Below are positions 1 through 64,000 of a DNA stretch of 64,000 nt, in pieces. Origin of the DNA: an uncultured Methylophilaceae bacterium (GTDB lineage Bacteria; Pseudomonadota; Gammaproteobacteria; Burkholderiales; Methylophilaceae). The first letter of the stretch is position 1; each line of letters begins with the position of its first letter. The translations under genes were made by a program, and so were the position numbers. Below the pieces are notes generated by a model. That model was not told the origin of the DNA. It saw nothing but the letters and a program-made list of their open reading frames with translations, and ran no database searches. Location of the stretch: the NCBI GenBank assembly GCA_913009235.1, contig CAJVXS010000001.1:248001-312000 (forward strand), read 5' to 3'.

Positions 1-548
1 AGAAAGTTCAGTGGGCGATTGATGCGGCCCGCCGTAATATAGGCGCCTACTAGGGATAGTAATCCAATTAATGCACCCCAGCCTAACCAATGCCACGGGA
101 GAGGGCGGTCTGCTTGAATATTAGGGATCACCACCCAAAAATCATCCAGCTCCACATTAAAGCTAATCCACAAACCTGGAATACCGTAATGATTAACGGT
201 AATAATGGTTTCCACCCCTAAACGTTGCCGTATTTTTTGCGTAAGGAGCTGCGCAAATGGGTCATTAGGCATTGGCTCTACTTGCTCCATGAAATCGGCG
301 GAATAAACGCGCACGCCCTCACGACCAGATAGCTCAGAAAGCAGTGCGCCTCTTCTGTTCTCATGAGATGCAATGAGTGATGCACGGGTGTAATTAACAA
401 TGGTAACCGCTTGTAGGGCGGCCATCTCCGCACGTGGTTCGCGCCCAAAATAATCAAATATTTTTAGCGAGCCATAAATGCTAACTGCCAACAGAATAGC
501 AATGAGTAGCATCAGCCTAGCTAAAATTGTGCGGGGTAGTAGTCTCAA
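1..548 (-). CDS. envZ: EnvZ-like osmosensor histidine kinase, N-terminal part (runs off the left edge)
   Basis: About 182 residues are visible; the gene continues beyond base 1. A hydrophobic helix at about residues 11-29 (LMLLIAILLAVSIYG) is followed by a periplasmic stretch of about 120 residues and a second helix at about 150-170 (WLGWGALIGLLSLVGAYI), then the start of a HAMP linker (GRINRPL). This is the EnvZ sensor layout; HAMP, DHp and kinase domains would lie outside the window. I chose the TTG at 546-548 because it gives an EnvZ-like basic N-terminus (LRLLPRTILARL); an in-frame stop lies four codons upstream. An inner ATG at 510-512 is the alternative. The gene follows ompR by 39 nt on the same strand, the usual ompR-envZ operon. 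The kinase phosphorylates OmpR in response to osmotic or envelope cues. Confidence 0.85.
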   Translation of the reverse strand, partial: MRLLPRTILARLMLLIAILLAVSIYGSLKIFDYFGREPRAEMAALQAVTIVNYTRASLIASHENRRGALLSELSGREGVRVYSADFMEQVEPMPNDPFAQLLTQKIRQRLGVETIITVNHYGIPGLWISFNVELDDFWVVIPNIQADRPLPWHWLGWGALIGLLSLVGAYITAGRINRPLNF

Positions 549-587
549 TTTAACTATTTATATGACGTTAGCAATAAACCAAAATGT

Positions 588-1310
588 TTAAGCGCTATCT
601 TCACCATCAGGAATAAACACATAGCCAAATCCCCACATGGTTCTCAAAAATCTAGGCTGCGCTGGGCTTGGTTCGATTAAGCGACGTAAACGTGATACTT
701 GCACATCAATACTACGGTCAAAAACATCCAGCTCTCGTCCCCGTGCCAGTTGCATTAAACGATCGCGTGATAGCGGTTGTCTAGGATGCTCAGTAAATAC
801 TTTTAATAAAGTAAATTCACCGCTAGTAATGGTGATATTGACACCATTTTTACTTAAGCTGCGATTCTCTGCATTAAACACAAAATCACCAAAAGGGAAT
901 GTTTCTTGTGTGGCTGCTCCATGTAGTTGTGAGTTTTGGCCATGGCGGCGCATAACCGCATTAATACGTGCCAAAAGCTCACGGGGGTTAAATGGCTTAG
1001 GCAAGTAATCATCAGCACCCATTTCCAAACCAATAATCCTATCCACTTCATCTCCACGTGCCGTAAGCATAATAATAGGTGTATTAATGTTGTTTCCACG
1101 CAGTCTGCGGCATATCGCCAAGCCATCTTCACCAGGCAACATTAAATCTAATACTAATAAGTCAAATTTCTCGGCTTTTAGTACGGTATCCATCGCTGCC
1201 GAATCAGACACCGTTTTAATACTAAAGCCTTGTTCCGTTAGGTAGCGTTGTAACAATTCACGCATGCGTAAATCATCATCAACCATTAATATTTTTTTAT
1301 ATTCAGACAC
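588..1310 (-). CDS. ompR: OmpR-family response regulator
   Basis: 240 residues, the normal OmpR length. The receiver domain (about 5-120) has the acidic pocket D11-D13, phosphoacceptor D55 (LVLDLMLPGEDG), T83 and K105 (LPKPF). A winged-helix output domain covers about 140-237 (SRDRLMQLARGRELDVFDRS, DVQVSRLRRLIE, WGFGYVFIP), closely matching OmpR rather than PhoB. It is first in the operon with the adjacent envZ-type kinase and acts as a cytoplasmic transcription factor, classically for porins. The porin targets here are not visible. The gene is divergent from the EF-hand gene, and they share a 261-bp intergenic region. Confidence 0.95.
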   Translation of the reverse strand: MSEYKKILMVDDDLRMRELLQRYLTEQGFSIKTVSDSAAMDTVLKAEKFDLLVLDLMLPGEDGLAICRRLRGNNINTPIIMLTARGDEVDRIIGLEMGADDYLPKPFNPRELLARINAVMRRHGQNSQLHGAATQETFPFGDFVFNAENRSLSKNGVNITITSGEFTLLKVFTEHPRQPLSRDRLMQLARGRELDVFDRSIDVQVSRLRRLIEPSPAQPRFLRTMWGFGYVFIPDGEDSA

Positions 1311-1431
1311 TTTGATTGTCTACCATGCGTTAGTTAGGTTGTACTAGAATTAAACAATGGTCTAGTATAGGTGTTCATTGAGGATAAATCTATAATTTGG
1401 AATAGCTTTTATGTATAATTTTTTCAAATTA

Positions 1432-1445
1432 TTGACGTTGATCAA
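1432..1445. promoter_or_regulatory. candidate FNR/DNR-family binding site
   Basis: The 14-bp near-palindrome TTGACGTTGATCAA lies between the divergent ompR and EF-hand genes, about 120 bp upstream of each start. Read on the other strand it is TTGAT-N4-GTCAA, which fits the NNR/DNR-type consensus exactly; it differs from the FNR consensus (TTGAT-N4-ATCAA) at one base. No regulator gene is in the window, and a single short motif in AT-rich DNA can arise by chance. Confidence 0.35.
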
Positions 1446-1571
1446 CAAACTACCAAGTTACAATTTTTTACAATTAGGTTTTTTAATGAAACATTCCACT
1501 TACATAGTTGATTCATGATGCCAATCCACAGTTGAGATTAAGTAGACTGATTTGGATATAAAACAACGAAT

Positions 1572-2132
1572 ATGCTAACAAATAAACTCTTTTTTTGGTC
1601 GAAAATGACATTGCTCATAGTATTGAGCGTGGTCTTTATTTCTCCATCATTTGCTGATTCAAGCACAGTTTTAGAAGTTAATGATGGAGCACCAGAGTTG
1701 TTAGATGCAGACGACCCTCAATCTGGCTTAAGAAAAACACTTGAATCTAATTTTAGTCCTGTTGATCGTGCGCGATTGCGCAAAGCATTAATTGACTATG
1801 CTAGAAACAACGACCCCGAACATATTAAAATTAAAAAACAACGTAAGTTGATGCGAGACAGCCTAAAACAACGATTTATCCGATGTAATAATGATTTGGA
1901 TGACTCCTTAGACCGTCAAGAAGTGACCGAATGTTTACCGCAAATAGCACGACATTTTAATGATGTAGATATCGGCGAAGATAACGTAATTACATTTGAA
2001 GAGCTTGAGTTAGCACAAGCTAAATGGAGTGAGCGTCGTAGAGCAGCCGAGGCGAAGCTAGAAGTACAACGCATTAAAGACGTCGAAGCCGGAATTAAGA
2101 GAAAAGCGGCACAACGTAAAGAATCTAAGTAG
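1572..2132 (+). CDS. Secreted EF-hand domain protein
   Basis: 186 residues with an N-terminal signal peptide (hydrophobic 12-26, likely cleavage after SFA at 28), so probably periplasmic. Two EF-hand-like loops are visible. The first has N106, D108, D110, a hydrophobic L113 and E117, with F102 placed as in canonical hands. The second has D133, D137, N138, I140 and E144, with F129 in the matching position. The C-terminal 40 residues are a charged, helical Arg/Lys/Glu-rich tail. The family function is unknown to me; calcium or another trivalent or divalent metal is the expected ligand. It is monocistronic and divergent from ompR, with the candidate DNR-type site between them. Confidence 0.7.
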   Translation: MLTNKLFFWSKMTLLIVLSVVFISPSFADSSTVLEVNDGAPELLDADDPQSGLRKTLESNFSPVDRARLRKALIDYARNNDPEHIKIKKQRKLMRDSLKQRFIRCNNDLDDSLDRQEVTECLPQIARHFNDVDIGEDNVITFEELELAQAKWSERRRAAEAKLEVQRIKDVEAGIKRKAAQRKESK

Positions 2133-2308
2133 GCGGAGCGATTAAAGTAACACCCCAGCTAGTCATTCTAGCGATTTACTTCTCCTACGCTTTACTACTT
2201 CCAAGTTTCACCATTCCAACATAAGATTTCTTAGCTGAAGAAGTTAATGGGGTGGAAGTCTATACGTCAGAGCTAGCAGAACGCGCGCCGCTCAAAGAAA
2301 AATAATAG

Positions 2309-2995
2309 CTACCAACTAATCTCTTTACCATCGTAAGCAACAAATCGCCCTGTATTCGTAAGGCTTAGTTGATCAATCACTTTACGTAAGCCTACCACGC
2401 TGGTTTGTGTGCTAATCAGCGCATTTGGACCGCCCATTTCGGTTTTCACCCAGCCAGGATGTAAGGTGGCTACCGCAATGTCAGCAGGTTGCAGATCAAT
2501 ACTTAAGCTTTTCATAACACAGTTAGCCGCCGCTTTTGTTGAGCGGTACATATAGCTACCGCCGCTGTTATTATCATCGATACTACCCATCTTGCTCGAT
2601 AAGGTCACCAGCTTCTTCAATGTGCTTTTGGCTATATGTGGGGTAAATGCGGTTGCCACCTTTAAAGGCGCAATACTATTCACTTTAAACCCTGCCAGCC
2701 ATTTATCCACATCAGTATCACCTAAGCCACCAGTGGGGTAAACGCCTGCATTGTTAATCAGAACATCAATGGCTACATCGCTTAACTGCTGCGCCAGCGC
2801 ATCGACCTGACTAAAGTTAGCCACATCTAAAGCGTGTATTTGAATGTTACTATGTTGCGCCGCTAATACTTGTAATGCACTCGCGTTTTCAGGTTCGCGG
2901 CAGCAAGCCAATACGTCCCAGCCAGCTTGCGCATACTGCTTAGTGAATTCCAAACCAATACCACGGTTTGTGCCTGTAATTAAAGCGGTACTCAT
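2309..2995 (-). CDS. Short-chain dehydrogenase/reductase (SDR)
   Basis: 228 residues, a classical SDR. The cofactor-binding glycine motif TGTNRGIG is at 7-14, NNAG at 81-84, the catalytic serine region TLSSKMG at about 131-137 and the catalytic Y150-x3-K154 (YRSTK). It most resembles the C-factor/CsgA-like cytosolic SDRs; the substrate cannot be told from sequence. It stands alone. A short + strand reading frame at about 2243-2308 ends next to its stop and looks like a non-coding leftover. Confidence 0.85.
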   Translation of the reverse strand: MSTALITGTNRGIGLEFTKQYAQAGWDVLACCREPENASALQVLAAQHSNIQIHALDVANFSQVDALAQQLSDVAIDVLINNAGVYPTGGLGDTDVDKWLAGFKVNSIAPLKVATAFTPHIAKSTLKKLVTLSSKMGSIDDNNSGGSYMYRSTKAAANCVMKSLSIDLQPADIAVATLHPGWVKTEMGGPNALISTQTSVVGLRKVIDQLSLTNTGRFVAYDGKEISW

Positions 2996-3210
2996 GACTT
3001 AACTCCTATTAAAATACATATCAATCACTAAAGCTTATTATGATCCAAAGGATTAGACACAACAAACACTCGCATACCCAATAAACGATTACGTAAAATC
3101 ATTAGCCCATTTTACGTCAGCACACTAGAGATGAAAATTATTTCTCATGTACTATAACAGTCATACCGGCATATCACTTGGATGTGTTACAAACTCAGAG
3201 GAGAATTATT

Positions 3211-3282
3211 ATGTGGACAACACCAGCAGCTACAGAAATGCGTTTTGGCTTTGAAGTAACAATGTACGTAATGAATAAATAA
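3211..3282 (+). CDS. pqqA: PqqA, precursor peptide of pyrroloquinoline quinone (orphan copy)
   Basis: A 23-residue peptide starting MWTTPAATEMRFGFEVTMY. It carries the invariant E-x3-Y of PqqA (E15, Y19), the glutamate and tyrosine that are cross-linked to form PQQ, and matches the pattern of pseudomonad PqqA (MWTKPAYTDLRIGFEVTMY). A strong Shine-Dalgarno (GAGGAGA at about 3198-3204) sits 6 nt ahead of the ATG. A clear rho-independent terminator follows 38 bp later, so the transcript is monocistronic. No pqqB, C, D or E is nearby; they must be elsewhere. PQQ is the cofactor of methanol dehydrogenases, which fits a methylotroph. Confidence 0.88.
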   Translation: MWTTPAATEMRFGFEVTMYVMNK

Positions 3283-3320
3283 GCTAGCGTTAAATATTTA
3301 CTTGCGGATTTATCTCTTGC

Positions 3321-3354
3321 AAAAAAAAGCCCAGCTTTGGTTGGGCTTTTTTTT
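3321..3354 (+). terminator. Rho-independent terminator after pqqA
   Basis: The stem AAGCCCA/TGGGCTT encloses a 9-nt loop, with an A-run on the left and eight T on the right. It would stop transcription on either strand; on the + strand it closes the short pqqA transcript. Confidence 0.85.
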
Positions 3355-3475
3355 GTCCGTATAGTTTGTAGAAAGATGTAGATGGCAGGCAGAGTAGTGG
3401 CATGGTGACGGGCACAGGTGTGGTAAAGTCACCTTTTTTATTTGAACATGCTTTTAAAAGCCGGCAACAAGACAA

Positions 3476-4159
3476 GTGACACAAGCAAACAAAAAAATAG
3501 CAACGAAACCAAATCTAAAAGCCGCCATATTCGATATGGATGGTTTGTTAATTGATTCAGAGCACATGATCATGCAGGCCTGCATTGCTGCAGCCAAAGA
3601 AATAGGTATTACTTACACACAAGCAGAGTACGCAGAACTCATTGGCCGCGCTTGGCCCGATGCCACACGCATCATGACCAAGCAACTCGGTGGTGATGAT
3701 AACTTTCAACATGTCATGCATTGCATCAATGCTAGTTTGGATAGTGATGGTAATGTCTTCCCGCTTAAAACAGGCGCGCTAGCCTTGTTAAAGTACTATC
3801 AAGCGAACAATATCATTTGCGGTGTTGCCTCATCTTCGCCCACTAGGCATATTGAGGAGCGCCTAGGCGCAGTCGGTGTGCGCGATTATTTCACGATTGT
3901 CACCAGTGGACACGAAGTCAGAAACGGCAAACCTAACCCCGATATCTACCTGCTAGCCATGGATCGGCTACAGGCCTATGTTACGTTTGCGGTACATGAA
4001 TGTATCGCCTTCGAAGATAGCGAGCCGGGCGCTCGTGCAGCCATTGCCGCGGCATTAGATGTTATCGTCGTCCCAGATTTAAAACAGCCGAGTGACTTTG
4101 TGCGAAAAAATAGCTACGCAGTTGTAGAGAGCTTGGATGTATTTTTGAACGGTTTGTAG
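3476..4159 (+). CDS. HAD-superfamily sugar-phosphatase-like hydrolase
   Basis: 227 residues of the HAD subfamily IA (beta-phosphoglucomutase/hexitol-phosphatase group). Motif I is FDMDGLLIDS (nucleophile D20, general acid D22), motif II is SSS near 120, motif III is GKPNPDIY and motif IV is FEDSEPGARAA. The cap domain is the helical type between motifs I and II. The start is GTG at 3476; no in-frame ATG exists before the catalytic motif and the ribosome site is weak. The substrate is probably a small phosphosugar, but this is family inference only. It is isolated between pqqA and an unrelated kinase. Confidence 0.8.
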   Translation: MTQANKKIATKPNLKAAIFDMDGLLIDSEHMIMQACIAAAKEIGITYTQAEYAELIGRAWPDATRIMTKQLGGDDNFQHVMHCINASLDSDGNVFPLKTGALALLKYYQANNIICGVASSSPTRHIEERLGAVGVRDYFTIVTSGHEVRNGKPNPDIYLLAMDRLQAYVTFAVHECIAFEDSEPGARAAIAAALDVIVVPDLKQPSDFVRKNSYAVVESLDVFLNGL

Positions 4160-4305
4160 CCCGCAAGGGAAACACCTTGCCTTGCAGTAGTTGTACATAC
4201 TTATAAATCAAGCATAATATAGCCATATTTTAACTCTTTAAATAAAAGAAAAAACGATTCATTATTCTGGTTACTAATATCTACTTACCCTCTGTTTAAC
4301 AAGCC

Positions 4306-5199
4306 ATGCTTACCTACCCATTACTCACACCTTTAGAACAAGTCGACCTGCCAAGCTTAACCGCAACACCCACTGCGCTACTGAGCCAGTTTGAGGACAG
4401 CACCCATCAGGCGTTCTTATGTGATACAGCCGATGGGCGCATGGTGTTGAAGGTGTGTGATGAAGTGGCGGTAGCACAATCAGGTTTTTGGCAAGGTGTA
4501 AATCATTTGTTTGGTGCTGACTTTCCGAAGTGTTTAGCGCGGATTCAGCTAACCCATGATTTACTAACTAAGCAAGGTTTGTATGCAGTGCCAGATTTTG
4601 TGGCATCTAACTGTAGTGCGTTTGAGCATGGCTTTGTATTAACGCGCTTTATTGATGGCATTGATATTGACGCCACGCAAGTCCCTGACGCCATGGTGGT
4701 GCAGTTGGCGAAACATGTCGCGCGGTTACATCAACAGACGAAGCCAACTTGGGGTGACTGCCATGCGCCAATGTACCAGGCCGCTGAGTGGGGTGAACGT
4801 TTACAAACGACACTATCAACATTAGCGGAGAAAAGTAATGTAGCGATTCCAGAACCGTTATTACAGGACGTGTTGACGCAGGCTAGTCGGACACAAGAAA
4901 CCATGTTCGTACCGGTGATGTTGGATTTGCGTTGGGATCAATTTAGAAAGATAGGCAATGCACAAGATGATGCATTGGCGTTGATTGATTTAGATGCCTT
5001 TGTAATGGCGCCTCGTTCGTTGGATTTAGTGCTGTTGGCATATATTCTAACGCCGCAACAATTCACTTTGTTTAAAGCGACATATAAGGCGATGCATGAC
5101 TGGCCTGATTACTCAGCGCAGAAGCCATGTTACCAATTACTGTTGTTTTTAATGCGAGTGTTGGGTGAGGCGGATTTAGCGCAATGGATGAAACGGTAA
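4306..5199 (+). CDS. APH-fold (aminoglycoside phosphotransferase/SrkA-like) kinase of unknown substrate
   Basis: 297 residues with the layout of the APH/choline-kinase fold. An N-lobe has a VLKV lysine strand (about 47-51), a hinge LTRFIDGIDI (about 109-118), a catalytic-loop equivalent LDLRWDQF (about 205-212) and a metal-binding strand LIDLDAF (about 226-232). The usual H-G-D-x4-N loop is altered: Asp is kept, but His is replaced and Asn becomes Gln. It may be an unusual small-molecule or protein kinase, or an inactive relative. It lies 16 bp from the convergent stop of pnuC in the thiamine operon, which hints at thiamine metabolism but does not establish it. Confidence 0.6.
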   Translation: MLTYPLLTPLEQVDLPSLTATPTALLSQFEDSTHQAFLCDTADGRMVLKVCDEVAVAQSGFWQGVNHLFGADFPKCLARIQLTHDLLTKQGLYAVPDFVASNCSAFEHGFVLTRFIDGIDIDATQVPDAMVVQLAKHVARLHQQTKPTWGDCHAPMYQAAEWGERLQTTLSTLAEKSNVAIPEPLLQDVLTQASRTQETMFVPVMLDLRWDQFRKIGNAQDDALALIDLDAFVMAPRSLDLVLLAYILTPQQFTLFKATYKAMHDWPDYSAQKPCYQLLLFLMRVLGEADLAQWMKR

Positions 5200-5215
5200 T
5201 CACCCATTCTGCACA

Positions 5216-5860
5216 TTAGACTATTTTTTGTAAGGCTTGAATATAGCGACTGTGCTCTTGTTGCTTATGCAGCTTAACCCAGCTGATATAGCCAGCAACG
5301 GCGAGTATGGTGTTAAGTACAAACAAGGAGGCGGTGGCGTAGTAACTGGTTTCAACATACAACATGACTGCGGCGGCATCGATAACCACCCAGTAGAGCC
5401 AGTTCTGTAGAATCTTCTTAGCGATTAACCAAGTGTTCATTACAGCAAACACCGTTGTGTAAGTATCTAGCGCAGGGCTTTGTGATTGGCCATTTGTCTT
5501 TAAGTAATAAGTGACGGCGGCGCTAATAATAAGGCCAATGATGATAAAGGCTATATTCTTAGGCCATCCCCAGCTGGTAATCGCCAATGTGTCTTCGGAA
5601 TTACCGTGTTTCCTCCACAACCAATAACCATAAACCGCCATGCCAATATAGTAAAAATTAAGTAATGCCTGCATGGGAAGCTGGCCTTCCCAAAACAAGA
5701 TGCTGTAAATTGCCGTGCTGAAAAATGCAAATGGCCAACACCATTGTGACTCTTTTGCAGCGAGCAGAATGTAAGCTACACCCATTAACGCTGCGGCAAT
5801 CTCCCAGCCTGGCATTTGCGCAAAAGCAGCGATTAATGTGTTGAGCATCGTGTTTTCCAT
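5216..5860 (-). CDS. pnuC: PnuC-family vitamin transporter, probably for thiamine (PnuT type)
   Basis: 214 residues, an integral membrane protein with about seven hydrophobic segments and the PnuC signature region (W-rich segments such as WCWPFAFFSTAIYSILFWEG and NWLYWVVIDAAAVMLY). PnuC proteins are facilitators for nicotinamide riboside, riboflavin or thiamine, coupled to later phosphorylation. Because this is the third gene behind a TPP riboswitch, after a TonB receptor and a thiamine-binding-domain protein, thiamine is the likely substrate. It begins 9 nt after the stop of the upstream gene. An inner ATG (MLNTLIAAF, 5848) is an alternative start. Confidence 0.85.
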   Translation of the reverse strand: MENTMLNTLIAAFAQMPGWEIAAALMGVAYILLAAKESQWCWPFAFFSTAIYSILFWEGQLPMQALLNFYYIGMAVYGYWLWRKHGNSEDTLAITSWGWPKNIAFIIIGLIISAAVTYYLKTNGQSQSPALDTYTTVFAVMNTWLIAKKILQNWLYWVVIDAAAVMLYVETSYYATASLFVLNTILAVAGYISWVKLHKQQEHSRYIQALQKIV

Positions 5861-5869
5861 GACGTATGA

Positions 5870-6130
5870 TTATACGTCTACAACATCGGCACGGTCTGTC
5901 CCGATAAATTTTATTGCAAATACACTGTTAGGTAATGCTTCAAATACAGCCTCCATTTCGCGATCAATACAATCCATCACGTCACGATATTCACCAAAGA
6001 CTTGTGTGCTTAAGCTATTTCGTTTAACCACTAATTTTTCATTGGTTTCCAACTGAAGAATAAATTCCAGAATTGGCTCAATATAATCCTCAGTTAAAGG
6101 ATAGAGGCTAATATCTAAAGAAATGCGCAT
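5870..6130 (-). CDS. Small YkoF/MTH1187-type thiamine-binding protein
   Basis: 86 residues starting MRISLDISLYPLTEDYIEPI. The pattern SLYPL...I.P...FI, a central STQVFGEY and a terminal FAIKFIGTDR matches the small ferredoxin-like domain of the YkoF/DUF77 family that binds thiamine or hydroxymethylpyrimidine. A strong ribosome site (AAAGGGA) precedes the ATG. It sits between the TonB receptor and pnuC in the riboswitch-controlled operon. There is no signal peptide, so it should be cytoplasmic and could capture incoming vitamin or sense it. The family call is from pattern memory and should be tested by profile search. Confidence 0.7.
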   Translation of the reverse strand: MRISLDISLYPLTEDYIEPILEFILQLETNEKLVVKRNSLSTQVFGEYRDVMDCIDREMEAVFEALPNSVFAIKFIGTDRADVVDV

Positions 6131-6193
6131 ATCTTATTTCCCTTTAAACTTTTTCAAGCAAGGACATGCATTAAACATGCCCTTGTTAACTGG

Positions 6194-8251
6194 CTAGTAG
6201 TCGTAAGTGACTGTTATGCCGCCGACACGTGGCTGGCCAAGTTGTGTATAAGCTTCTGCTATATAACCTTTGGCTGGGTTGTTACCGAAGAAGAAGCCGC
6301 GAGTGGCATAATCTTTATCCAACAAGTTTTTTGCCCAAATGCTGACTTTCCAGTTTTTATTATGACGGTAATCAGCGCTAGCGTTGACGATGTCGTAAGA
6401 TTTAGAGTCTGCATTATGGCTATCAGAGAAATAGAAGTTATCTTTACCTTCTACATTCGCACGAATTGTCCATGCACTGGTTGGATATAACTCTGCACCT
6501 AAGCTGTAAGTGTAATCTGGCGCATGTGCGACTTGGCGGCCATTATAGCTAACGCCGTTTACTGAGTGATTGTCAAACTCAGCATCCAATATACCTAGTG
6601 AGCCGAGTAGACAGAATTTGTCAGTGACAAACCAATCTAGACTAGCTTCAGCACCTTTGTGTGTTGCATTCGAGGCGTTACCAGTGAAGTCGATAAAGCT
6701 ATGACCAACAGCAATCGAATTCTTAACTTGTGCGTTACGACGGTCGGTATAAAACACAGCAAGCGTTGTTTTTAAACGATCGTTCATCCAGCTTGATTTA
6801 ACGCCTGCTTCTAATGTGACATTGTATTCAGTGTCAAATTCTCGTTGGTTTATGGCTAATGTTGAACCGTTATTCACGCCACCTGATTTATAACCGCGAG
6901 ATAAGCTGGTGTATACTAAGTGTTCCTTATTCGCTTGGTAATTTAACCCCAGTTTGCCACCAATCATGGTGTTGTTTGTATCAATTTTGATTGCACTATT
7001 ATCATCATAATCCGCTTCAAATCGCTCAACCCGTAGACCAGTAATAAACGTCAGTTTGTCAGTGAAGTGAGTATCTAATTGACCATAAACAGATGTGTTT
7101 TTAGTATCGTAGTCACCGTTTAATGGTGCGTCATAAGTATAAGTGCGTAGGAATTCTTCATCCTGACTCAGGTGAAACAAACCGATTGTCCAATCAGTGG
7201 TATCGCCAAAGATACGACCTGCTTTATCTGATAGTGCACGCAATTCGAATGAGAGGTTGTCACGTTCACGTTCATAGAGGTCTGTTGAATCATACCCCCA
7301 GGCATGGTGGCCTGGGAAGGTCCAGTCTTCATCGTAGCCATAAGCGATATTGGAATTGAGAACAGTCGCTTCGACTTGGATAATGACGGCATCAGATGCT
7401 TGCCAGTTTGCTTTTACACCAATGGCATCGGTTTTTTGCTTGTCTTTTCCTGGCTGATCAGCAAGGCTGTTGCGGCTATTATCTAACGTAAATGCATCGT
7501 AACCATTATTGATATTTAAATGCAAATAATTAGCATCGATAGTTAAATTATCAGTTGCCAGTAATTTCAATTTACCACGGAAGGTTAATTCATCTTGATC
7601 TTGCGTATCATCTTTACCCAAGAAGTCATTACCCATGTATCCATCAGATTTATGGGTGTAGAGTGAAGCACGACCTAACAATTTGTCTTCAACAATTGTG
7701 CCGCCAGCAGCAATACCTAAGTTACGTGTATTGTAGTTGGCCAAGCCAGTTTCAACGTGCATATTGAACTCTTTAGTCGGCTCTTTACTACGCAGGGTAA
7801 TTGTACCGGCTAAACCATTGGTACCAAACTTTGTGCCTTGTGGCCCGCGTAATACTTCAACAGATTCGATATCAAACAAAGTGGCAGCGCCACCAGTCCG
7901 GCTGAAATCAATCCCATCAATCACTAAGCCAACAGATGGATTCAATGGTGCGTTAAATTGGCTGCGTTCGCCAATACCGCGAATTTGGTAGTATTGACCA
8001 CGAGATGCGCCGGCAGATACATTCACATTCGGTGCAAGGTTTAATACTTCTTCAAGATGTTGCGCACTACGTGCTACGATGGTTCCCCTGTCAATTTCGG
8101 TCAAACTGACAGGTGTTTCTGCGGCTGTACTAGGGCGGAAATCTGCACTGGAAATTACAGCAGGCACATTAATTGTCAACCCGTCTGCTGCAAAAGCAGG
8201 GCTGGTTAATAAGAGCCCAATTAGCGATAAACGCTTAGTAATGAGTTTCAA
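6194..8251 (-). CDS. TonB-dependent outer-membrane receptor, probably for thiamine
   Basis: 685 residues. The signal peptide is at 1-22 (cleavage after AFA). The plug domain is at about 45-160, with LRGPQGTKFGTNGLAGTI, the usual plug end motif. A 22-strand beta-barrel region ends in an aromatic C-terminus (GGITVTYDY) as needed for outer-membrane insertion. The stretch ETPVSLTEI near residue 45 may serve as TonB box. It is the first gene after a TPP riboswitch, so expression should fall when thiamine pyrophosphate is plentiful, and the ligand is inferred to be thiamine or a derivative. The barrel region resembles generic siderophore/cobalamin-type receptors, so ligand assignment rests on context. 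Confidence 0.85.
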   Translation of the reverse strand: MKLITKRLSLIGLLLTSPAFAADGLTINVPAVISSADFRPSTAAETPVSLTEIDRGTIVARSAQHLEEVLNLAPNVNVSAGASRGQYYQIRGIGERSQFNAPLNPSVGLVIDGIDFSRTGGAATLFDIESVEVLRGPQGTKFGTNGLAGTITLRSKEPTKEFNMHVETGLANYNTRNLGIAAGGTIVEDKLLGRASLYTHKSDGYMGNDFLGKDDTQDQDELTFRGKLKLLATDNLTIDANYLHLNINNGYDAFTLDNSRNSLADQPGKDKQKTDAIGVKANWQASDAVIIQVEATVLNSNIAYGYDEDWTFPGHHAWGYDSTDLYERERDNLSFELRALSDKAGRIFGDTTDWTIGLFHLSQDEEFLRTYTYDAPLNGDYDTKNTSVYGQLDTHFTDKLTFITGLRVERFEADYDDNSAIKIDTNNTMIGGKLGLNYQANKEHLVYTSLSRGYKSGGVNNGSTLAINQREFDTEYNVTLEAGVKSSWMNDRLKTTLAVFYTDRRNAQVKNSIAVGHSFIDFTGNASNATHKGAEASLDWFVTDKFCLLGSLGILDAEFDNHSVNGVSYNGRQVAHAPDYTYSLGAELYPTSAWTIRANVEGKDNFYFSDSHNADSKSYDIVNASADYRHNKNWKVSIWAKNLLDKDYATRGFFFGNNPAKGYIAEAYTQLGQPRVGGITVTYDY

Positions 8252-8374
8252 AGGTCATCCTTTCTATAGATGTATCATAAAAAGGACAGGAGAGATATGC
8301 AGTAGACGTTAGCCATTCTGGATAAACGAAAAAATGAACGGATACCAAACTAAATAGCTACAGTAATAATGCTC

Positions 8375-8461
8375 TGCCTGTCCCTACGCCAGCATTAACT
8401 GGATCAGGTTCATTGGGTCCCTCTGTTAAGAGATCTCAGGCACTTTAAGCCACCCCAAGGC
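8375..8461 (-). ncRNA. TPP riboswitch (THI element)
   Basis: Read on the minus strand, the segment contains both conserved cores: CCTGAGA in the pyrimidine-sensing arm and ACCTGATCCAGTTAATGCTGG (given here in part: ACCTGATC ... GGCGTAGGGA) in the pyrophosphate-sensing arm. P1 closes with GCCT/AGGC at the ends. It lies about 125 nt ahead of the TonB receptor gene. TPP binding should reduce expression, most likely by translation initiation or premature termination; the expression platform between 8252 and 8374 has no obvious U-tract terminator, favouring translational control. Confidence 0.93.
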
Positions 8462-8486
8462 GATTTGATTTTTCAATCAAGCGCGT

Positions 8487-8516
8487 ATTATACGATGATA
8501 TATGGGATTCTGCTAA
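8487..8516 (-). promoter_or_regulatory. Sigma-70-type promoter of the thiamine-uptake operon
   Basis: On the minus strand a perfect TATAAT (8487-8492) is preceded after 18 nt by TTAGCA (8511-8516). Transcription would start around 8480, just before the riboswitch. The -35 differs from consensus at two positions. Confidence 0.55.
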
Positions 8517-8561
8517 TCGAGGTTGAGGAGATGATGTTTGTTAAGAGGCTTTGACACAAAG

Positions 8562-8594
8562 AAAAACGCCCCTATCTTTCGATAAGGGCGTTTT
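8562..8594 (-). terminator. Rho-independent terminator after tRNA-Met
   Basis: A 14-bp stem (AAAACGCCCCTATC with GATAAGGGCGTTTT, one mismatch) around a 4-nt loop is followed on the minus strand by a T-run. It lies 5 bp past the tRNA 3' end and also separates the tRNA from the thiamine operon. Confidence 0.85.
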
Positions 8595-8598
8595 ATTT

Positions 8599-8675
8599 TG
8601 GTGGTGAAAGAGGGACTTGAACCCTCGACCCCAGCATTATGAATGCTGTGCTCTAACCAGCTGAGCTACATCACC
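8599..8675 (-). tRNA. tRNA-Met (anticodon CAT, elongator)
   Basis: The minus strand folds as a full cloverleaf. The acceptor is GGTGATG/TTTCACC with discriminator A and an encoded CCA, the D-arm is GCTCAGCTGGTTAGAGC, the anticodon stem CAGCA/TGCTG holds loop TTCATAA, and the T-arm GAGGG/CCCTC holds TTCAAGT. The sequence around the anticodon (CTCATAA-like loop, GGGGTC variable region) resembles elongator tRNA-Met rather than initiator tRNA, which would have GGG/CCC anticodon-stem pairs. tRNA-Ile2 with a lysidine-modified CAT cannot be wholly excluded. Confidence 0.93.
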
Positions 8676-8816
8676 GTGAAACCATTAAATTAGGAGTGAT
8701 TAATGCACTCTAAATTTCGTTGGAATCTGGTAGATTCCAGCAAGCCCGCAATTCTAGTGTTTTCAACGTGAATTGTCAAAGAAATTGTCGAGTGATTACG
8801 ATTGTTAGCCGTGTGC

Positions 8817-9902
8817 TTATACGTTGAAACGGAATAGGGTTACATCGCCATCTGCCATCACATATTCTTTACCTTCTAGACGCATCTTTCCAGCTTCTTG
8901 CGAGCCTTTATGCCCTTTATTAGTAACGAAATCATCATAAGCGGTTATTTCTGCACGAATAAAGCCACGTTCGAAGTCGGTGTGAATTACGCCAGCAGCT
9001 TGCGGGGCCGTGAATCCTTTTTTAATTGTCCATGCGCGCACTTCTTTAACGCCGGCGGTGAAGTAGGTTTGCAAGCCCAGCAAGCTGTAAGTAGCGCGAA
9101 TCACACGGTTTAGGCCGGGCTCTTCTTGACCTAACTCCTCTAAGAAGAGAAGTTTGTCTTCTTCATCTAGTTCTGAAATTTCACCTTCAACTTTTGCACA
9201 GATACAAACAACCGGTGCATCTTCTGTTTTACCTAGTGAGATGACTTTGTCTAGGTAAGGATTGTTTTTAAAACCCGCTTCATCTACGTTGGCCAAGTAC
9301 ATTACAGGCTTAACGGTAATTAAGCAGAGTGGTTTGAGTAGTTGTGTTTCATCCTCATCTAAGTCCAAGGTGCGTACAGGCGCGCCGTTATTAAGATGTG
9401 CTTGTACTTTTTCACATAGTTTGGTGATGGCGATAGCACCTTTGTCACCAGACTTGGCTTTCTTGCCTTCGCGATGGATGGTTTTCTCAACCGTTTCCAT
9501 ATCAGCTAACGCAAGTTCAGTGTTAATGACTTCAATATCTGAAAGTGGGTCTATTTTCCCTGCAACGTGGATAACATTACCATCGTCAAAACAGCGAACT
9601 ACATGCGCAATAGCATCGGTTTCACGAATATTAGCTAAGAATTTATTGCCTAGCCCTTCACCTTTTGAAGCGCCAGCCACTAAACCTGCAATGTCGACAA
9701 ATTCAACCGTCGCTGGTTGAACATTCTCTGGCTTAACGATATCAATGAGCGCTTGTATTCGTGTGTCAGGGACTTCTACAATACCTACGTTAGGCTCGAT
9801 GGTGCAGAACGGGTAGTTTTCTGCTGCAATACCAGCTTTGGTAATGGCATTAAATAAGGTTGATTTTCCTACGTTTGGTAGACCTACGATTCCACATTGC
9901 AT
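8817..9902 (-). CDS. ychF: YchF/Obg-family redox-regulated ATPase
   Basis: 361 residues, normal family length (363 in E. coli). The P-loop GLPNVGKST is at 7-15, switch II VDIAGLV at about 69-75, and the NxxE variant (NVDE) replaces NKxD, as expected for the ATP-preferring YchF clade. The C-terminal TGS domain covers about 280-361 ([15 protein letters not shown] ... [12 protein letters not shown]). It binds ribosomes and modulates translation and stress responses. It follows the pth-rplY-prs block, the common pth-ychF neighbourhood. Confidence 0.97.
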
Positions 9903-10109
9903 ATAAACTTTTGCCTTTGGTGATACGCCTTTTCAGCGACTATTTTTACTTTAATTAACCCACCATTTTAACCTTTTATTGCACTTTCAAAAAGAAACTT
10001 AATAACACTGTATTTAGTGTGGCAATTATAAGGCGTATGCTGATGTAAAAATAATGCAACTTTCCTTTGATGAAAAAGAAAATAAGAAAATAAGAAAAAA
10101 AGGAGTGTA

Positions 10110-10232
10110 ATGCACTGGTATGGCTTGCTGCCATGGATGTTTTCTCTGTTCTTTGTCGGTTATCTATTGGGGTTTTGCAAGGCTACCACTTTTCAATCCA
10201 TTGCCACCAGATCAGTTTGTAGCTTATGCTAA
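10110..10232 (+). CDS. Small hydrophobic ORF (40 residues), hypothetical
   Basis: The frame encodes MHWYGLLPWMFSLFFVGYLL followed by 20 more residues and could form one membrane helix (residues 5-22). A strong Shine-Dalgarno AAGGAG lies at 10100-10105, four nt before the ATG. A perfect 10-bp hairpin with a T-run starts at the stop codon. These two signals suggest a real transcript, but the product is unrecognised and the reading frame is short. The gap between ychF and pth holds nothing else. Confidence 0.35.
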   Translation: MHWYGLLPWMFSLFFVGYLLGFCKATTFQSIATRSVCSLC

Positions 10233-10261
10233 ACCTAAGCAACAATTAGGCTTAGGTTTTT
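10231..10261 (+). terminator. Rho-independent terminator overlapping the pth stop codon
   Basis: AAACCTAAGC pairs perfectly with GCTTAGGTTT around a 9-nt loop, followed on the + strand by TTTT. The convergent pth stop codon (10252-10254) lies within the right arm. Confidence 0.75.
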
Positions 10262-10824
10262 GTATGTAGCTTTAGCATAGCATGATCGAAATCACCATTT
10301 AACAGGTAATCAAGCACTTTGCTGCTATCATCAATACTGCCATCAATAGCTTTTTGTTCATCTTTGCTAGGTGCTTTCAGCACATAATTAACGACTTCAT
10401 TTTTATTACCTGGATGGCTAATGCCGACCCGTAAGCGCCAGTAGTTTGGCGTCCCTAGTGCTGACTGAATATCACGTAAGCCATTATGGCCACCATGACT
10501 ACCCCCAAATTTTAGTTTACTTTGACCTGCTGGCAAATCAAGTTCATCATGAATAACTAAGATTTCTTCATGTTTTATTTTGTAGTAGTTAGCAAGTGCT
10601 GCAACCGCTTTACCACTTGCATTCATAAAGGTAGTTGGTTTAAGTAGCCATGTGTTTCCGTTAAACTTTGCGACCACACCAAACATTTTGGCATCCATGC
10701 TTAAGCTACTGCTGGTTTGTGCTGCAATTAAATCTACCCACCAAAATCCGGCATTATGCCTTGTGGCAGCATATTTATCGCTAGGGTTACCTAAGCCTAC
10801 AAATAATTTAATCGCTGGTTTCAT
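10252..10824 (-). CDS. pth: Peptidyl-tRNA hydrolase
   Basis: 190 residues. The N-terminal LFVGLGNPSDKYAATRHNAG carries the conserved N13 and catalytic H23. The loop VIHDELDLPAG holds the conserved Asp (about 96), and GGSHGGHNGLRDI is the family signature. The enzyme frees peptides from tRNA that has dropped off ribosomes. It sits downstream of rplY, separated by a strong terminator, and before ychF. Confidence 0.97.
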   Translation of the reverse strand: MKPAIKLFVGLGNPSDKYAATRHNAGFWWVDLIAAQTSSSLSMDAKMFGVVAKFNGNTWLLKPTTFMNASGKAVAALANYYKIKHEEILVIHDELDLPAGQSKLKFGGSHGGHNGLRDIQSALGTPNYWRLRVGISHPGNKNEVVNYVLKAPSKDEQKAIDGSIDDSSKVLDYLLNGDFDHAMLKLHTKT

Positions 10825-10856
10825 GAAGTTAGTATGTTAATAATGAATGTGAATAC

Positions 10857-10891
10857 ATAAAAAACGCGCACCCTTTTACCAGGTACGCGTT
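10857..10891 (-). terminator. Rho-independent terminator after rplY
   Basis: On the minus strand AACGCGTACC pairs with GGGTGCGCGTT-type sequence over ten pairs (one wobble) and is followed by TTTTTT. It lies 18 bp past the rplY stop. Confidence 0.8.
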
Positions 10892-10908
10892 ATTTTACTA
10901 CTGTTTAC

Positions 10909-11574
10909 TTATTCAGCGTTATCAGCAGGTGCATCGCCACCTTCGGCTGCTTCTTCGCCTTCTACTACTGTTGTTGGTGCTTCAGTAGCTGCTTCAGCAA
11001 CGGCAGCACGAGGCATGTTGATTGAACTTACAGCCGGGTCAGCACCGTGCGCCAACTGAACAAATTCAACATCTTTAGGTAATGTAATTTCAGACAAGTG
11101 AATTGACTCGCCGATTTCTAAAGCACCTAAGTCTACTTCGATAAACTCTGGCAAGTTTTTCGCTAAGCAGCTTACTTCTGCTTCGTTTAAGATGTGACCA
11201 ACAATACCGCTACCAGTTTTCACGCCAGGGCAAGTTTCTGCATTAATGAAGTGGAAAGGTACTTTAACGTGAATTTTCTCAGATGCAGAAACACGTTGAA
11301 AATCAACGTGTTGAATTGTGTTGCGCACTGGGTGTAGTTGATAGTCACGTAACAATACATTTTCTTTTTTACCGTCAATTTCTAGACTTAAGATAGATGC
11401 ATGGAAAGCTTCATGACGAAACTCCATAAATAATGCTTTGTGATCAAACTCTAGTGGTTGTGCTGCATTGCTACCACCATAAACGACACCTGGCACAATA
11501 CCAGCGCGACGTAGGCGGCGGCTCGCACTCGTACCTTTAACATCGCGTTTGGTTGCTTTAATTTCAATACTCAT
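10909..11574 (-). CDS. rplY: 50S ribosomal protein L25 (CTC/TL5 long form)
   Basis: 221 residues. The N-terminal L25 domain that binds 5S rRNA spans about 1-95 (VKGTSASRRLRRAGIVPGVV; LLRDYQLHPVRNTIQHVDF), and the C-terminal TL5 beta domain about 100-185. An acidic, Ala/Glu-rich tail occupies 190-221. The long CTC form is typical of betaproteobacteria, unlike the 94-residue E. coli protein. It lies 63 bp after prs on the same strand, with a small hairpin between them. Confidence 0.96.
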   Translation of the reverse strand: MSIEIKATKRDVKGTSASRRLRRAGIVPGVVYGGSNAAQPLEFDHKALFMEFRHEAFHASILSLEIDGKKENVLLRDYQLHPVRNTIQHVDFQRVSASEKIHVKVPFHFINAETCPGVKTGSGIVGHILNEAEVSCLAKNLPEFIEVDLGALEIGESIHLSEITLPKDVEFVQLAHGADPAVSSINMPRAAVAEAATEAPTTVVEGEEAAEGGDAPADNAE

Positions 11575-11605
11575 TGTATTACTCCTAAATGTACTACATA
11601 AAAAT

Positions 11606-11629
11606 CTGCTATCCGCGACCAGATAACAG
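11606..11629 (-). terminator. Weak intercistronic hairpin between prs and rplY
   Basis: On the minus strand CTGTTATC pairs with GATAGCAG (one wobble) around 8 nt and is followed by ATTTTTA. It may act as a partial terminator that adjusts the ratio of prs to rplY transcript. Confidence 0.45.
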
Positions 11630-11637
11630 GGAAAAAT

Positions 11638-12591
11638 CTATTCTTGGAATAGAGAAGAGACAGACTCTTCTTGGCTAACCCGTTTAATAGTTTCTGCTAA
11701 CAAAGCACCTGCGCTTAGTTGGCGAATTTTTTTGCTAGTTTTAGCATCATCTCTCAGTGGGATTGTATTGGTCACCACCAGTTCGTCTAATTCGGATGCT
11801 TCAATACGCCCGACTGCATTGCCCGATAAGATTGGGTGTGTTGCATAAGCAACTACCTTTTTAGCGCCTTTTTCTTTTAGCGCTGTTGCCGCTTCACATA
11901 GTGTGTTGGCAGTATCGACCATGTCATCCATTAATACACAGGTAAGGCCAGAGACCTCACCAATAATATTCATGACTTTAGCTACGTTTGCTTTCGGGCG
12001 ACGTTTATCAATAATGGCCAAATCAGCACCAATGTATTTTGCTGCAGCACGTGCGCGTACGACACCACCAACATCTGGTGATACGATGATTAAGTCATCA
12101 TATTTTTGCGCTATCACATCATCTATTAATAACGGTGTGCCATAAATGTTGTCTACAGGGATGTCAAAGAAGCCTTGAATCTGGTCTGCATGTAAGTCCA
12201 TTGTTAATAAGCGGTTAACACCAACGCTTGTTAACATATTAGCAACCACTTTTGCCGTAATCGCAACACGTGCTGAACGTGGGCGACGATCTTGTCTTGA
12301 ATAGCCTAAATAAGGAATCGCAGCTGTAATACGACCGGCTGAAGAGCGACGTAGCGCATCGACCATGACCATGACTTCCATTAGGCTGTCATTGGTCGGG
12401 TAACAGGTGGGTTGCAATACAAATACATCACGGCCACGCACGTTTTCAAGAATTTCCAGGCTGATTTCGCCATCTGAAAAACGACCGACATCGGCAGAAC
12501 CTAAAGGAATGCCAAGGTGGTTAGCCACTTCTTCTGCCAGTGCAGGGTTAGCGTTACCTGTGAATACCATCATGTTGCTATTCGTTGACAC
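11638..12591 (-). CDS. prs: Ribose-phosphate pyrophosphokinase (PRPP synthetase)
   Basis: 317 residues, class I length. Visible signatures are the ATP-site region [20 protein letters not shown], the PRPP-synthetase signature [20 protein letters not shown] (about 129-148), the flexible-loop KRRPKAN and the ribose-5-phosphate loop [12 protein letters not shown] (about 216-227). It makes PRPP for purine, pyrimidine, His, Trp and NAD synthesis. The tRNA-Gln gene lies 70 bp upstream on the same strand and may be co-transcribed. Confidence 0.98.
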
Positions 12592-12661
12592 ATGTATCCT
12601 TTATAAAGATAGAAAAACGCGTAAATCAATTAATCTACACATACTTTTAGCTATCGGAACT

Positions 12662-12738
12662 TGGTTGGGGAGGAAGGATTCGAACCTTCGCATGCATGGA
12701 TCAAAACCATGTGCCTTAACCAACTTGGCGACTCCCCA
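12662..12738 (-). tRNA. tRNA-Gln (anticodon TTG)
   Basis: The minus strand gives a complete cloverleaf. The acceptor is TGGGGAG/CTCCCCA with discriminator A and encoded CCA. The D-arm is GCCAAGTTGGTTAAGGC, the anticodon stem CATGG/CCATG holds loop TTTTGAT with TTG at 34-36, and the T-arm GAAGG/CCTTC holds TTCGAAT. The weak U1-A72 pair is typical of tRNA-Gln. It lies between ispE and prs, the usual betaproteobacterial position. Confidence 0.95.
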
Positions 12739-12761
12739 ATAAAACTTTATTTTGCTAAACT

Positions 12762-13613
12762 TTAATTCGCCAACGCATACAAAGGGTGCTGATTCAAACC
12801 TTTTGCAACAAACCCGCTTATGTTGGCTGGCTTTTGTGCAAAAATAGCGTTTGCCTCTGCTAGTGAATTAGTTGTTACAAAAACAGATGCGCCCGATCCA
12901 CTCATGCGTGCTTGCCCATGCTGATTCAGCCATTCAAGGGCAGATGCAACTGCTGTATACTCTTCACAAACTATCTTTTCAAGGTCGTTTCTAAACTGGT
13001 TAGAAATGGCCCTGTCTGAAAAGTCCGCTATTTTCAATGTTTTCGTGTCTTTTGTCAATCGCGAATGCGTAAATATTTCAACGGTTGATACATGTGCTTG
13101 TGGGGTTAAAACGACATAGTATTGTCTAGGCAATGACAACGGCGTTAAAATTTCTCCTATTCCTTCAGCCCATGCATTCTGCCCAAAGATAAAAATCGGC
13201 ACATCGGCACCTAGTGTTAAGCCTATTTCAATGAGTGCTTTTCGATTTAAGTTGAGCCCCCATAAATGGTTTAATGCGAGTAGCACTGTCGCTGCATCAG
13301 AGCTCCCCCCACCTAGCCCGCCGCCCATTGGAATGCGCTTTTCTATTTGGATGTTTACGCCTTGAGTACACCCAGTGGCTTGCTGTAAGGATCGTGCTGC
13401 ACGCACACATAAATCTTCGGCTTCAGGGATGGTTTTAAACTGTGTGATACGGTTTACTTTGCCAGTATTTGTTGGCTTGAGTGCAATGGTGTCGTAAAAG
13501 TCTAGCAGCTGAAATGCGCTTTGTAAGGTGTGGTAGCCATCAGCGCGTTGCCCTGTGATGTGTAAAAACACATTTACTTTTGCTGGCGCTAGAAACGTTT
13601 GGAAATCTGACAT
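12762..13613 (-). CDS. ispE: 4-diphosphocytidyl-2-C-methyl-D-erythritol kinase
   Basis: 283 residues, GHMP kinase family. The N-terminus APAKVNVFLHITGQRADGYH has the conserved K13 and the D/GYH motif. The ATP-binding loop PMGGGLGGGSSDAA is at about 92-105, and the C-terminal GHMP motif is MSGSGASVF (about 235-243). It phosphorylates CDP-ME in the MEP isoprenoid pathway. It follows lolB by 23 bp, as in many betaproteobacteria. Confidence 0.97.
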   Translation of the reverse strand: MSDFQTFLAPAKVNVFLHITGQRADGYHTLQSAFQLLDFYDTIALKPTNTGKVNRITQFKTIPEAEDLCVRAARSLQQATGCTQGVNIQIEKRIPMGGGLGGGSSDAATVLLALNHLWGLNLNRKALIEIGLTLGADVPIFIFGQNAWAEGIGEILTPLSLPRQYYVVLTPQAHVSTVEIFTHSRLTKDTKTLKIADFSDRAISNQFRNDLEKIVCEEYTAVASALEWLNQHGQARMSGSGASVFVTTNSLAEANAIFAQKPANISGFVAKGLNQHPLYALAN

Positions 13614-13636
13614 GCTTAATTATTGGATTTCTAAGT

Positions 13637-14305
13637 TTATTGTGTAGCCACGTCGGACCACTTTTCAATAATTAATTTGATGATCAGTGTGTCTGTTCTT
13701 AAAGTGACTTTTCTCGGCAAGAAGTAGCCCTCCTGTATACTGTAATCTTTGTAAGTTATATCCCAGCCATTTTGTTGCATCTGGTTGATTCTGCCATCAT
13801 GATCCCAAGTGATATAGCTGGCTAAGCCTGTATTGCTTGGTTTTCCTAGTGCCCAATAACTTAACCCGCTCAACGGCAATCTAAAGCCTAATGTTTTTTC
13901 GGTGAGTGTTTCAGCGTCACTTGCTAACACCTGTTCACCTTTATTGTTTGTTAACACCACTTCTCGGTGTGTTTTTGTTATGTCAGCGACTTTTCCACCT
14001 AGGGGGGAAAAGATATCAATGTGATCATTTTCTGATGTATGTTGCCAAGAAACTCTGCCGGAGAAGCCTTTGGGGTTGGTCATCACCCCTAAGCGACCTT
14101 TAATTGAAAACTGCTTTATATTATTGACTAGCTCCATATGATGTTCATGTGATATGGAGGATCTGACCGTTGTGTTAGCTTGTGGTTTTTGATTAAACAG
14201 TGAGCAACCATTTAAAGTGAAAGAAAGTGCTAGAGCAAGCAACAGGGATGATGAGCGGATGGCAGGAGTAAGCTTAGTAGAGAGGATCATAGCCGAGATA
14301 AACAT
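13637..14305 (-). CDS. lolB: Outer-membrane lipoprotein insertion factor LolB
   Basis: 222 residues. A lipoprotein signal peptide ends in lipobox L31-N-G-C34, so the mature protein is lipid-anchored. The body has the LolB pattern: FSIKGRLGVMTNPKGFSGRVSWQH, IDIFSPLGGKVADI, LTEKTLGFRLPLSGLSYWALG. It receives lipoproteins from LolA and inserts them in the outer membrane. The visible start gives a long n-region; an inner ATG (MILSTKL, residue 6) is an alternative. It lies between the TPR gene and ispE in one operon. Confidence 0.93.
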   Translation of the reverse strand: MFISAMILSTKLTPAIRSSSLLLALALSFTLNGCSLFNQKPQANTTVRSSISHEHHMELVNNIKQFSIKGRLGVMTNPKGFSGRVSWQHTSENDHIDIFSPLGGKVADITKTHREVVLTNNKGEQVLASDAETLTEKTLGFRLPLSGLSYWALGKPSNTGLASYITWDHDGRINQMQQNGWDITYKDYSIQEGYFLPRKVTLRTDTLIIKLIIEKWSDVATQ

Positions 14306-14319
14306 GATTAAGTGATGAC

Positions 14320-16008
14320 TTAAGAGTTAAATTTCTTAGAGGTTATGACGAGGATGCTATTTTCTGGAAATTCTTTTAGTGCTTTCCCCCAAATATTTTT
14401 GGCTTCTTCTTGCAGGCCTTGCTTCCATAAAACCTCACCTAAATGCGCTGATATTTCAGGGTCTTCTTGGATGCTGTAAGCCTTACGCAAATGTTCTGCT
14501 GCTACCCCGTAGTTGCCCAACCTATACTCAACCCAGCCTAAGCTGTCTAAAATGTAATGGTCGCTAGGCGATAATTTATACGCTGTTTCTATTAGTGTTT
14601 TGGCTTCTTTTAAGTTGGTATCTCGATCTGCAAATGAATAACCTAAAGCGTTGTATGCGGCTGGGAAATCAGGCTGTAATTGAATTACTTTTCTCAGCTC
14701 ATGTTCCATTAATTCTAGTTTTCCAATGCGTTCCGCAGCCATTGCGTAGTCATAAATCAGTTGGGGGGTATTGGGAATGGCATTGATGGTTTTTTTGATC
14801 AACTCAAAAGCTTCTTGATGGCGTTTGTCTTGAGTTAATAGGTTAGCTTGCGCTTGCGCAACAGCGACTTCTTGTTTCGAGGAGAGTTCTGTCAGGCTGG
14901 CGAGCATACTAATGGCTACATTCGTATTTTTAGTATGTGCGATTATATTGGCCGTTGCAAGTTGCGCTTCTAAATAGTGTTGATTGCTTTTTGGAATTCT
15001 GGCATACCATTCTAAGGCTTTCGATTCATTTTTTTTACGACCAGCAATGGTGCCGAGGTACATGTAAATTTTCTCTGGGTCTTTAAAGTCATTGCGTAAC
15101 GACTGTTGGAGGTACTGTTCTGCCATATCCAGTTCGTTCGCTTCCAGTGAAAGTAAGCCAACGACTGCATTCGTATCAGGGTTGTCCTTTTCGAGCTCAA
15201 TGAGTTTGACGAACTCAGGCTTTGCGTCTGCATAATATTTCAAGCTAACAAGCAATTTGGCGTAACTCATCCGCACATTGTTAGCTGTGGGGTTTTTGTT
15301 TAAAAAGGCTTTGTAAAGATCGAGGGCTTTTTCAGGTGATTGCTTGGCTAATATTTGTCCTTGCATTTGCGCGCAGACTTCCCAGTCTGGGCGTAATTGA
15401 CTAGCTTTCCTAATGGCGCTTTCAGCTGCACCTATGTCCTGAGCAACCCAAGCTGCTTGGGCAACAGAGAAGTGCGATTCAGCAGACTCCGGGTATGGTT
15501 GAGCCAGTTCTTTAATCGTTGTTAATACTGCTTTTTTGTCTTGTTGGTTTCTTAATAACTCATTGAGGTATAGAAAGGTAGTAGCGCGTATTCCTTCTTT
15601 ACTTAACAATTCTTTGATATGCGGCACTGCGCTTTTCATGTTGCCAGTAGAAATCATCATTTGGCTAGCCGCCTGTTGCGCTTTCAGTGAATTGGGATCA
15701 AGCTCAGCCCATAAAGTGGCTGCATCCAACGCTAATCGCTGGTGGCGACCATAGGCGGCTGCTTCTGTAGCACGTTCAGCAAGGCGAGGGTCGCGCGTTT
15801 TTTTTGCTAAATCTATGAATAGTTGGCTGGCTAATGATAGGTCACCACGCTGGCCAGCAATTTCACCTAGCAGGTACTTGTATACAAATTCTGAGTTGGC
15901 TTCTGTGATTGATGGTTTGACGCTGCTTTGCGCTGAAGCAGCGCTAATGCTCATCACGCTCAAGTAAAATATTGCAATTAGTTTAATCATTTTGTTAATT
16001 TTCAGCAC
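14320..16008 (-). CDS. Secreted tetratricopeptide-repeat (TPR) protein
   Basis: 562 residues. A signal peptide is at 1-26 (hydrophobic 9-22, cleavage near ASAQ). The rest is built of TPR-like helical pairs, clearest at 425-540 (PDFPAAYNALGYSFADRD; HYILDSLGWVEYRLGNYGVA; PEISAHLGEVLWKQG). This is the conserved TPR protein upstream of lolB-ispE in betaproteobacteria. Periplasmic scaffolding, perhaps in envelope assembly, is a reasonable guess, but its precise role is unknown. It is the first gene of the TPR-lolB-ispE operon and divergent from the ABC cluster. Confidence 0.85.
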   Translation of the reverse strand: MLKINKMIKLIAIFYLSVMSISAASAQSSVKPSITEANSEFVYKYLLGEIAGQRGDLSLASQLFIDLAKKTRDPRLAERATEAAAYGRHQRLALDAATLWAELDPNSLKAQQAASQMMISTGNMKSAVPHIKELLSKEGIRATTFLYLNELLRNQQDKKAVLTTIKELAQPYPESAESHFSVAQAAWVAQDIGAAESAIRKASQLRPDWEVCAQMQGQILAKQSPEKALDLYKAFLNKNPTANNVRMSYAKLLVSLKYYADAKPEFVKLIELEKDNPDTNAVVGLLSLEANELDMAEQYLQQSLRNDFKDPEKIYMYLGTIAGRKKNESKALEWYARIPKSNQHYLEAQLATANIIAHTKNTNVAISMLASLTELSSKQEVAVAQAQANLLTQDKRHQEAFELIKKTINAIPNTPQLIYDYAMAAERIGKLELMEHELRKVIQLQPDFPAAYNALGYSFADRDTNLKEAKTLIETAYKLSPSDHYILDSLGWVEYRLGNYGVAAEHLRKAYSIQEDPEISAHLGEVLWKQGLQEEAKNIWGKALKEFPENSILVITSKKFNS

Positions 16009-16190
16009 ATTGAACTAAAGTCTTGTTTAGTTCGTGACAGTTTGTACAAGTTCGGCCATAATTACGGGTTGTGAATAAATTGACCTTACATTAGGCATCC
16101 ATTAATCGTACTATAACTTTTTGCATGAAACTTATCCAGCGATTTAGTTTTATAGCACAAGTCATTATAGAGTGTAATAAATGAGAGTTT

Positions 16191-17159
16191 ATGAGTGATT
16201 TTACAGTAGAAGCAATTGAGTTGACCCGTCTATATGGCGGCCGAGCAGCGGTGAGAGATGTGAGTTTCAACCTCAAAAAGGGGCAAGTATTAGGCTTTTT
16301 AGGGCCTAATGGTGCGGGGAAATCAACCACCATGAGAATGCTCACTGGCAACTTGGCACCTAGCCTTGGCAGTATCAAAATTTGTGGTATAGATATGATT
16401 GAAAATCCTAAAGAGGCGAAAAAGTTGATTGGGTATTTGCCAGAAATGCGTCCGCTCTATAAAGAATTTACCGTTGATGAGTATTTGACGATTGCAGCAC
16501 GTTTGCACAATGTGCCAGGTAGGCAGATTAAAAAAGCGGTCGAAGTCGCAAAAGAACGTTGCGGTTTAGGGCATATGAGCAAACGCTTGATTGAAAACTT
16601 ATCAAATGGTTATCAACAGCGTGTTGGTATTGCACAAGCGATTATTCATAACCCGATGGTGGTTATTTTGGATGAGCCAACCGTGGGTTTGGATCCTGTT
16701 CAAATTCGTGATATTCGCACCTTGATTAAAGAAATTGGAAAAGAACGTAGTGTGATTGTTTCTACTCACATTCTGCCTGAAGTAGAAATGGTTTGTGATC
16801 ACGTGCAAATTATTGACCAAGGAAAAATGGTGTTTAATGGTGATATCGAAGTGCTGAAACGTCAGCGCATGGGGGATAAGTTTTTGATCGGGTTTAATAA
16901 AACTCCTAACCTGGATGCCGTAGCTAAAATCAAAGGTGTTGTGGATGCTGAGCTAACGGGGAGCAATATGGTGCGTATCCGTGCTGAAGAGGGCGCCGAG
17001 CCACAGGAAGAGATTGTGAAAGCAGCCGTTAAGAATGGCTGGGGTCTATATCAAATCGCACCTGATCAAACGAGTTTAGAAGATGTGTTTATTCAGCTTA
17101 CATATAAAAATGGCGCTCAAGATGAGACCCAAGCAACAGGGGAGCCGACTGCTGCTTAA
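16191..17159 (+). CDS. ABC transporter ATP-binding protein, GldA-like
   Basis: 322 residues. Walker A is GPNGAGKST (38-46), the signature is the variant LSNGYQQR (137-144), Walker B is VVILDEP (157-163), the D-loop is GLDP, and the switch His is in STHILPEV. A C-terminal extension of about 90 residues is the DUF4162-like tail of the CcmA/GldA group. It opens a four-gene + strand cluster (ATPase, permease, GldG-like, DUF4340) that matches the Gld-type ABC systems found in many non-gliding bacteria. The transported substrate is unknown. Confidence 0.88.
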   Translation: MSDFTVEAIELTRLYGGRAAVRDVSFNLKKGQVLGFLGPNGAGKSTTMRMLTGNLAPSLGSIKICGIDMIENPKEAKKLIGYLPEMRPLYKEFTVDEYLTIAARLHNVPGRQIKKAVEVAKERCGLGHMSKRLIENLSNGYQQRVGIAQAIIHNPMVVILDEPTVGLDPVQIRDIRTLIKEIGKERSVIVSTHILPEVEMVCDHVQIIDQGKMVFNGDIEVLKRQRMGDKFLIGFNKTPNLDAVAKIKGVVDAELTGSNMVRIRAEEGAEPQEEIVKAAVKNGWGLYQIAPDQTSLEDVFIQLTYKNGAQDETQATGEPTAA

Positions 17160-17185
17160 GGGCGTGGTCGAGGGGGAGGTTTAGT

Positions 17186-17932
17186 ATGATTGTCAGTATT
17201 GCAAGAAAAGAACTAAAGAGTATGTTTGCATCGCCAATGGGCTGGGTTATTTTAGCGTTGCTTATGTTTGCTTTTGGCACCTATTATTTAAATGGCGTGA
17301 ACAACTATTTTGAGGTGATGTCAGGGGCTATTCGACCTGCTGAGCGGGTTGGGGTGACGCAGTTTGTCGGCCAAGGCGTGTATGGCTTAGCTTCTTTTAT
17401 TATGTTGTTTGCAGTGCCGTTATTGTCGATGCGCCTCATTTCAGAGGAGCGTCGCAATCAAACGTTGCCATTTTTATTCAGTGCGCCCCTCTCAATCGTT
17501 GAGATTGTGGTGGGTAAATTTGTCGGCCTAGTGGCATTTTTAAGTATCTTGATTCTATATATTGCAGTGATGCTTTCCACGCTTAATCTTTGGTCGGACA
17601 TTGATTTTGGGTATATCGTAGCCAACTCATTCGGTTTATTTCTATTGTTAGCTAGTTTCTCAGCATTAGGTTTGTACTTCTCTAGTTTAACCTCGCAACC
17701 AGTAGTGGCAGCCATCTTTAGTTTTATCGCTTTGTTTGTATTGATGATGTTAGATAGGTTTTTTGCAGGTGACCCGAGCAGCATAATGGCACAGCTTTCG
17801 TTTATGAAGCATTTTCAATCATTTTCTGGCGGCCTGATTGATACCGCAGATATTGTTTATTTCCTTTTGTTTATTCTTACTTTTTTAATTTTAACGATTC
17901 GTCGTCTAGACGCAGACCGTTTAAGAGGCTAG
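17186..17932 (+). CDS. ABC-2 type permease, GldF-like
   Basis: 248 residues with six predicted membrane helices and the N-terminal IARKELKSMFASPMGWV segment typical of ABC-2 permeases of the GldF group (a cytoplasmic amphipathic helix before TM1). SEERRNQTLPFLFSAPLS is the conserved cytoplasmic loop that contacts the ATPase. It starts 26 bp after the ATPase stop and ends 12 bp before the GldG-like gene, so it is surely in one operon. Confidence 0.88.
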   Translation: MIVSIARKELKSMFASPMGWVILALLMFAFGTYYLNGVNNYFEVMSGAIRPAERVGVTQFVGQGVYGLASFIMLFAVPLLSMRLISEERRNQTLPFLFSAPLSIVEIVVGKFVGLVAFLSILILYIAVMLSTLNLWSDIDFGYIVANSFGLFLLLASFSALGLYFSSLTSQPVVAAIFSFIALFVLMMLDRFFAGDPSSIMAQLSFMKHFQSFSGGLIDTADIVYFLLFILTFLILTIRRLDADRLRG

Positions 17933-17944
17933 TCAGGTTCCAGT

Positions 17945-19339
17945 ATGAAAATGAATCGCAGTTTAAAGCGCCAAATGTTGGCGCAAAGTTGGTTGTTTGT
18001 TATTTTATTTTTAGCATTAGTAGTGATTGTCGGCTATCTAGCCCACCAATATCGTTATGCTAAAGATATTACGCAAGCGAGCCGTAATCTATTGACGCAA
18101 GGCAGTGTGGAAGTCTTGGCGCAAATGAAAGACCCAGTGAATATCACTGTGTTTGCCACCAATGATGATGCGAGCCGTGGTGATACTTTCCGTAAAGGGA
18201 TGTTGGATTTTATTGCGCGTTATCAACGTGCGAAAAAAGATATTCGCTTAACGTTTATCAACCCAACTGAAGAACCTAAGCTGGCGCAAGAAGCTAATAT
18301 TAAGCAAGATGGTGAAGTGGTTGTTGAATATAACAAACGCACAGAACATATCTTTCCGCCTATTACAGAGCAAGATATGACGAATTTGATGGTGCGTTTA
18401 TCTCGTACCAATATCCGGCCAGTGATGTTCCTTGATGGTCATGGTGAGCGTCATTTTCAAGGGGTTAAAAATCAGGATATTGGTGAGTTTGGTAAACAGC
18501 TCGAAGCTAAAGGCTTTAAATTCGCCAATCCTGATTTAACCACTGCACAAGGCGTCCCAAGTAATGGTGCGATGTTAGTTATCGCGAGTCCGCAAGTGGA
18601 TGTCAGTGATATTGAGGCGAAAAAAATTAAAGCTTATATTGAGTCTGGCGGTAATGTGCTGTGGTTGCTAGATGATGACAACCTACATGGCTTAGATGAG
18701 GTGGCTGATTATTTGGGCATTACAGTGTCTCCAGGTATTGCTGTCGATATGTCTGCTCAACAATATGGTGCTGATGCAAAAATCGCATTCAATAGTGTGT
18801 ATGGAGATCATGCGATTACGCGTAACTTCCAACTGCGCACTTTATTTCCAGAAGCTCATGAGGTTGATGCAAAGGCATCGTATGACTTTGGCTGGAAGGT
18901 TGGTCGCTTAGTCGATGTTGCACCCAATGGTTGGTTAGAGTCTGAAAAAATAGTTGCTGGTGTACGGAATAAGAAAGTCACTTTTGATATTGAAACTGAT
19001 AAACGTGGCCCGATTAATATTGCGGTTGCTTTAGAACGGATTTATGGCAAAAAAGGTCAGCGTGTTGTGGTCATGGGTAATGCTAACTTTTTATCCAATA
19101 CCTTTGTGACTAATGGCGGCAATTTGGACTTTGGTATTAACATTGTTAATTGGTTGGCTGGTGATGATGAACTGATTACGATACAACCAATGCCGCTAAA
19201 AGATGTCAATATGGCAATACCAAGTACCGATGCTGCACGTATGGTCGCTTGGACGGTATTTCATGGTTTCCAGTTTATTATTCCACTGGGCTTTGTTATT
19301 GTTGGTTTCTGGTTTTGGTGGAGACGCAGGAAAGCTTAA
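17945..19339 (+). CDS. GldG-like ABC-system auxiliary protein
   Basis: 464 residues. A single N-terminal membrane helix (about 15-34), a large extracytoplasmic region, and a C-terminal helix (about 436-458) followed by WWRRRKA give an N-in/C-in topology. The domain contains DAE-type features of the GldG/ABC_transp_aux family (YRYAKDITQASRNLLTQGSVEVL; GHGERHFQGV; ESGGNVLWLLDDD). The family partners with GldA and GldF; in Bacteroidetes it is needed for gliding, elsewhere its role is unknown. Confidence 0.8.
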   Translation: MKMNRSLKRQMLAQSWLFVILFLALVVIVGYLAHQYRYAKDITQASRNLLTQGSVEVLAQMKDPVNITVFATNDDASRGDTFRKGMLDFIARYQRAKKDIRLTFINPTEEPKLAQEANIKQDGEVVVEYNKRTEHIFPPITEQDMTNLMVRLSRTNIRPVMFLDGHGERHFQGVKNQDIGEFGKQLEAKGFKFANPDLTTAQGVPSNGAMLVIASPQVDVSDIEAKKIKAYIESGGNVLWLLDDDNLHGLDEVADYLGITVSPGIAVDMSAQQYGADAKIAFNSVYGDHAITRNFQLRTLFPEAHEVDAKASYDFGWKVGRLVDVAPNGWLESEKIVAGVRNKKVTFDIETDKRGPINIAVALERIYGKKGQRVVVMGNANFLSNTFVTNGGNLDFGINIVNWLAGDDELITIQPMPLKDVNMAIPSTDAARMVAWTVFHGFQFIIPLGFVIVGFWFWWRRRKA

Positions 19340-19367
19340 AGTAAGTTAATGCGGTAGAGAAAAAATC

Positions 19368-20261
19368 ATGAAAAGAAGATGGATACTTAATTTAATTATG
19401 CTGGCTGTTGTGGCTGGCTTGGTTTCTTTTTTATATTTACGACCAGTAGCTGAGTTGGAAGAAGTCAAGAAGTATGAAGTTTCTCAATTGAAACTGGCGG
19501 GCATTAAGTCGATTAAGGTGAATTTTCCTGCTAAAGCACCAACTATCTTTGAAAAAATTAATGATTACTGGTACATGACAGCACCGTATAAGCAACGTGG
19601 AGATCAGATCTCCGTTCAACGGATTTTATCGGTAGTTGCGGCAAGAAGTGAAAATAAGTTTCCAGCAACAGATTTGGCTAAATATGGGTTAGATAACCCA
19701 TTGGTAAGATTAAACATTACCAATGAAACTGGTGAAGAGCAGTTTTTATATGGCACATATAACACGGTAACGGACGAACAATATGTGAGTTACAAAGATG
19801 GCGTTTACTTGTTAAGTGCAGGTTATTCGGAAGCGGCTAGCACGCAGCCTATCGAGATGGTAGATAAGAATATTCTTGCGCCTAGCGAGGTTAAGCAAGT
19901 GGCTGGGTTTGATTTTTCACATTTAGAGCAGTGGGAAGAGACTAGTTTAAATGTTGATATTAATGACGGCGAGTGGAAGGTGAGTATTCCTGAAGCAACA
20001 CCCACGCAAAATGATTTGAATGAATGGCTAGAATTTAGTTGGAAACAGAATCCTGCTAAGTCTGTGAATACTTACACACCAGATCGTAATGCTAGTCACC
20101 CTTCATTTAAGTTGAAACTCAGCAATGGAAAAACCATTCAGTTTGACAAGATGATGGAATCGCCAGAGCTGTTGTTAGCACGCCCTGATGAAGGGCTTGT
20201 TTACCACTTCAGTAACGATGTGGGTTTTACCATGCTAAACCCTCCGCTTAATATGAAATAA
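19368..20261 (+). CDS. DUF4340-domain membrane-anchored protein
   Basis: 297 residues. One N-terminal helix (about 6-24) anchors an extracytoplasmic domain built of two similar halves, with W/Y-rich strands (NDYWYMTAPYKQRGDQISVQ; YGLDNP) typical of DUF4340. It regularly follows GldG-like genes. Only 10 bp separate its stop from mutM, so mutM is probably expressed from the same transcript. Function is unknown beyond its link to the ABC complex. Confidence 0.75.
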   Translation: MKRRWILNLIMLAVVAGLVSFLYLRPVAELEEVKKYEVSQLKLAGIKSIKVNFPAKAPTIFEKINDYWYMTAPYKQRGDQISVQRILSVVAARSENKFPATDLAKYGLDNPLVRLNITNETGEEQFLYGTYNTVTDEQYVSYKDGVYLLSAGYSEAASTQPIEMVDKNILAPSEVKQVAGFDFSHLEQWEETSLNVDINDGEWKVSIPEATPTQNDLNEWLEFSWKQNPAKSVNTYTPDRNASHPSFKLKLSNGKTIQFDKMMESPELLLARPDEGLVYHFSNDVGFTMLNPPLNMK

Positions 20262-20271
20262 TAGCATTTAT

Positions 20272-21084
20272 ATGCCAGAGTTACCTGAGGTTGAAATAAC
20301 GCGGCGGGGCTTGTTGCCGCTGATTAATCAAACGGTAAGTAATGTTGTGATACGCAACCCATCAATGCGTTGGCCGATTCCTGACCACTTGCCAACGACT
20401 TTAGCTAGTAAGACCTTATTAAGCCTCAAGCGCCGTGCAAAATATATCCTTGGTGAGTTCGAAAATGGCACATTATTAATCCATTTAGGCATGTCCGGAC
20501 ATATCAGCTTGCTGGATAGAAATTATCCGCCCGAAAAGCATGATCACTTCGATATTCAATTCAGGAATCAACAAGTGTTACGGCTGAATGACCCTAGACG
20601 CTTTGGTGCTGTCTTATGGGCAGGTATGTCGCCTGAGACACATGTGCTGCTCAGTGCATTAGGCCCAGAGCCACTGAATGATGCTTTTAGTGGAAAGTAC
20701 CTGCATCAACAAATAAGTAAGCGTAAAGCAGCCATTAAGGTCGCGATTATGGATGCAAAGCTTGTTGTTGGTGTCGGTAATATTTATGCAAATGAATCAC
20801 TCTTCCGCGCACGTCTTAACCCGCAACTACCTGCTAACCAACTAAGCTTAGAGCAATGTGAGCAATTAGTAGCAGAAATCAAGGCAACACTAGTAGCTGC
20901 GCTAAAGGCTGGCGGGAGTAGCCTGCGAGACTTTTCTGCGGTTAATGGGAGGTCAGGTTACTTCCAGCAATCCTACTTTGTTTATAGCCGAATGGATCAG
21001 CCATGTAAGGTATGCGGCAAGGTGATTAAGAATATTCGGCTAGGTCAACGATCTACTTACTTCTGTCAAAATTGCCAAAAGTAG
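20272..21084 (+). CDS. mutM: Formamidopyrimidine-DNA glycosylase (Fpg/MutM)
   Basis: 270 residues. The mature N-terminus PELPEVE provides the catalytic P2 and E3 (proline as nucleophile), with K58 in LKRRAKYIL. The helix-two-turn-helix VGNIYANESLF is at about 168-178, and the C-terminal zinc finger has C-x2-C-x16-C-x2-C (CKVC ... CQNC). It removes 8-oxoguanine and Fapy lesions. In many betaproteobacteria mutM lies directly beside the TPR-lolB genes; here a four-gene ABC cluster intervenes. Confidence 0.97.
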   Translation: MPELPEVEITRRGLLPLINQTVSNVVIRNPSMRWPIPDHLPTTLASKTLLSLKRRAKYILGEFENGTLLIHLGMSGHISLLDRNYPPEKHDHFDIQFRNQQVLRLNDPRRFGAVLWAGMSPETHVLLSALGPEPLNDAFSGKYLHQQISKRKAAIKVAIMDAKLVVGVGNIYANESLFRARLNPQLPANQLSLEQCEQLVAEIKATLVAALKAGGSSLRDFSAVNGRSGYFQQSYFVYSRMDQPCKVCGKVIKNIRLGQRSTYFCQNCQK

Positions 21085-21097
21085 CCTTTACTGTTGT

Positions 21098-22654
21098 TTA
21101 GTTAAGCACGGTAACTGCGATAAAAACAATTTGTAGTATGGCAATCACAATCAGACTAATTGTAAGGTATTTTTGCCACTTTGCTTGCTGCTGTTGTACA
21201 ATTATCAGCTTGTTTATATCGCTGTTTAACGGTGCTTCCTGTTCGGGGTCGGTCTGTTGATTGAACCAGCGGTGAATTAGTCGAGGCATTTCTGGCGCTG
21301 TTTTTAATATAAATGGCAACTCTGTTTTGAAAGACTTGGTAATCTTACGTAATCCCAACTGTTCACTCATCCAACGTTTTAAGAATGGACGTGCGGTTTG
21401 CCATAAATCAATATTGGCATCCAAGTCCCGACCTAAGCTTTCAATGTTTAGTAGCGTTTTTTGCAACATAATCAATTGTGGTTGAACAATTACACCAAAC
21501 CGATGTGACATTTGAAATAAGCTTAATAAGGTGCGGCCAAATGATATTTCATTTAATGGCTTGTTAAAGATAGGCTCACAGATGGCGCGGATGGCAATTT
21601 CAAGCTCTTCTCTATTGGTGTCTTTTGGCACCCAGCCTGAGTCGATATGTGCTTGTGCCACATCGCGGTAATCACGGTTAAAGAAGGCTAGGAAATTGCG
21701 GGCAAGGTAATATTTATCGGCATCATTCAAGTTCCCCATGATACCAAAATCTAACGCGATATAACGACCATCATCTGTTACTTGAATATTGCCGGGGTGC
21801 ATGTCCGCATGAAAAAAACCATCACGGAAGACTTGGGTGAAAAATATTTCAACACCATCATGTGCAAGTTGCGAGAGGTTGATGCCTTTATCCGTTAATA
21901 CTTCCGTGTCGCGAATCGATACGCCGTTCATCCGTTCCATCGTCATGACAGATTCTCGACAATAGTCCCAGTACACCCCTGGGATTAATAACTGTTTGCC
22001 GCCATGACTGTCGCTAAAGTTACGCTTTAGTTGGCTGCAGTTAGCTGCTTCCAAGGTTAAATCAAGCTCATGTTTGGTATGCCTTGCAAACTCTTCAACA
22101 ATCTCTAGCGGTTTTAGCCGCTTGGCTTCTTTTGAAAGCGTTTGCACTAGCCATGCTAGCGACTTGAGTATCGAGATGTCTTGTGAGATTACTTTTTCAA
22201 CATTAGGGCGTAACACTTTTACTGCAACATCTTCACCACTTACCAAGGTTGCAAAATGTACTTGTGCCACGGATGCGCTGGCAACACATTCTGTATTGAA
22301 CTGTTTGTAAATGGAATTAAGTGGCTGGTTAAATGCGGCGGTAATCGTTTGCTCTATTGCTGCATAATCAACAGGAGGCACTTGATCTTGCAGTATGGTG
22401 AGTTCATTAGCCACATCCTCAGGTAGTAAGTCGCGGCGTGTAGAGAGCACTTGTCCAAATTTAACAAAGATAGGGCCTAGTTTTTCTAAGGCTAATCTTA
22501 GGCGAACGCCGCGTGCTTGCTTTTTACTGCGCCAAAAAAAGCAGAGTTTGACTAACGATAGGAGTGGCTGAAATCCAGTATCTTGGTTGATGAAGTCATC
22601 AAGGCGGAACCAAAGTGCAATCCAGATGATATAAATTAAACGAAGGTAATGCAT
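21098..22654 (-). CDS. ubiB: Ubiquinone biosynthesis protein kinase-like UbiB
   Basis: 518 residues (E. coli 546). It has the UbiB-specific KxGQ region (FVKFGQVLSTRRDLLP, about 71-86), the A-rich loop replacing the P-loop (ASASVAQVH), the lysine strand VAVKVLRP, the catalytic-loop equivalent HADMHPGNIQV and the DFG equivalent ALDFGIMG. A C-terminal membrane segment (last 25 residues) anchors it in the inner membrane. It is an atypical kinase/ATPase that assists CoQ assembly. It begins 1 bp after ubiJ in the ubiE-ubiJ-ubiB operon. Confidence 0.96.
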   Translation of the reverse strand: MHYLRLIYIIWIALWFRLDDFINQDTGFQPLLSLVKLCFFWRSKKQARGVRLRLALEKLGPIFVKFGQVLSTRRDLLPEDVANELTILQDQVPPVDYAAIEQTITAAFNQPLNSIYKQFNTECVASASVAQVHFATLVSGEDVAVKVLRPNVEKVISQDISILKSLAWLVQTLSKEAKRLKPLEIVEEFARHTKHELDLTLEAANCSQLKRNFSDSHGGKQLLIPGVYWDYCRESVMTMERMNGVSIRDTEVLTDKGINLSQLAHDGVEIFFTQVFRDGFFHADMHPGNIQVTDDGRYIALDFGIMGNLNDADKYYLARNFLAFFNRDYRDVAQAHIDSGWVPKDTNREELEIAIRAICEPIFNKPLNEISFGRTLLSLFQMSHRFGVIVQPQLIMLQKTLLNIESLGRDLDANIDLWQTARPFLKRWMSEQLGLRKITKSFKTELPFILKTAPEMPRLIHRWFNQQTDPEQEAPLNSDINKLIIVQQQQAKWQKYLTISLIVIAILQIVFIAVTVLN

Positions 22655-22655
22655 T

Positions 22656-23249
22656 TTAGTTTGTGCTGCTTTCTTTGGTATGTTTCTTTAGTTTTGCTAA
22701 TTTTTTTTCTAAGCGGGTGAAATCACTCCGCAACGTGTCTACTTCAGTATTAAATTTCTCTACTTGCCATTTTTTTGCTAATACGGGCTTTTCTTCTTGC
22801 CAGTATTCAGACAGCATTTCGACTACATTGGTCGCTTGCTTTTTTGCTGTAGATGCAGCTATTTTACTGGCTGATACGAGTTTGTTAGCAGCGATGTCAC
22901 CAACAGCTTTACTCAGGTCTTCTTCCACATCCCATCGGATGTGCTGTAGCACTTTGCCGAGTTCGGTAGCTAAATGTGTATCACCTTCTACTTTGATCAG
23001 CATCTTAGCGGCTTCGTCTTTTGCCATGAGGCGTAAAGCGAGACTAGGTGAAATATGAATGCTGGCATCTGCACCAGCATTGGTTGGTGCAACGCCTAAG
23101 CCACCATCTTCTAAAATGAGTAGTTTAGTCTTAATCAATGCAATATTGAACTGCACAATTTTGCCTGCATAAGCAAGCAAGTGCTGACGTGACCAATTGT
23201 TTTGGTTGGTGATGTGTTGTAAGAATTCAGCGGAAAATGGTTGAAGCAT
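22656..23249 (-). CDS. ubiJ: Ubiquinone biosynthesis accessory factor UbiJ
   Basis: 197 residues. An N-terminal SCP2-like lipid-binding domain (about 15-105; IKTKLLILEDGGLGV, IHISPSLALRLMAKDEAAKMLIKVEGD) is followed by a basic, helical C-terminus (LRSDFTRLEKKLAKLKKH) that could form a coiled coil. UbiJ organises the soluble late-CoQ complex with UbiK. Position between ubiE and ubiB supports the call. Confidence 0.9.
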   Translation of the reverse strand: MLQPFSAEFLQHITNQNNWSRQHLLAYAGKIVQFNIALIKTKLLILEDGGLGVAPTNAGADASIHISPSLALRLMAKDEAAKMLIKVEGDTHLATELGKVLQHIRWDVEEDLSKAVGDIAANKLVSASKIAASTAKKQATNVVEMLSEYWQEEKPVLAKKWQVEKFNTEVDTLRSDFTRLEKKLAKLKKHTKESSTN

Positions 23250-23258
23250 AGCGCGTAC

Positions 23259-23996
23259 TTACAGTTTGTAACCCTTATGTAGTGCAACAATACCAGCACT
23301 TAGGTTGTAGTAATCCACTTTGCTTAAGCCCGCTTCTACCATCATTTGTTTTAGTGTTTCTTGGTCTGGATGCATGCGAATAGACTCTGTTAAGTAATTG
23401 TAACTATCTGCATCATTCGCAATTAGCTTGCCTATAAAAGGTAGAAATTTAAATGAGTAAGCATCATAAATTTTACTTAATGGTTCCCACACTTTTGAGA
23501 ATTCAAGTACTAATAAGCGACCACCCACTTTAAGCACACGTTGCATTTCTTTCAGTGCATAGTCTTTATGCGTCATGTTGCGTAGTCCAAAGGACACAAT
23601 AACACAATCAAAGGAGTTGTCGGCAAAGGGTAAAAGTTCTGCATTACATTGTATCGCTGGCACGTGTAGGCCCGCATCAATCATATTGTCACGCCCGACT
23701 GCCAACATGGAAGCGTTAATGTCGGTAAGGACTACTCTCCCTGTGGGACCTGCTTTTTGACTGAAAAGTTTGGATAAGTCACCACTGCCCCCCGCAATAT
23801 CGAGTACACTATCGCCTGCTTTAACACCACTGGTGTTCACTGTGAAGCGTTTCCATAACCGGTGCATGCCAGCAGACATTACATCATTCATGATGTCGTA
23901 TTTTTGCGCTACAGAATGAAAGACTTCCCCTACCTTCTGCTGTTTCTCTCCCTCTTTGATGGATTTGAACCCAAAATATGTTTCTTTATCGCTCAT
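23259..23996 (-). CDS. ubiE: Ubiquinone/menaquinone C-methyltransferase
   Basis: 245 residues, class I SAM methyltransferase. The UbiE signature near the N-terminus is [22 protein letters not shown] motif I is [12 protein letters not shown] (about 65-76), and the second UbiE signature is [20 protein letters not shown]. The gene methylates the CoQ ring carbon. First of ubiE-ubiJ-ubiB, 23 bp after a DUF971 gene. Confidence 0.97.
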
Positions 23997-24019
23997 CCTT
24001 TTTCCTCTTAAGACTCAGG

Positions 24020-24400
24020 TTAAGACTCGGGATTTCTTTTCTGTCCTGCAGCATCTAGTCGTCCAATATATTCTAACCAAAGTGCCTCATAGTTTTTAGC
24101 CAAGTGATACAAATAATCCCATGTATATAAACCGGTGTCATGATCATCCGTAAAAAACAGTTTGATTGCATAATTGCCGACCGGTTCAATGTTGGTGATA
24201 TTCACATCCTCTTTACCTACCTGTAAAACTTCCTGCCCCGAGCTATGTCCTTTGACTTCTGCTGAAGGTGAGTAGACACGTAGAAACTCGCATGACAACT
24301 TACACTCTGTATTGTTATCGAACTTAATTTCTAACAGCTTAGAAGCTTGGTGTAATTTGATGTCTACTGGGTTGGGGGTATTGGCATCTAGCCCGCTCAT
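24020..24400 (-). CDS. DUF971 (gamma-butyrobetaine hydroxylase N-terminal-like) protein
   Basis: 126 residues. The pattern LHQASKLLEIKFDN ... CEFLRVYSPSAEVKGH ... VGNYAIKLFFTDDHDTGLYTWDYL is that of stand-alone DUF971 proteins, which are widespread upstream of ubiE in betaproteobacteria. Role unproven; an iron-sulfur or Zn-binding link has been suggested for the fold. It is first in the ubiE operon. Confidence 0.85.
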   Translation of the reverse strand: MSGLDANTPNPVDIKLHQASKLLEIKFDNNTECKLSCEFLRVYSPSAEVKGHSSGQEVLQVGKEDVNITNIEPVGNYAIKLFFTDDHDTGLYTWDYLYHLAKNYEALWLEYIGRLDAAGQKRNPES

Positions 24401-24704
24401 TTTGGTCTCATTAAATGAAATTTATATCTAAGATAGAATGATAGCAGAACATGACCGAACGGTATTGCTTTGGCCATTTTTATGACAAATCATTCGTTTT
24501 AACCACCTTTTGCCAGAGGCTAGTTTAAATGGCTAGCAAAAGGCGTTCAATTCATTGAGTTTCTTAATGGACATGGAGCAGTGGAGATAATAAAAGCAGG
24601 TTCGCTTTGAGGAGCTAAATATGGCAGATATGCATTTAGTAGGCTACCCTGCTTCTTACGCGGAATGGAGAGGGGAGCTTGTTATAGCATAATTGGCTAT
24701 TTAT
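24401..24704. other. Intergenic stretch between DUF971 gene and rpoH
   Basis: 304 bp. It holds an imperfect inverted repeat (CCTTTTGCCAG at 24506-24516 with CTAGCAAAAGG at 24533-24543), which has no U-tract, and a 23-codon + strand frame (24621-24692, MADMHLVGYPASYAEWRGEL...) with a good ribosome site (GAGGAG). I recognise no product in either and make no firm gene call. Confidence 0.4.
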
Positions 24705-25571
24705 TTATTCAGTATGATTAGCTAGCATTGCTTTTTTAACATTCTGCATCGCTTTTTGTTCGATCTGACGAATACGCTCGGCTGAAACACCAAACTCTCC
24801 AGCTAGGTCATGAAGTGTGCTGTTGTTTTTCTCATTCAGCCAGCGGGCTTCTACAATACGTCTACTTCTATCATCAAGATTCGCTAATGCATTGCTTAGG
24901 GCGCTAGATTGTAGGCGCTCATTCTGTTCTTGCTCTAAAAAGTCTGAAGGCCCTGGCGTATCGGCTTCCAGATATGCAATTGGGTTGTAGGTCTCTTCGC
25001 TATCTGCGGCTACCGGGGTGTCTAAAGACATCTCTTGACCATTTAAGCGGTATTCCATTTCCATCACCTCTTCAGGTTTTACATTAAGCCTTGTGGCGAT
25101 GTCATCCACTTCTTCAGTATTGAGCGTATTGACACTTGTCTTCATGCTGCGCAAATTAAAAAACAACTTACGCTGTGCTTTCGTGGTCGCAGTTTTAACT
25201 AGGCGCCAGTTGCGGATTACATACTCATGAATCTCTGCTTTAATCCAATGGATTGCAAAGGAAACTAAGCGAACACCTCTATTAGGATCAAACCGTTTAA
25301 CAGCCTTCATCAATCCAATATTGCCTTCTTGGATCAAGTCGTTTTGCGGTAAACCATAGCCCGTGTAACCACGAGCAATCTTTGCAACTAATCGCAAGTG
25401 CGACACAATCAATTTTTGCGCGGCTTCTAAATCGTTAAATTTAGCTAGGCGCGTGGCGTACTCATGCTCTTCCTCTGCAGTAAGCATAGGAAAGGTTTTG
25501 ATAGTACGCATATATTGATCATAGCTATCAATGGACGAAATTGAGGGTAGTGTTAAAGCGTTTATGGCCAT
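24705..25571 (-). CDS. rpoH: RNA polymerase heat-shock sigma factor sigma-32
   Basis: 288 residues. Region 2 (HLRLVAKIARGYTGYGLPQ, DLIQEGNIGLMKAVKRFDP, SFAIHWIKAEI) is followed by the RpoH box QRKLFFNLR (about 133-141) that distinguishes sigma-32 from other group 3 sigmas, and region 4.2 (LHDLAGEFGVSAERIRQIE). A strong ribosome site (AAGAGGAG) precedes the ATG. It is downstream of ftsX on the same strand, and a HrcA operator lies 37 nt ahead of the start codon. Confidence 0.98.
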   Translation of the reverse strand: MAINALTLPSISSIDSYDQYMRTIKTFPMLTAEEEHEYATRLAKFNDLEAAQKLIVSHLRLVAKIARGYTGYGLPQNDLIQEGNIGLMKAVKRFDPNRGVRLVSFAIHWIKAEIHEYVIRNWRLVKTATTKAQRKLFFNLRSMKTSVNTLNTEEVDDIATRLNVKPEEVMEMEYRLNGQEMSLDTPVAADSEETYNPIAYLEADTPGPSDFLEQEQNERLQSSALSNALANLDDRSRRIVEARWLNEKNNSTLHDLAGEFGVSAERIRQIEQKAMQNVKKAMLANHTE

Positions 25572-25607
25572 GCTCCTCTTAAGGAATTTAATAATGTATA
25601 TGCTATT

Positions 25608-25634
25608 TTAGCACTCATAGCGTTAGAGTGCTAG
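25608..25634. promoter_or_regulatory. CIRCE operator (HrcA binding site) upstream of rpoH
   Basis: TTAGCACTC-N9-GAGTGCTAG matches the CIRCE consensus (TTAGCACTC-N9-GAGTGCTAA) at 17 of 18 arm positions with the exact nine-base spacer. It sits in the 88-bp gap between the ftsX stop and the rpoH start. A functional hrcA gene is in the same window (52671-53690), so repression of rpoH by HrcA is the natural reading. No other CIRCE was found in the window. Confidence 0.9.
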
Positions 25635-25659
25635 CTTCGAAGAAGGTTGTAAAGAATAC

Positions 25660-26565
25660 TTAATTAATCGACTTGAAGAGTGATTTGGATACAGTGATAT
25701 AAGCTGAAACTACTCCGAGAAGAATAGCACTGAGGCACGTAACGAATAATGTGGCAAAATTGGGTAAGCGTAAACTAAAATCGGCTTGATATTCTGTTGC
25801 TAAGGATACAATGGATAGGTTGAATAATAGAATAACGCAACTGGCAATAGCCAGCGCCAGCAATGCGCCGGCCAATCCATAAATAGCACCTGAGTATAAA
25901 AAAGGTCGGCGAATAAAGCTATGCGTTGCACCAATGAGTTGGCTGACTTCGATTTCTTGTTGTTGCGTTAAAATTTGCATGCGGATGGTATTGCCAATCA
26001 CAGCAAATATAGCAAAGCCTAGTAGCATTGCTAATACCCATAATGCATTTCCTCCTAAAGCCAATAAGTAATTCAAGCGCTTTAGCCAGGCATGATCAAT
26101 TTGAATAGCTTCGACGCCGTCTAATTGGCTCAAATCAGTTTTTAGCTGGTTGATGGCCGCTGATTCCAGATCTGTTGGTTCGATAAAAAACGCATCGGGT
26201 AATGGGTTCTTATCCAATGTCTGGATAATGTTTTCATTTTGACTGTCGTTAGCAAGCTGTTTCAATGCAGCTTCTTTTGAGATGAACTGAAATTTTTTAA
26301 TGGCTGCATGGGTTGCTAATGTATTGTGAATGCTATCAGCCATGGTTGGTGTTGCGTCGGTTGTTAAGAATAAGCTCATATGCGAGTCATTTTTGATTGA
26401 ACCGACAAGCCCGCTAAAGCTAGTGAGAGCGAGATACATAATAATCGGCAAGGCCAAGCTCACCGCAATAGTGAAGGCAATAAATAAATTGCCGAATAGA
26501 TTCTCTCTTAACCGTGAGATCACTAGCTGCCGTGCTTGAGAGTGCTGTGTTAACCATGTGTTCAT
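25660..26565 (-). CDS. ftsX: Cell-division ABC-like protein FtsX
   Basis: 301 residues, four membrane helices (about 25-48, 168-190, 217-245, 263-290) with the periplasmic loop between helices 1 and 2. The cytoplasmic motif MQILTQQQEIEVSQLIGATHSFIRRPF is the FtsX C-terminal domain hallmark. It forms a complex with FtsE that activates peptidoglycan hydrolysis through EnvC-type partners. Its start overlaps the end of ftsE by 4 bp. Confidence 0.96.
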   Translation of the reverse strand: MNTWLTQHSQARQLVISRLRENLFGNLFIAFTIAVSLALPIIMYLALTSFSGLVGSIKNDSHMSLFLTTDATPTMADSIHNTLATHAAIKKFQFISKEAALKQLANDSQNENIIQTLDKNPLPDAFFIEPTDLESAAINQLKTDLSQLDGVEAIQIDHAWLKRLNYLLALGGNALWVLAMLLGFAIFAVIGNTIRMQILTQQQEIEVSQLIGATHSFIRRPFLYSGAIYGLAGALLALAIASCVILLFNLSIVSLATEYQADFSLRLPNFATLFVTCLSAILLGVVSAYITVSKSLFKSIN

Positions 26566-27227
26566 GCGACCACCTGAGGTGTAACAAGTCGACCATGATC
26601 TAAATGCAGTACTTTATGCTCATTGGCTGTGCCTAGCAAATCATGCGTTGCGATAATCACAGTAACGCCCACTTGTTGGAATGCGCTAAATAAAGTCAGG
26701 ATGCCATCAGCATAATTTTTATCTAGATTACCTGTTGGTTCATCTGCAATCAGTATCGAAGGTCTTGAAACGACGGCACGTGCAATAGCCAAGCGTTGCT
26801 GTTCGCCACCAGAAAGTGTAATCGGCATGCTTTTTTCTTTATTAAGTAAGCCTACTTTATCAAGTGCAGCTCGAATGCGCTTGCCTGCATCAGCGCCTGT
26901 AATCCCATTGATGGCAAGTGGTAATGCGACATTGTGATAACAATTACGGTCATACAATAATTTATGGTCTTGAAAAACAAGACCAAACTTTCTACGGACA
27001 TACGGTAATGTTGACTCACTCAACTTGCTGATATTTTGATTGTTGATGAGCACCGTGCCATTCGAAGGGCGTTCAATAGCAGCAACCAGCTTCAGCAAGG
27101 TACTTTTACCAGCACCCGAGTGACCTGTGACGTAAACCATCTCACCTTGTTCAATGCTAAAGCTCGCATTGCTTAAGGCTTCTTGGCTGCCTGGGTAGCG
27201 CTTGGTTACATTGTCTAAAACAATCAT
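26562..27227 (-). CDS. ftsE: Cell-division ATP-binding protein FtsE
   Basis: About 221 residues from the ATG at 27225-27227 ([13 protein letters not shown]), which matches the normal FtsE N-terminus. Walker A is [12 protein letters not shown], the signature [14 protein letters not shown], Walker [13 protein letters not shown]. Longer in-frame starts exist: an ATG at 27270-27272 overlaps the ftsY stop (ATGAATAA), which would couple translation, and one at 27332 intrudes into ftsY. The shorter start is preferred for family fit, though none has a strong ribosome site. Confidence 0.93.
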
Positions 27228-27264
27228 CGCGTTATTGGAGCTACTATCATGTGAGTATTTTAGA

Positions 27265-28338
27265 TTATTCATCAAATAGCGCATCGACAAACTCGTTGGC
27301 ACTGAAAGGGTGTAAATCATCAATGGCTTCACCTACGCCAATAAAGCGAATCGGGATAGGTCGCGCTTCGGCAATGGCTGCAATCACACCACCTTTGGCA
27401 GTACCATCTAACTTACTTAAAATCAAACCAGTTATGCCTAACGCATCATCAAATGATTTAACTTGGCCAACTGCATTTTGACCTGTGTTGGCATCAATGA
27501 CTAACATCACTTCATGCGGTGCACCAGGGTAGGCTTTGCCAATGACGCGTTTTACTTTTGCAATTTCTTCCATTAGGTGCATTTGTGTCGGTAGGCGCCC
27601 AGCAGTATCGGCAATCACGATATCAATCTTTTTAGAGATGGCTGAATTCACTGCATCAAAAATAACGGCAGCAGGATCTGAGCCTTCAGAGGTGATGACA
27701 TGTACGTTATTACGGTCACCCCATACTTGTAATTGTTCGCGTGCAGCGGCTCTAAATGTGTCGCCAGCAGCAATCAAAACAGACTTGCCTTGAGATTGGT
27801 ATAGTTTGGCTAACTTGCCGATAGATGTGGTTTTACCCGCGCCATTCACACCTGCTAACATGATGACAAATGGCAGTTTTTTACCAGTGTCGAGAGCGGC
27901 TTCTAGTGGTGAAAGAATGGTATGCAACTCAGCTTTAAGGGCATCCTTAAGCGCTACCGTATCTTCTAGGCGATTTTTTTTGACGTGAGCTTTTAGGTTG
28001 TCTAAGAGTTTTAGTGTGGCGGCAACGCCGACGTCAGACGTGAGTAGAATAGACTCCAACTCTTCATAGGTGTCTTCGTCAATCTTCCCACCACTAAATA
28101 AGCTGGTAATTTGGCCGCCCAGATTTTTTCGGGTTTTAGATAGGCCTGCTTTAAGTTTTTGGGCCCAGCTTAACTTTTCTTTTACAGCTGGTTTTACTTG
28201 TGGCTTTTCTTCTTCAACAAGTTGACCAACGACAGATTCGACTGTTTCAGTAGCTGGAGTTTCTGCAACGTCCAATTCAGGTGCTTTATCATCGGCTCCA
28301 GTTTCTGGAGCATTCTTTTTTTTTAAAAAATCAAACAT
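27265..28338 (-). CDS. ftsY: Signal recognition particle receptor FtsY
   Basis: 357 residues. An acidic N-terminal region (about 1-55) is followed by the four-helix N domain and the SRP GTPase G domain: G1 AGVNGAGKTTSIGKL (about 163-177), DTAGRLPTQ (G3), and TKxD-equivalent LSKLDGTAKGG (G4). It docks SRP-ribosome complexes at the membrane. First of ftsY-ftsE-ftsX-rpoH, an old conserved order. Confidence 0.97.
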   Translation of the reverse strand: MFDFLKKKNAPETGADDKAPELDVAETPATETVESVVGQLVEEEKPQVKPAVKEKLSWAQKLKAGLSKTRKNLGGQITSLFSGGKIDEDTYEELESILLTSDVGVAATLKLLDNLKAHVKKNRLEDTVALKDALKAELHTILSPLEAALDTGKKLPFVIMLAGVNGAGKTTSIGKLAKLYQSQGKSVLIAAGDTFRAAAREQLQVWGDRNNVHVITSEGSDPAAVIFDAVNSAISKKIDIVIADTAGRLPTQMHLMEEIAKVKRVIGKAYPGAPHEVMLVIDANTGQNAVGQVKSFDDALGITGLILSKLDGTAKGGVIAAIAEARPIPIRFIGVGEAIDDLHPFSANEFVDALFDE

Positions 28339-28724
28339 AACAATTCTTAAAAAGGGATAGGGCTTATTTTACTGTACTTTTATCAGAAGCTTCTAACTAT
28401 TCAATGGGTATTAATCACTAAGTAAATAATAATGAATGTATGCATAATTGCAACCGAACCCATTGATTGATATTGTGATCACAACATTCAATTACTATTG
28501 CCGCATGGTGCATGGGCCATGACTTACCACTCTGCTATGATATGTGAGGTTTTTAGTGTGTGTTAATGCAAAGAAGAATAGATGTACCCATGGGATATTT
28601 TCTTTTTATTGATGGTGTTGTTAGTAAGGTAAAGCACCATAGTTGATATGAGTGCGATATAAAAACTTAAAGTAAGCTAGTGAAGGTAATGAAACTAACA
28701 CAGGTCAGAAGTTGAGTAACTATA
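28339..28724. other. Non-coding gap between divergent ftsY and rsmD
   Basis: 386 bp with AT-rich sequence. It must hold the promoters of ftsY and rsmD. Only very short frames are present (for example 16-18 codons at about 28581-28650), and I recognise none. In many betaproteobacteria one or two M16 peptidase genes lie here; no remnant of them is visible. Confidence 0.5.
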
Positions 28725-29273
28725 GTGAAAAAAAAACAAAATACAGTAAGAATTAATGCGGGTGTGTGGCGTAGCCGCGTACTTCAGTTTCCCGATGCTG
28801 ACGGGTTGAGACCATCACTTGATCGGGTGAGGCAAACAGTATTTAATTGGTTAGGACAGGATTTAACAGGGCAAGTGTGTTTGGATATTTTTGCAGGAAC
28901 AGGCGCATTTGGTTTTGAGGCGTTATCTCGTAATGCAAAGCAGTTGGTGATGGTGGAGAATTCAAAGCTTGCTTCAAAAGCGCTGATTCAGAACCAATCC
29001 TTGCTTAAGGCGGACCATTGCCAAATCCTTAATATGGATGCGATACTGTTTTTGACGAGTAATCAGCAGCAGTTCGATCTTATCTTTTGCGACCCACCTT
29101 ATCAGAAACAATGGTTGGATAAACTGCTCCCCATTTTAGGTGAGCACCTCAGTGACGATGGTGTTTTGTATGCCGAAGCGGAATATAAATTAGAATCTAA
29201 TGCTAACTGGGAAGTGCTAAAGCAAAGTAAAGCAGGTAATGTGTATTATCATTTGTTAAAATGCATCAAATAG
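28725..29273 (+). CDS. rsmD: 16S rRNA (guanine966-N2)-methyltransferase
   Basis: 182 residues from a GTG start. The N-terminus RINAGVWRSRVLQFPDADGLRPSLDRVRQTVFNWL has the RsmD pattern, SAM motif I is LDIFAGTGAFGFEALSR, and the catalytic motif is FCDPPYQ (DPPY). It methylates G966 of 16S rRNA. It precedes coaD by 46 bp, the common rsmD-coaD pairing. Confidence 0.96.
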   Translation: MKKKQNTVRINAGVWRSRVLQFPDADGLRPSLDRVRQTVFNWLGQDLTGQVCLDIFAGTGAFGFEALSRNAKQLVMVENSKLASKALIQNQSLLKADHCQILNMDAILFLTSNQQQFDLIFCDPPYQKQWLDKLLPILGEHLSDDGVLYAEAEYKLESNANWEVLKQSKAGNVYYHLLKCIK

Positions 29274-29319
29274 TTTGAGACACACGGCCACACGAATAAG
29301 AGCAGACGAGTAAAAGCAT

Positions 29320-30056
<737 letters not shown>

Positions 30057-30065
30057 TAGGTGAGC

Positions 30066-30187
30066 ATGCGCGTATTACATAGTATGTTAAGTGTAGAGAT
30101 TTTGTAACGTTCAATTGATTTTTACATGGATGCACTGGGTATAAGATTGAGTTTATACAGGAAGGCACAATCGAATATTTACGATAA
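30066..30187 (+). pseudogene. gloA: Remnant of lactoylglutathione lyase (gloA) with an internal deletion
   Basis: The first frame reads MRVLHSMLSVEIL-stop-RSIDFYMDALG, which matches the glyoxalase I N-terminus ([20 protein letters not shown]...LG) with a CAA-to-TAA type stop. After the GGG at 30137-30139 a different frame continues GYKIEFIQEGTIEYLR and stop, which matches the GloA C-terminus (DPDGYKIELI...). About 90 central codons are missing, joined at a short GG homology. The gene cannot make a working enzyme. Surviving N- and C-termini indicate a recent deletion. Confidence 0.8.
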
Positions 30188-30300
30188 ATCTACAGTGCGG
30201 GAAAATTGTTGCGTTGTGCGGTGCTCAAAACCCTCATGTACTTAAATGTATAGTGCCGTAGGCCTTGCACCTTATCCCCTGTGAATTTTAAAGCGTTCAT

Positions 30301-30546
30301 ATGAATAAGAACACAGAACATCTTAAACAAGCAGTCCAATTTTACTTAGATGGTGATTGGGATGCATCCCACAAAATTACCCAAGACTATTCTGATGCGA
30401 TGGCTAACTGGATTCATGCGGTATTGCATAAAATAGAAGGTGATGAGTGGAACAGTAAGTATTGGTATAAGCGGACAGATTGTAGGCAGTATGAAGATTA
30501 TGTAGATGCTGAAACAGAATTACTTGAAATTCAGAAACTGCTGTAG
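30301..30546 (+). CDS. Conserved hypothetical protein (81 residues)
   Basis: A soluble, Trp- and acid-rich protein: FYLDGDWDASHKITQDYSD ... NWIHAVLHKIEGDEWNSKYWYKR. I have seen this short family ("HDWHKAHDLAQ ... WIHAYLHRKEGD ... YWYRRA") in many proteobacteria with no function assigned; the helical repeat suggests a TPR-like fold. A rho-independent terminator follows 20 bp after the stop. No SD stronger than AAAGCG is seen. Confidence 0.7.
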   Translation: MNKNTEHLKQAVQFYLDGDWDASHKITQDYSDAMANWIHAVLHKIEGDEWNSKYWYKRTDCRQYEDYVDAETELLEIQKLL

Positions 30547-30566
30547 ATTGTGCTAGGTAAATAAAA

Positions 30567-30593
30567 AAAGCCTGCACAGGGAGGCAGGCTTTT
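30567..30593 (+). terminator. Rho-independent terminator
   Basis: AAAGCCTGC pairs with GCAGGCTTT around a 9-nt loop, flanked by an A-run on the left and TTT on the right. It separates the convergent genes at 30301 and 30624 and may work in both directions. Confidence 0.8.
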
Positions 30594-30623
30594 AGTGGGT
30601 GGAACTTAGCACTTGCTGATCGC

Positions 30624-31007
30624 TTAGATAGCTGATGCCTTGCTATTTGATAAAGTAACGTACTTAAACTCACCGGCAACAAATACAAAGTTTGCATTTA
30701 AATTTTCAGTGTCTTTTTTCACCGCATTTTTATATGTCCAGATGACGCCTTCTTGATTGCCCCTGGCATTTTTTAGTGTGGTAATTGAATCTGGCATACC
30801 AAACTTCGTTGATACTTTGTTTATTTTTTCATTGCCTAGCATTTCGTAAAATGCAACATCTGATACAACAAGCCCGTTAAGGCTAACGGAGCCATTGCTA
30901 TTAATGTTTTTTTGGAAGCCCATTGCATTTGCATTGATATTGCTAAAAGCAAGTAAGCAAATCATTAAACTACTAAGTAAAGTTTTTTGAATGAATTTTT
31001 GATTCAT
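30624..31007 (-). CDS. Secreted hypothetical protein with a BamE-like pattern
   Basis: 127 residues. A signal peptide (about 1-28, cleavage at ANA) makes it periplasmic. The rest reads VAFYEMLGNEKINKVSTKFGMPDSITTLKNARGNQEGVIWTYKN, with the order "helix, V..kFG.P....., ..WtY, ... F..g.l" seen in SmpA/BamE-type domains. There is no lipobox cysteine. Function unknown. It lies beyond the dnaKJ terminator and is monocistronic. Confidence 0.6.
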   Translation of the reverse strand: MNQKFIQKTLLSSLMICLLAFSNINANAMGFQKNINSNGSVSLNGLVVSDVAFYEMLGNEKINKVSTKFGMPDSITTLKNARGNQEGVIWTYKNAVKKDTENLNANFVFVAGEFKYVTLSNSKASAI

Positions 31008-31096
31008 TTTATTCTCCTCTTTGGTTGAAAGAACTTGTACTATAGCAATAGAGTGTTGCAGTTTAATGGCAACTATGTAACTGATTTGTAAATATA

Positions 31097-31123
31097 AAAA
31101 TAGGGCGCATATCCCCCTATTTT
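31097..31123. terminator. Rho-independent terminator after dnaJ
   Basis: AAAATAGGG pairs with CCCTATTTT around a 9-nt loop, 11 bp past the dnaJ stop. Symmetric A and T tracts allow function on both strands. Confidence 0.75.
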
Positions 31124-31134
31124 AATGTGGCGTA

Positions 31135-32259
31135 TTAATCAAAAAATGATTTAGCTTTGTCTAACCAGCCCTTGTTTCTAGGGCCGTGTTTCCCTGCATC
31201 GGCCTGCGTACTTGTTTCAAATTCACGCAATAAGTTTTTTTGTGTTTCAGTGAGTTTAACGGGCGTTTCAACAGTAACATGCACCATTAAATCACCATAG
31301 TCACTTGAGCGTAATGGTTTAATGCCTTTGCCACGCAACCTAAAGACTGCACCTGTTTGCGTCTCTGTGGGCACCTTCATTTTTGCAGACCCGCCTAAGG
31401 TAGGGACTTTAATTTCGCCTCCCAATGCTGCTGTTGTAAAGCTTACTGGCATTTCACAATGTAAGTTGCCGCCTTCGCGTTCAAACATATCATGTTGTTT
31501 GAGATGTATCACCACATACAAATCACCCATAGGGCCGCCATTGACACCAGCTTCGCCTTTACCGGATAAGCGAATGCGATCACCTTCATCTACGCCAGCG
31601 GGGATTTTGACTGATAGTGTCTTATGCTGTTTGGTGCGACCATCACCGTGGCAGGTATTACATTCATCTGATTTAGAAATGGTCTTACCTGTGCCGTGAC
31701 ATTTAGGACAGGTTTGTTGTACGGAGAAAAATCCTTGCTGCATTCGCACTTGACCATGCCCACCACAAGTGCCACAGGTAGATGCTGACTTGCCTGATTT
31801 AGCACCAGAACCTTTACAAGGTTCACAAGTGGTCATCACTGGAATACGGATTTTAGTTTCGGTGCCTTTGGCTACTTGCTCTAGTGTGACTTCCATGTTG
31901 TAACGTAAGTCTGCACCACGATAGACATTGGAGCGTTGTTGACCACCGCCTCCACCACCAAAGATGTCACCAAAGATGTCGCCAAAAGCATCATTGAAGC
32001 CGCCAGCGCCACCACCACCGCCCATGCTTGGGTCAACACCAGCATGTCCATACTGGTCGTAAGCAGCACGCTTTTGATCGTCAGAGAGTATTTCGTAAGC
32101 TTCCTTCGCCTCTTTAAACTGCTCTTCGGCTTTTGCGTTGTCTGGGTTACGGTCCGGATGGTATTTCATCGCTAATTTGCGATAGGACTTTTTAACTTCC
32201 GCTTCTGAAGCATCTTGGTTAACGCCTAGTACTTCATAAAAATCTTTTTTGTTAGCCAT
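31135..32259 (-). CDS. dnaJ: Chaperone protein DnaJ (Hsp40)
   Basis: 374 residues. The J domain holds the HPD motif (MKYHPDRNP, about 30-38), followed by a G/F-rich linker (about 75-105), four CxxCxGxG zinc repeats ([34 protein letters not shown]) and the C-terminal substrate domains. It stimulates DnaK ATPase. It lies 116 bp after dnaK; a hairpin lies between them. Confidence 0.98.
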
Positions 32260-32323
32260 AAGTATTATCTATATTGTGTTGCATTAAAGGTCACTATTCA
32301 AGTTAACAGTTTCAACGTGAATA

Positions 32324-32354
32324 AATCGCTAGCACCAAAGAGACGCTAGCGATT
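32324..32354 (-). terminator. Intercistronic hairpin between dnaK and dnaJ
   Basis: AATCGCTAGC and GCTAGCGATT form a perfect 10-bp stem with an 11-nt loop in the dnaK-dnaJ gap. The following T content is low (TTATT), so it looks like a partial attenuator or mRNA-stabilising structure rather than a full stop, consistent with more DnaK than DnaJ. Confidence 0.55.
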
Positions 32355-32375
32355 CTTGAGGAGGCTAAAGTTAAA

Positions 32376-34298
32376 TTAGTCTTCTTTTTTCACTTCTTCA
32401 AAGTCAGCATCAACCACTTCGGCATCGACTGTTTTCTCACCTTCTTTGCTAGGTTGCGCGCTTTCAGCTTGTGCTTCTGCATTTAATTTTTCACCTAGAA
32501 TTTGTGATGCTTCCATTAATGCATTGGTTTTAGAATCGATGGTTTCTTTATCACCATCTTTAATGGTTTCTTCTAAGTTTTTAATTGCTTCTTCGATCTT
32601 AGATTTTTCATCATCTGTGAGCTTGTCGCCATGCTCTTCTAGTGACTTTTTAACACTGTGTACCATGCCATCAGCACTGTTGCGTGCATCAACTAATTCA
32701 CGCAATGCTTTATCTTCTTCAGCGTGTATTTCTGCATCTTCTTCCATGCGTTGAATTTCTTCTTCGCTTAGGCCGGAGTTCGCTTTAATGGTAATTTTAT
32801 TTTCTTTGCCAGTCGCTTTATCTTTAGCAGATACGTGCAAGATACCATTCGAATCAATATCAAAAGTCACTTCAATTTGTGGCTGACCACGTGGTGCTGG
32901 TGGAATGTCGCTTAAGTTAAATTGGCCAAGTGATTTATTGGCAGTCGCCATTTCGCGCTCGCCTTGTAGCACTTGAATTGTTACCGCATTTTGGTTGTCA
33001 TCAGCAGTAGAGAATACTTGAGAAGCTTTGGTAGGAATCGTTGTATTTTTCTTAATGACTTTAGTCATCACGCCGCCTAGTGTTTCAATCCCTAGAGACA
33101 ATGGCGTTACGTCTAATAACAATACGTCTTTAACATCACCTTGTAATACACCACCTTGAATTGCAGCACCAACAGCAACAGCTTCGTCAGGGTTAACATC
33201 TTTACGTGGCTCTTTACCAAATATTTTTTCTACTTTTTCTTGTACTTTAGGCATGCGGCTTTGACCACCAACTAAAATCACATCAGTAATATCAGAACTT
33301 GAAACGCCAGCATCTTTCATTGCAGTAGTACAAGGTTTAATCGTACGCTCGATTAAGTCTTCAACCATGCTCTCAAATTTCGCGCGAGTAATTTTCACAA
33401 CCAAATGTTTAGGGCCTGTTGCATCAGCTGTTACATATGGCAAGTTAACTTCTGTTTGTGTGCTTGAAGATAATTCGATTTTTGCTTTTTCAGCCGCTTC
33501 TTTTAAGCGTTGCTTAGCGAGTATGTCGTTACGTAAATCCAAGCCGTCATTGTCTTTCTTGAACTCATCAGCGAGGTAGTCGATGATGCGGTTATCAAAA
33601 TCTTCACCACCAAGGAACGTATCACCATTGGTTGAAAGCACTTCAAATTGATGTTCGCCATCAATGCTAGAAATCTCAATGATTGATACGTCAAATGTAC
33701 CACCACCTAAGTCATACACAGCAATCTTACGATCACCTTCTTGTTTATCTAAACCAAAAGCTAGCGCAGCAGCTGTAGGCTCATTAATAATACGTTTCAC
33801 TTCTAAACCAGCGATGCGGCCAGCATCTTTTGTTGCTTGGCGTTGGCTATCGTTAAAGTAAGCAGGCACTGTAATCACCGCCTCTGTTACTTCTTCACCT
33901 AAATAGTCTTCAGCTGTTTTCTTCATCTTGCGTAATACTTCAGCAGACACTTGTGGTGCCGCCATTTTTTCGCCATTCACTTCAACCCATGCATCGCCAT
34001 TGTCAGCTTTAACAATCTTATAAGGCATTAATTTGATATCTTTTTGCACTGCTTTTTCGTCATAACGACGGCCGATTAAACGCTTTACTGCATAAAGTGT
34101 ATTCTCTGGATTGGTTACCGCTTGGCGTTTTGCTGGAGCACCCGCCAATATTTCACCGTCAGCATCTTTTGGATATGCGATGATCGATGGTGTCGTGCGA
34201 CCGCCTTCTGCGTTTTCAATCACGCGTGGCTTGCCGCCTTCCATTACTGCGACACAAGAGTTCGTTGTGCCTAAATCAATACCAATAATTTTACCCAT
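32376..34298 (-). CDS. dnaK: Chaperone protein DnaK (Hsp70)
   Basis: 640 residues. Hsp70 signatures are [17 protein letters not shown] (start), [15 protein letters not shown] (about 192-206) and [15 protein letters not shown] (about 336-350). The substrate domain and lid follow, with an acidic C-terminus ending in EEVKKED. It acts with DnaJ and GrpE in protein folding and in control of sigma-32. A sigma-32-like promoter and grpE lie upstream. Confidence 0.99.
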
Positions 34299-34380
34299 GT
34301 TTTATGTTCCTTATTTCTAAAATTCTTGAAAATTTATTTATTTAAATCATGTAGTCGTTTGCGACTGCGTTACTGTGAAT

Positions 34381-34406
34381 GTTGGGGTGGTTTTCTTCTT
34401 TTCAAG
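34381..34406 (-). promoter_or_regulatory. Candidate sigma-32 promoter of dnaK
   Basis: On the minus strand CTTGAAA (-35) is followed after 12-13 nt by CCCCAACAT (-10; sigma-32 consensus CCCCATNT). It lies about 80 nt ahead of the dnaK start and inside the grpE-dnaK gap. The -10 is one or two bases from consensus. Confidence 0.55.
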
Positions 34407-34424
34407 TCCTTAACCCTTACATGG

Positions 34425-35000
34425 TTACTTAGCTTTTGAAACAACCACTAAAGCAGGACGCAATACACGGTCATTCAGTGTGTAGCCTTTTTGCAATACT
34501 TCTAATACGGTATCTGAGTCAATGTCAGAATCTACCGTGCTAATCGCTTGGTGTTTATTCGGATCAAATTTCTCATTTAATGGATTCACTTCAGCAATGT
34601 TGAATTTCTCAAATACAGTTAATAACTGCTTGGCAGTTAATTCAACGCCATCTTTATAGCTATCAACCGTTGTGCTTTCGACTGCCAGTGCACCGTCTAT
34701 ACTGTCTTTAACAGATAGCAATTCACCACTGAATTTTTCTAGTGCAAATTTACGTGCTTTATCTACATCGCCAGCAGAGCGGCGGCGAATGTTCTCACCT
34801 TCTGCTTTTGCATATAACACTTGTGCTTTTGCTTCTTCCAGCGCTGCTTCCAAAGACTCAATTTTTGCTTCAGGAGACATTTCTTCTGTCTGCACTTCTG
34901 GTGATTCCACTTCTTCTTCCGTGGTTTCTTCTTCCGTGGTTTCTTCTTCCGTGGTTTCTTCTTCCGTGGTTTCTTCTTCCGTGGTTTCTTCGTCTGACAT
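34425..35000 (-). CDS. grpE: Nucleotide exchange factor GrpE with a repetitive acidic N-terminus
   Basis: 191 residues. The conserved core runs from about residue 45: a long helix, [37 protein letters not shown], and the C-terminal beta-wing [16 protein letters not shown] ... [25 protein letters not shown]. GrpE releases ADP from DnaK. The N-terminus consists of five near-identical EETTE units encoded by a 15-bp tandem repeat, an unusual acidic tail. A sigma-32-type promoter precedes the gene. Confidence 0.97.
34911..34990. repeat. 15-bp tandem repeat inside the start of grpE
   Basis: The unit GTGGTTTCTTCTTCC repeats with perfect or near-perfect copies beginning at 34921, 34936, 34951, 34966 and (partial) 34981. 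The unit length is a multiple of three, so copy-number change would add or remove five residues (EETTE) without shifting the frame. Confidence 0.92.
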
Positions 35001-35318
35001 TGCTTTTCCTATTTTTTTAATAATGCTTGCACTGTATATGGAGATGCCGCACTTGATTTCAAGGGGAAATAATGACTTTTATGAAAAATGTTGAAGGACT
35101 TAATTTTTGCACTGTGTTTGTTATAAATCAAAAAAGTGCTGACTTTAAAGTGGCATATTGAAGTTGGTAACACTCACTTTGCAACGCGAGGGAAATGAAA
35201 GTGTGGATTGGTTTATTTTCAACGGGCTATGGTTTGATAGGTTTGCGATGATGCTCGTTGACATATTGTTTTTTATTGACCATGTCATTTAAGTAAGAAG
35301 AAAAGTTGACCTAACGAA
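35001..35318. other. Intergenic region upstream of grpE
   Basis: 318 bp between waaC (ends 35319) and grpE. It contains the sigma-32-like promoter described separately. Two short + strand frames (29 codons at 35071 and 18 codons at 35195) are present; neither product is recognised and I do not call them genes. Confidence 0.5.
35035..35066 (-). promoter_or_regulatory. Sigma-32-type promoter of grpE-dnaK-dnaJ
   Basis: On the minus strand CCCTTGAAA (-35) is separated by 13 nt from CTCCATATA (-10), against the consensus CTTGAAA-N13/14-CCCCATNT. It ends 35 nt ahead of the grpE ATG. No CIRCE element accompanies it, so grpE appears sigma-32 controlled only. Confidence 0.75.
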
Positions 35319-36281
35319 TTACGTAATAGCATACATTGCATCAAGCACTGGAGCGACATCAGGTATTTGTTTTACACCACCTAGGTTGATGATTTTTCCT
35401 TGAGCGGATGCCATGACCCCAGTCAGTGATGGGTCTGTATCCGTGTAAATGGCAACGGTAGGGATGTTAAGTGCAGCACTTAAATGCGACAAGCCGGTAT
35501 CAACGCCAATCGCAGCGTGTGCCTGCTGAATAATGCTTGCTAAACGCGCAATGTTGAGTTTGGGTAACACCATTACATTTTCAAGATTCTCTGCAATGGC
35601 AAGTGCGCGCTGATGTTCCGCATCACTCGCCCACGGTAAAGTGAGGTGCAGATTTTGCGTTGCCAATTGCCTTGCCAATGCAATCCAATGGGAAGTTTGC
35701 CATAACTTACTGTCTTTGCTGGTGGCATGTAGACCGATGACAAAAGCCATTGGCAAACCGATAGCGTCAACTGTCTCGGTTGCCGTAATGTTGTAGCTAG
35801 GTGCGTTAATAGGCTTGGCATAGCCGCAGGCATAAGCTGCCAATTCGCGGTTTCGTATAACGGCATGCTGGTTACGAGCCACAGTATATTTCTTATCGTA
35901 TAAATGGCTAGCGATAGGTTCGCGTGCTGATTTTTTATCCATCCCACTTTTAACGCCTTTGGCAAACGAAGACATGATGGCGCTTTTCAGTAGGCCTTGC
36001 GTATCAATAATTAAATCGTATGGTTGCGCTGATACTTGCTTTTTGAACGCGTTAATTTCACGCCAAGTTTTTTGGCTGAATAACTGCTTACGCCAACGTC
36101 GAACGGCTACCGTAAAAATTTGTTTAACAGCAGGGTGCAGCTTTGGGATGTCAGCAAAACCTTCTTCAACCACCCAATCAATCTGTGCATCAGGATGTTG
36201 CTGTAGAATGTCGGTGACAACTGGTAAGTTGTGGATAACATCACCTAAAGAAGAGGTTTTAACCAGTAAAATACGTTTCAT
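35319..36281 (-). CDS. waaC: LPS heptosyltransferase I
   Basis: 320 residues from the ATG at 36279-36281 (MKRILLVKTSSLGDVIHNLP), the classic GT9 N-terminus. An upstream in-frame ATG at 36428 would add 49 residues that overlap the divergent waaG and match nothing. Conserved features are DLIIDTQGLLKSA and the ADP-heptose site GVDTGLSHLSAAL (about 258-270). It adds the first heptose to Kdo2-lipid A. It is divergent from waaG with 51 bp between starts. Confidence 0.93.
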   Translation of the reverse strand: MKRILLVKTSSLGDVIHNLPVVTDILQQHPDAQIDWVVEEGFADIPKLHPAVKQIFTVAVRRWRKQLFSQKTWREINAFKKQVSAQPYDLIIDTQGLLKSAIMSSFAKGVKSGMDKKSAREPIASHLYDKKYTVARNQHAVIRNRELAAYACGYAKPINAPSYNITATETVDAIGLPMAFVIGLHATSKDSKLWQTSHWIALARQLATQNLHLTLPWASDAEHQRALAIAENLENVMVLPKLNIARLASIIQQAHAAIGVDTGLSHLSAALNIPTVAIYTDTDPSLTGVMASAQGKIINLGGVKQIPDVAPVLDAMYAIT

Positions 36282-36332
36282 AGTGTTATTTTCGCATACA
36301 ATTATCATTTTTATAGACGGATTAATTAAGCA

Positions 36333-37496
36333 TTGAAATTTGCATTCATTCTTTTTAAGTACTTTCCCTTCGGCGGCATGCAGCGCGATATGTTGCGTAC
36401 AGCATATGAATTGATTAAACGTGGCCATACGGTGGAAGTATTTACCTTAAGCTGGCAGGGGGAAGCACCTAAAGGCATGGTGATTCATGTATTGCCGCAA
36501 AAGGGCTGGTTTAATTTTCAGCGGTATAAAAAGTTTATTAAAGAGACTTTTAATTGCATCCAAAGCAATGATTTTGATTATATTTTTGGCTATAACCGTA
36601 TGGCTGGCTTGGATGCGCATTTTGCGGCGGATCCGTGTTTTATTGAAAGAGCCCGTACGCAACGCAGCTTCTTATATCGGTTGATGCCAAGAACAAAATG
36701 GTTTGCTGCCTGTGAAAAAGAGGTTTTCTCAGCAGATTCAGCAACGCATGTCTTAGCAGTGGCATTGACAGAAAAGCCACACTTTCAAAAATGGTATGGT
36801 TTGCAGGATGAGCGCTTTCACTATATTCCACCTTATTTATCACCAGAGCGTTTTGCCTTAGGGGCTAAAACACAGATGCGAAAGTATTTAAGACAAGCCT
36901 TTGATTTTGGCGCAACCGATTTTGTTTACATGCTGACAGGGTCTGGCTTCTCCATGAAAGGGCTAGATCGCGCTATTCTTGCTTTAGCTGGACTGCCTGA
37001 AAAACTACGCGCTAATACGAGGTTAGTTGCTGTGGGGCAAGACAACCCTAAACAATTTGCAGCTATGGCTCAAAAACTAGGCGTAGCTGATCATCTTGTT
37101 ATTTCTAAAGGCCGTGCAGATATACCGCAATTAATGCAAGGTGCGGATGTGTGTGTGCATCCAGCTTACCGAGAAAATACTGGCTTAGTGATTCTCGAAG
37201 GTATGGTTTGTGGTGCGCCGATGTTAGTCACTGAAAGTTGTGGTTATGCGAATCATGTTCGGGACGCTGACGCAGGATTGGTTTCAGCGATGCCTTTTGA
37301 CCAAGTTAAATTTAATGCTGCGTTTTTGAAAATGCGAGAAGCATTAGCCCGAGGGGTTAAATCAAAACCTAAGTGGGGGAAAAATGGCCTAGCCTATACA
37401 AAAAATATTATGCAAGCTAATGATGGAAGTGAAGAGGCGCGCATCCTGATTCAGCTAGCAGAAGAGAAAAATAATGGGCGGTATTTAAGCCAATGA
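36333..37496 (+). CDS. waaG: LPS core glycosyltransferase WaaG (glucosyltransferase I type)
   Basis: 387 residues from a TTG start at 36333. GT4 family: N-terminal MKFAFILFKYFPFGGMQRDMLR, C-terminal nucleotide-sugar domain with AFDFGATDFVYMLTGSGFSMKGLDRAI, GADVCVHPAYRENTGLVILEGM (E-x7-E motif). It transfers a hexose to HepII in the inner core. It overlaps waaP by 4 bp (ATGA), so translation is coupled. Confidence 0.92.
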   Translation: MKFAFILFKYFPFGGMQRDMLRTAYELIKRGHTVEVFTLSWQGEAPKGMVIHVLPQKGWFNFQRYKKFIKETFNCIQSNDFDYIFGYNRMAGLDAHFAADPCFIERARTQRSFLYRLMPRTKWFAACEKEVFSADSATHVLAVALTEKPHFQKWYGLQDERFHYIPPYLSPERFALGAKTQMRKYLRQAFDFGATDFVYMLTGSGFSMKGLDRAILALAGLPEKLRANTRLVAVGQDNPKQFAAMAQKLGVADHLVISKGRADIPQLMQGADVCVHPAYRENTGLVILEGMVCGAPMLVTESCGYANHVRDADAGLVSAMPFDQVKFNAAFLKMREALARGVKSKPKWGKNGLAYTKNIMQANDGSEEARILIQLAEEKNNGRYLSQ

Positions 37497-38323
37497 TAGG
37501 TGAGCATAAGATGATATTCGAGATGCCGGCTGCATTGCGCAAAGCGCTAGAGCAGAGCGAGAAGGGCGATGCTTTTGTTAAGGCGATGACGTTGAGAGGA
37601 AAACCTTTTCGTGACGTGCCAGGACGCAAAACCAGTCAAGTTGAGCTGCTAGGAAAGTCTTACTTTATTAAGCAACATTTTGGTGTGGGCTGGGGCGAGA
37701 TTGTTAAAAATATCATTTTGTTGAAAAAGCCAATATTGAGCGCCATGACAGAAGTAGATGCCATTCAGAAAGTGACCTCGTTGGGAATCGCCACAACGCC
37801 TGTGGTTGCTTATGGGCAGCGAGGATGCAGTCCTGCTAACACCAAATCTTTTTTATTAACAGAAGATTTGGGTGATATTACTTCTTTAGAGGAGTTGTGT
37901 GCTGTTTGGAAAGAAAACCCACCAGATGCTCGCTATAAACGTCATTTGGTTATTGCAGTAGCGAAGTTGGCCAGAAATATACATGAGCATGGGGTAAATC
38001 ATCGAGACTTTTATTTATGCCATTTGTGTTTGCATAATGAAGCACCAAAATTGCAGTTGTATTTAATCGACCTACATCGTGCTTTGATACATAAAAAACC
38101 TTCCAAGAAAGCCAACATGAAAGATATAGCGGCATTATATTTTTCCGCGATGGGTACGGTACTCACGGCAAAAGACTATTTACGGTTTAGGCGATATTAT
38201 CACCCACAGGATAAGCAGTTTTGGCAGCAAGTAGAACATAGAGCTCAAGCACTTAACACTAAATTTAATAGTAAAAAGTTTCAAAAAAGGCTACAGATGG
38301 AGAGAGACAAGCTTAACTCGTAG
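37493..38323 (+). CDS. waaP: LPS core heptose(I) kinase WaaP/RfaP
   Basis: 276 residues. The N-lobe has VELLGKSYFIKQHFGVGWGEIVKN (lysine strand KxH, with catalytic K), the hinge SFLLTEDLGDI, the catalytic loop VNHRDFYLCHL (H-R-D) and LYLIDLHRAL (DxD-like). It phosphorylates O4 of the first core heptose, important for outer-membrane stability. The gene overlaps waaG, as in Pseudomonas. Confidence 0.93.
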   Translation: MIGEHKMIFEMPAALRKALEQSEKGDAFVKAMTLRGKPFRDVPGRKTSQVELLGKSYFIKQHFGVGWGEIVKNIILLKKPILSAMTEVDAIQKVTSLGIATTPVVAYGQRGCSPANTKSFLLTEDLGDITSLEELCAVWKENPPDARYKRHLVIAVAKLARNIHEHGVNHRDFYLCHLCLHNEAPKLQLYLIDLHRALIHKKPSKKANMKDIAALYFSAMGTVLTAKDYLRFRRYYHPQDKQFWQQVEHRAQALNTKFNSKKFQKRLQMERDKLNS

Positions 38324-38326
38324 TTA

Positions 38327-39178
38327 TCAAGCGTTCTCTTGCGGCAGTTTCTCCTTTGCTTTTCTTCTGACTTTGTAGCGATGGTAATGCCAATTGTATT
38401 GCTCAGGGCGTTGCTGGATTTGTTTTTCAATGGCCTTGTTCAGTAGTGCTGGCGTGTTAATCGAATCAACTTTAGAGAAGTGAACAATGTAGCCTTTGCC
38501 TTTGGCTAATCGTTCCCCGTACATCATGATAATAGTAGCGCCTGTTTTTTTAGCTAATTTACTGGCAAGCGTCATAGAGTATGCTGGCTGATTAAAAAAG
38601 TTTGCCCATTCGCCTTCACCTGAATTGGGCACTTGGTCAGGTAGAATTCCAATGGCTTCTCCTTTTTTGAGTGCTTTGAGCAGTGTTCGTACACCAGAGG
38701 AATTTGCTTCGGCTAACTCCAAACTCGAACTGACTCGTCCTTTAATAATAAATGGCAGTAGCCATTCCATTTTTGGTGGGCGGTATAGTGCAGAAACTGG
38801 GCAATGCAAGGCGCAGTAGTGAAAGGTTATTTCAAAGCAGCCCATATGAGGTGTTAAGAAAATAATGCCTTTATTCGCTGCAATGGCAGCATCAACGACA
38901 CCCCGCCCAGTGGTGGACTGGATTATCTTATTGATTTCTTTTTTGTCTGCTTGCCAGATATAGGGTGTTTCTAATACCAGCTCACCAAGGTTAATGAAGT
39001 TTTGGCGTACCGCTTTTTTGATTGCGCCTGAAGATAATTGGCTTTGTTTGATGTTCTCAGCTGCTAATTGTTTCGCTTTAGGCATGGTGAGGAACAATAT
39101 GTGACCTAAGGCCCTACCTAAACCGTGTAGTAAAGGCAATGGTAGCCGCCCCCAGCATTTGAAAAGCAGTGATAGCAT
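38327..39178 (-). CDS. lpxL: Lipid A acyltransferase, LpxL/HtrB family
   Basis: 283 residues. An N-terminal hydrophobic segment is followed by the acyltransferase motif H-x4-E (LTPHMGCFEI, about 113-122) and a conserved block GILPDQVPNSGEGEW. It adds a secondary acyl chain to lipid A or its precursor at the inner membrane. It is convergent with waaP (3 bp apart). LpxL versus LpxM specificity cannot be set from sequence alone. Confidence 0.88.
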   Translation of the reverse strand: MLSLLFKCWGRLPLPLLHGLGRALGHILFLTMPKAKQLAAENIKQSQLSSGAIKKAVRQNFINLGELVLETPYIWQADKKEINKIIQSTTGRGVVDAAIAANKGIIFLTPHMGCFEITFHYCALHCPVSALYRPPKMEWLLPFIIKGRVSSSLELAEANSSGVRTLLKALKKGEAIGILPDQVPNSGEGEWANFFNQPAYSMTLASKLAKKTGATIIMMYGERLAKGKGYIVHFSKVDSINTPALLNKAIEKQIQQRPEQYNWHYHRYKVRRKAKEKLPQENA

Positions 39179-39271
39179 AGGAGGATATTATAATTGAAAT
39201 TATGATTAACACATCGGCTAATTAATGGCTGATATAATGACAGCATCCAATAAATTATGTAATGCCCTTAA

Positions 39272-39403
39272 TTGTTTCAATCTGAACGTTATCAACAGGC
39301 ATGTTCACAACATCAACTAGCTAGGGTTGAATCATGGTGGGATAAGCACATGGCTTGGCTTGGAAGGGGTCTGATCATCGGCATTGCGGTTGGAGTGTTG
39401 TAG
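39272..39403 (+). CDS. Small ORF with TTG start (43 residues), doubtful
   Basis: The frame starts after a stop with TTG and reads LFQSERYQQACSQHQLARVE, then SWWDKHMAWLGRGLIIGIAVGVL, ending in a short hydrophobic segment. An in-frame ATG (HMAWLG) would give only 17 residues. No convincing ribosome site. It has an amphipathic-plus-membrane pattern, so it may be a real small membrane peptide in the LPS locus, but conservation would have to prove it. Confidence 0.25.
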   Translation: MFQSERYQQACSQHQLARVESWWDKHMAWLGRGLIIGIAVGVL

Positions 39404-39466
39404 GGCAACTAACATTAATTACTTAATAGTGGTACATTAACCACCTTCAAAAAGAAGCATAAAGCT

Positions 39467-39703
39467 ATGGACGAGCAACACATTGCAAACAAGGACGGTG
39501 CTATTTTAGCGACAACAACTCTGCTTAAAACTGTTGCCAATGCTGTACGCGACTTCCATGTTGCAGGTTTGGCGCATCGAGCTTTGTACTTTCCCTTACA
39601 GTACTTTCAAGCAAAACGATTGAGTAAGTTGTTACGATTGCTGTGCCGGCCAATCTTAAGGCGATCAATATGTCGTTGGGCGGCTAGACTGAATGAAAAA
39701 TAA
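39467..39703 (+). CDS. Short kinase-like protein or remnant in the LPS core locus
   Basis: 78 residues. AVRDFHVAGLAHRALYF resembles the catalytic loop of WaaP/InaA-type kinases (...HxAGxxHRDLYxxH), but Asp is Ala and the lysine lobe is missing. The C-terminal half is Arg/Leu-rich (KRLSKLLRLLCRPILRR). Its stop overlaps the start of the tandem-kinase gene by 11 bp (ATGAAAAATAA), which suggests it is still translated or part of a coupled operon. It could be the remainder of a WapP/WapQ-type kinase. Confidence 0.5.
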   Translation: MDEQHIANKDGAILATTTLLKTVANAVRDFHVAGLAHRALYFPLQYFQAKRLSKLLRLLCRPILRRSICRWAARLNEK

Positions 39704-41153
39704 TAATGTCAGCTTGTTAGCTGATTTTGGTATCCATACAACAGCAGTTGTATTAGACGATTCGAGTGTTTTAACCGCATTAGAGGCTGTGCGTTATATA
39801 CCAAGACGCCGCTGTGTTTGCAAAGCAACTTGGCAAGGTAAGCACGTGTATGCAAAACTATTTTTTGGCGAAGAAGCGGCGCAATATGCTTTACGTGATG
39901 TGTGCGGTGTGGAGGCTTTGCAACACGCGAATCTATTAACACCAGCCATACTAAAACAAAGTAAATTGTCCCAGCATGAAGGCTATGCGGTGGTTTTTGA
40001 AGCCATTACACCATCAGAAAATGCAGAAGTAGTTTTGGCTGCTGCTAACGAATTTGTCCGGGTTGAGCTTGCACATCAGTTGGTTCAGCTTGTTGCACAG
40101 CATCATGAGGCTGGATTGATACAAACAGACATGCATTTAAAAAACTTTTTGATTCAGCATGGTGCTATTCATACCATTGATGGCGACGGTATTCGTCACT
40201 TTAAGAAGCTACCATTTAAAAAATCATACGCTAATCTTTGCCAATTGCTCTCAAAATTTGATGTGTTAATGATAGATGGCTATTTGTCTGCTTTATTAGA
40301 AACATATACCAACGCTAGGTCATGGCAGCAGTCGCTTAATGTTGATGTTGTTAAAGTTAAGATTAATGCGGCTAGACAAAAGACTACAGCAGCATATGCT
40401 GATAAAAAAGTATTTAGGGCGTGTACCGATGTTGTTGTGAGTAAAGCCAAGCATGTATTTGCCGCAATAAATGCGCTGCATGCAGTGGATGATTTTCCAC
40501 AAACAATACCTGATCTTGATACTTATTTTACACTTGGCAATATTATTAAAAATGGCAATACATGTATAGTTGCATCTGCCAAGATAGGGTCGCTTAATGT
40601 TGTGATTAAACGTTACAACATTAAGGGCTTCTGGCATGGGGTTGGACGTGCTTTTAGAAGAACAAGAGCATCTACCTCTTGGGGAAATGCGCATCGACTT
40701 CAGTTGCTTGGTTTGCCAACGGCGAAACCTATAGCGTTAATAGAAACAAGAAGGTTTGGCTTAAAAGGTAGGGCGTACTTCATAACAGAATATGTTGATG
40801 CACTCGATATGGATGTTTTTTTTAAGCAATCAATAGGCAAGGTTCTGCGAGCGGAAGCAGTTAAGCAAGCAGTTCAACTGTTTTACCGTTTATATTTACT
40901 TAACATCTCGCATGGTGATATGAAGGCCGCGAACATTAAAGTACTCGCTGATGGGGAACCTTTGTTGATTGACTTGGATAGTATGCAGCAGCATAAAAAA
41001 TCTGCAGTTGCGCAAAAAGCACATGTGCGCGACATTAAACGCTTTATGCGAAATTGGAAAGACACACCTTCCCTGTATAATGCGTTCGTTAAAGTATTTA
41101 AAGTTGTTTATGCTGATCATGCACCATTACAAGCGGCACAAATATTAGAATAA
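39693..41153 (+). CDS. Tandem LPS-kinase (InaA/WaaP fold) protein
   Basis: 486 residues with two kinase-fold halves. The first (about 1-250) has a lysine strand VYAKLFFGEEAAQ, catalytic-like IQTDMHLKNFLI and TIDGDGI. The second (about 270-486) has VVIKRYNIKGFWH, catalytic ISHGDMKAANIKVL (about 406-419) and LLIDLDSM. Both keep the catalytic Asp and Asn, so both could be active. Its length and position next to a carbamoyltransferase match the P. aeruginosa PA5006-type core protein. It is cytoplasmic and probably phosphorylates core sugars. Confidence 0.8.
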   Translation: MKNNNVSLLADFGIHTTAVVLDDSSVLTALEAVRYIPRRRCVCKATWQGKHVYAKLFFGEEAAQYALRDVCGVEALQHANLLTPAILKQSKLSQHEGYAVVFEAITPSENAEVVLAAANEFVRVELAHQLVQLVAQHHEAGLIQTDMHLKNFLIQHGAIHTIDGDGIRHFKKLPFKKSYANLCQLLSKFDVLMIDGYLSALLETYTNARSWQQSLNVDVVKVKINAARQKTTAAYADKKVFRACTDVVVSKAKHVFAAINALHAVDDFPQTIPDLDTYFTLGNIIKNGNTCIVASAKIGSLNVVIKRYNIKGFWHGVGRAFRRTRASTSWGNAHRLQLLGLPTAKPIALIETRRFGLKGRAYFITEYVDALDMDVFFKQSIGKVLRAEAVKQAVQLFYRLYLLNISHGDMKAANIKVLADGEPLLIDLDSMQQHKKSAVAQKAHVRDIKRFMRNWKDTPSLYNAFVKVFKVVYADHAPLQAAQILE

Positions 41154-41172
41154 TTATATAAAGTTAAATTAA

Positions 41173-42891
41173 ATGATTGTATTGGGTTTATCTGGCGCTT
41201 TAAGCCATGACGCATCTGCCGCTATTTTGGTCGATGGGAAAATAGTAGCCGCCGCAGAAGAAGAGCGTTTCTTACGTGATAAGCACGCTAAAAACAAATT
41301 TCCTTATGAGGCGGCCAAATTTTGCTTGAAAGAAGCGGGTGTTAAACCGGAAGATGTGGACGTTGTTGCTTTCCCATATGCTGAAATTCCATTAAGTACT
41401 AACGCGCGTTGGCACTATGCTAAGCGCCATTGGTATGCGCCGGATCGTGCTTTAGATGCGATCTTTAATGGTAACCGTCGTTTTAGACGTAACCGTGATA
41501 AATCATCAGCGTTAATGCAAGAATTAGGTTTAACCAATGCCAAGTTTGAAGCAGTTGAACATCACTTAGCACATGCTTCTAGTGCTTATCATTTGAGTGG
41601 CTTTAAAGAAAAAACAGCGATAGTTGGTATTGATGGTAAAGGGGAGTACGCCACTACATTCTTTGGCTATGGCGAAAAAGGTAAGATACATAAGATTAAA
41701 GAGTTTTATGACCCCGACTCTCTGGGCGGCCTTTATGGAGCGATGACTGAATATTTAGGCTTTGATATGCTGGATGGTGAGTTCAAGGTCATGGGCATGG
41801 CGCCTTATGGAGATGCAAGTAAGTATGACTTGTCTGACTTAGCCAAATTTGAGAATGGTGAATTAGTTGTTAATACTAAGCTGGTGAATGTCGTAGGTAT
41901 GCGCCGCTATAAAGAAAATGGTAAAGGTTATTACTTTACGCCTGAGCTCATTAAGCGCTTAGGCGCAAAACGTGAAGGTGATGAAATTGATGACCCTTAT
42001 ATTCACTATGCCGCTTCCATTCAAGCACTGCTAGAAAAGCTTGCGCTTGAAATGATTGAATACTACCTCGGCGATATTATTCGTGAAACGGGTAAGGTTG
42101 TGATGGCTGGCGGCGTTGCGCTGAATGTGAAGTTGAATCAACGCATTATTAGTTTGCCATATGTGAAAGAGTTATTCGTGCAACCAGCTTCCGGTGATAA
42201 CGGCACATCTCTAGGTGCCGCAACCTTTGCAGCCAATAGTGCGGGTGAGATAATCCATAAAATGGAACATGTTTATCTAGGCCCCAAATTCTCTAGTGAA
42301 GAATGTGTTGCTGCTTGCGAAGCACATCCAGAAAGCCCAGTCTTTACTAAGATAGATGATTTCCCAAAAAAAGCAGCAGAGCTATTGGCTGCGGGCAACC
42401 CGTTAGCTTGGTTCCAAGGTCACATGGAGTTTGGTCCCCGATCACTTGGTTGTCGTAGTATTCTTGGTGACCCTAGCCACCCTGGCGTGGCTGATCGTAT
42501 TAACGCACAGATTAAATACCGTGAGCGGTGGCGTCCATTTTGCCCAAGCATGTTGGATAAGGTGGCAGAAGATTTATTACAAACCGATCATCCTGCGCCT
42601 TATATGACGTTTACCTTCGATGTGAACCCTGCTTGGCATCACCGTATTCCAGAAGTGGTGCACGAGGATGGCACGGCAAGGGCGCAAGTGGTGACGCGTG
42701 AGACTAACCCGCGTTATTATGAATTGATTGAACATTTAGAAACATTACGTGGCAGTGCTGTTGTATTAAACACATCACTCAACCGTCGTGGCGAACCCAT
42801 GATCTGTAGTCCGACTGATGCGCTCAATATGTTTTATGGCTGTGATCTAGAGTATTTAATGATGGAAGATGTGCTGGTCACGAAGAAGTGA
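41173..42891 (+). CDS. O-carbamoyltransferase of the NodU/CmcH family (LPS core carbamoylation)
   Basis: 572 residues. The N-terminal YrdC-independent Kae1-like half begins MIVLGLSGALSHDASAAILV and has EHHLAHASSAYHLSGF (metal-binding His) and FKVMGMAPYGD. It continues with VVMAGGVALNVKLN and the C-terminal CmcH domain with FGPRSLGCRSILGDP. This family transfers carbamoyl from carbamoyl phosphate to a sugar hydroxyl. By position it corresponds to P. aeruginosa PA5005, thought to carbamoylate the core heptose. It starts 19 bp after the tandem-kinase gene. Confidence 0.85.
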   Translation: MIVLGLSGALSHDASAAILVDGKIVAAAEEERFLRDKHAKNKFPYEAAKFCLKEAGVKPEDVDVVAFPYAEIPLSTNARWHYAKRHWYAPDRALDAIFNGNRRFRRNRDKSSALMQELGLTNAKFEAVEHHLAHASSAYHLSGFKEKTAIVGIDGKGEYATTFFGYGEKGKIHKIKEFYDPDSLGGLYGAMTEYLGFDMLDGEFKVMGMAPYGDASKYDLSDLAKFENGELVVNTKLVNVVGMRRYKENGKGYYFTPELIKRLGAKREGDEIDDPYIHYAASIQALLEKLALEMIEYYLGDIIRETGKVVMAGGVALNVKLNQRIISLPYVKELFVQPASGDNGTSLGAATFAANSAGEIIHKMEHVYLGPKFSSEECVAACEAHPESPVFTKIDDFPKKAAELLAAGNPLAWFQGHMEFGPRSLGCRSILGDPSHPGVADRINAQIKYRERWRPFCPSMLDKVAEDLLQTDHPAPYMTFTFDVNPAWHHRIPEVVHEDGTARAQVVTRETNPRYYELIEHLETLRGSAVVLNTSLNRRGEPMICSPTDALNMFYGCDLEYLMMEDVLVTKK

Positions 42892-43067
42892 TGTTAATCG
42901 TTACCTTCCATATTGTAAATTTGTTATAACTAATTTATTTTAGAAAACAATTCACTCGTCAAATATATCTTTAAAATTGACGAAATTCCCTATTCTGAGC
43001 GATAATTGAACGCTAGATAATTTAAAATCTGTGTTGTTTGCAGAGTTGGAAGTGAGTTTAATCAAGT

Positions 43068-44882
43068 ATGAAACAATCCCATATAGAAGTTACCGAACGT
43101 ATTATTGAAGTAAGCCGTCCTACCCGTACTGCTTACTTGCAACGCATGAAAGAAATTGCAAATCGAGACCGTGGTGCAGACCGTTTAGGTTGTGCTAACG
43201 TTGCCCATGCCTTTGCAGCCATGCCAGTCAATGACAAGCTAAAGGTTGTGGCAGAGAAGGCGCCAAATATCGGTATTGTCACGGCATATAACGAAATGTT
43301 GTCCGCGCACCAGCCTTATGGCGTCTATCCAGATATCATTAAAAATGAAGCAAATAAACATGGTGCGACAGCACAAGTAGCTGGTGGCGTACCTGCTATG
43401 TGTGATGGTATTACACAGGGTGAGCCGGGAATGGAACTGTCTTTGTTTAGTCGCGATACGATTGCGATGAGTACAGCGGTTGCTTTATCACATGATGTTT
43501 TTGATGCTGCACTGTTACTAGGTGTTTGCGATAAAATCGTCCCAGGATTATTAATTGGTGCGTTACAGTTCGGTCACTTACCTTGTGTATTTGTACCAGC
43601 TGGCCCAATGAGTACGGGTCTCGATAACACGTCTAAATCAAAAGTGCGCGAGCAATACGCACAAGGCTTAATTGGTCGTGAGGAGTTGTTAGCATCGGAA
43701 TCCATGGCTTATCACGGAGCAGGTACTTGTACTTTTTATGGCACCGCTAACAGTAACCAAATGTTGATGGAAGCCATGGGCTTGCACGTACCAGGTTCAG
43801 CCTTTATTCACCCACATGATGGTATGCGTGAGCTGCTGACACGTGAAGCGGTGAAAATGGTGTTAGAGAATACGAAGGCAGGCCATCACACGCCAATTGG
43901 TAAGCTGGTAGATGAGCATGTGATTGTAAATGCAATGGTGGCTTTGTTAGCAACTGGAGGTTCAACGAATCACTTGATTCACTGGGTAGCGATTGCACGT
44001 GCAGCTGGCATTATTATTGATTGGACGGACTTCTATCATCTTGCGAAAACAACACCGCTATTAACAAGTGTATATCCAAATGGTAAAGCAGATGTGAACC
44101 AGTTCCAAAATGCTGGCGGCCCAGCTTTCGTGATACGTGAACTAATTGATGCAGGTTATATGTATCCTGATGTATTTACGGTCGCTTATGGTGGCTTACG
44201 TGACTACGGTAAAATACCTGAAAAAGAAGGCGATCAGTTGGTATGGAAAGATTTGCCAAAAGAAAGCAAAGATGAGTTGATTGTTCGTACGGCAGATCAC
44301 CCATTTAGTGAGTCTGGTGGTTTGCGTTTGCTTAAAGGAAATCTAGGCCGAAGTGTGATTAAGGTTTCAGCTGTACCAGAAGATCGCCATATCATTGAAG
44401 CACCCGCAATTGTATTTGATGCGCAAGAAGAATTGTTGCAAGCATTCGATCGAGGTGAGCTAGAAAAAGACTTTATTGCGGTTGTCCGTTTCCAAGGTCC
44501 TAAAGCGAATGGCATGCCAGAACTACATAAATTAACACCACCATTGGCAGTATTGCAAAATAAAGGCTTTATGGTGGCGATTGTGACTGACGGCCGTATG
44601 AGCGGCGCTTCAGGTAAGATTCCTGCCGCGATTCACTTAACCCCAGAAGCTTCAGCAGGTGGAGCATTAGCAAAAGTACGCACTGGAGATATTGTGCGAT
44701 TGAATGCTAAGGTCGGCATGGTAAATGTGCTTGTTGATGAGGATGAATGGGAAGAGCGAAAACCTGAAGAGCTTTCTGATGCTAAGAGACATAGTAATGA
44801 GCATGGCTTTGGTCGCGAGCTGTTTGGCGGAATGCGGAAGAACGTCCTATCTGCCGAAGAAGGTGCAATTACCTGGCTTTAA
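43068..44882 (+). CDS. edd: 6-phosphogluconate dehydratase
   Basis: 604 residues, IlvD/Edd family, length matching E. coli Edd (603). Conserved blocks: [39 protein letters not shown] (Fe-S Cys), [11 protein letters not shown] (Fe-S Cys), [15 protein letters not shown] (Fe-S Cys) and [19 protein letters not shown]. It makes KDPG from 6-phosphogluconate. With the next gene it forms the Entner-Doudoroff branch, which closes the KDPG form of the RuMP cycle in methylotrophs. Confidence 0.97.
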
Positions 44883-45018
44883 AATGGATGCGGCGTTACT
44901 TTCACTAGCCGTGCCAAAACGTACTGCCGTCGCTCAAGTGCCTTGCTTCAATTGATTTTGAAGCTAATTAGACAACGTAAAGCTTAAAAGAATTTATTAC
45001 ATAATTAATGAGAGAAAA

Positions 45019-45645
45019 ATGAATACATTAGATTTGGCAAAAGAAGGTCCAGTAATCCCAGTTATCGTTATTAATAAGGTAGCAGATGCTGTGCCGATGG
45101 CAGAAGCACTACTTGAAGGCGGCGTTAAAGTGCTTGAAGTGACATTGCGTTCAGCAGTTGCTTTAGAAGCCATGGAGCAGATTGCTAGGCATGTGCCTGA
45201 TGCGATATTAGGCTCTGGTACTGTACGTAATTTACAAGATGCAAAAAATTCATTAGATGCGGGTTGCAAATTTGCAGTGAGTCCTGGGTATACATCAGAG
45301 CTTGGTCACTATGCTAAAGAAATTAGCCTACCATTATTGCCAGGAGTTGCAACAGGTTCAGAGGTCATGACAGCGAATGCTGATGGCTACAACTTCTTGA
45401 AGCTGTTCCCAGCTGTTGCCGTGGGCGGCATTAATTTACTAAAAGGCTTTGCTGGACCATTTTCAGATGTGATGTTCTGTCCAACGGGGGGCGTTAAAGT
45501 CCATTCAGCACCTGACTTTTTAGCGTTGCCGAATGTTGTGGTTTGTGGCGGAACTTGGTTGACCCCTGCAGATGCAGTGGCGAATAAGGACTGGGCACAT
45601 ATTACGAAACTAGCAAAAGAGGCTAGTGCGATTAAGCCTGCTTAA
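45019..45645 (+). CDS. eda: 2-keto-3-deoxy-6-phosphogluconate (KDPG) aldolase
   Basis: 208 residues, class I aldolase. The general base and phosphate residues are in VLEVTLRS (E40, T42, R44), and the Schiff-base Lys is in FLKLFPA (about 129). CPTGGVK is the substrate-phosphate loop. It splits KDPG to pyruvate and glyceraldehyde-3-phosphate. It lies 136 bp after edd on the same strand and probably shares its promoter. Confidence 0.97.
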   Translation: MNTLDLAKEGPVIPVIVINKVADAVPMAEALLEGGVKVLEVTLRSAVALEAMEQIARHVPDAILGSGTVRNLQDAKNSLDAGCKFAVSPGYTSELGHYAKEISLPLLPGVATGSEVMTANADGYNFLKLFPAVAVGGINLLKGFAGPFSDVMFCPTGGVKVHSAPDFLALPNVVVCGGTWLTPADAVANKDWAHITKLAKEASAIKPA

Positions 45646-45736
45646 ATAAGTAAACGCAGTATATGAAGGCTTTGTACTTTAGGGTGAAAAGTCTAGCTTA
45701 ATGGACACCTTTAAAGCATGCTGCATTGAGATTAAC

Positions 45737-46393
45737 ATGGATATTGATCTAACAAAATACAAAACCATTGTGTTTGATTGTGATGGTGTCGTGCTTGATT
45801 CCAATATTACGAAAATAGATGCTTATTTTCGGACAGCTAAAAAATCTGGTGCAACCGACGCACAAGCGCAAGCGCTAGTAACCCACCACGTGCAGTTTGG
45901 AGGCATTTCACGTCACCCTAAGTTTGTTTGGTACATTGAAGAAGTCCTAAAAGAAACGGCTACAAAAGAAGCAGTGCAAGAATACCTGGGTGCATTTAGC
46001 CTTGCAGCTAAAAAAGGGTTAATGCGTTGTGAAATCGCTGATGGTTTGCATGAGCTGCGTAATAAAACCCCCAATGCAAGGTGGTTAATAGTCTCTGGCG
46101 GCGAGCAACAAGAAGTTCGAGATTTATTTGATAAGCGTGAACTTGCTGATTTATTTGATGGTGGACTATTTGGTAGCCCTGATAATAAAGATGAAATTCT
46201 AGCGCGTGAAAAAGAAAACGGTAATATCAAATTCCCCGCAATATATATCGGTGATAGTAAGTATGATTATGAATCTTCTAAACGAGCTAGTTTAGATTTT
46301 GTTTTTTTGAGTGGTTGGACTGACGTTCCTGATTGGAAAGCCTATTGTTCAGAAAACAAAATTAATGTGTGCCAAAATATTAAATCACTTTAA
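45737..46393 (+). CDS. HAD-family hydrolase of the LPS core locus
   Basis: About 218 residues from the ATG at 45737 (MDIDLTKYK); an upstream in-frame ATG at 45701 would add 12 residues. The GAG 9 nt before 45737 favours the inner start. Motif I is VFDCDGVVLDSN, motif II VSGGEQQEVRDL, motif III near NKDEILAREKE, motif IV YIGDSKYDYESSKR. It could dephosphorylate a sugar phosphate or phosphorylated core intermediate. It precedes the next kinase by 3 bp. Confidence 0.75.
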   Translation: MDIDLTKYKTIVFDCDGVVLDSNITKIDAYFRTAKKSGATDAQAQALVTHHVQFGGISRHPKFVWYIEEVLKETATKEAVQEYLGAFSLAAKKGLMRCEIADGLHELRNKTPNARWLIVSGGEQQEVRDLFDKRELADLFDGGLFGSPDNKDEILAREKENGNIKFPAIYIGDSKYDYESSKRASLDFVFLSGWTDVPDWKAYCSENKINVCQNIKSL

Positions 46394-46396
46394 ATC

Positions 46397-47092
46397 ATGA
46401 CGATTTTTTTTAAAAGTTTCTTTTCCCATTCGTCGCAGCCGTTAACAGTAAGCGATTTTGATGTTATGTGCGAAGGTGGGAAAATTCTCGAGCAAGATGG
46501 GCGAGGTATTAAAGTGGTGCTGTTAAATGATGGGAGTATTATTAAAGTATTTAGGCTGAGAAGCTTAATCAGTGGCGCACGATTATTTTCTTATGCCAGA
46601 AGATTTTGCCGGAATGCGATGCGGCTTAATGCAAAAGGGATTCATACCGTTCAAATAAAGAAGCTTTACTACTTTCCAGACAGCGCTAACACAGCCGTAT
46701 TGTATACGCCTTTAGTTGGTGAAACGCTACGGGATGTAATCAGTAAAAAAGAAGTGAATACGGATTTTGTCGAAGGGTTGGCTGTGTTTTTATCTAAGTT
46801 GCATAAGAACGGCATCCATTTTCATTCGCTGCACACGGGTAATGTGGTGCTAACACCAGAAGGCGAATTCGGCTTAATTGATATCTCCGACCTTAGTATT
46901 TATCCTTGGCCTCTATTTTGCAACGCTAGAGTCCGAAGCTTTAAACGATTATGTAAATATACAGAGGATATTAAACAGTTTGGTATAGAGTACTGGCAGT
47001 TATTTCAAGGTAGGTACTTTATTGAAAGTCAGTTAAGTTCGCTTTGTGAAAATAAAATAAAAAACATGAGCAATAAGCTGATTGAATTTTAG
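46397..47092 (+). CDS. Atypical LPS core kinase-like protein (PA4998 type)
   Basis: 231 residues. The N-lobe has IIKVFRLRSLISGARLFSYA, the hinge VLYTPLVGETL, then a catalytic-loop equivalent IHFHSLHTGNVVL and the metal-site strand FGLIDISDL. The catalytic Asp of the loop (H-R-D-L-H-x-x-N) is Ser, though the Asn and the following Asp remain. It may be an inactive or divergent kinase. It probably forms one operon with the HAD gene. Followed by about 300 bp without a clear gene. Confidence 0.65.
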   Translation: MTIFFKSFFSHSSQPLTVSDFDVMCEGGKILEQDGRGIKVVLLNDGSIIKVFRLRSLISGARLFSYARRFCRNAMRLNAKGIHTVQIKKLYYFPDSANTAVLYTPLVGETLRDVISKKEVNTDFVEGLAVFLSKLHKNGIHFHSLHTGNVVLTPEGEFGLIDISDLSIYPWPLFCNARVRSFKRLCKYTEDIKQFGIEYWQLFQGRYFIESQLSSLCENKIKNMSNKLIEF

Positions 47093-47397
47093 TGGTGATG
47101 GAATATAGGATGCTAGTGATGTGGTTGTTACATGTTTCCCATAGCTATTACCCACTATTTTTAGATTGTGCTAGGCAAGCTAATGGACTATTTAAAGGTG
47201 CTGTATACAAAGTGTTGACTGTTTAGGGAGTAGGGTGCTGGTGTGTGTCCACCAGTTCGGATGAGGCGGTTTTTTTAGGGTGCAAGAGTAGTTAAGTGTG
47301 CGGTTTGAAATTAGGTGCAATATATTAGGGTAACAGTTTGCTAATGAAGTGCTCTGCTTCACTGTTGATAGTAGAAGATTTTTTGCTAAAACTGAAT
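47093..47397. other. Gap after the LPS kinase gene
   Basis: 305 bp between convergent genes. The only notable frame is 38 codons at 47110-47226 (MLVMWLLHVSHSYYPLFLDC...), without clear family or strong ribosome site. No terminator hairpin was seen. I leave this as non-coding. Confidence 0.45.
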
Positions 47398-48417
47398 TTA
47401 TAAAATGTGAATTTTACTTATTACCGTAGAAGGGTTAATTTTTTTTAAGCAAGCTAGGTGAGACTTATTTTGTAGTGGGCACTCTCTTTTAAAGCATGGA
47501 CTACATTCTAATGCTAAATACTCAATAATAGCACCAGGGTGAATCGGAGGTGTGTGATGTGGATCGCTCGACCCATAAATTGCAATAAGCTTTATATCAA
47601 GTGCCGCGGCAACGTGCATAAGACCGGAATCATTACTGATAACAGTGTTGCATAGTGACATGATGTCGATGGCATCGCCTAAGTTAGTTTTGCCGCCTAA
47701 ATCAATACAACGCGATTGCGTGATTTGATTAATTTCCGCAGTGATTGTAGTGTCTTTATCTGAGCCAAATAATAAGATTTTCCAGCCTTGTGCAATTGCA
47801 GCGTTAGCCACTTCAGCATAATGTGTTATAGGCCAACGTTTAGCCTCGCCATACTCGGCACCTGGGCATAGACCTAGTACTTTGTTACTTGAAAGAGATA
47901 TGCCAAATTTATTAAGCGCTACTTTTGCATTAGTACTATCAGCTAGTAATATTGGTTGCGGTATGGCTGGTGACGGTTGGCCTTTGTTGAGGCCTAATGC
48001 AACAAACCTTTCCACTGTTTTAGGAAGTGCGTCTTTATCTAATGGGCGGATATCATTTAATAAGCCATAGCGCATTTCACCTAAAAATCCAGTTCGCTTT
48101 GGAATGCCAGCAGCAAAGGGCAAGATGGCGGATTTTAAGGAGTTTATTAAAGAAATAGATTGCGTGTAATGCTTGTTTTTTAAACTGCGGCCAAATTTAA
48201 TACGCTCCATCAAGCCTAATTGACCATGTTTAAATGGCGACGCTATTTTTGCTGTCACTTCTGGCATGCGGTCTAATAATGGCAGTGTCCATGCAGGAGC
48301 TACAACATCAATTTGAACGGTTGGATTTTGTTGTTTTAAGTGCTGAAATAGGCTATGTGCCATCACCATATCACCTACCCAAGAAGGACCCATAATAAGA
48401 ATTTTTTCTAATGGCAT
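47398..48417 (-). CDS. waaF: LPS heptosyltransferase II
   Basis: 339 residues, GT9. The N-terminus KILIMGPSWVGDMVMAHSLF, the ADP-heptose site VISNDSGLMHVAAAL (about 256-270) and the WaaF-specific cysteine-rich end (CSPCFKRECPLQNKSHLAC) are present. It adds the second heptose. It follows hldE by 21 bp in the hldD-gmhA-hldE-waaF operon. Confidence 0.94.
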   Translation of the reverse strand: MPLEKILIMGPSWVGDMVMAHSLFQHLKQQNPTVQIDVVAPAWTLPLLDRMPEVTAKIASPFKHGQLGLMERIKFGRSLKNKHYTQSISLINSLKSAILPFAAGIPKRTGFLGEMRYGLLNDIRPLDKDALPKTVERFVALGLNKGQPSPAIPQPILLADSTNAKVALNKFGISLSSNKVLGLCPGAEYGEAKRWPITHYAEVANAAIAQGWKILLFGSDKDTTITAEINQITQSRCIDLGGKTNLGDAIDIMSLCNTVISNDSGLMHVAAALDIKLIAIYGSSDPHHTPPIHPGAIIEYLALECSPCFKRECPLQNKSHLACLKKINPSTVISKIHIL

Positions 48418-48438
48418 AGGTGATTTAATTTAACTGGC

Positions 48439-49905
48439 TTAGCCATTAAGCTTTTGAATAATATTACTGGTGCTTCGACCTTCTACTAAATTGATTAACG
48501 CGATTTCACCACCCCAAGACTTAACCTCTTTACCGCCAACCACTTCATCAGCAGTGTAATCACTACCTTTGGCAATCACATTTGGTTTGATGACATTAAT
48601 AAGCTTAATTGGCGTATCTTCATCAAATAAAATCACAGCATCTACTGACTCTAATGCAGCCAATACTCTCGCACGGTCACTTTCGTTTACCACTGGTCTG
48701 GTCGGACCTTTTATAGCGCTCACTGAGCGGTCCGTATTGAGGCCAAGGATGAGTTTATCGCCACGTTTTTTTGCTGCTTCTAAGTAGGTTACATGCCCCG
48801 CATGGAGTAAGTCAAAACAACCATTGGTGAAGACAATTTTTTGATGTGTTTTTTTCCAGCTAGCCACTTTGTCGATTAGTTGTGTTAAATCACATACTTT
48901 ATATACTTGCGTACTGTTCTGTAGGCGGGAGAGTGTTTCTATCAACTCTTCACGGCTGATAGGACTAGTCCCTACTTTACCAACAACAACGCCAGCTGCC
49001 AGATTGGCTAGCTGCAAGCTTTCTAATGGTGAAAGCTCATATACTAAACCTGCTGCTAATGTTGCAATCACCGTATCGCCTGCGCCAGAAACATCAAATA
49101 CCTTTTGTGCTGTTGCGTCAATTTGGTGAGTGGTGTCGTCAATCAGTGTAATGCCTTTTTCGCCGCGTGTGACAGCTAAGAAATCTAATGATAAGCTTTC
49201 TTTAAGTGCAATCGCTTTGCTAATTAAGTCGGTATCATCTAGTTGCATTTCACATGCTTCTGCAGTTTCTTTTTTATTTGGCGTGAGTGCAGTTGCCCCT
49301 TTGTACTTCGTATAGTCTTTTCCTTTTGGGTCGACTAGCACGGAGATATTTTGTGTTTGGCATGCGCTGATAATGTGCTGGCAAACAGTATCGCTGAGCA
49401 AGCCTTTGGCATAGTCTGACAAAATCACAATGCTAGGTTTAAGCGCAAGTCCTGCTGTAATAGATGCCAACACTTGCTTAGTTTCTTCATCATTAAAAGC
49501 AGCTGAACTTTCTTGGTCCAGCCTCAGCATTTGCTGATGACCGCCTAAAATCCTTGTTTTCGCGATAGTAGGGCGGTGCTTTGTATTGATGATTTCACTC
49601 GTGCCAACACCGATTGCTGCAATGAGTTTTTTAAGGCTATCGCCTTCTGTATCATTTCCGACACAACCAATAATATGAGTTTTGATACCTAATAATGCCA
49701 AGTTGGCAGCTACGTTAGCAGCGCCACCAGCACGTTCATTTTTCTCATTTAGTAAAACTACAGGCACGGGTGCTTCTGGTGAAATGCGGCCAACATTGCC
49801 AATTAAGTAACGGTCTAGCATGACATCGCCAATCACAAGCGCATGCAGTTCTTTACTGCCAAATTCTTTAACGGTGTTAAGTAGTTTTTCTGATATCGGC
49901 ATCAA
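48439..49905 (-). CDS. hldE: Bifunctional ADP-heptose synthase HldE (kinase/adenylyltransferase)
   Basis: 488 residues. The kinase domain (1-320) is a PfkB/ribokinase fold with GGAANVAANLALLG and DVSGAGDTVIATLAAG (anion hole, catalytic Asp). The nucleotidyltransferase domain (345-488) has FTNGCFDLLHAGHVTYLE (HxGH). Both activities for D-glycero-D-manno-heptose-7-P to ADP-heptose are fused as in E. coli RfaE. It starts right after gmhA. Confidence 0.97.
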   Translation of the reverse strand: MMPISEKLLNTVKEFGSKELHALVIGDVMLDRYLIGNVGRISPEAPVPVVLLNEKNERAGGAANVAANLALLGIKTHIIGCVGNDTEGDSLKKLIAAIGVGTSEIINTKHRPTIAKTRILGGHQQMLRLDQESSAAFNDEETKQVLASITAGLALKPSIVILSDYAKGLLSDTVCQHIISACQTQNISVLVDPKGKDYTKYKGATALTPNKKETAEACEMQLDDTDLISKAIALKESLSLDFLAVTRGEKGITLIDDTTHQIDATAQKVFDVSGAGDTVIATLAAGLVYELSPLESLQLANLAAGVVVGKVGTSPISREELIETLSRLQNSTQVYKVCDLTQLIDKVASWKKTHQKIVFTNGCFDLLHAGHVTYLEAAKKRGDKLILGLNTDRSVSAIKGPTRPVVNESDRARVLAALESVDAVILFDEDTPIKLINVIKPNVIAKGSDYTADEVVGGKEVKSWGGEIALINLVEGRSTSNIIQKLNG

Positions 49906-50469
49906 TTAATCTGACTCTAAAATTTCACATAAACAATGACCGACGAATATATGTGCCTCTTGGATGCGTGCGGTTACATTCGATGGCATCATCAAGTTGT
50001 GGTCACAGAGGCCGTTGAGCTTACCGCCTGAGCCGCCAGTTAATCCAACGGTGGTTGCCCCAATGATTCTAGCTGCTTCCAGCGCATTTACTACGTTAGC
50101 GCTATTGCCTGATGTTGTGATGCCAATCACTACATCATTGGGCTGGCACAATGCTTCAACTTGTCTTGTGAAAATATAATCGTAGCCATAGTCATTGCCG
50201 ACTGAGGTTAGGATGGCGGTATCTGTCGTCAGCGCAATAGCGGGCATGCCTTTGCGTTCCTTTTTAAAGCGCCCAACAATTTCTGCTGCAATATGTTGGC
50301 TATCTGCAGCACTGCCGCCGTTGCCCATGAGCAATATCTTGCCACCTGCTTTGACACTGTTTTGCATCGCAATACCAACGACACTAATTTGTGGGAAAAG
50401 CGGCTCAAGCGCATCAAACATGGCCGTATGCGCAGCATGCTCGCCTTTAAGGTAGTCAATATAATCCAT
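49906..50469 (-). CDS. gmhA: Sedoheptulose-7-phosphate isomerase
   Basis: 187 residues, SIS domain. [21 protein letters not shown] carries the phosphate-binding loop and catalytic residues; [16 protein letters not shown] and GLTGGSGG are conserved GmhA blocks. It makes D-glycero-D-manno-heptose-7-phosphate, the first LPS heptose step. Its start overlaps the hldD stop by 1 bp. Confidence 0.95.
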
Positions 50470-51458
50470 TAGCAGTATTGGTCCTCTTGCATTAAATAGT
50501 TTTGCACGTAATCTTTCACGCCTTCTTCCAAGCTATGAAATGCTTGGGTATAACCGACATCACGTAACTTTTGCATTGTGGCTTCGGTAAAGTATTGGTA
50601 TTTACCTTGTAAATCTTTTGGCATATCAATATAGGTAATATCTGGCTCATGCCCCATGCCCCTCATCACGTTTATTGCTAAGTCTTTAAAACTACGTGCG
50701 GAGCCAGTCCCAATGTTGTAAATGCCGTTGGCAGTTGGGTTGCCGTTAATTGCGGTGGTATAAAAGTGAGCAAGCACTGCCGCCACATCTTTTACGTAAA
50801 CAAAATCACGCATTTGCATGCCATCTTCAACGTCTGCTTTTGTGCCTTTGAATAACTTCATCGTACCAGTTTCACTGAACTGATTAAAGGTATGGAAAGC
50901 CACACTGGCCATGCGCTCTTTGTGATACTCGTTCGGCCCATAAACATTAAAGAATTTAAATCCAGCCCAGCTAGGCGGACACGGTTTATTATCAGCAACC
51001 TGTCTTAATACCCACTGGTCAAAAAAGTGTTTGGAATAACCGTAGCCATTTAGTGGTCTTAAATTATCAATCGTTGCGTCATCGTAACCTTGACCGCCAT
51101 CGCCATAAGTAGCAGCAGAACTCGCGTAGAAGAACGGGACTGAATTCTCAGCACACCATTCCCATAAATATTGTGAATATTGAATATTAGATTCGACTAG
51201 TTTATTAAAGTCGCGTTCTATTGTCGTGCTGATGGCCCCCATGTGAATGATGGCAGTGATTTCGTCATTCTTATACAGCCAATCAAACAACTGTTCTTTA
51301 TCAAGGTAAGTATCGTATTTGCGGTGGACTAGATTTTGCCATTGGGATTCATGAGTGATGTCATCCACAATGGTAAGGTCTTCTTGATTGCATTTAGTAT
51401 TGAGGTGCCAAGCGATCATCGAACCAATCATCCCCGCACCGCCAGTAATTACAACCAT
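50469..51458 (-). CDS. hldD: ADP-L-glycero-D-manno-heptose 6-epimerase
   Basis: 329 residues, extended SDR. The NAD(P) site [19 protein letters not shown] has the GxxGxxG spacing and the catalytic Tyr is in [13 protein letters not shown] (Y-x3-K, about 139-143). [20 protein letters not shown] is the HldD substrate region. It converts ADP-DD-heptose to ADP-LD-heptose. First gene of the hldD-gmhA-hldE-waaF operon. Confidence 0.97.
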
Positions 51459-51508
51459 ATAAAAACCTCAAATAACAATAAAATAGTCCAATAGCGAGAT
51501 TATACCGC

Positions 51509-52615
51509 TTATTGTTTTGCGCCTAAAGCTTTTGCGTTTCCAGCCTTTTTATTTGCGGTCTGTTTCGCCGCTTCATTGCTCCAATTGGCTGATACCCAGC
51601 CCTGTAGGTTTTCTAATGCAATGGTTGTCATGGCATGTATCCAAGCTTCGCTTTCATTTAACGCGGGAATGTAGTTATAGTCACCGCCGCCATTGGTTTG
51701 GAAGATGCCTTTTCCTTCCATGGCAATCTCTTCTAGAGTTTCTAAACAGTCGCTACTAAAGCCGGGGCAAATCACATCAATGCGTTTGGTTTTCGCTTTG
51801 CCTAACACTTCCAGTGTGTTGGCGAGGTAGGGTTTCAACCATTCCTGTTTGCCAAAACGAGATTGGAATGCAATTTGATATTGGTCTTTATCTAAACCTA
51901 ATGCTTCTGCTAGTAATCCGCCTGTTTTATGGCATTCGCAATGGTACATATCACCTTTCATCAAATGAAATTTCGGTACACCGTGAAAACTCATAATGAG
52001 GTTTCCAGGTCTGCCATTCGCTTGCCAGAACTGATTAACGTTTGCAGCTAATGCTTGAATATAAGCTGGGTGGTCATGGTAGTGCTTGATGGTTCTGATG
52101 GCAGGCACATTACGCATTTTAAGTAGCGTCTTCCAAACAGCATCTAAACTTGCAGCTGTACTGCTTGCAGCATATTGTGGGTAAAGTGGAAAGACTAAAA
52201 TTTTGTTGCAATGCTGTGCTTTGAGTTTTTCAATCGCACTTTGTATGCTCGGGTTGCCATAGCTCATGCCTAATTCAACTGCAAAAGGCGATTTCACTTT
52301 TTGCGTGAGATAGCTACGTAACAACTGCGCTTGTCTTTTCATATGGACCAACAATGGTGAACCTTCTTTCATCCACACTTGCGAGTACTTTGCCGCAGAT
52401 TGTTTAGGACGAATGACTAAAATGATGCAGTTCAGTATTAACCACCAAATCAATCTTGGGATTTCGACGACGCGCCTATCCATTAAAAATTGCTTTAAAT
52501 ACGGACGTAATGCTTTTGGCGTTGGCGCATCTGGTGTACCTAAGTTTGCAAGCAAAATGCCCACCTTCAATTGGTCGCTATGTTTGTATTCTGGTTCTTG
52601 ATTGTAATAGGCCAT
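51509..52615 (-). CDS. hemH: Ferrochelatase
   Basis: 368 residues. The active-site His is in IMSFHGVPKFHL (about 207), and the family signature CHKTGGLLAEALG and CPGFSSDCLETLEEIAMEGK (catalytic Glu) follow. It inserts iron into protoporphyrin IX. A basic C-terminal tail (last 22 residues) goes beyond the domain. It follows hrcA on the same strand by 55 bp. Confidence 0.97.
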   Translation of the reverse strand: MAYYNQEPEYKHSDQLKVGILLANLGTPDAPTPKALRPYLKQFLMDRRVVEIPRLIWWLILNCIILVIRPKQSAAKYSQVWMKEGSPLLVHMKRQAQLLRSYLTQKVKSPFAVELGMSYGNPSIQSAIEKLKAQHCNKILVFPLYPQYAASSTAASLDAVWKTLLKMRNVPAIRTIKHYHDHPAYIQALAANVNQFWQANGRPGNLIMSFHGVPKFHLMKGDMYHCECHKTGGLLAEALGLDKDQYQIAFQSRFGKQEWLKPYLANTLEVLGKAKTKRIDVICPGFSSDCLETLEEIAMEGKGIFQTNGGGDYNYIPALNESEAWIHAMTTIALENLQGWVSANWSNEAAKQTANKKAGNAKALGAKQ

Positions 52616-52670
52616 ATATATAGAAGTAACTTCGTAAAATTTGATCGGTACTTAATGGGTATGACAGGGA

Positions 52671-53690
52671 TTAGCTGTTAGACAGGGCATTGGATAAAAG
52701 TTTCGCAGTTACATCAACAATGGGAATAACACGCTCATAAGCCATACGCGTCGGGCCAATAACTCCTAAGGTGCCAACGACTTGGTCATCCATTTTGTAA
52801 GGGGATGTGACCATGCTGCACTCGTTTAAAGGGTTATAGCCGCTTTCGCCACCAATAAAGATTTGTACACCTTCAGCTTTTTGACTGTTGTCCAGTAGCT
52901 GCATAAGCGAGGAGCGGTGTTCAAATGCATCAAATAGTTTGCGCAAGGTAATGATATTAGTTGCCAACTCATCTACATTAAGCAAATTCCGCTCGCCAGC
53001 AATAATCACGCCTTCTTCTTTATTTTTAGATTGACTTTGGCTGGGATCCTCTAGTGCAGCCGCCATTAAATGACTAATGTCGGCTTGCATCTTTTTGAGG
53101 TCGCGATGTAATGTGTGGCGCGCCTGCTCAAAGGTTTGGCCTGAATAGTGCACATTAAAATAATTGCTGGCTTCAGTCAGGCTGGAGGATGAATAAGGCG
53201 TATCGCTTAAGATAATGCGATTCTGCACACTGCCATCGGTTGTAACAATAATCACTAAAATGCGTTTGTCTGATAAAGGAATGAATTCCAAGTGCTTAAA
53301 TACCAAGGCTTTGTGTTTGGGAATCAGAATCATGCCTGCAAACTGCGTTAATTCAGAAAGTATATCTGCCGCCGTGGTAATTAGTTCGCCTTGGTCGGTT
53401 GTGGATAATACAGTTTCTAACTGATGAATTTGTTTTAGTTTTAGTGGCTGAACACTCAGTAAAGAATCTACAAAAAAACGATAACCTTGCTCTGTTGGAA
53501 TGCGCCCAGCAGAAGTATGTGGGCTGGATACAAATCCGTGTGCTTCTAAATCGCTCATGACATTGCGGATGGTCGCAGGGCTTAACTCTAAGCCGGAATG
53601 TTGCAAAAGCGCATTGGAACCCATTGGTTGACCATCACTCACGTAATGTTCAACTAGGGTTTTTAGTAGTATTTGAGCGCGTTTGTCCAA
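52671..53690 (-). CDS. hrcA: Heat-inducible transcription repressor HrcA
   Basis: 339 residues. The N-terminal winged helix (DKRAQILLKTLVEHYVSDG; PATIRNVMSDLEAHGFVSSPHTSAGRIPTEQGYRFFVD) is highly conserved, followed by the GAF-like and dimerisation domains (NLLNVDE; IGPTRMAYERVIPIVD). It represses genes with CIRCE operators until heat removes it, needing GroEL for activity. The only CIRCE in this window is upstream of rpoH; groESL must be elsewhere. It is divergent from nadK. Confidence 0.97.
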   Translation of the reverse strand: MDKRAQILLKTLVEHYVSDGQPMGSNALLQHSGLELSPATIRNVMSDLEAHGFVSSPHTSAGRIPTEQGYRFFVDSLLSVQPLKLKQIHQLETVLSTTDQGELITTAADILSELTQFAGMILIPKHKALVFKHLEFIPLSDKRILVIIVTTDGSVQNRIILSDTPYSSSSLTEASNYFNVHYSGQTFEQARHTLHRDLKKMQADISHLMAAALEDPSQSQSKNKEEGVIIAGERNLLNVDELATNIITLRKLFDAFEHRSSLMQLLDNSQKAEGVQIFIGGESGYNPLNECSMVTSPYKMDDQVVGTLGVIGPTRMAYERVIPIVDVTAKLLSNALSNS

Positions 53691-53787
53691 CTTATTTATT
53701 CAGCCATTTAGTTTGATTTTCCATTTTGCCTGATTTAGTGCGCAGTTGCTACTGGTTGTAATTGCTTATCTGTGATTAAATTCCTAC

Positions 53788-54657
53788 ATGCAAACAGAAT
53801 TCAACACTATTGCGATTGTTGGCAAGTTTATGCGAGAGTCAGCCGTACAGCTGATGCGTAAAGACTTAGTCGATTTATCCCAACATTTAAAAGCTAAAAA
53901 GATTGAGGTGCTATTTGAAAGTAATACTGCCTCCCATGCAAAAATTGAGGATTTTAAGACCATGCCACTGGATGAGATTGGTCAAAAGGCTGATTTAGTC
54001 GTCGTGATGGGTGGTGATGGCACCATGCTTAGCACGGCACGTGCGCTTAAGAATAGTGGCATTCCATTGGTCGGCATAAATCGAGGCCGCTTTGGTTTTT
54101 TAACCGACTTACGAGCTGAAGAGATGTTGGAGTCTGTTGATGCAATTTTAGCAGGCGAACATCAAACCGAATCGCGCATGGTGCTGAGTGCAAGCGTGAT
54201 TCGAGGCGGTAAAACGATATTGGAAAACCATGCAGTTAATGACATTGTGCTCAAAAGTGAACTGCGATTAATCGAATTAGAAGTGATGGTTGACGGTAAG
54301 TTTATTCACAAACTGCGCGCAGATGGTTTGATTTTAAGCACCCCAACAGGCACTACCGCTTATTCATTGTCGGCAGGGGGCCCAATATTGCATCCAGATG
54401 TAGAAGCCATTGCGCTAGTGCCGATTTGCCCGCACACATTAAGCAACCGACCACTGGCGGTGAATGGTAATGCAAAGGTTGACATTGTCGTGGTGCAGGT
54501 TGGTCATGCGGCGATTAGTTTTGATGGGCAATCTCAACTGGATTTGTTGCAGGGAGATCGCATTAAAGTAGAGCGCGCAGAAGAGAGTGTGACGTTATTA
54601 CATCCTCGTGATTATTGCTATTATGAGATGTTGCGAAACAAACTCCACTTGGGCTAA
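53788..54657 (+). CDS. nadK: NAD kinase
   Basis: 289 residues. The GGDGT motif (VVMGGDGTMLST, about 72-83), NDIVLKS and TPTGTTAYSLSAGGPILHP are the NADK signatures. It converts NAD to NADP. Adjacent to recN on the same strand and divergent from hrcA, a very common arrangement. Confidence 0.97.
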   Translation: MQTEFNTIAIVGKFMRESAVQLMRKDLVDLSQHLKAKKIEVLFESNTASHAKIEDFKTMPLDEIGQKADLVVVMGGDGTMLSTARALKNSGIPLVGINRGRFGFLTDLRAEEMLESVDAILAGEHQTESRMVLSASVIRGGKTILENHAVNDIVLKSELRLIELEVMVDGKFIHKLRADGLILSTPTGTTAYSLSAGGPILHPDVEAIALVPICPHTLSNRPLAVNGNAKVDIVVVQVGHAAISFDGQSQLDLLQGDRIKVERAEESVTLLHPRDYCYYEMLRNKLHLG

Positions 54658-54701
54658 AACCAAAAATACTTTACTGATAAAGAAGATTAAATAATTAACC
54701 T

Positions 54702-56369
54702 ATGCTACAAGCCTTATCCATCCGAAATTTTGTCATTGTCGAACAGTTAGACCTAGAGTTTAGCCAAGGCTATACGACGTTGACTGGTGAAACTGGTGCA
54801 GGTAAGTCTATCTTGATTGATGCCTTGTCATTAGCACTGGGTGCGAGAAATGAAGGTGAAGTGATTCGGAATGGTTGTGATAAGGCGGATATCAGCGTCA
54901 CCATCGGGATTCAGCAGAACCTGGCCGCGCAAGCATGGCTGGATGAGAGTGAGATTGAGGCGGATGATGATTTAATTTTGCGCCGCGTGATTTATAGCGA
55001 TGGGCGCAGTCGAGGTTTTATTAATGGTGCGGCGGCAACGGTTGGGCAATTAAAATCATTGGGGGTTTTTTTGGTCGATATCTATAGCCAGAGTGCACAC
55101 CATTCATTGCTTAACGTGAATACACAGCGACAGATATTAGATGCTTTCTCTGGCAGCGCAGCATTAGCGAAACAAGTCGCAGAGCAATATAAGGCGTGGC
55201 ATACACTGCATGTGCAGCAAGTTGAGGTTGAAGAGAGTGCGGCTAGCTATACTGATGAGCTAGCTGAATTACGTGATAAAACACGTGAATTAAGCCAGCT
55301 GGGTTTTACCACAGATGAATGGGAAGAGCTGCAGTTAGAGCACAGTCGTTTAGGTAATAGTGCCGAGTTGATTGCAGGTGTTGAAGAAAGCTTACATCTT
55401 GTCAGTGAAGGCGAGCAAGATGCCTTATCCATGGTCTCCCATGCGCAGCAAAAATTACAGGCCTTAGTTGAGTTAGATAGTGAATTAAAAGAAGCATCCG
55501 AAACCATTGATTCTGCCGTGATTCAAATGCAAGAAGCAGCGCGCAGCTTAAGTCGCTATTTACAGCAAGACGATATTGACCCAGCACGATTGGCAGAAGT
55601 TGAAAATCGCATACAAGCCGTTCATGGCATTGCTCGTAAATGCCGTGTGCAACCAGATGGCCTGGTTGGGTTGCTCAGCACTTGGCAAGCGCGCATATCC
55701 GAACTGGAATCATTTGTTAATGATGGTGAGCTAGCAAAACAAGTTGCTGATGCATTGGCTAGTTATATGGAGTTAGCTAAAGAATTAAGTACAGTACGCC
55801 AACGATCGGCGCAAGATTTAAGTGAAAAAATTAGTGCTGAAATGCAGCGTTTATCACTCAGTGGTGGTCAATTCAAGGTGGCGTTAGAGCCATGCAAACA
55901 GTCGACTAATGGTTTAGAGCAAATCGACTTTTTAGTCGCTGGTCACGCAGGTGTCGAACCACGACCATTAAGGAAGGTTGCATCAGGTGGAGAGCTTTCA
56001 CGGATTAGCCTAGCATTACACGTCACTACAGCCGCGCAAGGCAGTGTGCCATGCATGATATTCGATGAAGTAGATGTTGGCATTGGTGGCGGTGTTGCCG
56101 AAGTGGTTGGAAAGTTACTCAAACAACTAGGTGAGAACCGCCAAGTATTAGTCATTACCCACCTAGCCCAAGTTGCTGCGCAAGCTACACAGCACTTGCA
56201 AGTTAGAAAATCCCAAACAGACAACACAACCCTTAGTCATATTCAACAGTTAAGTGAAGCCGAGCGTATTGAGGAAATTGCTAGAATGTCTGGTGGGGTG
56301 GTAGTGACGGATGCGACTAGAAGTCATGCTAAAGAGATGTTATCCCAATTGGCTTCACAAACGACTTGA
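54702..56369 (+). CDS. recN: DNA repair protein RecN
   Basis: 555 residues, SMC-like. Walker A is TGETGAGKSILIDAL (about 29-43), two long coiled-coil arms (about 160-370) flank a central turn, then signature VASGGELSRISLALH and Walker B MIFDEVDVGIGG. It acts in double-strand-break repair. It follows nadK by 44 bp. Confidence 0.97.
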   Translation: MLQALSIRNFVIVEQLDLEFSQGYTTLTGETGAGKSILIDALSLALGARNEGEVIRNGCDKADISVTIGIQQNLAAQAWLDESEIEADDDLILRRVIYSDGRSRGFINGAAATVGQLKSLGVFLVDIYSQSAHHSLLNVNTQRQILDAFSGSAALAKQVAEQYKAWHTLHVQQVEVEESAASYTDELAELRDKTRELSQLGFTTDEWEELQLEHSRLGNSAELIAGVEESLHLVSEGEQDALSMVSHAQQKLQALVELDSELKEASETIDSAVIQMQEAARSLSRYLQQDDIDPARLAEVENRIQAVHGIARKCRVQPDGLVGLLSTWQARISELESFVNDGELAKQVADALASYMELAKELSTVRQRSAQDLSEKISAEMQRLSLSGGQFKVALEPCKQSTNGLEQIDFLVAGHAGVEPRPLRKVASGGELSRISLALHVTTAAQGSVPCMIFDEVDVGIGGGVAEVVGKLLKQLGENRQVLVITHLAQVAAQATQHLQVRKSQTDNTTLSHIQQLSEAERIEEIARMSGGVVVTDATRSHAKEMLSQLASQTT

Positions 56370-56373
56370 TGCT

Positions 56374-56677
56374 TCAGCCTTTAGCGAGGTTGCGGACACC
56401 TCCTTCTATTTCACCCGCAAGGCTGTGAAATTCTGCAATAACCTGATTAATTGATTCTTTTGATTTGCAGTATTCAATATCTTCAGCTAGCTCTTTTATA
56501 TTAATTAGTATTTTTATTTCTTTTATCTCATCACTAGCAAATGATTTTGGGATTTTTTATATAAGAGCCCTCAGTTTTGCAATAATAGCCCCTTCATTTT
56601 TCTTAAATGACTTATCATTAACCTTAAGGCTTCTAAGATCGGAAATTAAGTATTTTTATACTGGCTGATTCCATCAT
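56374..56677 (-). pseudogene. Decayed small gene with an in-frame stop and a probable frameshift
   Basis: On the minus strand an ATG pair at 56672-56677 (ribosome site GAGGTG) starts MMESASI. In the next frame, beyond an A-run (ATAAAAATAC), KYLISDLRSLKVNDKSFKKN continues to ALI, meets one TAA, and then continues in the same frame (KIPKSFASDEIKEIKILINI ... SLAGEIEGGVRNLAKG) to a TGA. About 100 codons of coherent, helix-rich, AT-rich sequence with one stop and one homopolymer slip indicate a recently inactivated gene. I do not recognise the family. Confidence 0.55.
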
Positions 56678-56686
56678 TCACCTCAC

Positions 56687-57157
56687 CTACTTCTTATTCA
56701 ACCGGTCCCCAAGCTCTCCAATATAAGCAGATAAGCTAGCGCCAGAATCTTCTACAGCACCTTTAACTGCTGTTTCAACCTCAGATAGTTGCACCTCAAC
56801 TTTTTTATGCACATCGGCACCTTGCGTTTTAAGCTGTTGTAGCTCTATTTCTAAAAAAGTACGTAACTCTGTGAAGCGTGATAATTCTGCTTTGTTGGCT
56901 AGTTTGCGTTGTTCCTCCACCTCTTTATTAAGCTTTCTTCTGGTCACAAGTGTCGATGATTGCATATAGACGACAAAGCCTAGAAATAGTAGTGTCAGGA
57001 GGCCTGTGATGGTTAGTAAAATAAGGCCAAGCGGCGCTTCAGCATCGCTAAACAGCAAGGATAGCGGCACAGGTTTCGTGATGGCTAGCCAGTTAATGGC
57101 GGAAAAGATCACTAATGCAACTAATACAATGAGTAAAATCAGGTTAATTAACCACAT
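56687..57157 (-). CDS. LapA-like (DUF1049) membrane protein with a coiled-coil tail
   Basis: 156 residues. Two N-terminal membrane helices (about 3-25 and 42-66) form a LapA/DUF1049-like hairpin, followed by a charged helix ([20 protein letters not shown] ... [11 protein letters not shown]) predicted to be a coiled coil. Such proteins occur widely next to lapB or in betaproteobacterial operons with unknown function. Its ATG overlaps the end of fur by 10 bp, so translation is coupled to fur. Confidence 0.7.
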
Positions 57158-57558
57158 TTTTTACAAACACCATAAATCATCAATGAATGGTCTTGTATTT
57201 TAAAGCCACGTGATTCTGCAGCTTCTTGTTGGCGACGTTCTATTTCTGCATCATAAAACTCTTCAACAACGCCACATTTTACGCAAACAATATGATCGTG
57301 GTGACTGCCTTGATTGAGTTCAAAAACAGCTTTACCACTTTCGAAATGATGGCGAATCAATAGCCCCGCATCTTCAAACTGGGTGAGTACGCGGTATACA
57401 GTAGCAAGCCCAACGTCATCACCTGAGCCCAGTAGTATTTTGTAGACATCCTCAGCAGACAAGTGGCGGTTGTCGCTTTTTTCAAATAACTCTAATATTT
57501 TCAGTCTTGGTAATGTTGCTTTCAATCCGGCATTTTTTAAATCTTTTTGATCGTGCAT
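57148..57558 (-). CDS. fur: Ferric uptake regulator
   Basis: 136 residues. DNA-binding winged helix at about 1-83 ([37 protein letters not shown]), metal-binding HHDHIVC at about 91-97, [10 protein letters not shown] (CxxC) and a C-terminal CKKCG. It represses iron-uptake genes when Fe is bound. It is divergent from bamE, a conserved betaproteobacterial arrangement. A promoter and possible self-regulatory site would lie in the 99-bp gap. Confidence 0.95.
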
Positions 57559-57657
57559 AGTTTAAACTCATTTCTCAAACTTTTTAGTTTTAGGCTTATC
57601 TCCATCGTGGTATATTAACGAGAATTCATACATCTGTCTGCTTTAACGTATTAAATT

Positions 57658-58386
57658 ATGCACAATTTTAAAAAACTTCTCACATTGATCATGTTGATCA
57701 TCATCGCTGGGTGTGGTGTTAGCATGCAAACAATCAAGCCATTTAAGATGGATATACAGCAAGGCAATGTGGTGACCTCTGAGATGTTGTTGAAGTTACG
57801 CCCGGGCATGACTAGATCACAAGTGAAATACATTTTGGGTACGCCACTATTGGTCGATAGCTTTCATTCAAATAGGTGGGATTATTTCTATCAGCTACGT
57901 AAACAAGGCAAAGTTGTTAATCAGCGCCGTGTGATTTTGGATTTTGAGGGCGGGTTATTAGCTCATGTGCGTGGAGATGTCGTGCCTGAAGGTGCTGAGA
58001 TTAAGGCGTTGCCGATGGTTGAGCCTGTAGTAAAACCTGAGCCCGAACTGGTTGATGTGAAAGCGGCTGAAAAAATGGAGAAAGCTGTTAAGGTGCTTAA
58101 AGAGAAGTCCATTACTAGGGTGCCAAGTGCAGCAGATGCGCCAACAATGCCAGTATCAACAAGTATTGCTTCAGAACGTCGGGGAGTGCCTGGGTTGGAG
58201 CGACAATTAGATGTCAGTCGAGTAGAGCGAGCTATGCCGGTGCCAGAGACTTTGCCAGAAGTGGAGTCTAAAGTAATGCCTAAAGCCAGGGAAGTGCAGT
58301 TAAAAAGCAAACCAAGTGACAGTTCGCTTTCATACCAAGAAGAGCCAGGTATTTTTGAACGCTTATTGGAAAAAATAGGCTTTTGA
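57658..58386 (+). CDS. bamE: Outer-membrane assembly lipoprotein BamE with a long C-terminal extension
   Basis: 242 residues; E. coli BamE has 113. A lipoprotein signal ends with IIAGC19. The SmpA/OmlA domain (about 35-120) has LLKLRPGMTRSQVKYILGTPLLVDSFHSNRWDYFY, the family core. The last 110 residues are an E/K/P/V-rich, probably disordered tail (about 120-230). It is a non-essential part of the BAM complex. Its stop codon overlaps the ATG region of dapB, so the two are co-transcribed. Confidence 0.92.
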   Translation: MHNFKKLLTLIMLIIIAGCGVSMQTIKPFKMDIQQGNVVTSEMLLKLRPGMTRSQVKYILGTPLLVDSFHSNRWDYFYQLRKQGKVVNQRRVILDFEGGLLAHVRGDVVPEGAEIKALPMVEPVVKPEPELVDVKAAEKMEKAVKVLKEKSITRVPSAADAPTMPVSTSIASERRGVPGLERQLDVSRVERAMPVPETLPEVESKVMPKAREVQLKSKPSDSSLSYQEEPGIFERLLEKIGF

Positions 58387-58400
58387 TGGGGCATAAATTT

Positions 58401-59225
58401 ATGGATACCAAAGATAAAAACATGAAAACAAAAGTAGTCATTACAGGTGTATCTGGGCGCATGGGAGTAGCTTTGTTAAAAGGCATTTTTACGGATGATG
58501 CGCTGACGCTGCATGCTGCAATCGATCGTTCAAGTAGTGATTTGGTCGGACAAGATGCTGGCGCACCATTTGGATTAACGTCGGGTGTGAAGGTGACTAG
58601 TGATTTAACAGAGGCGTTAATAAGTGCTGATGTGTTAGTCGACTTCACGCGGCCTGAGGCTGCAATGCAGTATTTGGCCGCATGTAAGCAAGCTGGTGTT
58701 CGGATGGTGATTGGAACAACAGGCTTTACTGAAGCAGAGAAGACTCAGATAGGGACTGCGGCGAAAAAGAATGCCGTTGTATTTGCTCCGAACATGAGCG
58801 TGGGTGTGACTTTGCTGATTAATTTGGTTGAGCAAGCGGCTAAAGTGCTTGATGAAGGTTACGATATTGAAGTGGTGGAAATGCATCACCGACATAAAGT
58901 GGATGCGCCTTCTGGTACAGCTTTACGTTTAGGCGAGGCTGCGGCAAAGGGTTTGGGCCAAGACTTAAAAGACTGTGCGGTTTATGCACGGGAAGGCGTC
59001 ACAGGCGAGCGCGAAGCTGGAAAAATTGGATTTGCGACATTACGCGGCGGCGATGTTGTTGGTGACCATACAGTGATTTACGCCGGGGCTGGTGAACGTG
59101 TGGAAATTACACATAAGGCTAGTAGTCGTGCAACCTTCGCATTAGGGGCGCTGAGAGCAGCAAAATTTCTATCAGGCAAAGAAGCAGGCCTTTTCGATAT
59201 GCAGGATGTATTAGGTTTTAAATAG
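58401..59225 (+). CDS. dapB: 4-hydroxy-tetrahydrodipicolinate reductase
   Basis: About 274 residues from the ATG at 58401, which has GGGG 9 nt ahead. Alternatives are the ATG at 58386 and the ATG at 58422 (MKTKVVITGVSGRMG, the usual start of the domain). The NAD(P) site is VVITGVSGRMG, and conserved blocks are VDFTRPEA, VIGTTGFTEAE, MSVGVTLLINL and the substrate motif EMHHRHKVDAPSGTALRLGE. It catalyses a step in lysine/DAP synthesis. It follows bamE directly. Confidence 0.94.
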   Translation: MDTKDKNMKTKVVITGVSGRMGVALLKGIFTDDALTLHAAIDRSSSDLVGQDAGAPFGLTSGVKVTSDLTEALISADVLVDFTRPEAAMQYLAACKQAGVRMVIGTTGFTEAEKTQIGTAAKKNAVVFAPNMSVGVTLLINLVEQAAKVLDEGYDIEVVEMHHRHKVDAPSGTALRLGEAAAKGLGQDLKDCAVYAREGVTGEREAGKIGFATLRGGDVVGDHTVIYAGAGERVEITHKASSRATFALGALRAAKFLSGKEAGLFDMQDVLGFK

Positions 59226-59413
59226 TCTTCAGTCTTCGTTTTAAATGGCGCTTGTTACGAATTCACTGAGTGGTGGGTGGGGATTGCATCGGGCGCAGCA
59301 AAAGAATTTTATCGGTGCATAACGTGTATTTTGGATAAGCTGGCTGCTTTAATTGGTGCAATATGCATACCATTTTTCTTTGAAAAATTCTCATAACAAA
59401 CAACCTGCTATGC

Positions 59414-59442
59414 TTGAAACAAAAGTTTAATCCCGCTATAAT
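59414..59442 (+). promoter_or_regulatory. Sigma-70-type promoter of carAB
   Basis: TTGAAA (59414-59419), a 17-nt spacer and a perfect TATAAT (59437-59442). Transcription would start near 59450, leaving a leader of about 115 nt that contains two hairpins ahead of carA. Confidence 0.7.
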
Positions 59443-59455
59443 TCGTCAATTCTTG

Positions 59456-59532
59456 AAGCGGGAAGAGTATATTTACTTTTCCCGTTTTACATGTCTAGCA
59501 CGAGCATTGTTGACTCAGTGCTACAATGCTCG
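59456..59532 (+). promoter_or_regulatory. carAB leader with two hairpins
   Basis: The first hairpin has CGGGAA (59459-59464) and TTCCCG (59479-59484), extendable by A-U/G-U pairs and followed by TTTTAC, so it looks like a weak terminator. The second is a perfect 9-bp stem, CGAGCATTG (59501-59509) with CAATGCTCG (59524-59532), just before the carA ribosome site. Together they could form an attenuation or translation-control leader for carbamoyl-phosphate synthesis. Confidence 0.5.
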
Positions 59533-59567
59533 CGAAAAATTAAACTAAGAAAATGAAGGAGCTACCA

Positions 59568-60716
59568 TTGCTGCAAACACGCCCTGTAGAAATGACACGA
59601 GCAATCTTAGTGTTAGCAGATGGAACAGTGTTTCGAGGTGCTTCAATGGGTGCTTCTGGTCACACGGTTGGTGAAGTCGTCTTTAATACGTCAATGACGG
59701 GCTACCAAGAGATTCTGACTGACCCTTCTTATGCCGAACAAATCGTTACACTCACATATCCTCACATTGGTAATACCGGCGCAAATACTGAGGATGCTGA
59801 GTCAAGCAATGTGTGTGCATCAGGTTTGGTGATTCGAGATTTTCCTTTGCTAGTGAGTAACTTCCGTAGTGATCAGTCGTTGTCAGCTTATTTGGCGGCT
59901 AATAATATTGTCGCGATTACTGACATTGATACGCGCCAGTTAACACGTGTGTTACGTGATAAAGGTGCGCAAGCAGGTTGTATCTTGGTAGGTGATGATG
60001 CTGAGCAAGCATTGGCTTTAGCCAAAGGTTTTCCGGGGATGGCTGGGATGGATTTGGCGAAAGAAGTGACTTGTCAATCTGCTTATGAATATGTGGAAGG
60101 TGAGTGGCAATTAGGCAGTGGATATGATGTTGCTCCCGATAGTCAGCCTTACCATGTGGTGGCATTTGATTATGGTGTGAAACGTAATATTCTTCGCATG
60201 CTGATTTCGCGTGGTTGTAAGGTGACCGTGTTGCCAGCACAGGCAACAGCTGAGGAGGCGCTAAGCCATCAACCAGATGGCATTTTTCTATCCAATGGGC
60301 CAGGGGATCCTGAAGCATGTGATTATGCGATTAAAACCATTCAAACTTTACTAAAAGAGGACATCCCTACTTTTGGCATTTGCTTAGGCCATCAATTATT
60401 AGCTTTAGCTGGTGGTGCTAAAACCATTAAGATGAAGTTTGGACATCACGGCGCTAACCACCCAGTTCAAGATGTCGAGAGCAAGCGTGTCTATATTACT
60501 AGTCAGAATCACGGCTTTGCTGTTGATGCAGAGAGCTTGCCAAGTAATATCAAAGTAACGCATGTTTCATTGTTTGATGGCAGTCTGCAAGGCATCGCGT
60601 TAACAGACAAGCCAGCGTTTAGTTTTCAGGGGCACCCTGAGGCAAGCCCAGGCCCGACAGAAATGAGTTATTTATTTGATCGCTTTATTAGCATGATGCA
60701 AGAAGGGGCTAGCTAA
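59568..60716 (+). CDS. carA: Carbamoyl-phosphate synthase small (glutaminase) subunit
   Basis: About 382 residues from TTG at 59568-59570, which has a strong Shine-Dalgarno AAGGAG (59556-59561) six nt ahead. An ATG at 59553 lies before that ribosome site and is less likely; an ATG at 59592 ([11 protein letters not shown]) fits the family but lacks a site. The N-terminal CarA domain ([36 protein letters not shown]) is followed by the class I GATase domain with the catalytic Cys in [13 protein letters not shown] and the His/Glu in [11 protein letters not shown]. It makes NH3 for CarB. Overlaps carB start by 1 bp. Confidence 0.96.
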
Positions 60717-63700
60717 TGGCTAAGCGTATAGATATTAAATCCATCTTAATTATTGGAGCGGGTCCGATTGTCATCGGGCAAGCGTGTGAATTCGATTACT
60801 CAGGTGCGCAAGCTTGTAAAGCCTTGCGAGAAGAAGGCTACCGTGTCATTTTGGTGAACTCTAATCCAGCGACTATCATGACCGATCCAGAAATGGCTGA
60901 CGCAACTTATATTGAGCCAATCAGCTGGGGTGTAGTTGAAAAGATTATTGCAAAAGAACGACCAGATGCTTTGTTGCCAACCATGGGTGGGCAAACGGCA
61001 TTGAATTGTGCATTGGATTTAGATAGGCACGGCGTGCTAGAAAAATACAATGTAGAGATGATTGGTGCTTCTAAGGATGCGATTGATAAAGCGGAAGATC
61101 GTCAAAAATTCAAAGAAGCTATGACTAAAATTGGTTTGGACTCTGCGCGTTCAATGATTGCGCATAGCATGGAAGAAGCTTCACAAGTGCAAGCTACTAT
61201 TGGCTTTCCCGCTATTATTCGCCCTTCATTTACGATGGGCGGTAGCGGCGGCGGTATTGCTTATAACCGCGAAGAATTTGTTGCGATTTGTGAGAGAGGC
61301 TTGGAGGCCTCCCCAACCAATGAGTTGTTGATTGAAGAGTCGATGCTAGGTTGGAAGGAGTATGAGATGGAAGTGGTGCGCGACACCGCGGATAACTGCA
61401 TCATCATTTGCTCAATTGAAAACTTAGACCCAATGGGCGTGCATACTGGCGACTCGATTACGGTCGCGCCTGCACAAACGTTAACGGATAAAGAATATCA
61501 AATCCTACGTGATGCTTCGTTCGCAGTGTTGCGTGAAATCGGTGTCGATACGGGTGGTTCAAACGTACAGTTTGCGATTAACCCAGTAGATGGACGTATG
61601 ATTGTGATTGAGATGAACCCGCGCGTATCGCGTTCATCAGCGCTTGCCTCAAAAGCAACTGGTTTCCCTATTGCTAAAGTGGCGGCTAAGTTGGCGGTTG
61701 GCTTTACGTTAGATGAGCTTAGCAATGATATTACTGATGGTCAAACACCAGCCTCTTTTGAGCCTTCTATTGACTACGTGGTTACTAAGGTTCCACGTTT
61801 TGCATTCGAGAAATTCCCACAAGCGGATAGCCACTTAACGACACAGATGAAATCTGTGGGTGAAGTCATGGCTATTGGTCGCAGCTTTCAAGAGTCTTTC
61901 CAAAAAGCATTGCGTGGTCTTGAAGTCGGTGTGGACGGCTTGGACCCAATTACGACTGATGTCGATGCCATTAAAAAAGAATTAGGTGCACCTAAGTCAG
62001 ATCGAATTTGGTATCTAGGCGATGCATTTAGAATTGGTATGACTGTAGAAGAAATATTTGAGATTAGCAAAATTGATCCTTGGTTTTTAGCGCAGATAGA
62101 AGATTTGATTAAGCATGAGAAGGCGCTTCAAGGTAAGCATATTGCTGATTTAGATAAGAATGCACTGTATCAATTGAAACGTGCAGGCTTCTCGGATTTA
62201 CGTTTAGCTAAGCTGTTGGATACTGACCAGCATTCAGTGCGCGCTTATCGTCAAGCCTTAAATGTTCGTCCAGTCTACAAGCGAGTGGATACTTGTGCTG
62301 CAGAGTTTGCAACAGATACGGCTTATATGTATTCTACCTATGAAGAATACTGCGAATCAGAACCAAGTGATAAGAAAAAGATCATGGTGCTTGGCGGTGG
62401 TCCAAACCGTATTGGCCAGGGTATTGAGTTTGATTATTGCTGTGTACACGCTGCTTTTGCGATGCGCGATGATGGTTATGAAACCATTATGGTGAACTGT
62501 AACCCTGAAACGGTTTCTACCGATTATGATACATCTGATCGCTTGTATTTTGAGCCAGTGACATTGGAAGATGTGCTTGAAATTGTCAATATCGAGAAAC
62601 CAACAGGTGTGATTGTGCAATATGGTGGTCAAACACCATTGAAACTAGCGCGCGCTTTAGAAAAAGCAGGGGTGGCAATTATTGGAACGTCGCCTGATGC
62701 GATTGACTGTGCTGAAGATCGTGAACGCTTCCAAAAACTGTTGGAAGAACTTGATCTTAAACAGCCGCCCAACCGTACTGCCCGTGCGGCAGAAGAAGCG
62801 ATTTGCTTAGCAGAGGAAATTGGTTATCCATTGGTTGTGCGTCCAAGCTATGTGCTTGGTGGTCGTGCAATGGAAATCGTACACGAACAAAGTCAGTTGG
62901 AGCGCTATATGCGTGAAGCCGTTAAGGTTTCTAATGATTCACCTGTGTTGTTAGACCGATTCTTAAACGATGCAATAGAAATTGATGTTGATGCGATTTG
63001 TGATGGCGAAGAAGTGTTAATTGGCGGCATCATGCAGCATATTGAGCAAGCTGGTGTTCACTCGGGTGATTCTGCTTGTTCATTGCCACCTTTCAGTTTA
63101 AGCGCTGAACTACAAGACGATCTGCGTGATCAGACGGCCAAAATGGCTTTAGCACTGGGAGTTAAAGGCTTGATGAATGTACAATTTGCGATTCAAGGCA
63201 CGACAGTTTATGTATTAGAAGTGAACCCGCGTGCTTCACGTACCGTGCCATTTGTTTCTAAAGCTTGTGGCTTGCAGCTAGCGAAGATTGCGGCACGTTG
63301 CATGGAGGGTCAGAGCCTGAAATCACAGGGTATGATGAAAGAAATTATACCGCCTTATTACTCAGTTAAAGAAGCGGTATTCCCTTTCATTAAGTTTCCT
63401 GGTGTCGATACGATTCTTGGTCCAGAAATGAAGTCAACTGGTGAAGTAATGGGTGTTGGTATGGCATTTGCAGAAGCTTTTGTGAAGTCGCAGCTAGGCG
63501 CTTCAGTGGTGTTGCCAGAAGGTGGTAAAGCATTTATCAGTGTGCGCAAGGAAGACCATGAGAAAGTGGTTGATATTGCCAAAGACCTTACTAAATTAGG
63601 GTTTGAGTTAGTTGCGACCAAAGGCACTGCCAGAACGCTAGTAAAACATGGCTTAACGGTCACTTTTGTTAACAAGGTGGCAGAGGGTAGGCCGCACGTG

Positions 63701-63919
63701 GTTGATATGATCAAAAACAATGAGATTGATTTTATTGTGAATGTGACCGAAGATAAAAAAGCGGTGGCAGATTCTTATGAAATTCGAGACAGTGCTTTAC
63801 AGAACAAAGTCACTTATTACACGACAGTGGCTGGTGCAAAAGCCGCATGTGTTGGTATGATGGAGATGGAAGAGCTAAATGTTGAGTCTATTCAAAACTT
63901 GCACAAGAAGCTTGCGTAA
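60716..63919 (+). CDS. carB: Carbamoyl-phosphate synthase large subunit
   Basis: 1067 residues, standard length. Two homologous ATP-grasp halves: the first opens with [20 protein letters not shown] and has [10 protein letters not shown], the second opens with [20 protein letters not shown]. Both have [34 protein letters not shown] signatures. The C-terminal allosteric domain (about 935-1067) includes the IMP/UMP/ornithine control site ([12 protein letters not shown]). Product is used for arginine and pyrimidine, and possibly for the LPS carbamoyltransferase above. Confidence 0.98.
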
Positions 63920-63949
63920 AATACACTGGATCTATTGAAGATTATTTAA

Positions 63950-63978
63950 AACCACGCTCAGCGAGTGTGGTTTATTTT
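63950..63978 (+). terminator. Rho-independent terminator after carB
   Basis: AACCACGCTC (63950-63959) pairs with GAGTGTGGTT (63963-63972), with one G-U pair and a 3-nt loop, followed by TATTTTTT. It lies 31 bp past the carB stop. Confidence 0.8.
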
Positions 63979-63996
63979 TTATAAAGGTATATAAGT

Positions 63997-64000
63997 ATGG
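63997..64000 (+). CDS. Possible start codon of the next gene (cut by the window edge)
   Basis: The last bases read AAAGGTATATAAGTATGG, with an AAAGG ribosome-site-like element 10 nt before ATG. In many proteobacteria greA follows carB, so greA is a plausible identity, but only one codon is visible and this is inference from gene order. Confidence 0.25.

Follow-up and report, generated by a model that had tools for sequence, protein, structure and literature searches.

How can a facilitator that equilibrates its substrate across a membrane sustain efficient uptake of thiamine, and what is the role of the single-domain YkoF-type protein encoded beside it? These questions are raised by a locus in a 64,000-nucleotide stretch of DNA (the window) from an uncultured member of the Methylophilaceae, a family of methanol-eating bacteria. 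A first-pass annotation had described the locus as a riboswitch-controlled thiamine uptake operon comprising a TonB receptor, a YkoF-like protein and a PnuC-type facilitator. Herein, this description is well supported by a complete TPP riboswitch, by the protein families encoded and by a gene order that is conserved in relatives.

Operon layout and conservation in relatives

The operon is headed by a TPP riboswitch aptamer (RF00059; positions 8,363 to 8,467, minus strand), which cmscan matched over its complete length (positions 1–105 of 105; score 74.1 bits, gathering threshold 54.3, E 9.8e-13) and which is the sole match in 746 kb of the bacterium's own genome (48% complete). A tentative promoter-like site, TTAGCA-18-TATAAT, lies directly upstream of the aptamer (8,516 to 8,487, minus strand); it was found by consensus scan only, and sigma-70-like sites are not enriched in that scan (11 in the region vs a mean of 10.5 in shuffles). 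The leader folded no better than its shuffles (z -0.18) and no expression platform was found, and therefore neither a transcriptional nor a translational mechanism is claimed for the riboswitch. The first gene encodes a TonB-dependent outer-membrane receptor of 685 aa with a TTG start (6,194 to 8,251, minus strand), composed of Plug (PF07715) and TonB-dependent barrel (PF00593) domains, and its context points to a predicted OMthi/Omr1-like thiamine receptor. It is followed on the same strand by the 86-aa YkoF-type protein (5,870 to 6,130) and by a 214-aa PnuC-type facilitator (5,216 to 5,860), which exceeds the cut-offs of both PF04973 (156.3 bits, cut-off 27.3, E 9.9e-46) and the PnuC model TIGR01528 (67.5 bits, cut-off 42.45), and which matches the solved PnuC structure 4qtn (E 7.2e-7). 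The facilitator is predicted to be the thiamine transporter PnuT, an assignment made from context, namely the riboswitch and a ThiBPQ neighbour in one related locus (L059).

Conservation of this arrangement was assessed in 52 loci from at least three phyla, confirmed out of 81 stretches returned by a pattern scan; as the seeds of the scan were eight sequences, seven from Methylophilaceae and one from Sulfurovum, the set is biased to close relatives, and four loci (L016, L017, L018 and L034) may repeat genomes G004, G003, G001 and G039, respectively. The YkoF-type gene is followed by the PnuC-type gene in 50/52 loci and preceded by a TonB receptor in 46/52; ahead of the receptor, a TPP riboswitch is present in 45/52 (44 by script and one, L063, added by hand, as the script had missed it because the ORF start was set too early). 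The loci without a receptor by script were L038, L059, L062, L064, L065 and L066; the stretch of L066 ends inside the YkoF-type gene, and those of L038 and L059 start 28 and 40 bases before this gene or at it. Loci without a kinase by script were L041 and L062–L066, of which L063 has one by Pfam; the fetched stretch of L041 holds no kinase and that of L065 no PnuC-type gene. A receptor–YkoF fusion considered for L063 was rejected, as the two ORFs, with starts at 2810 and 4606, are in different frames and overlap because the mechanical starts are over-long. The module is also present in Methylophilus methylotrophus (locus L033). In another check, the riboswitch was also found ahead of the receptor in the window and seven loci, and in one set of 13 loci it was present in four of the seven examined.

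When the class was sampled evenly, the YkoF-type gene was found in 12 of 274 genomes, the window's own included. Ten loci from nine of these 12 carriers were compared, with a PnuC-type gene adjoining in nine and a TPP riboswitch in eight. The reverse association is looser: a PF04973 protein exceeded the cut-off in 21 of 100 relatives, of which only seven carry the YkoF-type gene, so that PnuC-type proteins generally do not need a YkoF-type partner. Some of these 21 proteins may be ordinary nicotinamide riboside transporters.

The locus is a variant of the known OMthi-PnuT-TPK type of operon, represented by the OMthi-pnuT-tnr3 thiamine uptake operon of Bacteroidetes (PMC5613172). As far as the accessible part of that source describes it, both share a TPP riboswitch, a TonB receptor, PnuT and a thiamine-phosphorylating enzyme (predicted in the window). 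The same part names no YkoF-type protein, whereas the window has one, and it gives the enzyme as Tnr3, a thiamine pyrophosphokinase, in whose place the window apparently has an APH-fold protein together with ThiL.

The single-domain YkoF-type protein

With an E-value of 3.3e-7 and 31.1 bits (cut-off 21), the 86-aa protein passed the YkoF profile (PF07615), and it fell below the cut-off of the Thiamine_BP (DUF77) profile (PF01910; 18.2 bits, cut-off 24.9). The YkoF-type protein of one relative (L062) passes PF01910 with 34.4 bits. The alignment of YkoF-type proteins comprises the window and 47 of the 52 loci. Furthermore, the AlphaFold (AF2) model consists of one ferredoxin-like domain with an E-H-E-E-H-E order and a mean pLDDT of 90.1, in line with the thiamine-binding-type fold whose absence would have counted against the first-pass annotation. 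The nearest solved folds are DUF77/Thiamine_BP proteins, with Z-scores of 12.3 for TM0486 and 12.1 for SP2199 among the matches listed, where the best unrelated fold was a designed protein (Z 9.6). TM0486 (1vk8), SP2199 (2ibo), MTH1187 (1lxn) and YBL001c (1lxj) resemble the 86-aa protein in being single-domain (Z 9.4–12.3); they differ from it in sequence (14–22% identity), and the 86-aa protein lies under the cut-off of PF01910. Single-domain proteins of the ferredoxin-like DUF77/YkoF fold were already known.

Bacillus subtilis YkoF (1s99, 1sbr, 1s7h) shares the ferredoxin-like fold and PF07615 with the 86-aa protein, and its first repeat has the same S-L-Y-P followed by an S-T...G stretch. 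It ranks after the DUF77/Thiamine_BP proteins in the Foldseek list and is absent among the best 50 VIA-align rows. B. subtilis YkoF is a tandem of two domains, whereas the 86-aa protein corresponds to one; since it represents half of the larger protein, it is probably an oligomer. On the strength of the family match and the predicted fold, it is a predicted thiamine binder of presumably cytoplasmic location, and HMP is a possible ligand because YkoF is named a thiamin/HMP-binding protein in the title of a reference.

The genomic setting differs as well. B. subtilis YkoF is linked to the YkoEDC transporter, an ABC/ECF system, whereas the constant neighbour of the YkoF-type gene is here a PnuC-type facilitator, and in the window it adjoins this gene and the TonB receptor gene in place of YkoE, YkoC and YkoD. 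The protein had been singled out as an unusual stand-alone form outside an ABC transporter. It does stand alone as a single domain, but the arrangement is hardly unusual given the adjoining PnuC-type gene in nearly all related loci; likewise, separation from an ABC transporter holds for the window but not for L059, in which the order YkoF-PnuT-ThiB-ThiP-ThiQ-kinase was found (ThiB 350.1 against an equivalog cut-off of 317.15; ThiP and ThiQ below theirs).

The convergent kinase-fold gene and the pathway gap

Convergent with pnuT and separated from it by 16 bases lies a gene for a 297-aa APH-fold protein (4,306 to 5,199, plus strand). This neighbour was absent from the first-pass annotation. The riboswitch has no direct control over it, since it is encoded on the opposite strand. 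The protein passes PF01636 (APH; 30.8 bits, cut-off 23.2), and its AF2 model (pLDDT 93.6) retrieved APH and related kinases as the top Foldseek matches. By sequence, no solved relative was found at E up to 1. At the same limit the ThiK model TIGR02721 (equivalog score 299.45) did not match, and hhalign gave a probability of 0.2% to E. coli ThiK; the protein is not a member of the ThiK family. The 297-aa protein thus resembles ThiK (YcfN) and APH kinases in its fold and in a conserved catalytic-loop Asp, later Asp and Lys, while having no detectable sequence kinship with ThiK. The roles of these residues are presumed to be those known from APH enzymes. Where the APH family has the motif H-x-D-x4-N, this protein has D-x-R-W-D-Q ... 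D-x-D, the H being replaced mostly by L or P and the N by Q. In an alignment of the window protein with 34 of the 39 convergent kinases, K49, D207, R209, W210, D211, Q212, D228 and D230 were identical in 35/35 sequences. For two distant relatives (L138 and L141), no match to any Pfam family was obtained at E up to 0.01.

The occurrence of the gene follows that of the YkoF-type gene: both are present in the same seven of 100 relatives, the window's own genome included, and the APH-fold gene is found in none of the other 93. The kinase profile was built from seven proteins of Methylophilaceae together with the kinase of Sulfurovum, and its matches in Campylobacterota were helped by the latter. 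In 32 of the 39 convergent loci the kinase gene overlaps the end of pnuT or lies no more than 60 bases from it, the other seven being 549–1260 bases away. Other lineages have a canonical APH kinase in this position, weakly similar to ThiK.

A need for such an enzyme emerges from the thiamine pathway of the family. Thiamine pyrophosphokinase (TPK, PF04263) was found in 0/16 family genomes, where the same control search matched 7/14 known genomes, and no family genome (0/16) matched TIGR02721, whereas ThiL is present in 16/16. In addition, thiC, thiE above the cut-off and full-length thiG each occur in 12/16 genomes and are missing in the fairly complete carriers G001, G003 and G004 and in the half-complete G000. 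Full-length thiG denotes matches over 350 bits (14/16 if partial matches that are short but clear the low Pfam cut-off are included), and thiE rises to 13/16 at E up to 0.001, a tally that counts a 92.3-bit match in G004. With thiL kept and thiC, thiE above the cut-off, full-length thiG and TPK missing in these carriers, a gap that rests on draft genomes of 86–99% completeness, imported thiamine would need a kinase. The APH-fold protein appears, from its family, position and co-occurrence, to be the best candidate for this step, and it is predicted to be a thiamine kinase of a separate clade.

It is conceivable, though unlikely, that the convergent protein has nothing to do with thiamine, as its opposite orientation, altered catalytic motif and lack of ThiK similarity would allow. 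Against this speak its restriction to the genomes that carry the YkoF-type gene, its proximity to pnuT in most convergent loci and the ThiK-like kinases that adjoin PnuT in other lineages; moreover, without the APH-fold protein no route by which the carriers convert thiamine to thiamine phosphate would be known. The adjoining kinase-fold gene also lends some weight to the earlier guess that the YkoF-type protein may hand thiamine over to a kinase.

Proposed mechanism and alternative readings

The computed features, i.e., riboswitch, families, predicted folds, gene order, kinase-fold co-occurrence and pathway gap, are best accommodated by TPP-repressed thiamine scavenging, to which a probability of roughly 0.7 is assigned. 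Scarce TPP would permit expression of the operon through the riboswitch, the TonB receptor would move thiamine into the periplasm on TonB energy, and PnuT would equilibrate it across the inner membrane. On the cytoplasmic side, the YkoF-type protein would bind free thiamine and hand it on to the APH-fold protein; phosphorylation to thiamine monophosphate would render uptake irreversible, and ThiL would convert the product to TPP. The YkoF-type and APH-fold proteins look like overlooked parts of a known uptake system. If this is right, a one-domain thiamine binder would be an overlooked standard part of riboswitch-controlled uptake, a candidate would be named for the missing thiamine kinase of methylotrophs that have ThiL and lack both ThiE and TPK, and the module would serve as a genetic mark of B1 dependence in such methylotrophs. 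It would also make testable the general question of how facilitated diffusion can run in one direction and remain efficient when substrate is very scarce. Many aquatic bacteria are unable to make B1 and rely on outside supply, according to the available part of PMC10881298.

A more specific version of this scheme is doubtful and is advanced tentatively. In it, the YkoF-type protein serves PnuT specifically, docking on its cytoplasmic face and either relaying thiamine directly to the kinase or gating the facilitator, and the APH-fold protein represents a new clade of thiamine kinases whose active site has been rewritten. If true, the two proteins would jointly make a high-affinity, one-way pump for B1 out of a facilitator that is passive by itself, with no ATP-driven transporter involved.

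By analogy with GlnK, which closes AmtB, the YkoF-type protein might instead sense cytoplasmic thiamine, dock on PnuT and stop efflux through the bidirectional facilitator. Such a role would agree with a gene tied more tightly to PnuT than to any one kinase family, since the YkoF-type and PnuC-type ORFs, taken with mechanical starts, touch or overlap (gap of 0 or less) in 32 of the 50 adjoining loci, and with the three chains of the PnuC entry 4qtn. It would also agree with sequence conservation, compared here within analyst-made groups: the median identity to the window was 81.4% for the YkoF-type protein vs 67.3, 66.5 and 56.7% for the other three genes in the Methylophilaceae-like group (13 loci), and 73.3% vs 54.2, 56.4 and 42.3% in the Methylophaga group (26 loci). 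However, in six Campylobacterota loci the conservation of the YkoF-type protein does not exceed that of PnuT (49.4 vs 50.0%), and the symmetry may not match, because DUF77/YkoF proteins are known as dimers or tetramers, not trimers. A gating function of this kind is considered distinctly improbable.

There is an equally small chance that the YkoF-type protein is a general thiamine/HMP buffer or acts in oxidative stress, as described for TM0486, its place in the operon reflecting co-regulation only. The DUF77/Thiamine_BP proteins nearest in fold would fit this, as would a copy without a PnuC-type neighbour in one class-wide locus (L139, genome G245), but the pairing with the PnuC-type gene in 50/52 and 9/10 loci argues against it. 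Import of another cargo is very improbable: nicotinamide riboside would suit the match to the PnuC equivalog model and may be the cargo at two Bacteroidetes loci (L062 and L064) with a NadR-like AAA_28 kinase in the kinase place, and thiamine monophosphate would supply ThiL without a kinase, but the TPP riboswitch ahead of the receptor in 45/52 loci, and in the window and the seven loci of the other check, and ThiBPQ within one operon speak for thiamine, precursors would be useless to carriers without thiE, and monophosphate import would leave the conserved kinase-fold neighbour unexplained.

A TonB receptor–YkoF–PnuT operon was not found in the literature searched, and an earlier description in older papers is possible. 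A printed link between YkoF and PnuT was likewise not found; in the accessible text the two are co-mentioned, PnuT in an introduction and YkoF in the title of a reference. In the available parts of PMC10881298 and PMC10470507, ykoF and omr1 serve as separate marker genes.

Organization and conservation of the locus

On the minus strand, a complete TPP riboswitch aptamer (8363-8467; 74.1 bits vs. a gathering score of 54.3) is followed, in order of transcription, by genes for a 685-aa TonB-dependent receptor (6194-8251), an 86-aa YkoF-type protein (5870-6130) and a 214-aa PnuC-type protein (5216-5860), the last being a predicted PnuT. The aptamer score, the open reading frames and the family profiles confirmed this set, which the first-pass annotation had proposed as a thiamine uptake operon. 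Outside what that annotation covered, a gene for a 297-aa kinase-fold protein lies on the plus strand (4306-5199; Pfam APH kinase, 30.8 bits, cut-off 23.2); a 16-base gap separates it from the end of the PnuC-type gene. Immediately before it lies a HAD-family phosphatase gene (3476-4159, plus strand), which may belong to this neighbourhood, since in four of six other loci of the window's family, the methylotrophic Methylophilaceae, a relative of it is no more than about 1.5 kb away from the kinase (L010-L013).

A pattern scan of one genome per species across 84,980 species recovered 52 loci, assigned by title to Methylophilaceae, Methylophaga and other gammaproteobacterial MAGs, Sulfurovum and other Campylobacterota, Bacteroidetes, and one Pseudomonadales MAG. 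The YkoF-type gene is followed by a PnuC-type gene in 50 and preceded by a TonB receptor in 46 of these loci, and a TPP riboswitch stands before the receptor in 44 by script (45 counting L063). Among the six other family loci bearing the module and a Sulfurovum mangrovi plasmid (L009), all seven have the riboswitch. The annotation of that plasmid splits both the TonB receptor and pnuC into several overlapping pieces (L009:5944-8863), pointing either to decay or to frameshifts in the record.

In an even sample of the class, the YkoF-type gene was present in 12 of 274 genomes. Among ten loci fetched from nine of these carriers, a PnuC-type gene adjoins it in nine and a TPP riboswitch was detected in eight; L136 lacks the riboswitch because the locus starts within its receptor gene, and a second, stand-alone copy in genome G245 (L139:5014-5274) has neither. 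In another genome (G291, locus L138), two successive YkoF-type genes (5129-5377 and 6037-6303) lie between the TonB receptor and pnuT.

By our own grouping of loci, of the four proteins, the YkoF-type protein is the best conserved in the 13 Methylophilaceae-like loci (median identity to the window 81.4%, vs. 67.3% for the PnuC-type protein, 66.5% for the receptor and 56.7% for the kinase) and in the 26 Methylophaga-group loci (73.3%, vs. 54.2%, 56.4% and 42.3%, respectively). In the six Campylobacterota loci it is not the most conserved, standing level with the PnuC-type protein at 49-50%.

Fold of the YkoF-type protein

The expected kinship of the 86-aa protein with the YkoF/DUF77 profiles held for Ykof (31.1 bits, cut-off 21), while its Thiamine_BP score fell below the cut-off. 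An AlphaFold2 model built from 48 sequences (mean pLDDT 90.1) bore out the fold: a single E-H-E-E-H-E domain nearest to DUF77/Thiamine_BP. The top-matching solved structures are single-domain proteins of this kind, including TM0486 (Z 12.3), a thiamine binder, and SP2199 (Z 12.1) by VIA-align, where the best unrelated entry, a designed protein, reached 9.6. In the Foldseek list, structures of Bacillus subtilis YkoF, both thiamine-bound and thiamine-free, come in at rank 19 and below (query-normalised TM 0.66-0.74). By sequence search, YkoF is the best solved match, a weak one (E 0.0096), and both of its repeats align onto the same stretch of the 86-aa protein. The protein thus resembles one half of YkoF, and would therefore have to oligomerise if a YkoF-like unit is to form.

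The kinase-fold neighbour and an apparent gap in thiamine metabolism

The window-type kinase carries M-x-D-x-R-W-D-Q in place of the canonical H-x-D-x4-N, followed by D-x-D. Because K49, D207, R209, W210, D211, Q212, D228 and D230 are invariant in 35 of 35 aligned sequences, the site is probably active but altered rather than decaying. The 297-aa model (pLDDT 93.6) matches the folds of APH, fructosamine-3-kinase and LicA choline kinase; sequence kinship to Escherichia coli ThiK was not found. This protein type occurs in exactly the seven YkoF-type carriers among 100 relatives. In the class sample, all six strong hits fall in YkoF carriers; the two hits outside them are weak (49.3 and 18.4 bits).

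Of the 52 loci, 39 have a relative of the kinase convergent to pnuT. Seven Campylobacterota loci have a same-strand canonical APH kinase, and L063 also has one of the canonical kind. Among the class-wide loci, L138, L140 and L141 carry the window type; a Pfam search up to E 0.01 gave no family for the kinases of L138 and L141. Same-strand canonical APH kinases occur in L132, L133 and L135-L137, scoring 47.8-92.1 bits against TIGR02721 (ThiK), far below its equivalog cut-off of 299.45. In two Bacteroidetes loci, a NadR-like AAA_28 kinase comes after YkoF-PnuT (L062:3993-4511 and L064:6815-7327), with nicotinamide riboside or thiamine as candidate substrates.

Gene absences were judged from relatives, since the window's own assembly (G000; 746 kb) is 48% complete and its absences say little. 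ThiL, whose substrate is thiamine monophosphate, was found in 16 of 16 family genomes, and neither TPK nor a ThiK-model match in any of the 16. ThiC was detected in 12, being absent from G001 (99% complete), G003 (86%), G004 (90%) and G000, all four of which carry the module. Neither ThiE over the cut-off nor full-length ThiG was found in these four. A ThiE-like match in G004 (92.3 bits) is below the cut-off, and such matches are the second match, or nearly so, in 11 of 12 ThiE-bearing genomes; for ThiG, G001 and G004 gave short, partial matches, some exceeding the low Pfam cut-off. The three fairly complete carriers thus appear to depend on imported vitamin B1. With ThiE and TPK apparently missing, thiamine monophosphate for ThiL would have to be supplied by a thiamine kinase or be imported as such, and the kinase-fold neighbour is the obvious candidate. 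This inference draws on gene absences in draft genomes, which agree across the three.

Module and thiC are both present in G005, G023 and G039, so the module seems to accompany lost synthesis in only part of the genus and probably arrived before that loss. Congeners with thiC and no module are G002 (genus of the four ThiC-less carriers; only 76% complete) and, in the genus of G023, G050 and G058.

Proposed uptake route and alternative arrangements

By genomic context, the riboswitch and locus L059, where ThiB, ThiP and ThiQ sit between pnuT and the canonical kinase, link the gene set to thiamine. In L059, ThiB exceeds its equivalog cut-off, whereas ThiP and ThiQ are the best matches for their genes but score under theirs. 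This Campylobacterota operon (L059:40-4863) thereby combines two inner-membrane routes for one vitamin. Transport by PnuT is facilitated diffusion. Most likely, thiamine would enter the periplasm by TonB-driven uptake, diffuse through PnuT, be captured by the YkoF-type protein and be trapped by phosphorylation; the kinase is required in this scheme because a binding protein alone cannot sustain accumulation. The boldest alternative, and a less likely one, would make the YkoF-type protein a valve on PnuT.

The known frame is the OMthi-pnuT-tnr3 operon under a TPP riboswitch, with PnuT moving thiamine in a heterologous host (PMC5613172). Relative to the literature examined, two features are apparently new: the regular presence of a one-domain YkoF-type protein in such operons, and the convergent APH clade, whose members are likely thiamine kinases. 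The gene neighbourhood itself may already have been noted in older papers.

The YkoF-type protein is no fixed partner of every PnuC-type protein: PF04973 exceeded its cut-off in 21 of 100 relatives, of which seven carry the YkoF-type gene. In three PnuC-type genomes lacking it, from one further family genus (L095, L096 and L097), the PnuC-type gene has a TPP riboswitch on the opposite strand at a distance of about 3 kb. G076 also lacks it; there the PnuC-type gene is followed directly, in the same orientation, by a TonB receptor with a TPP riboswitch before it (L107:3350-6962), another arrangement of the same parts.
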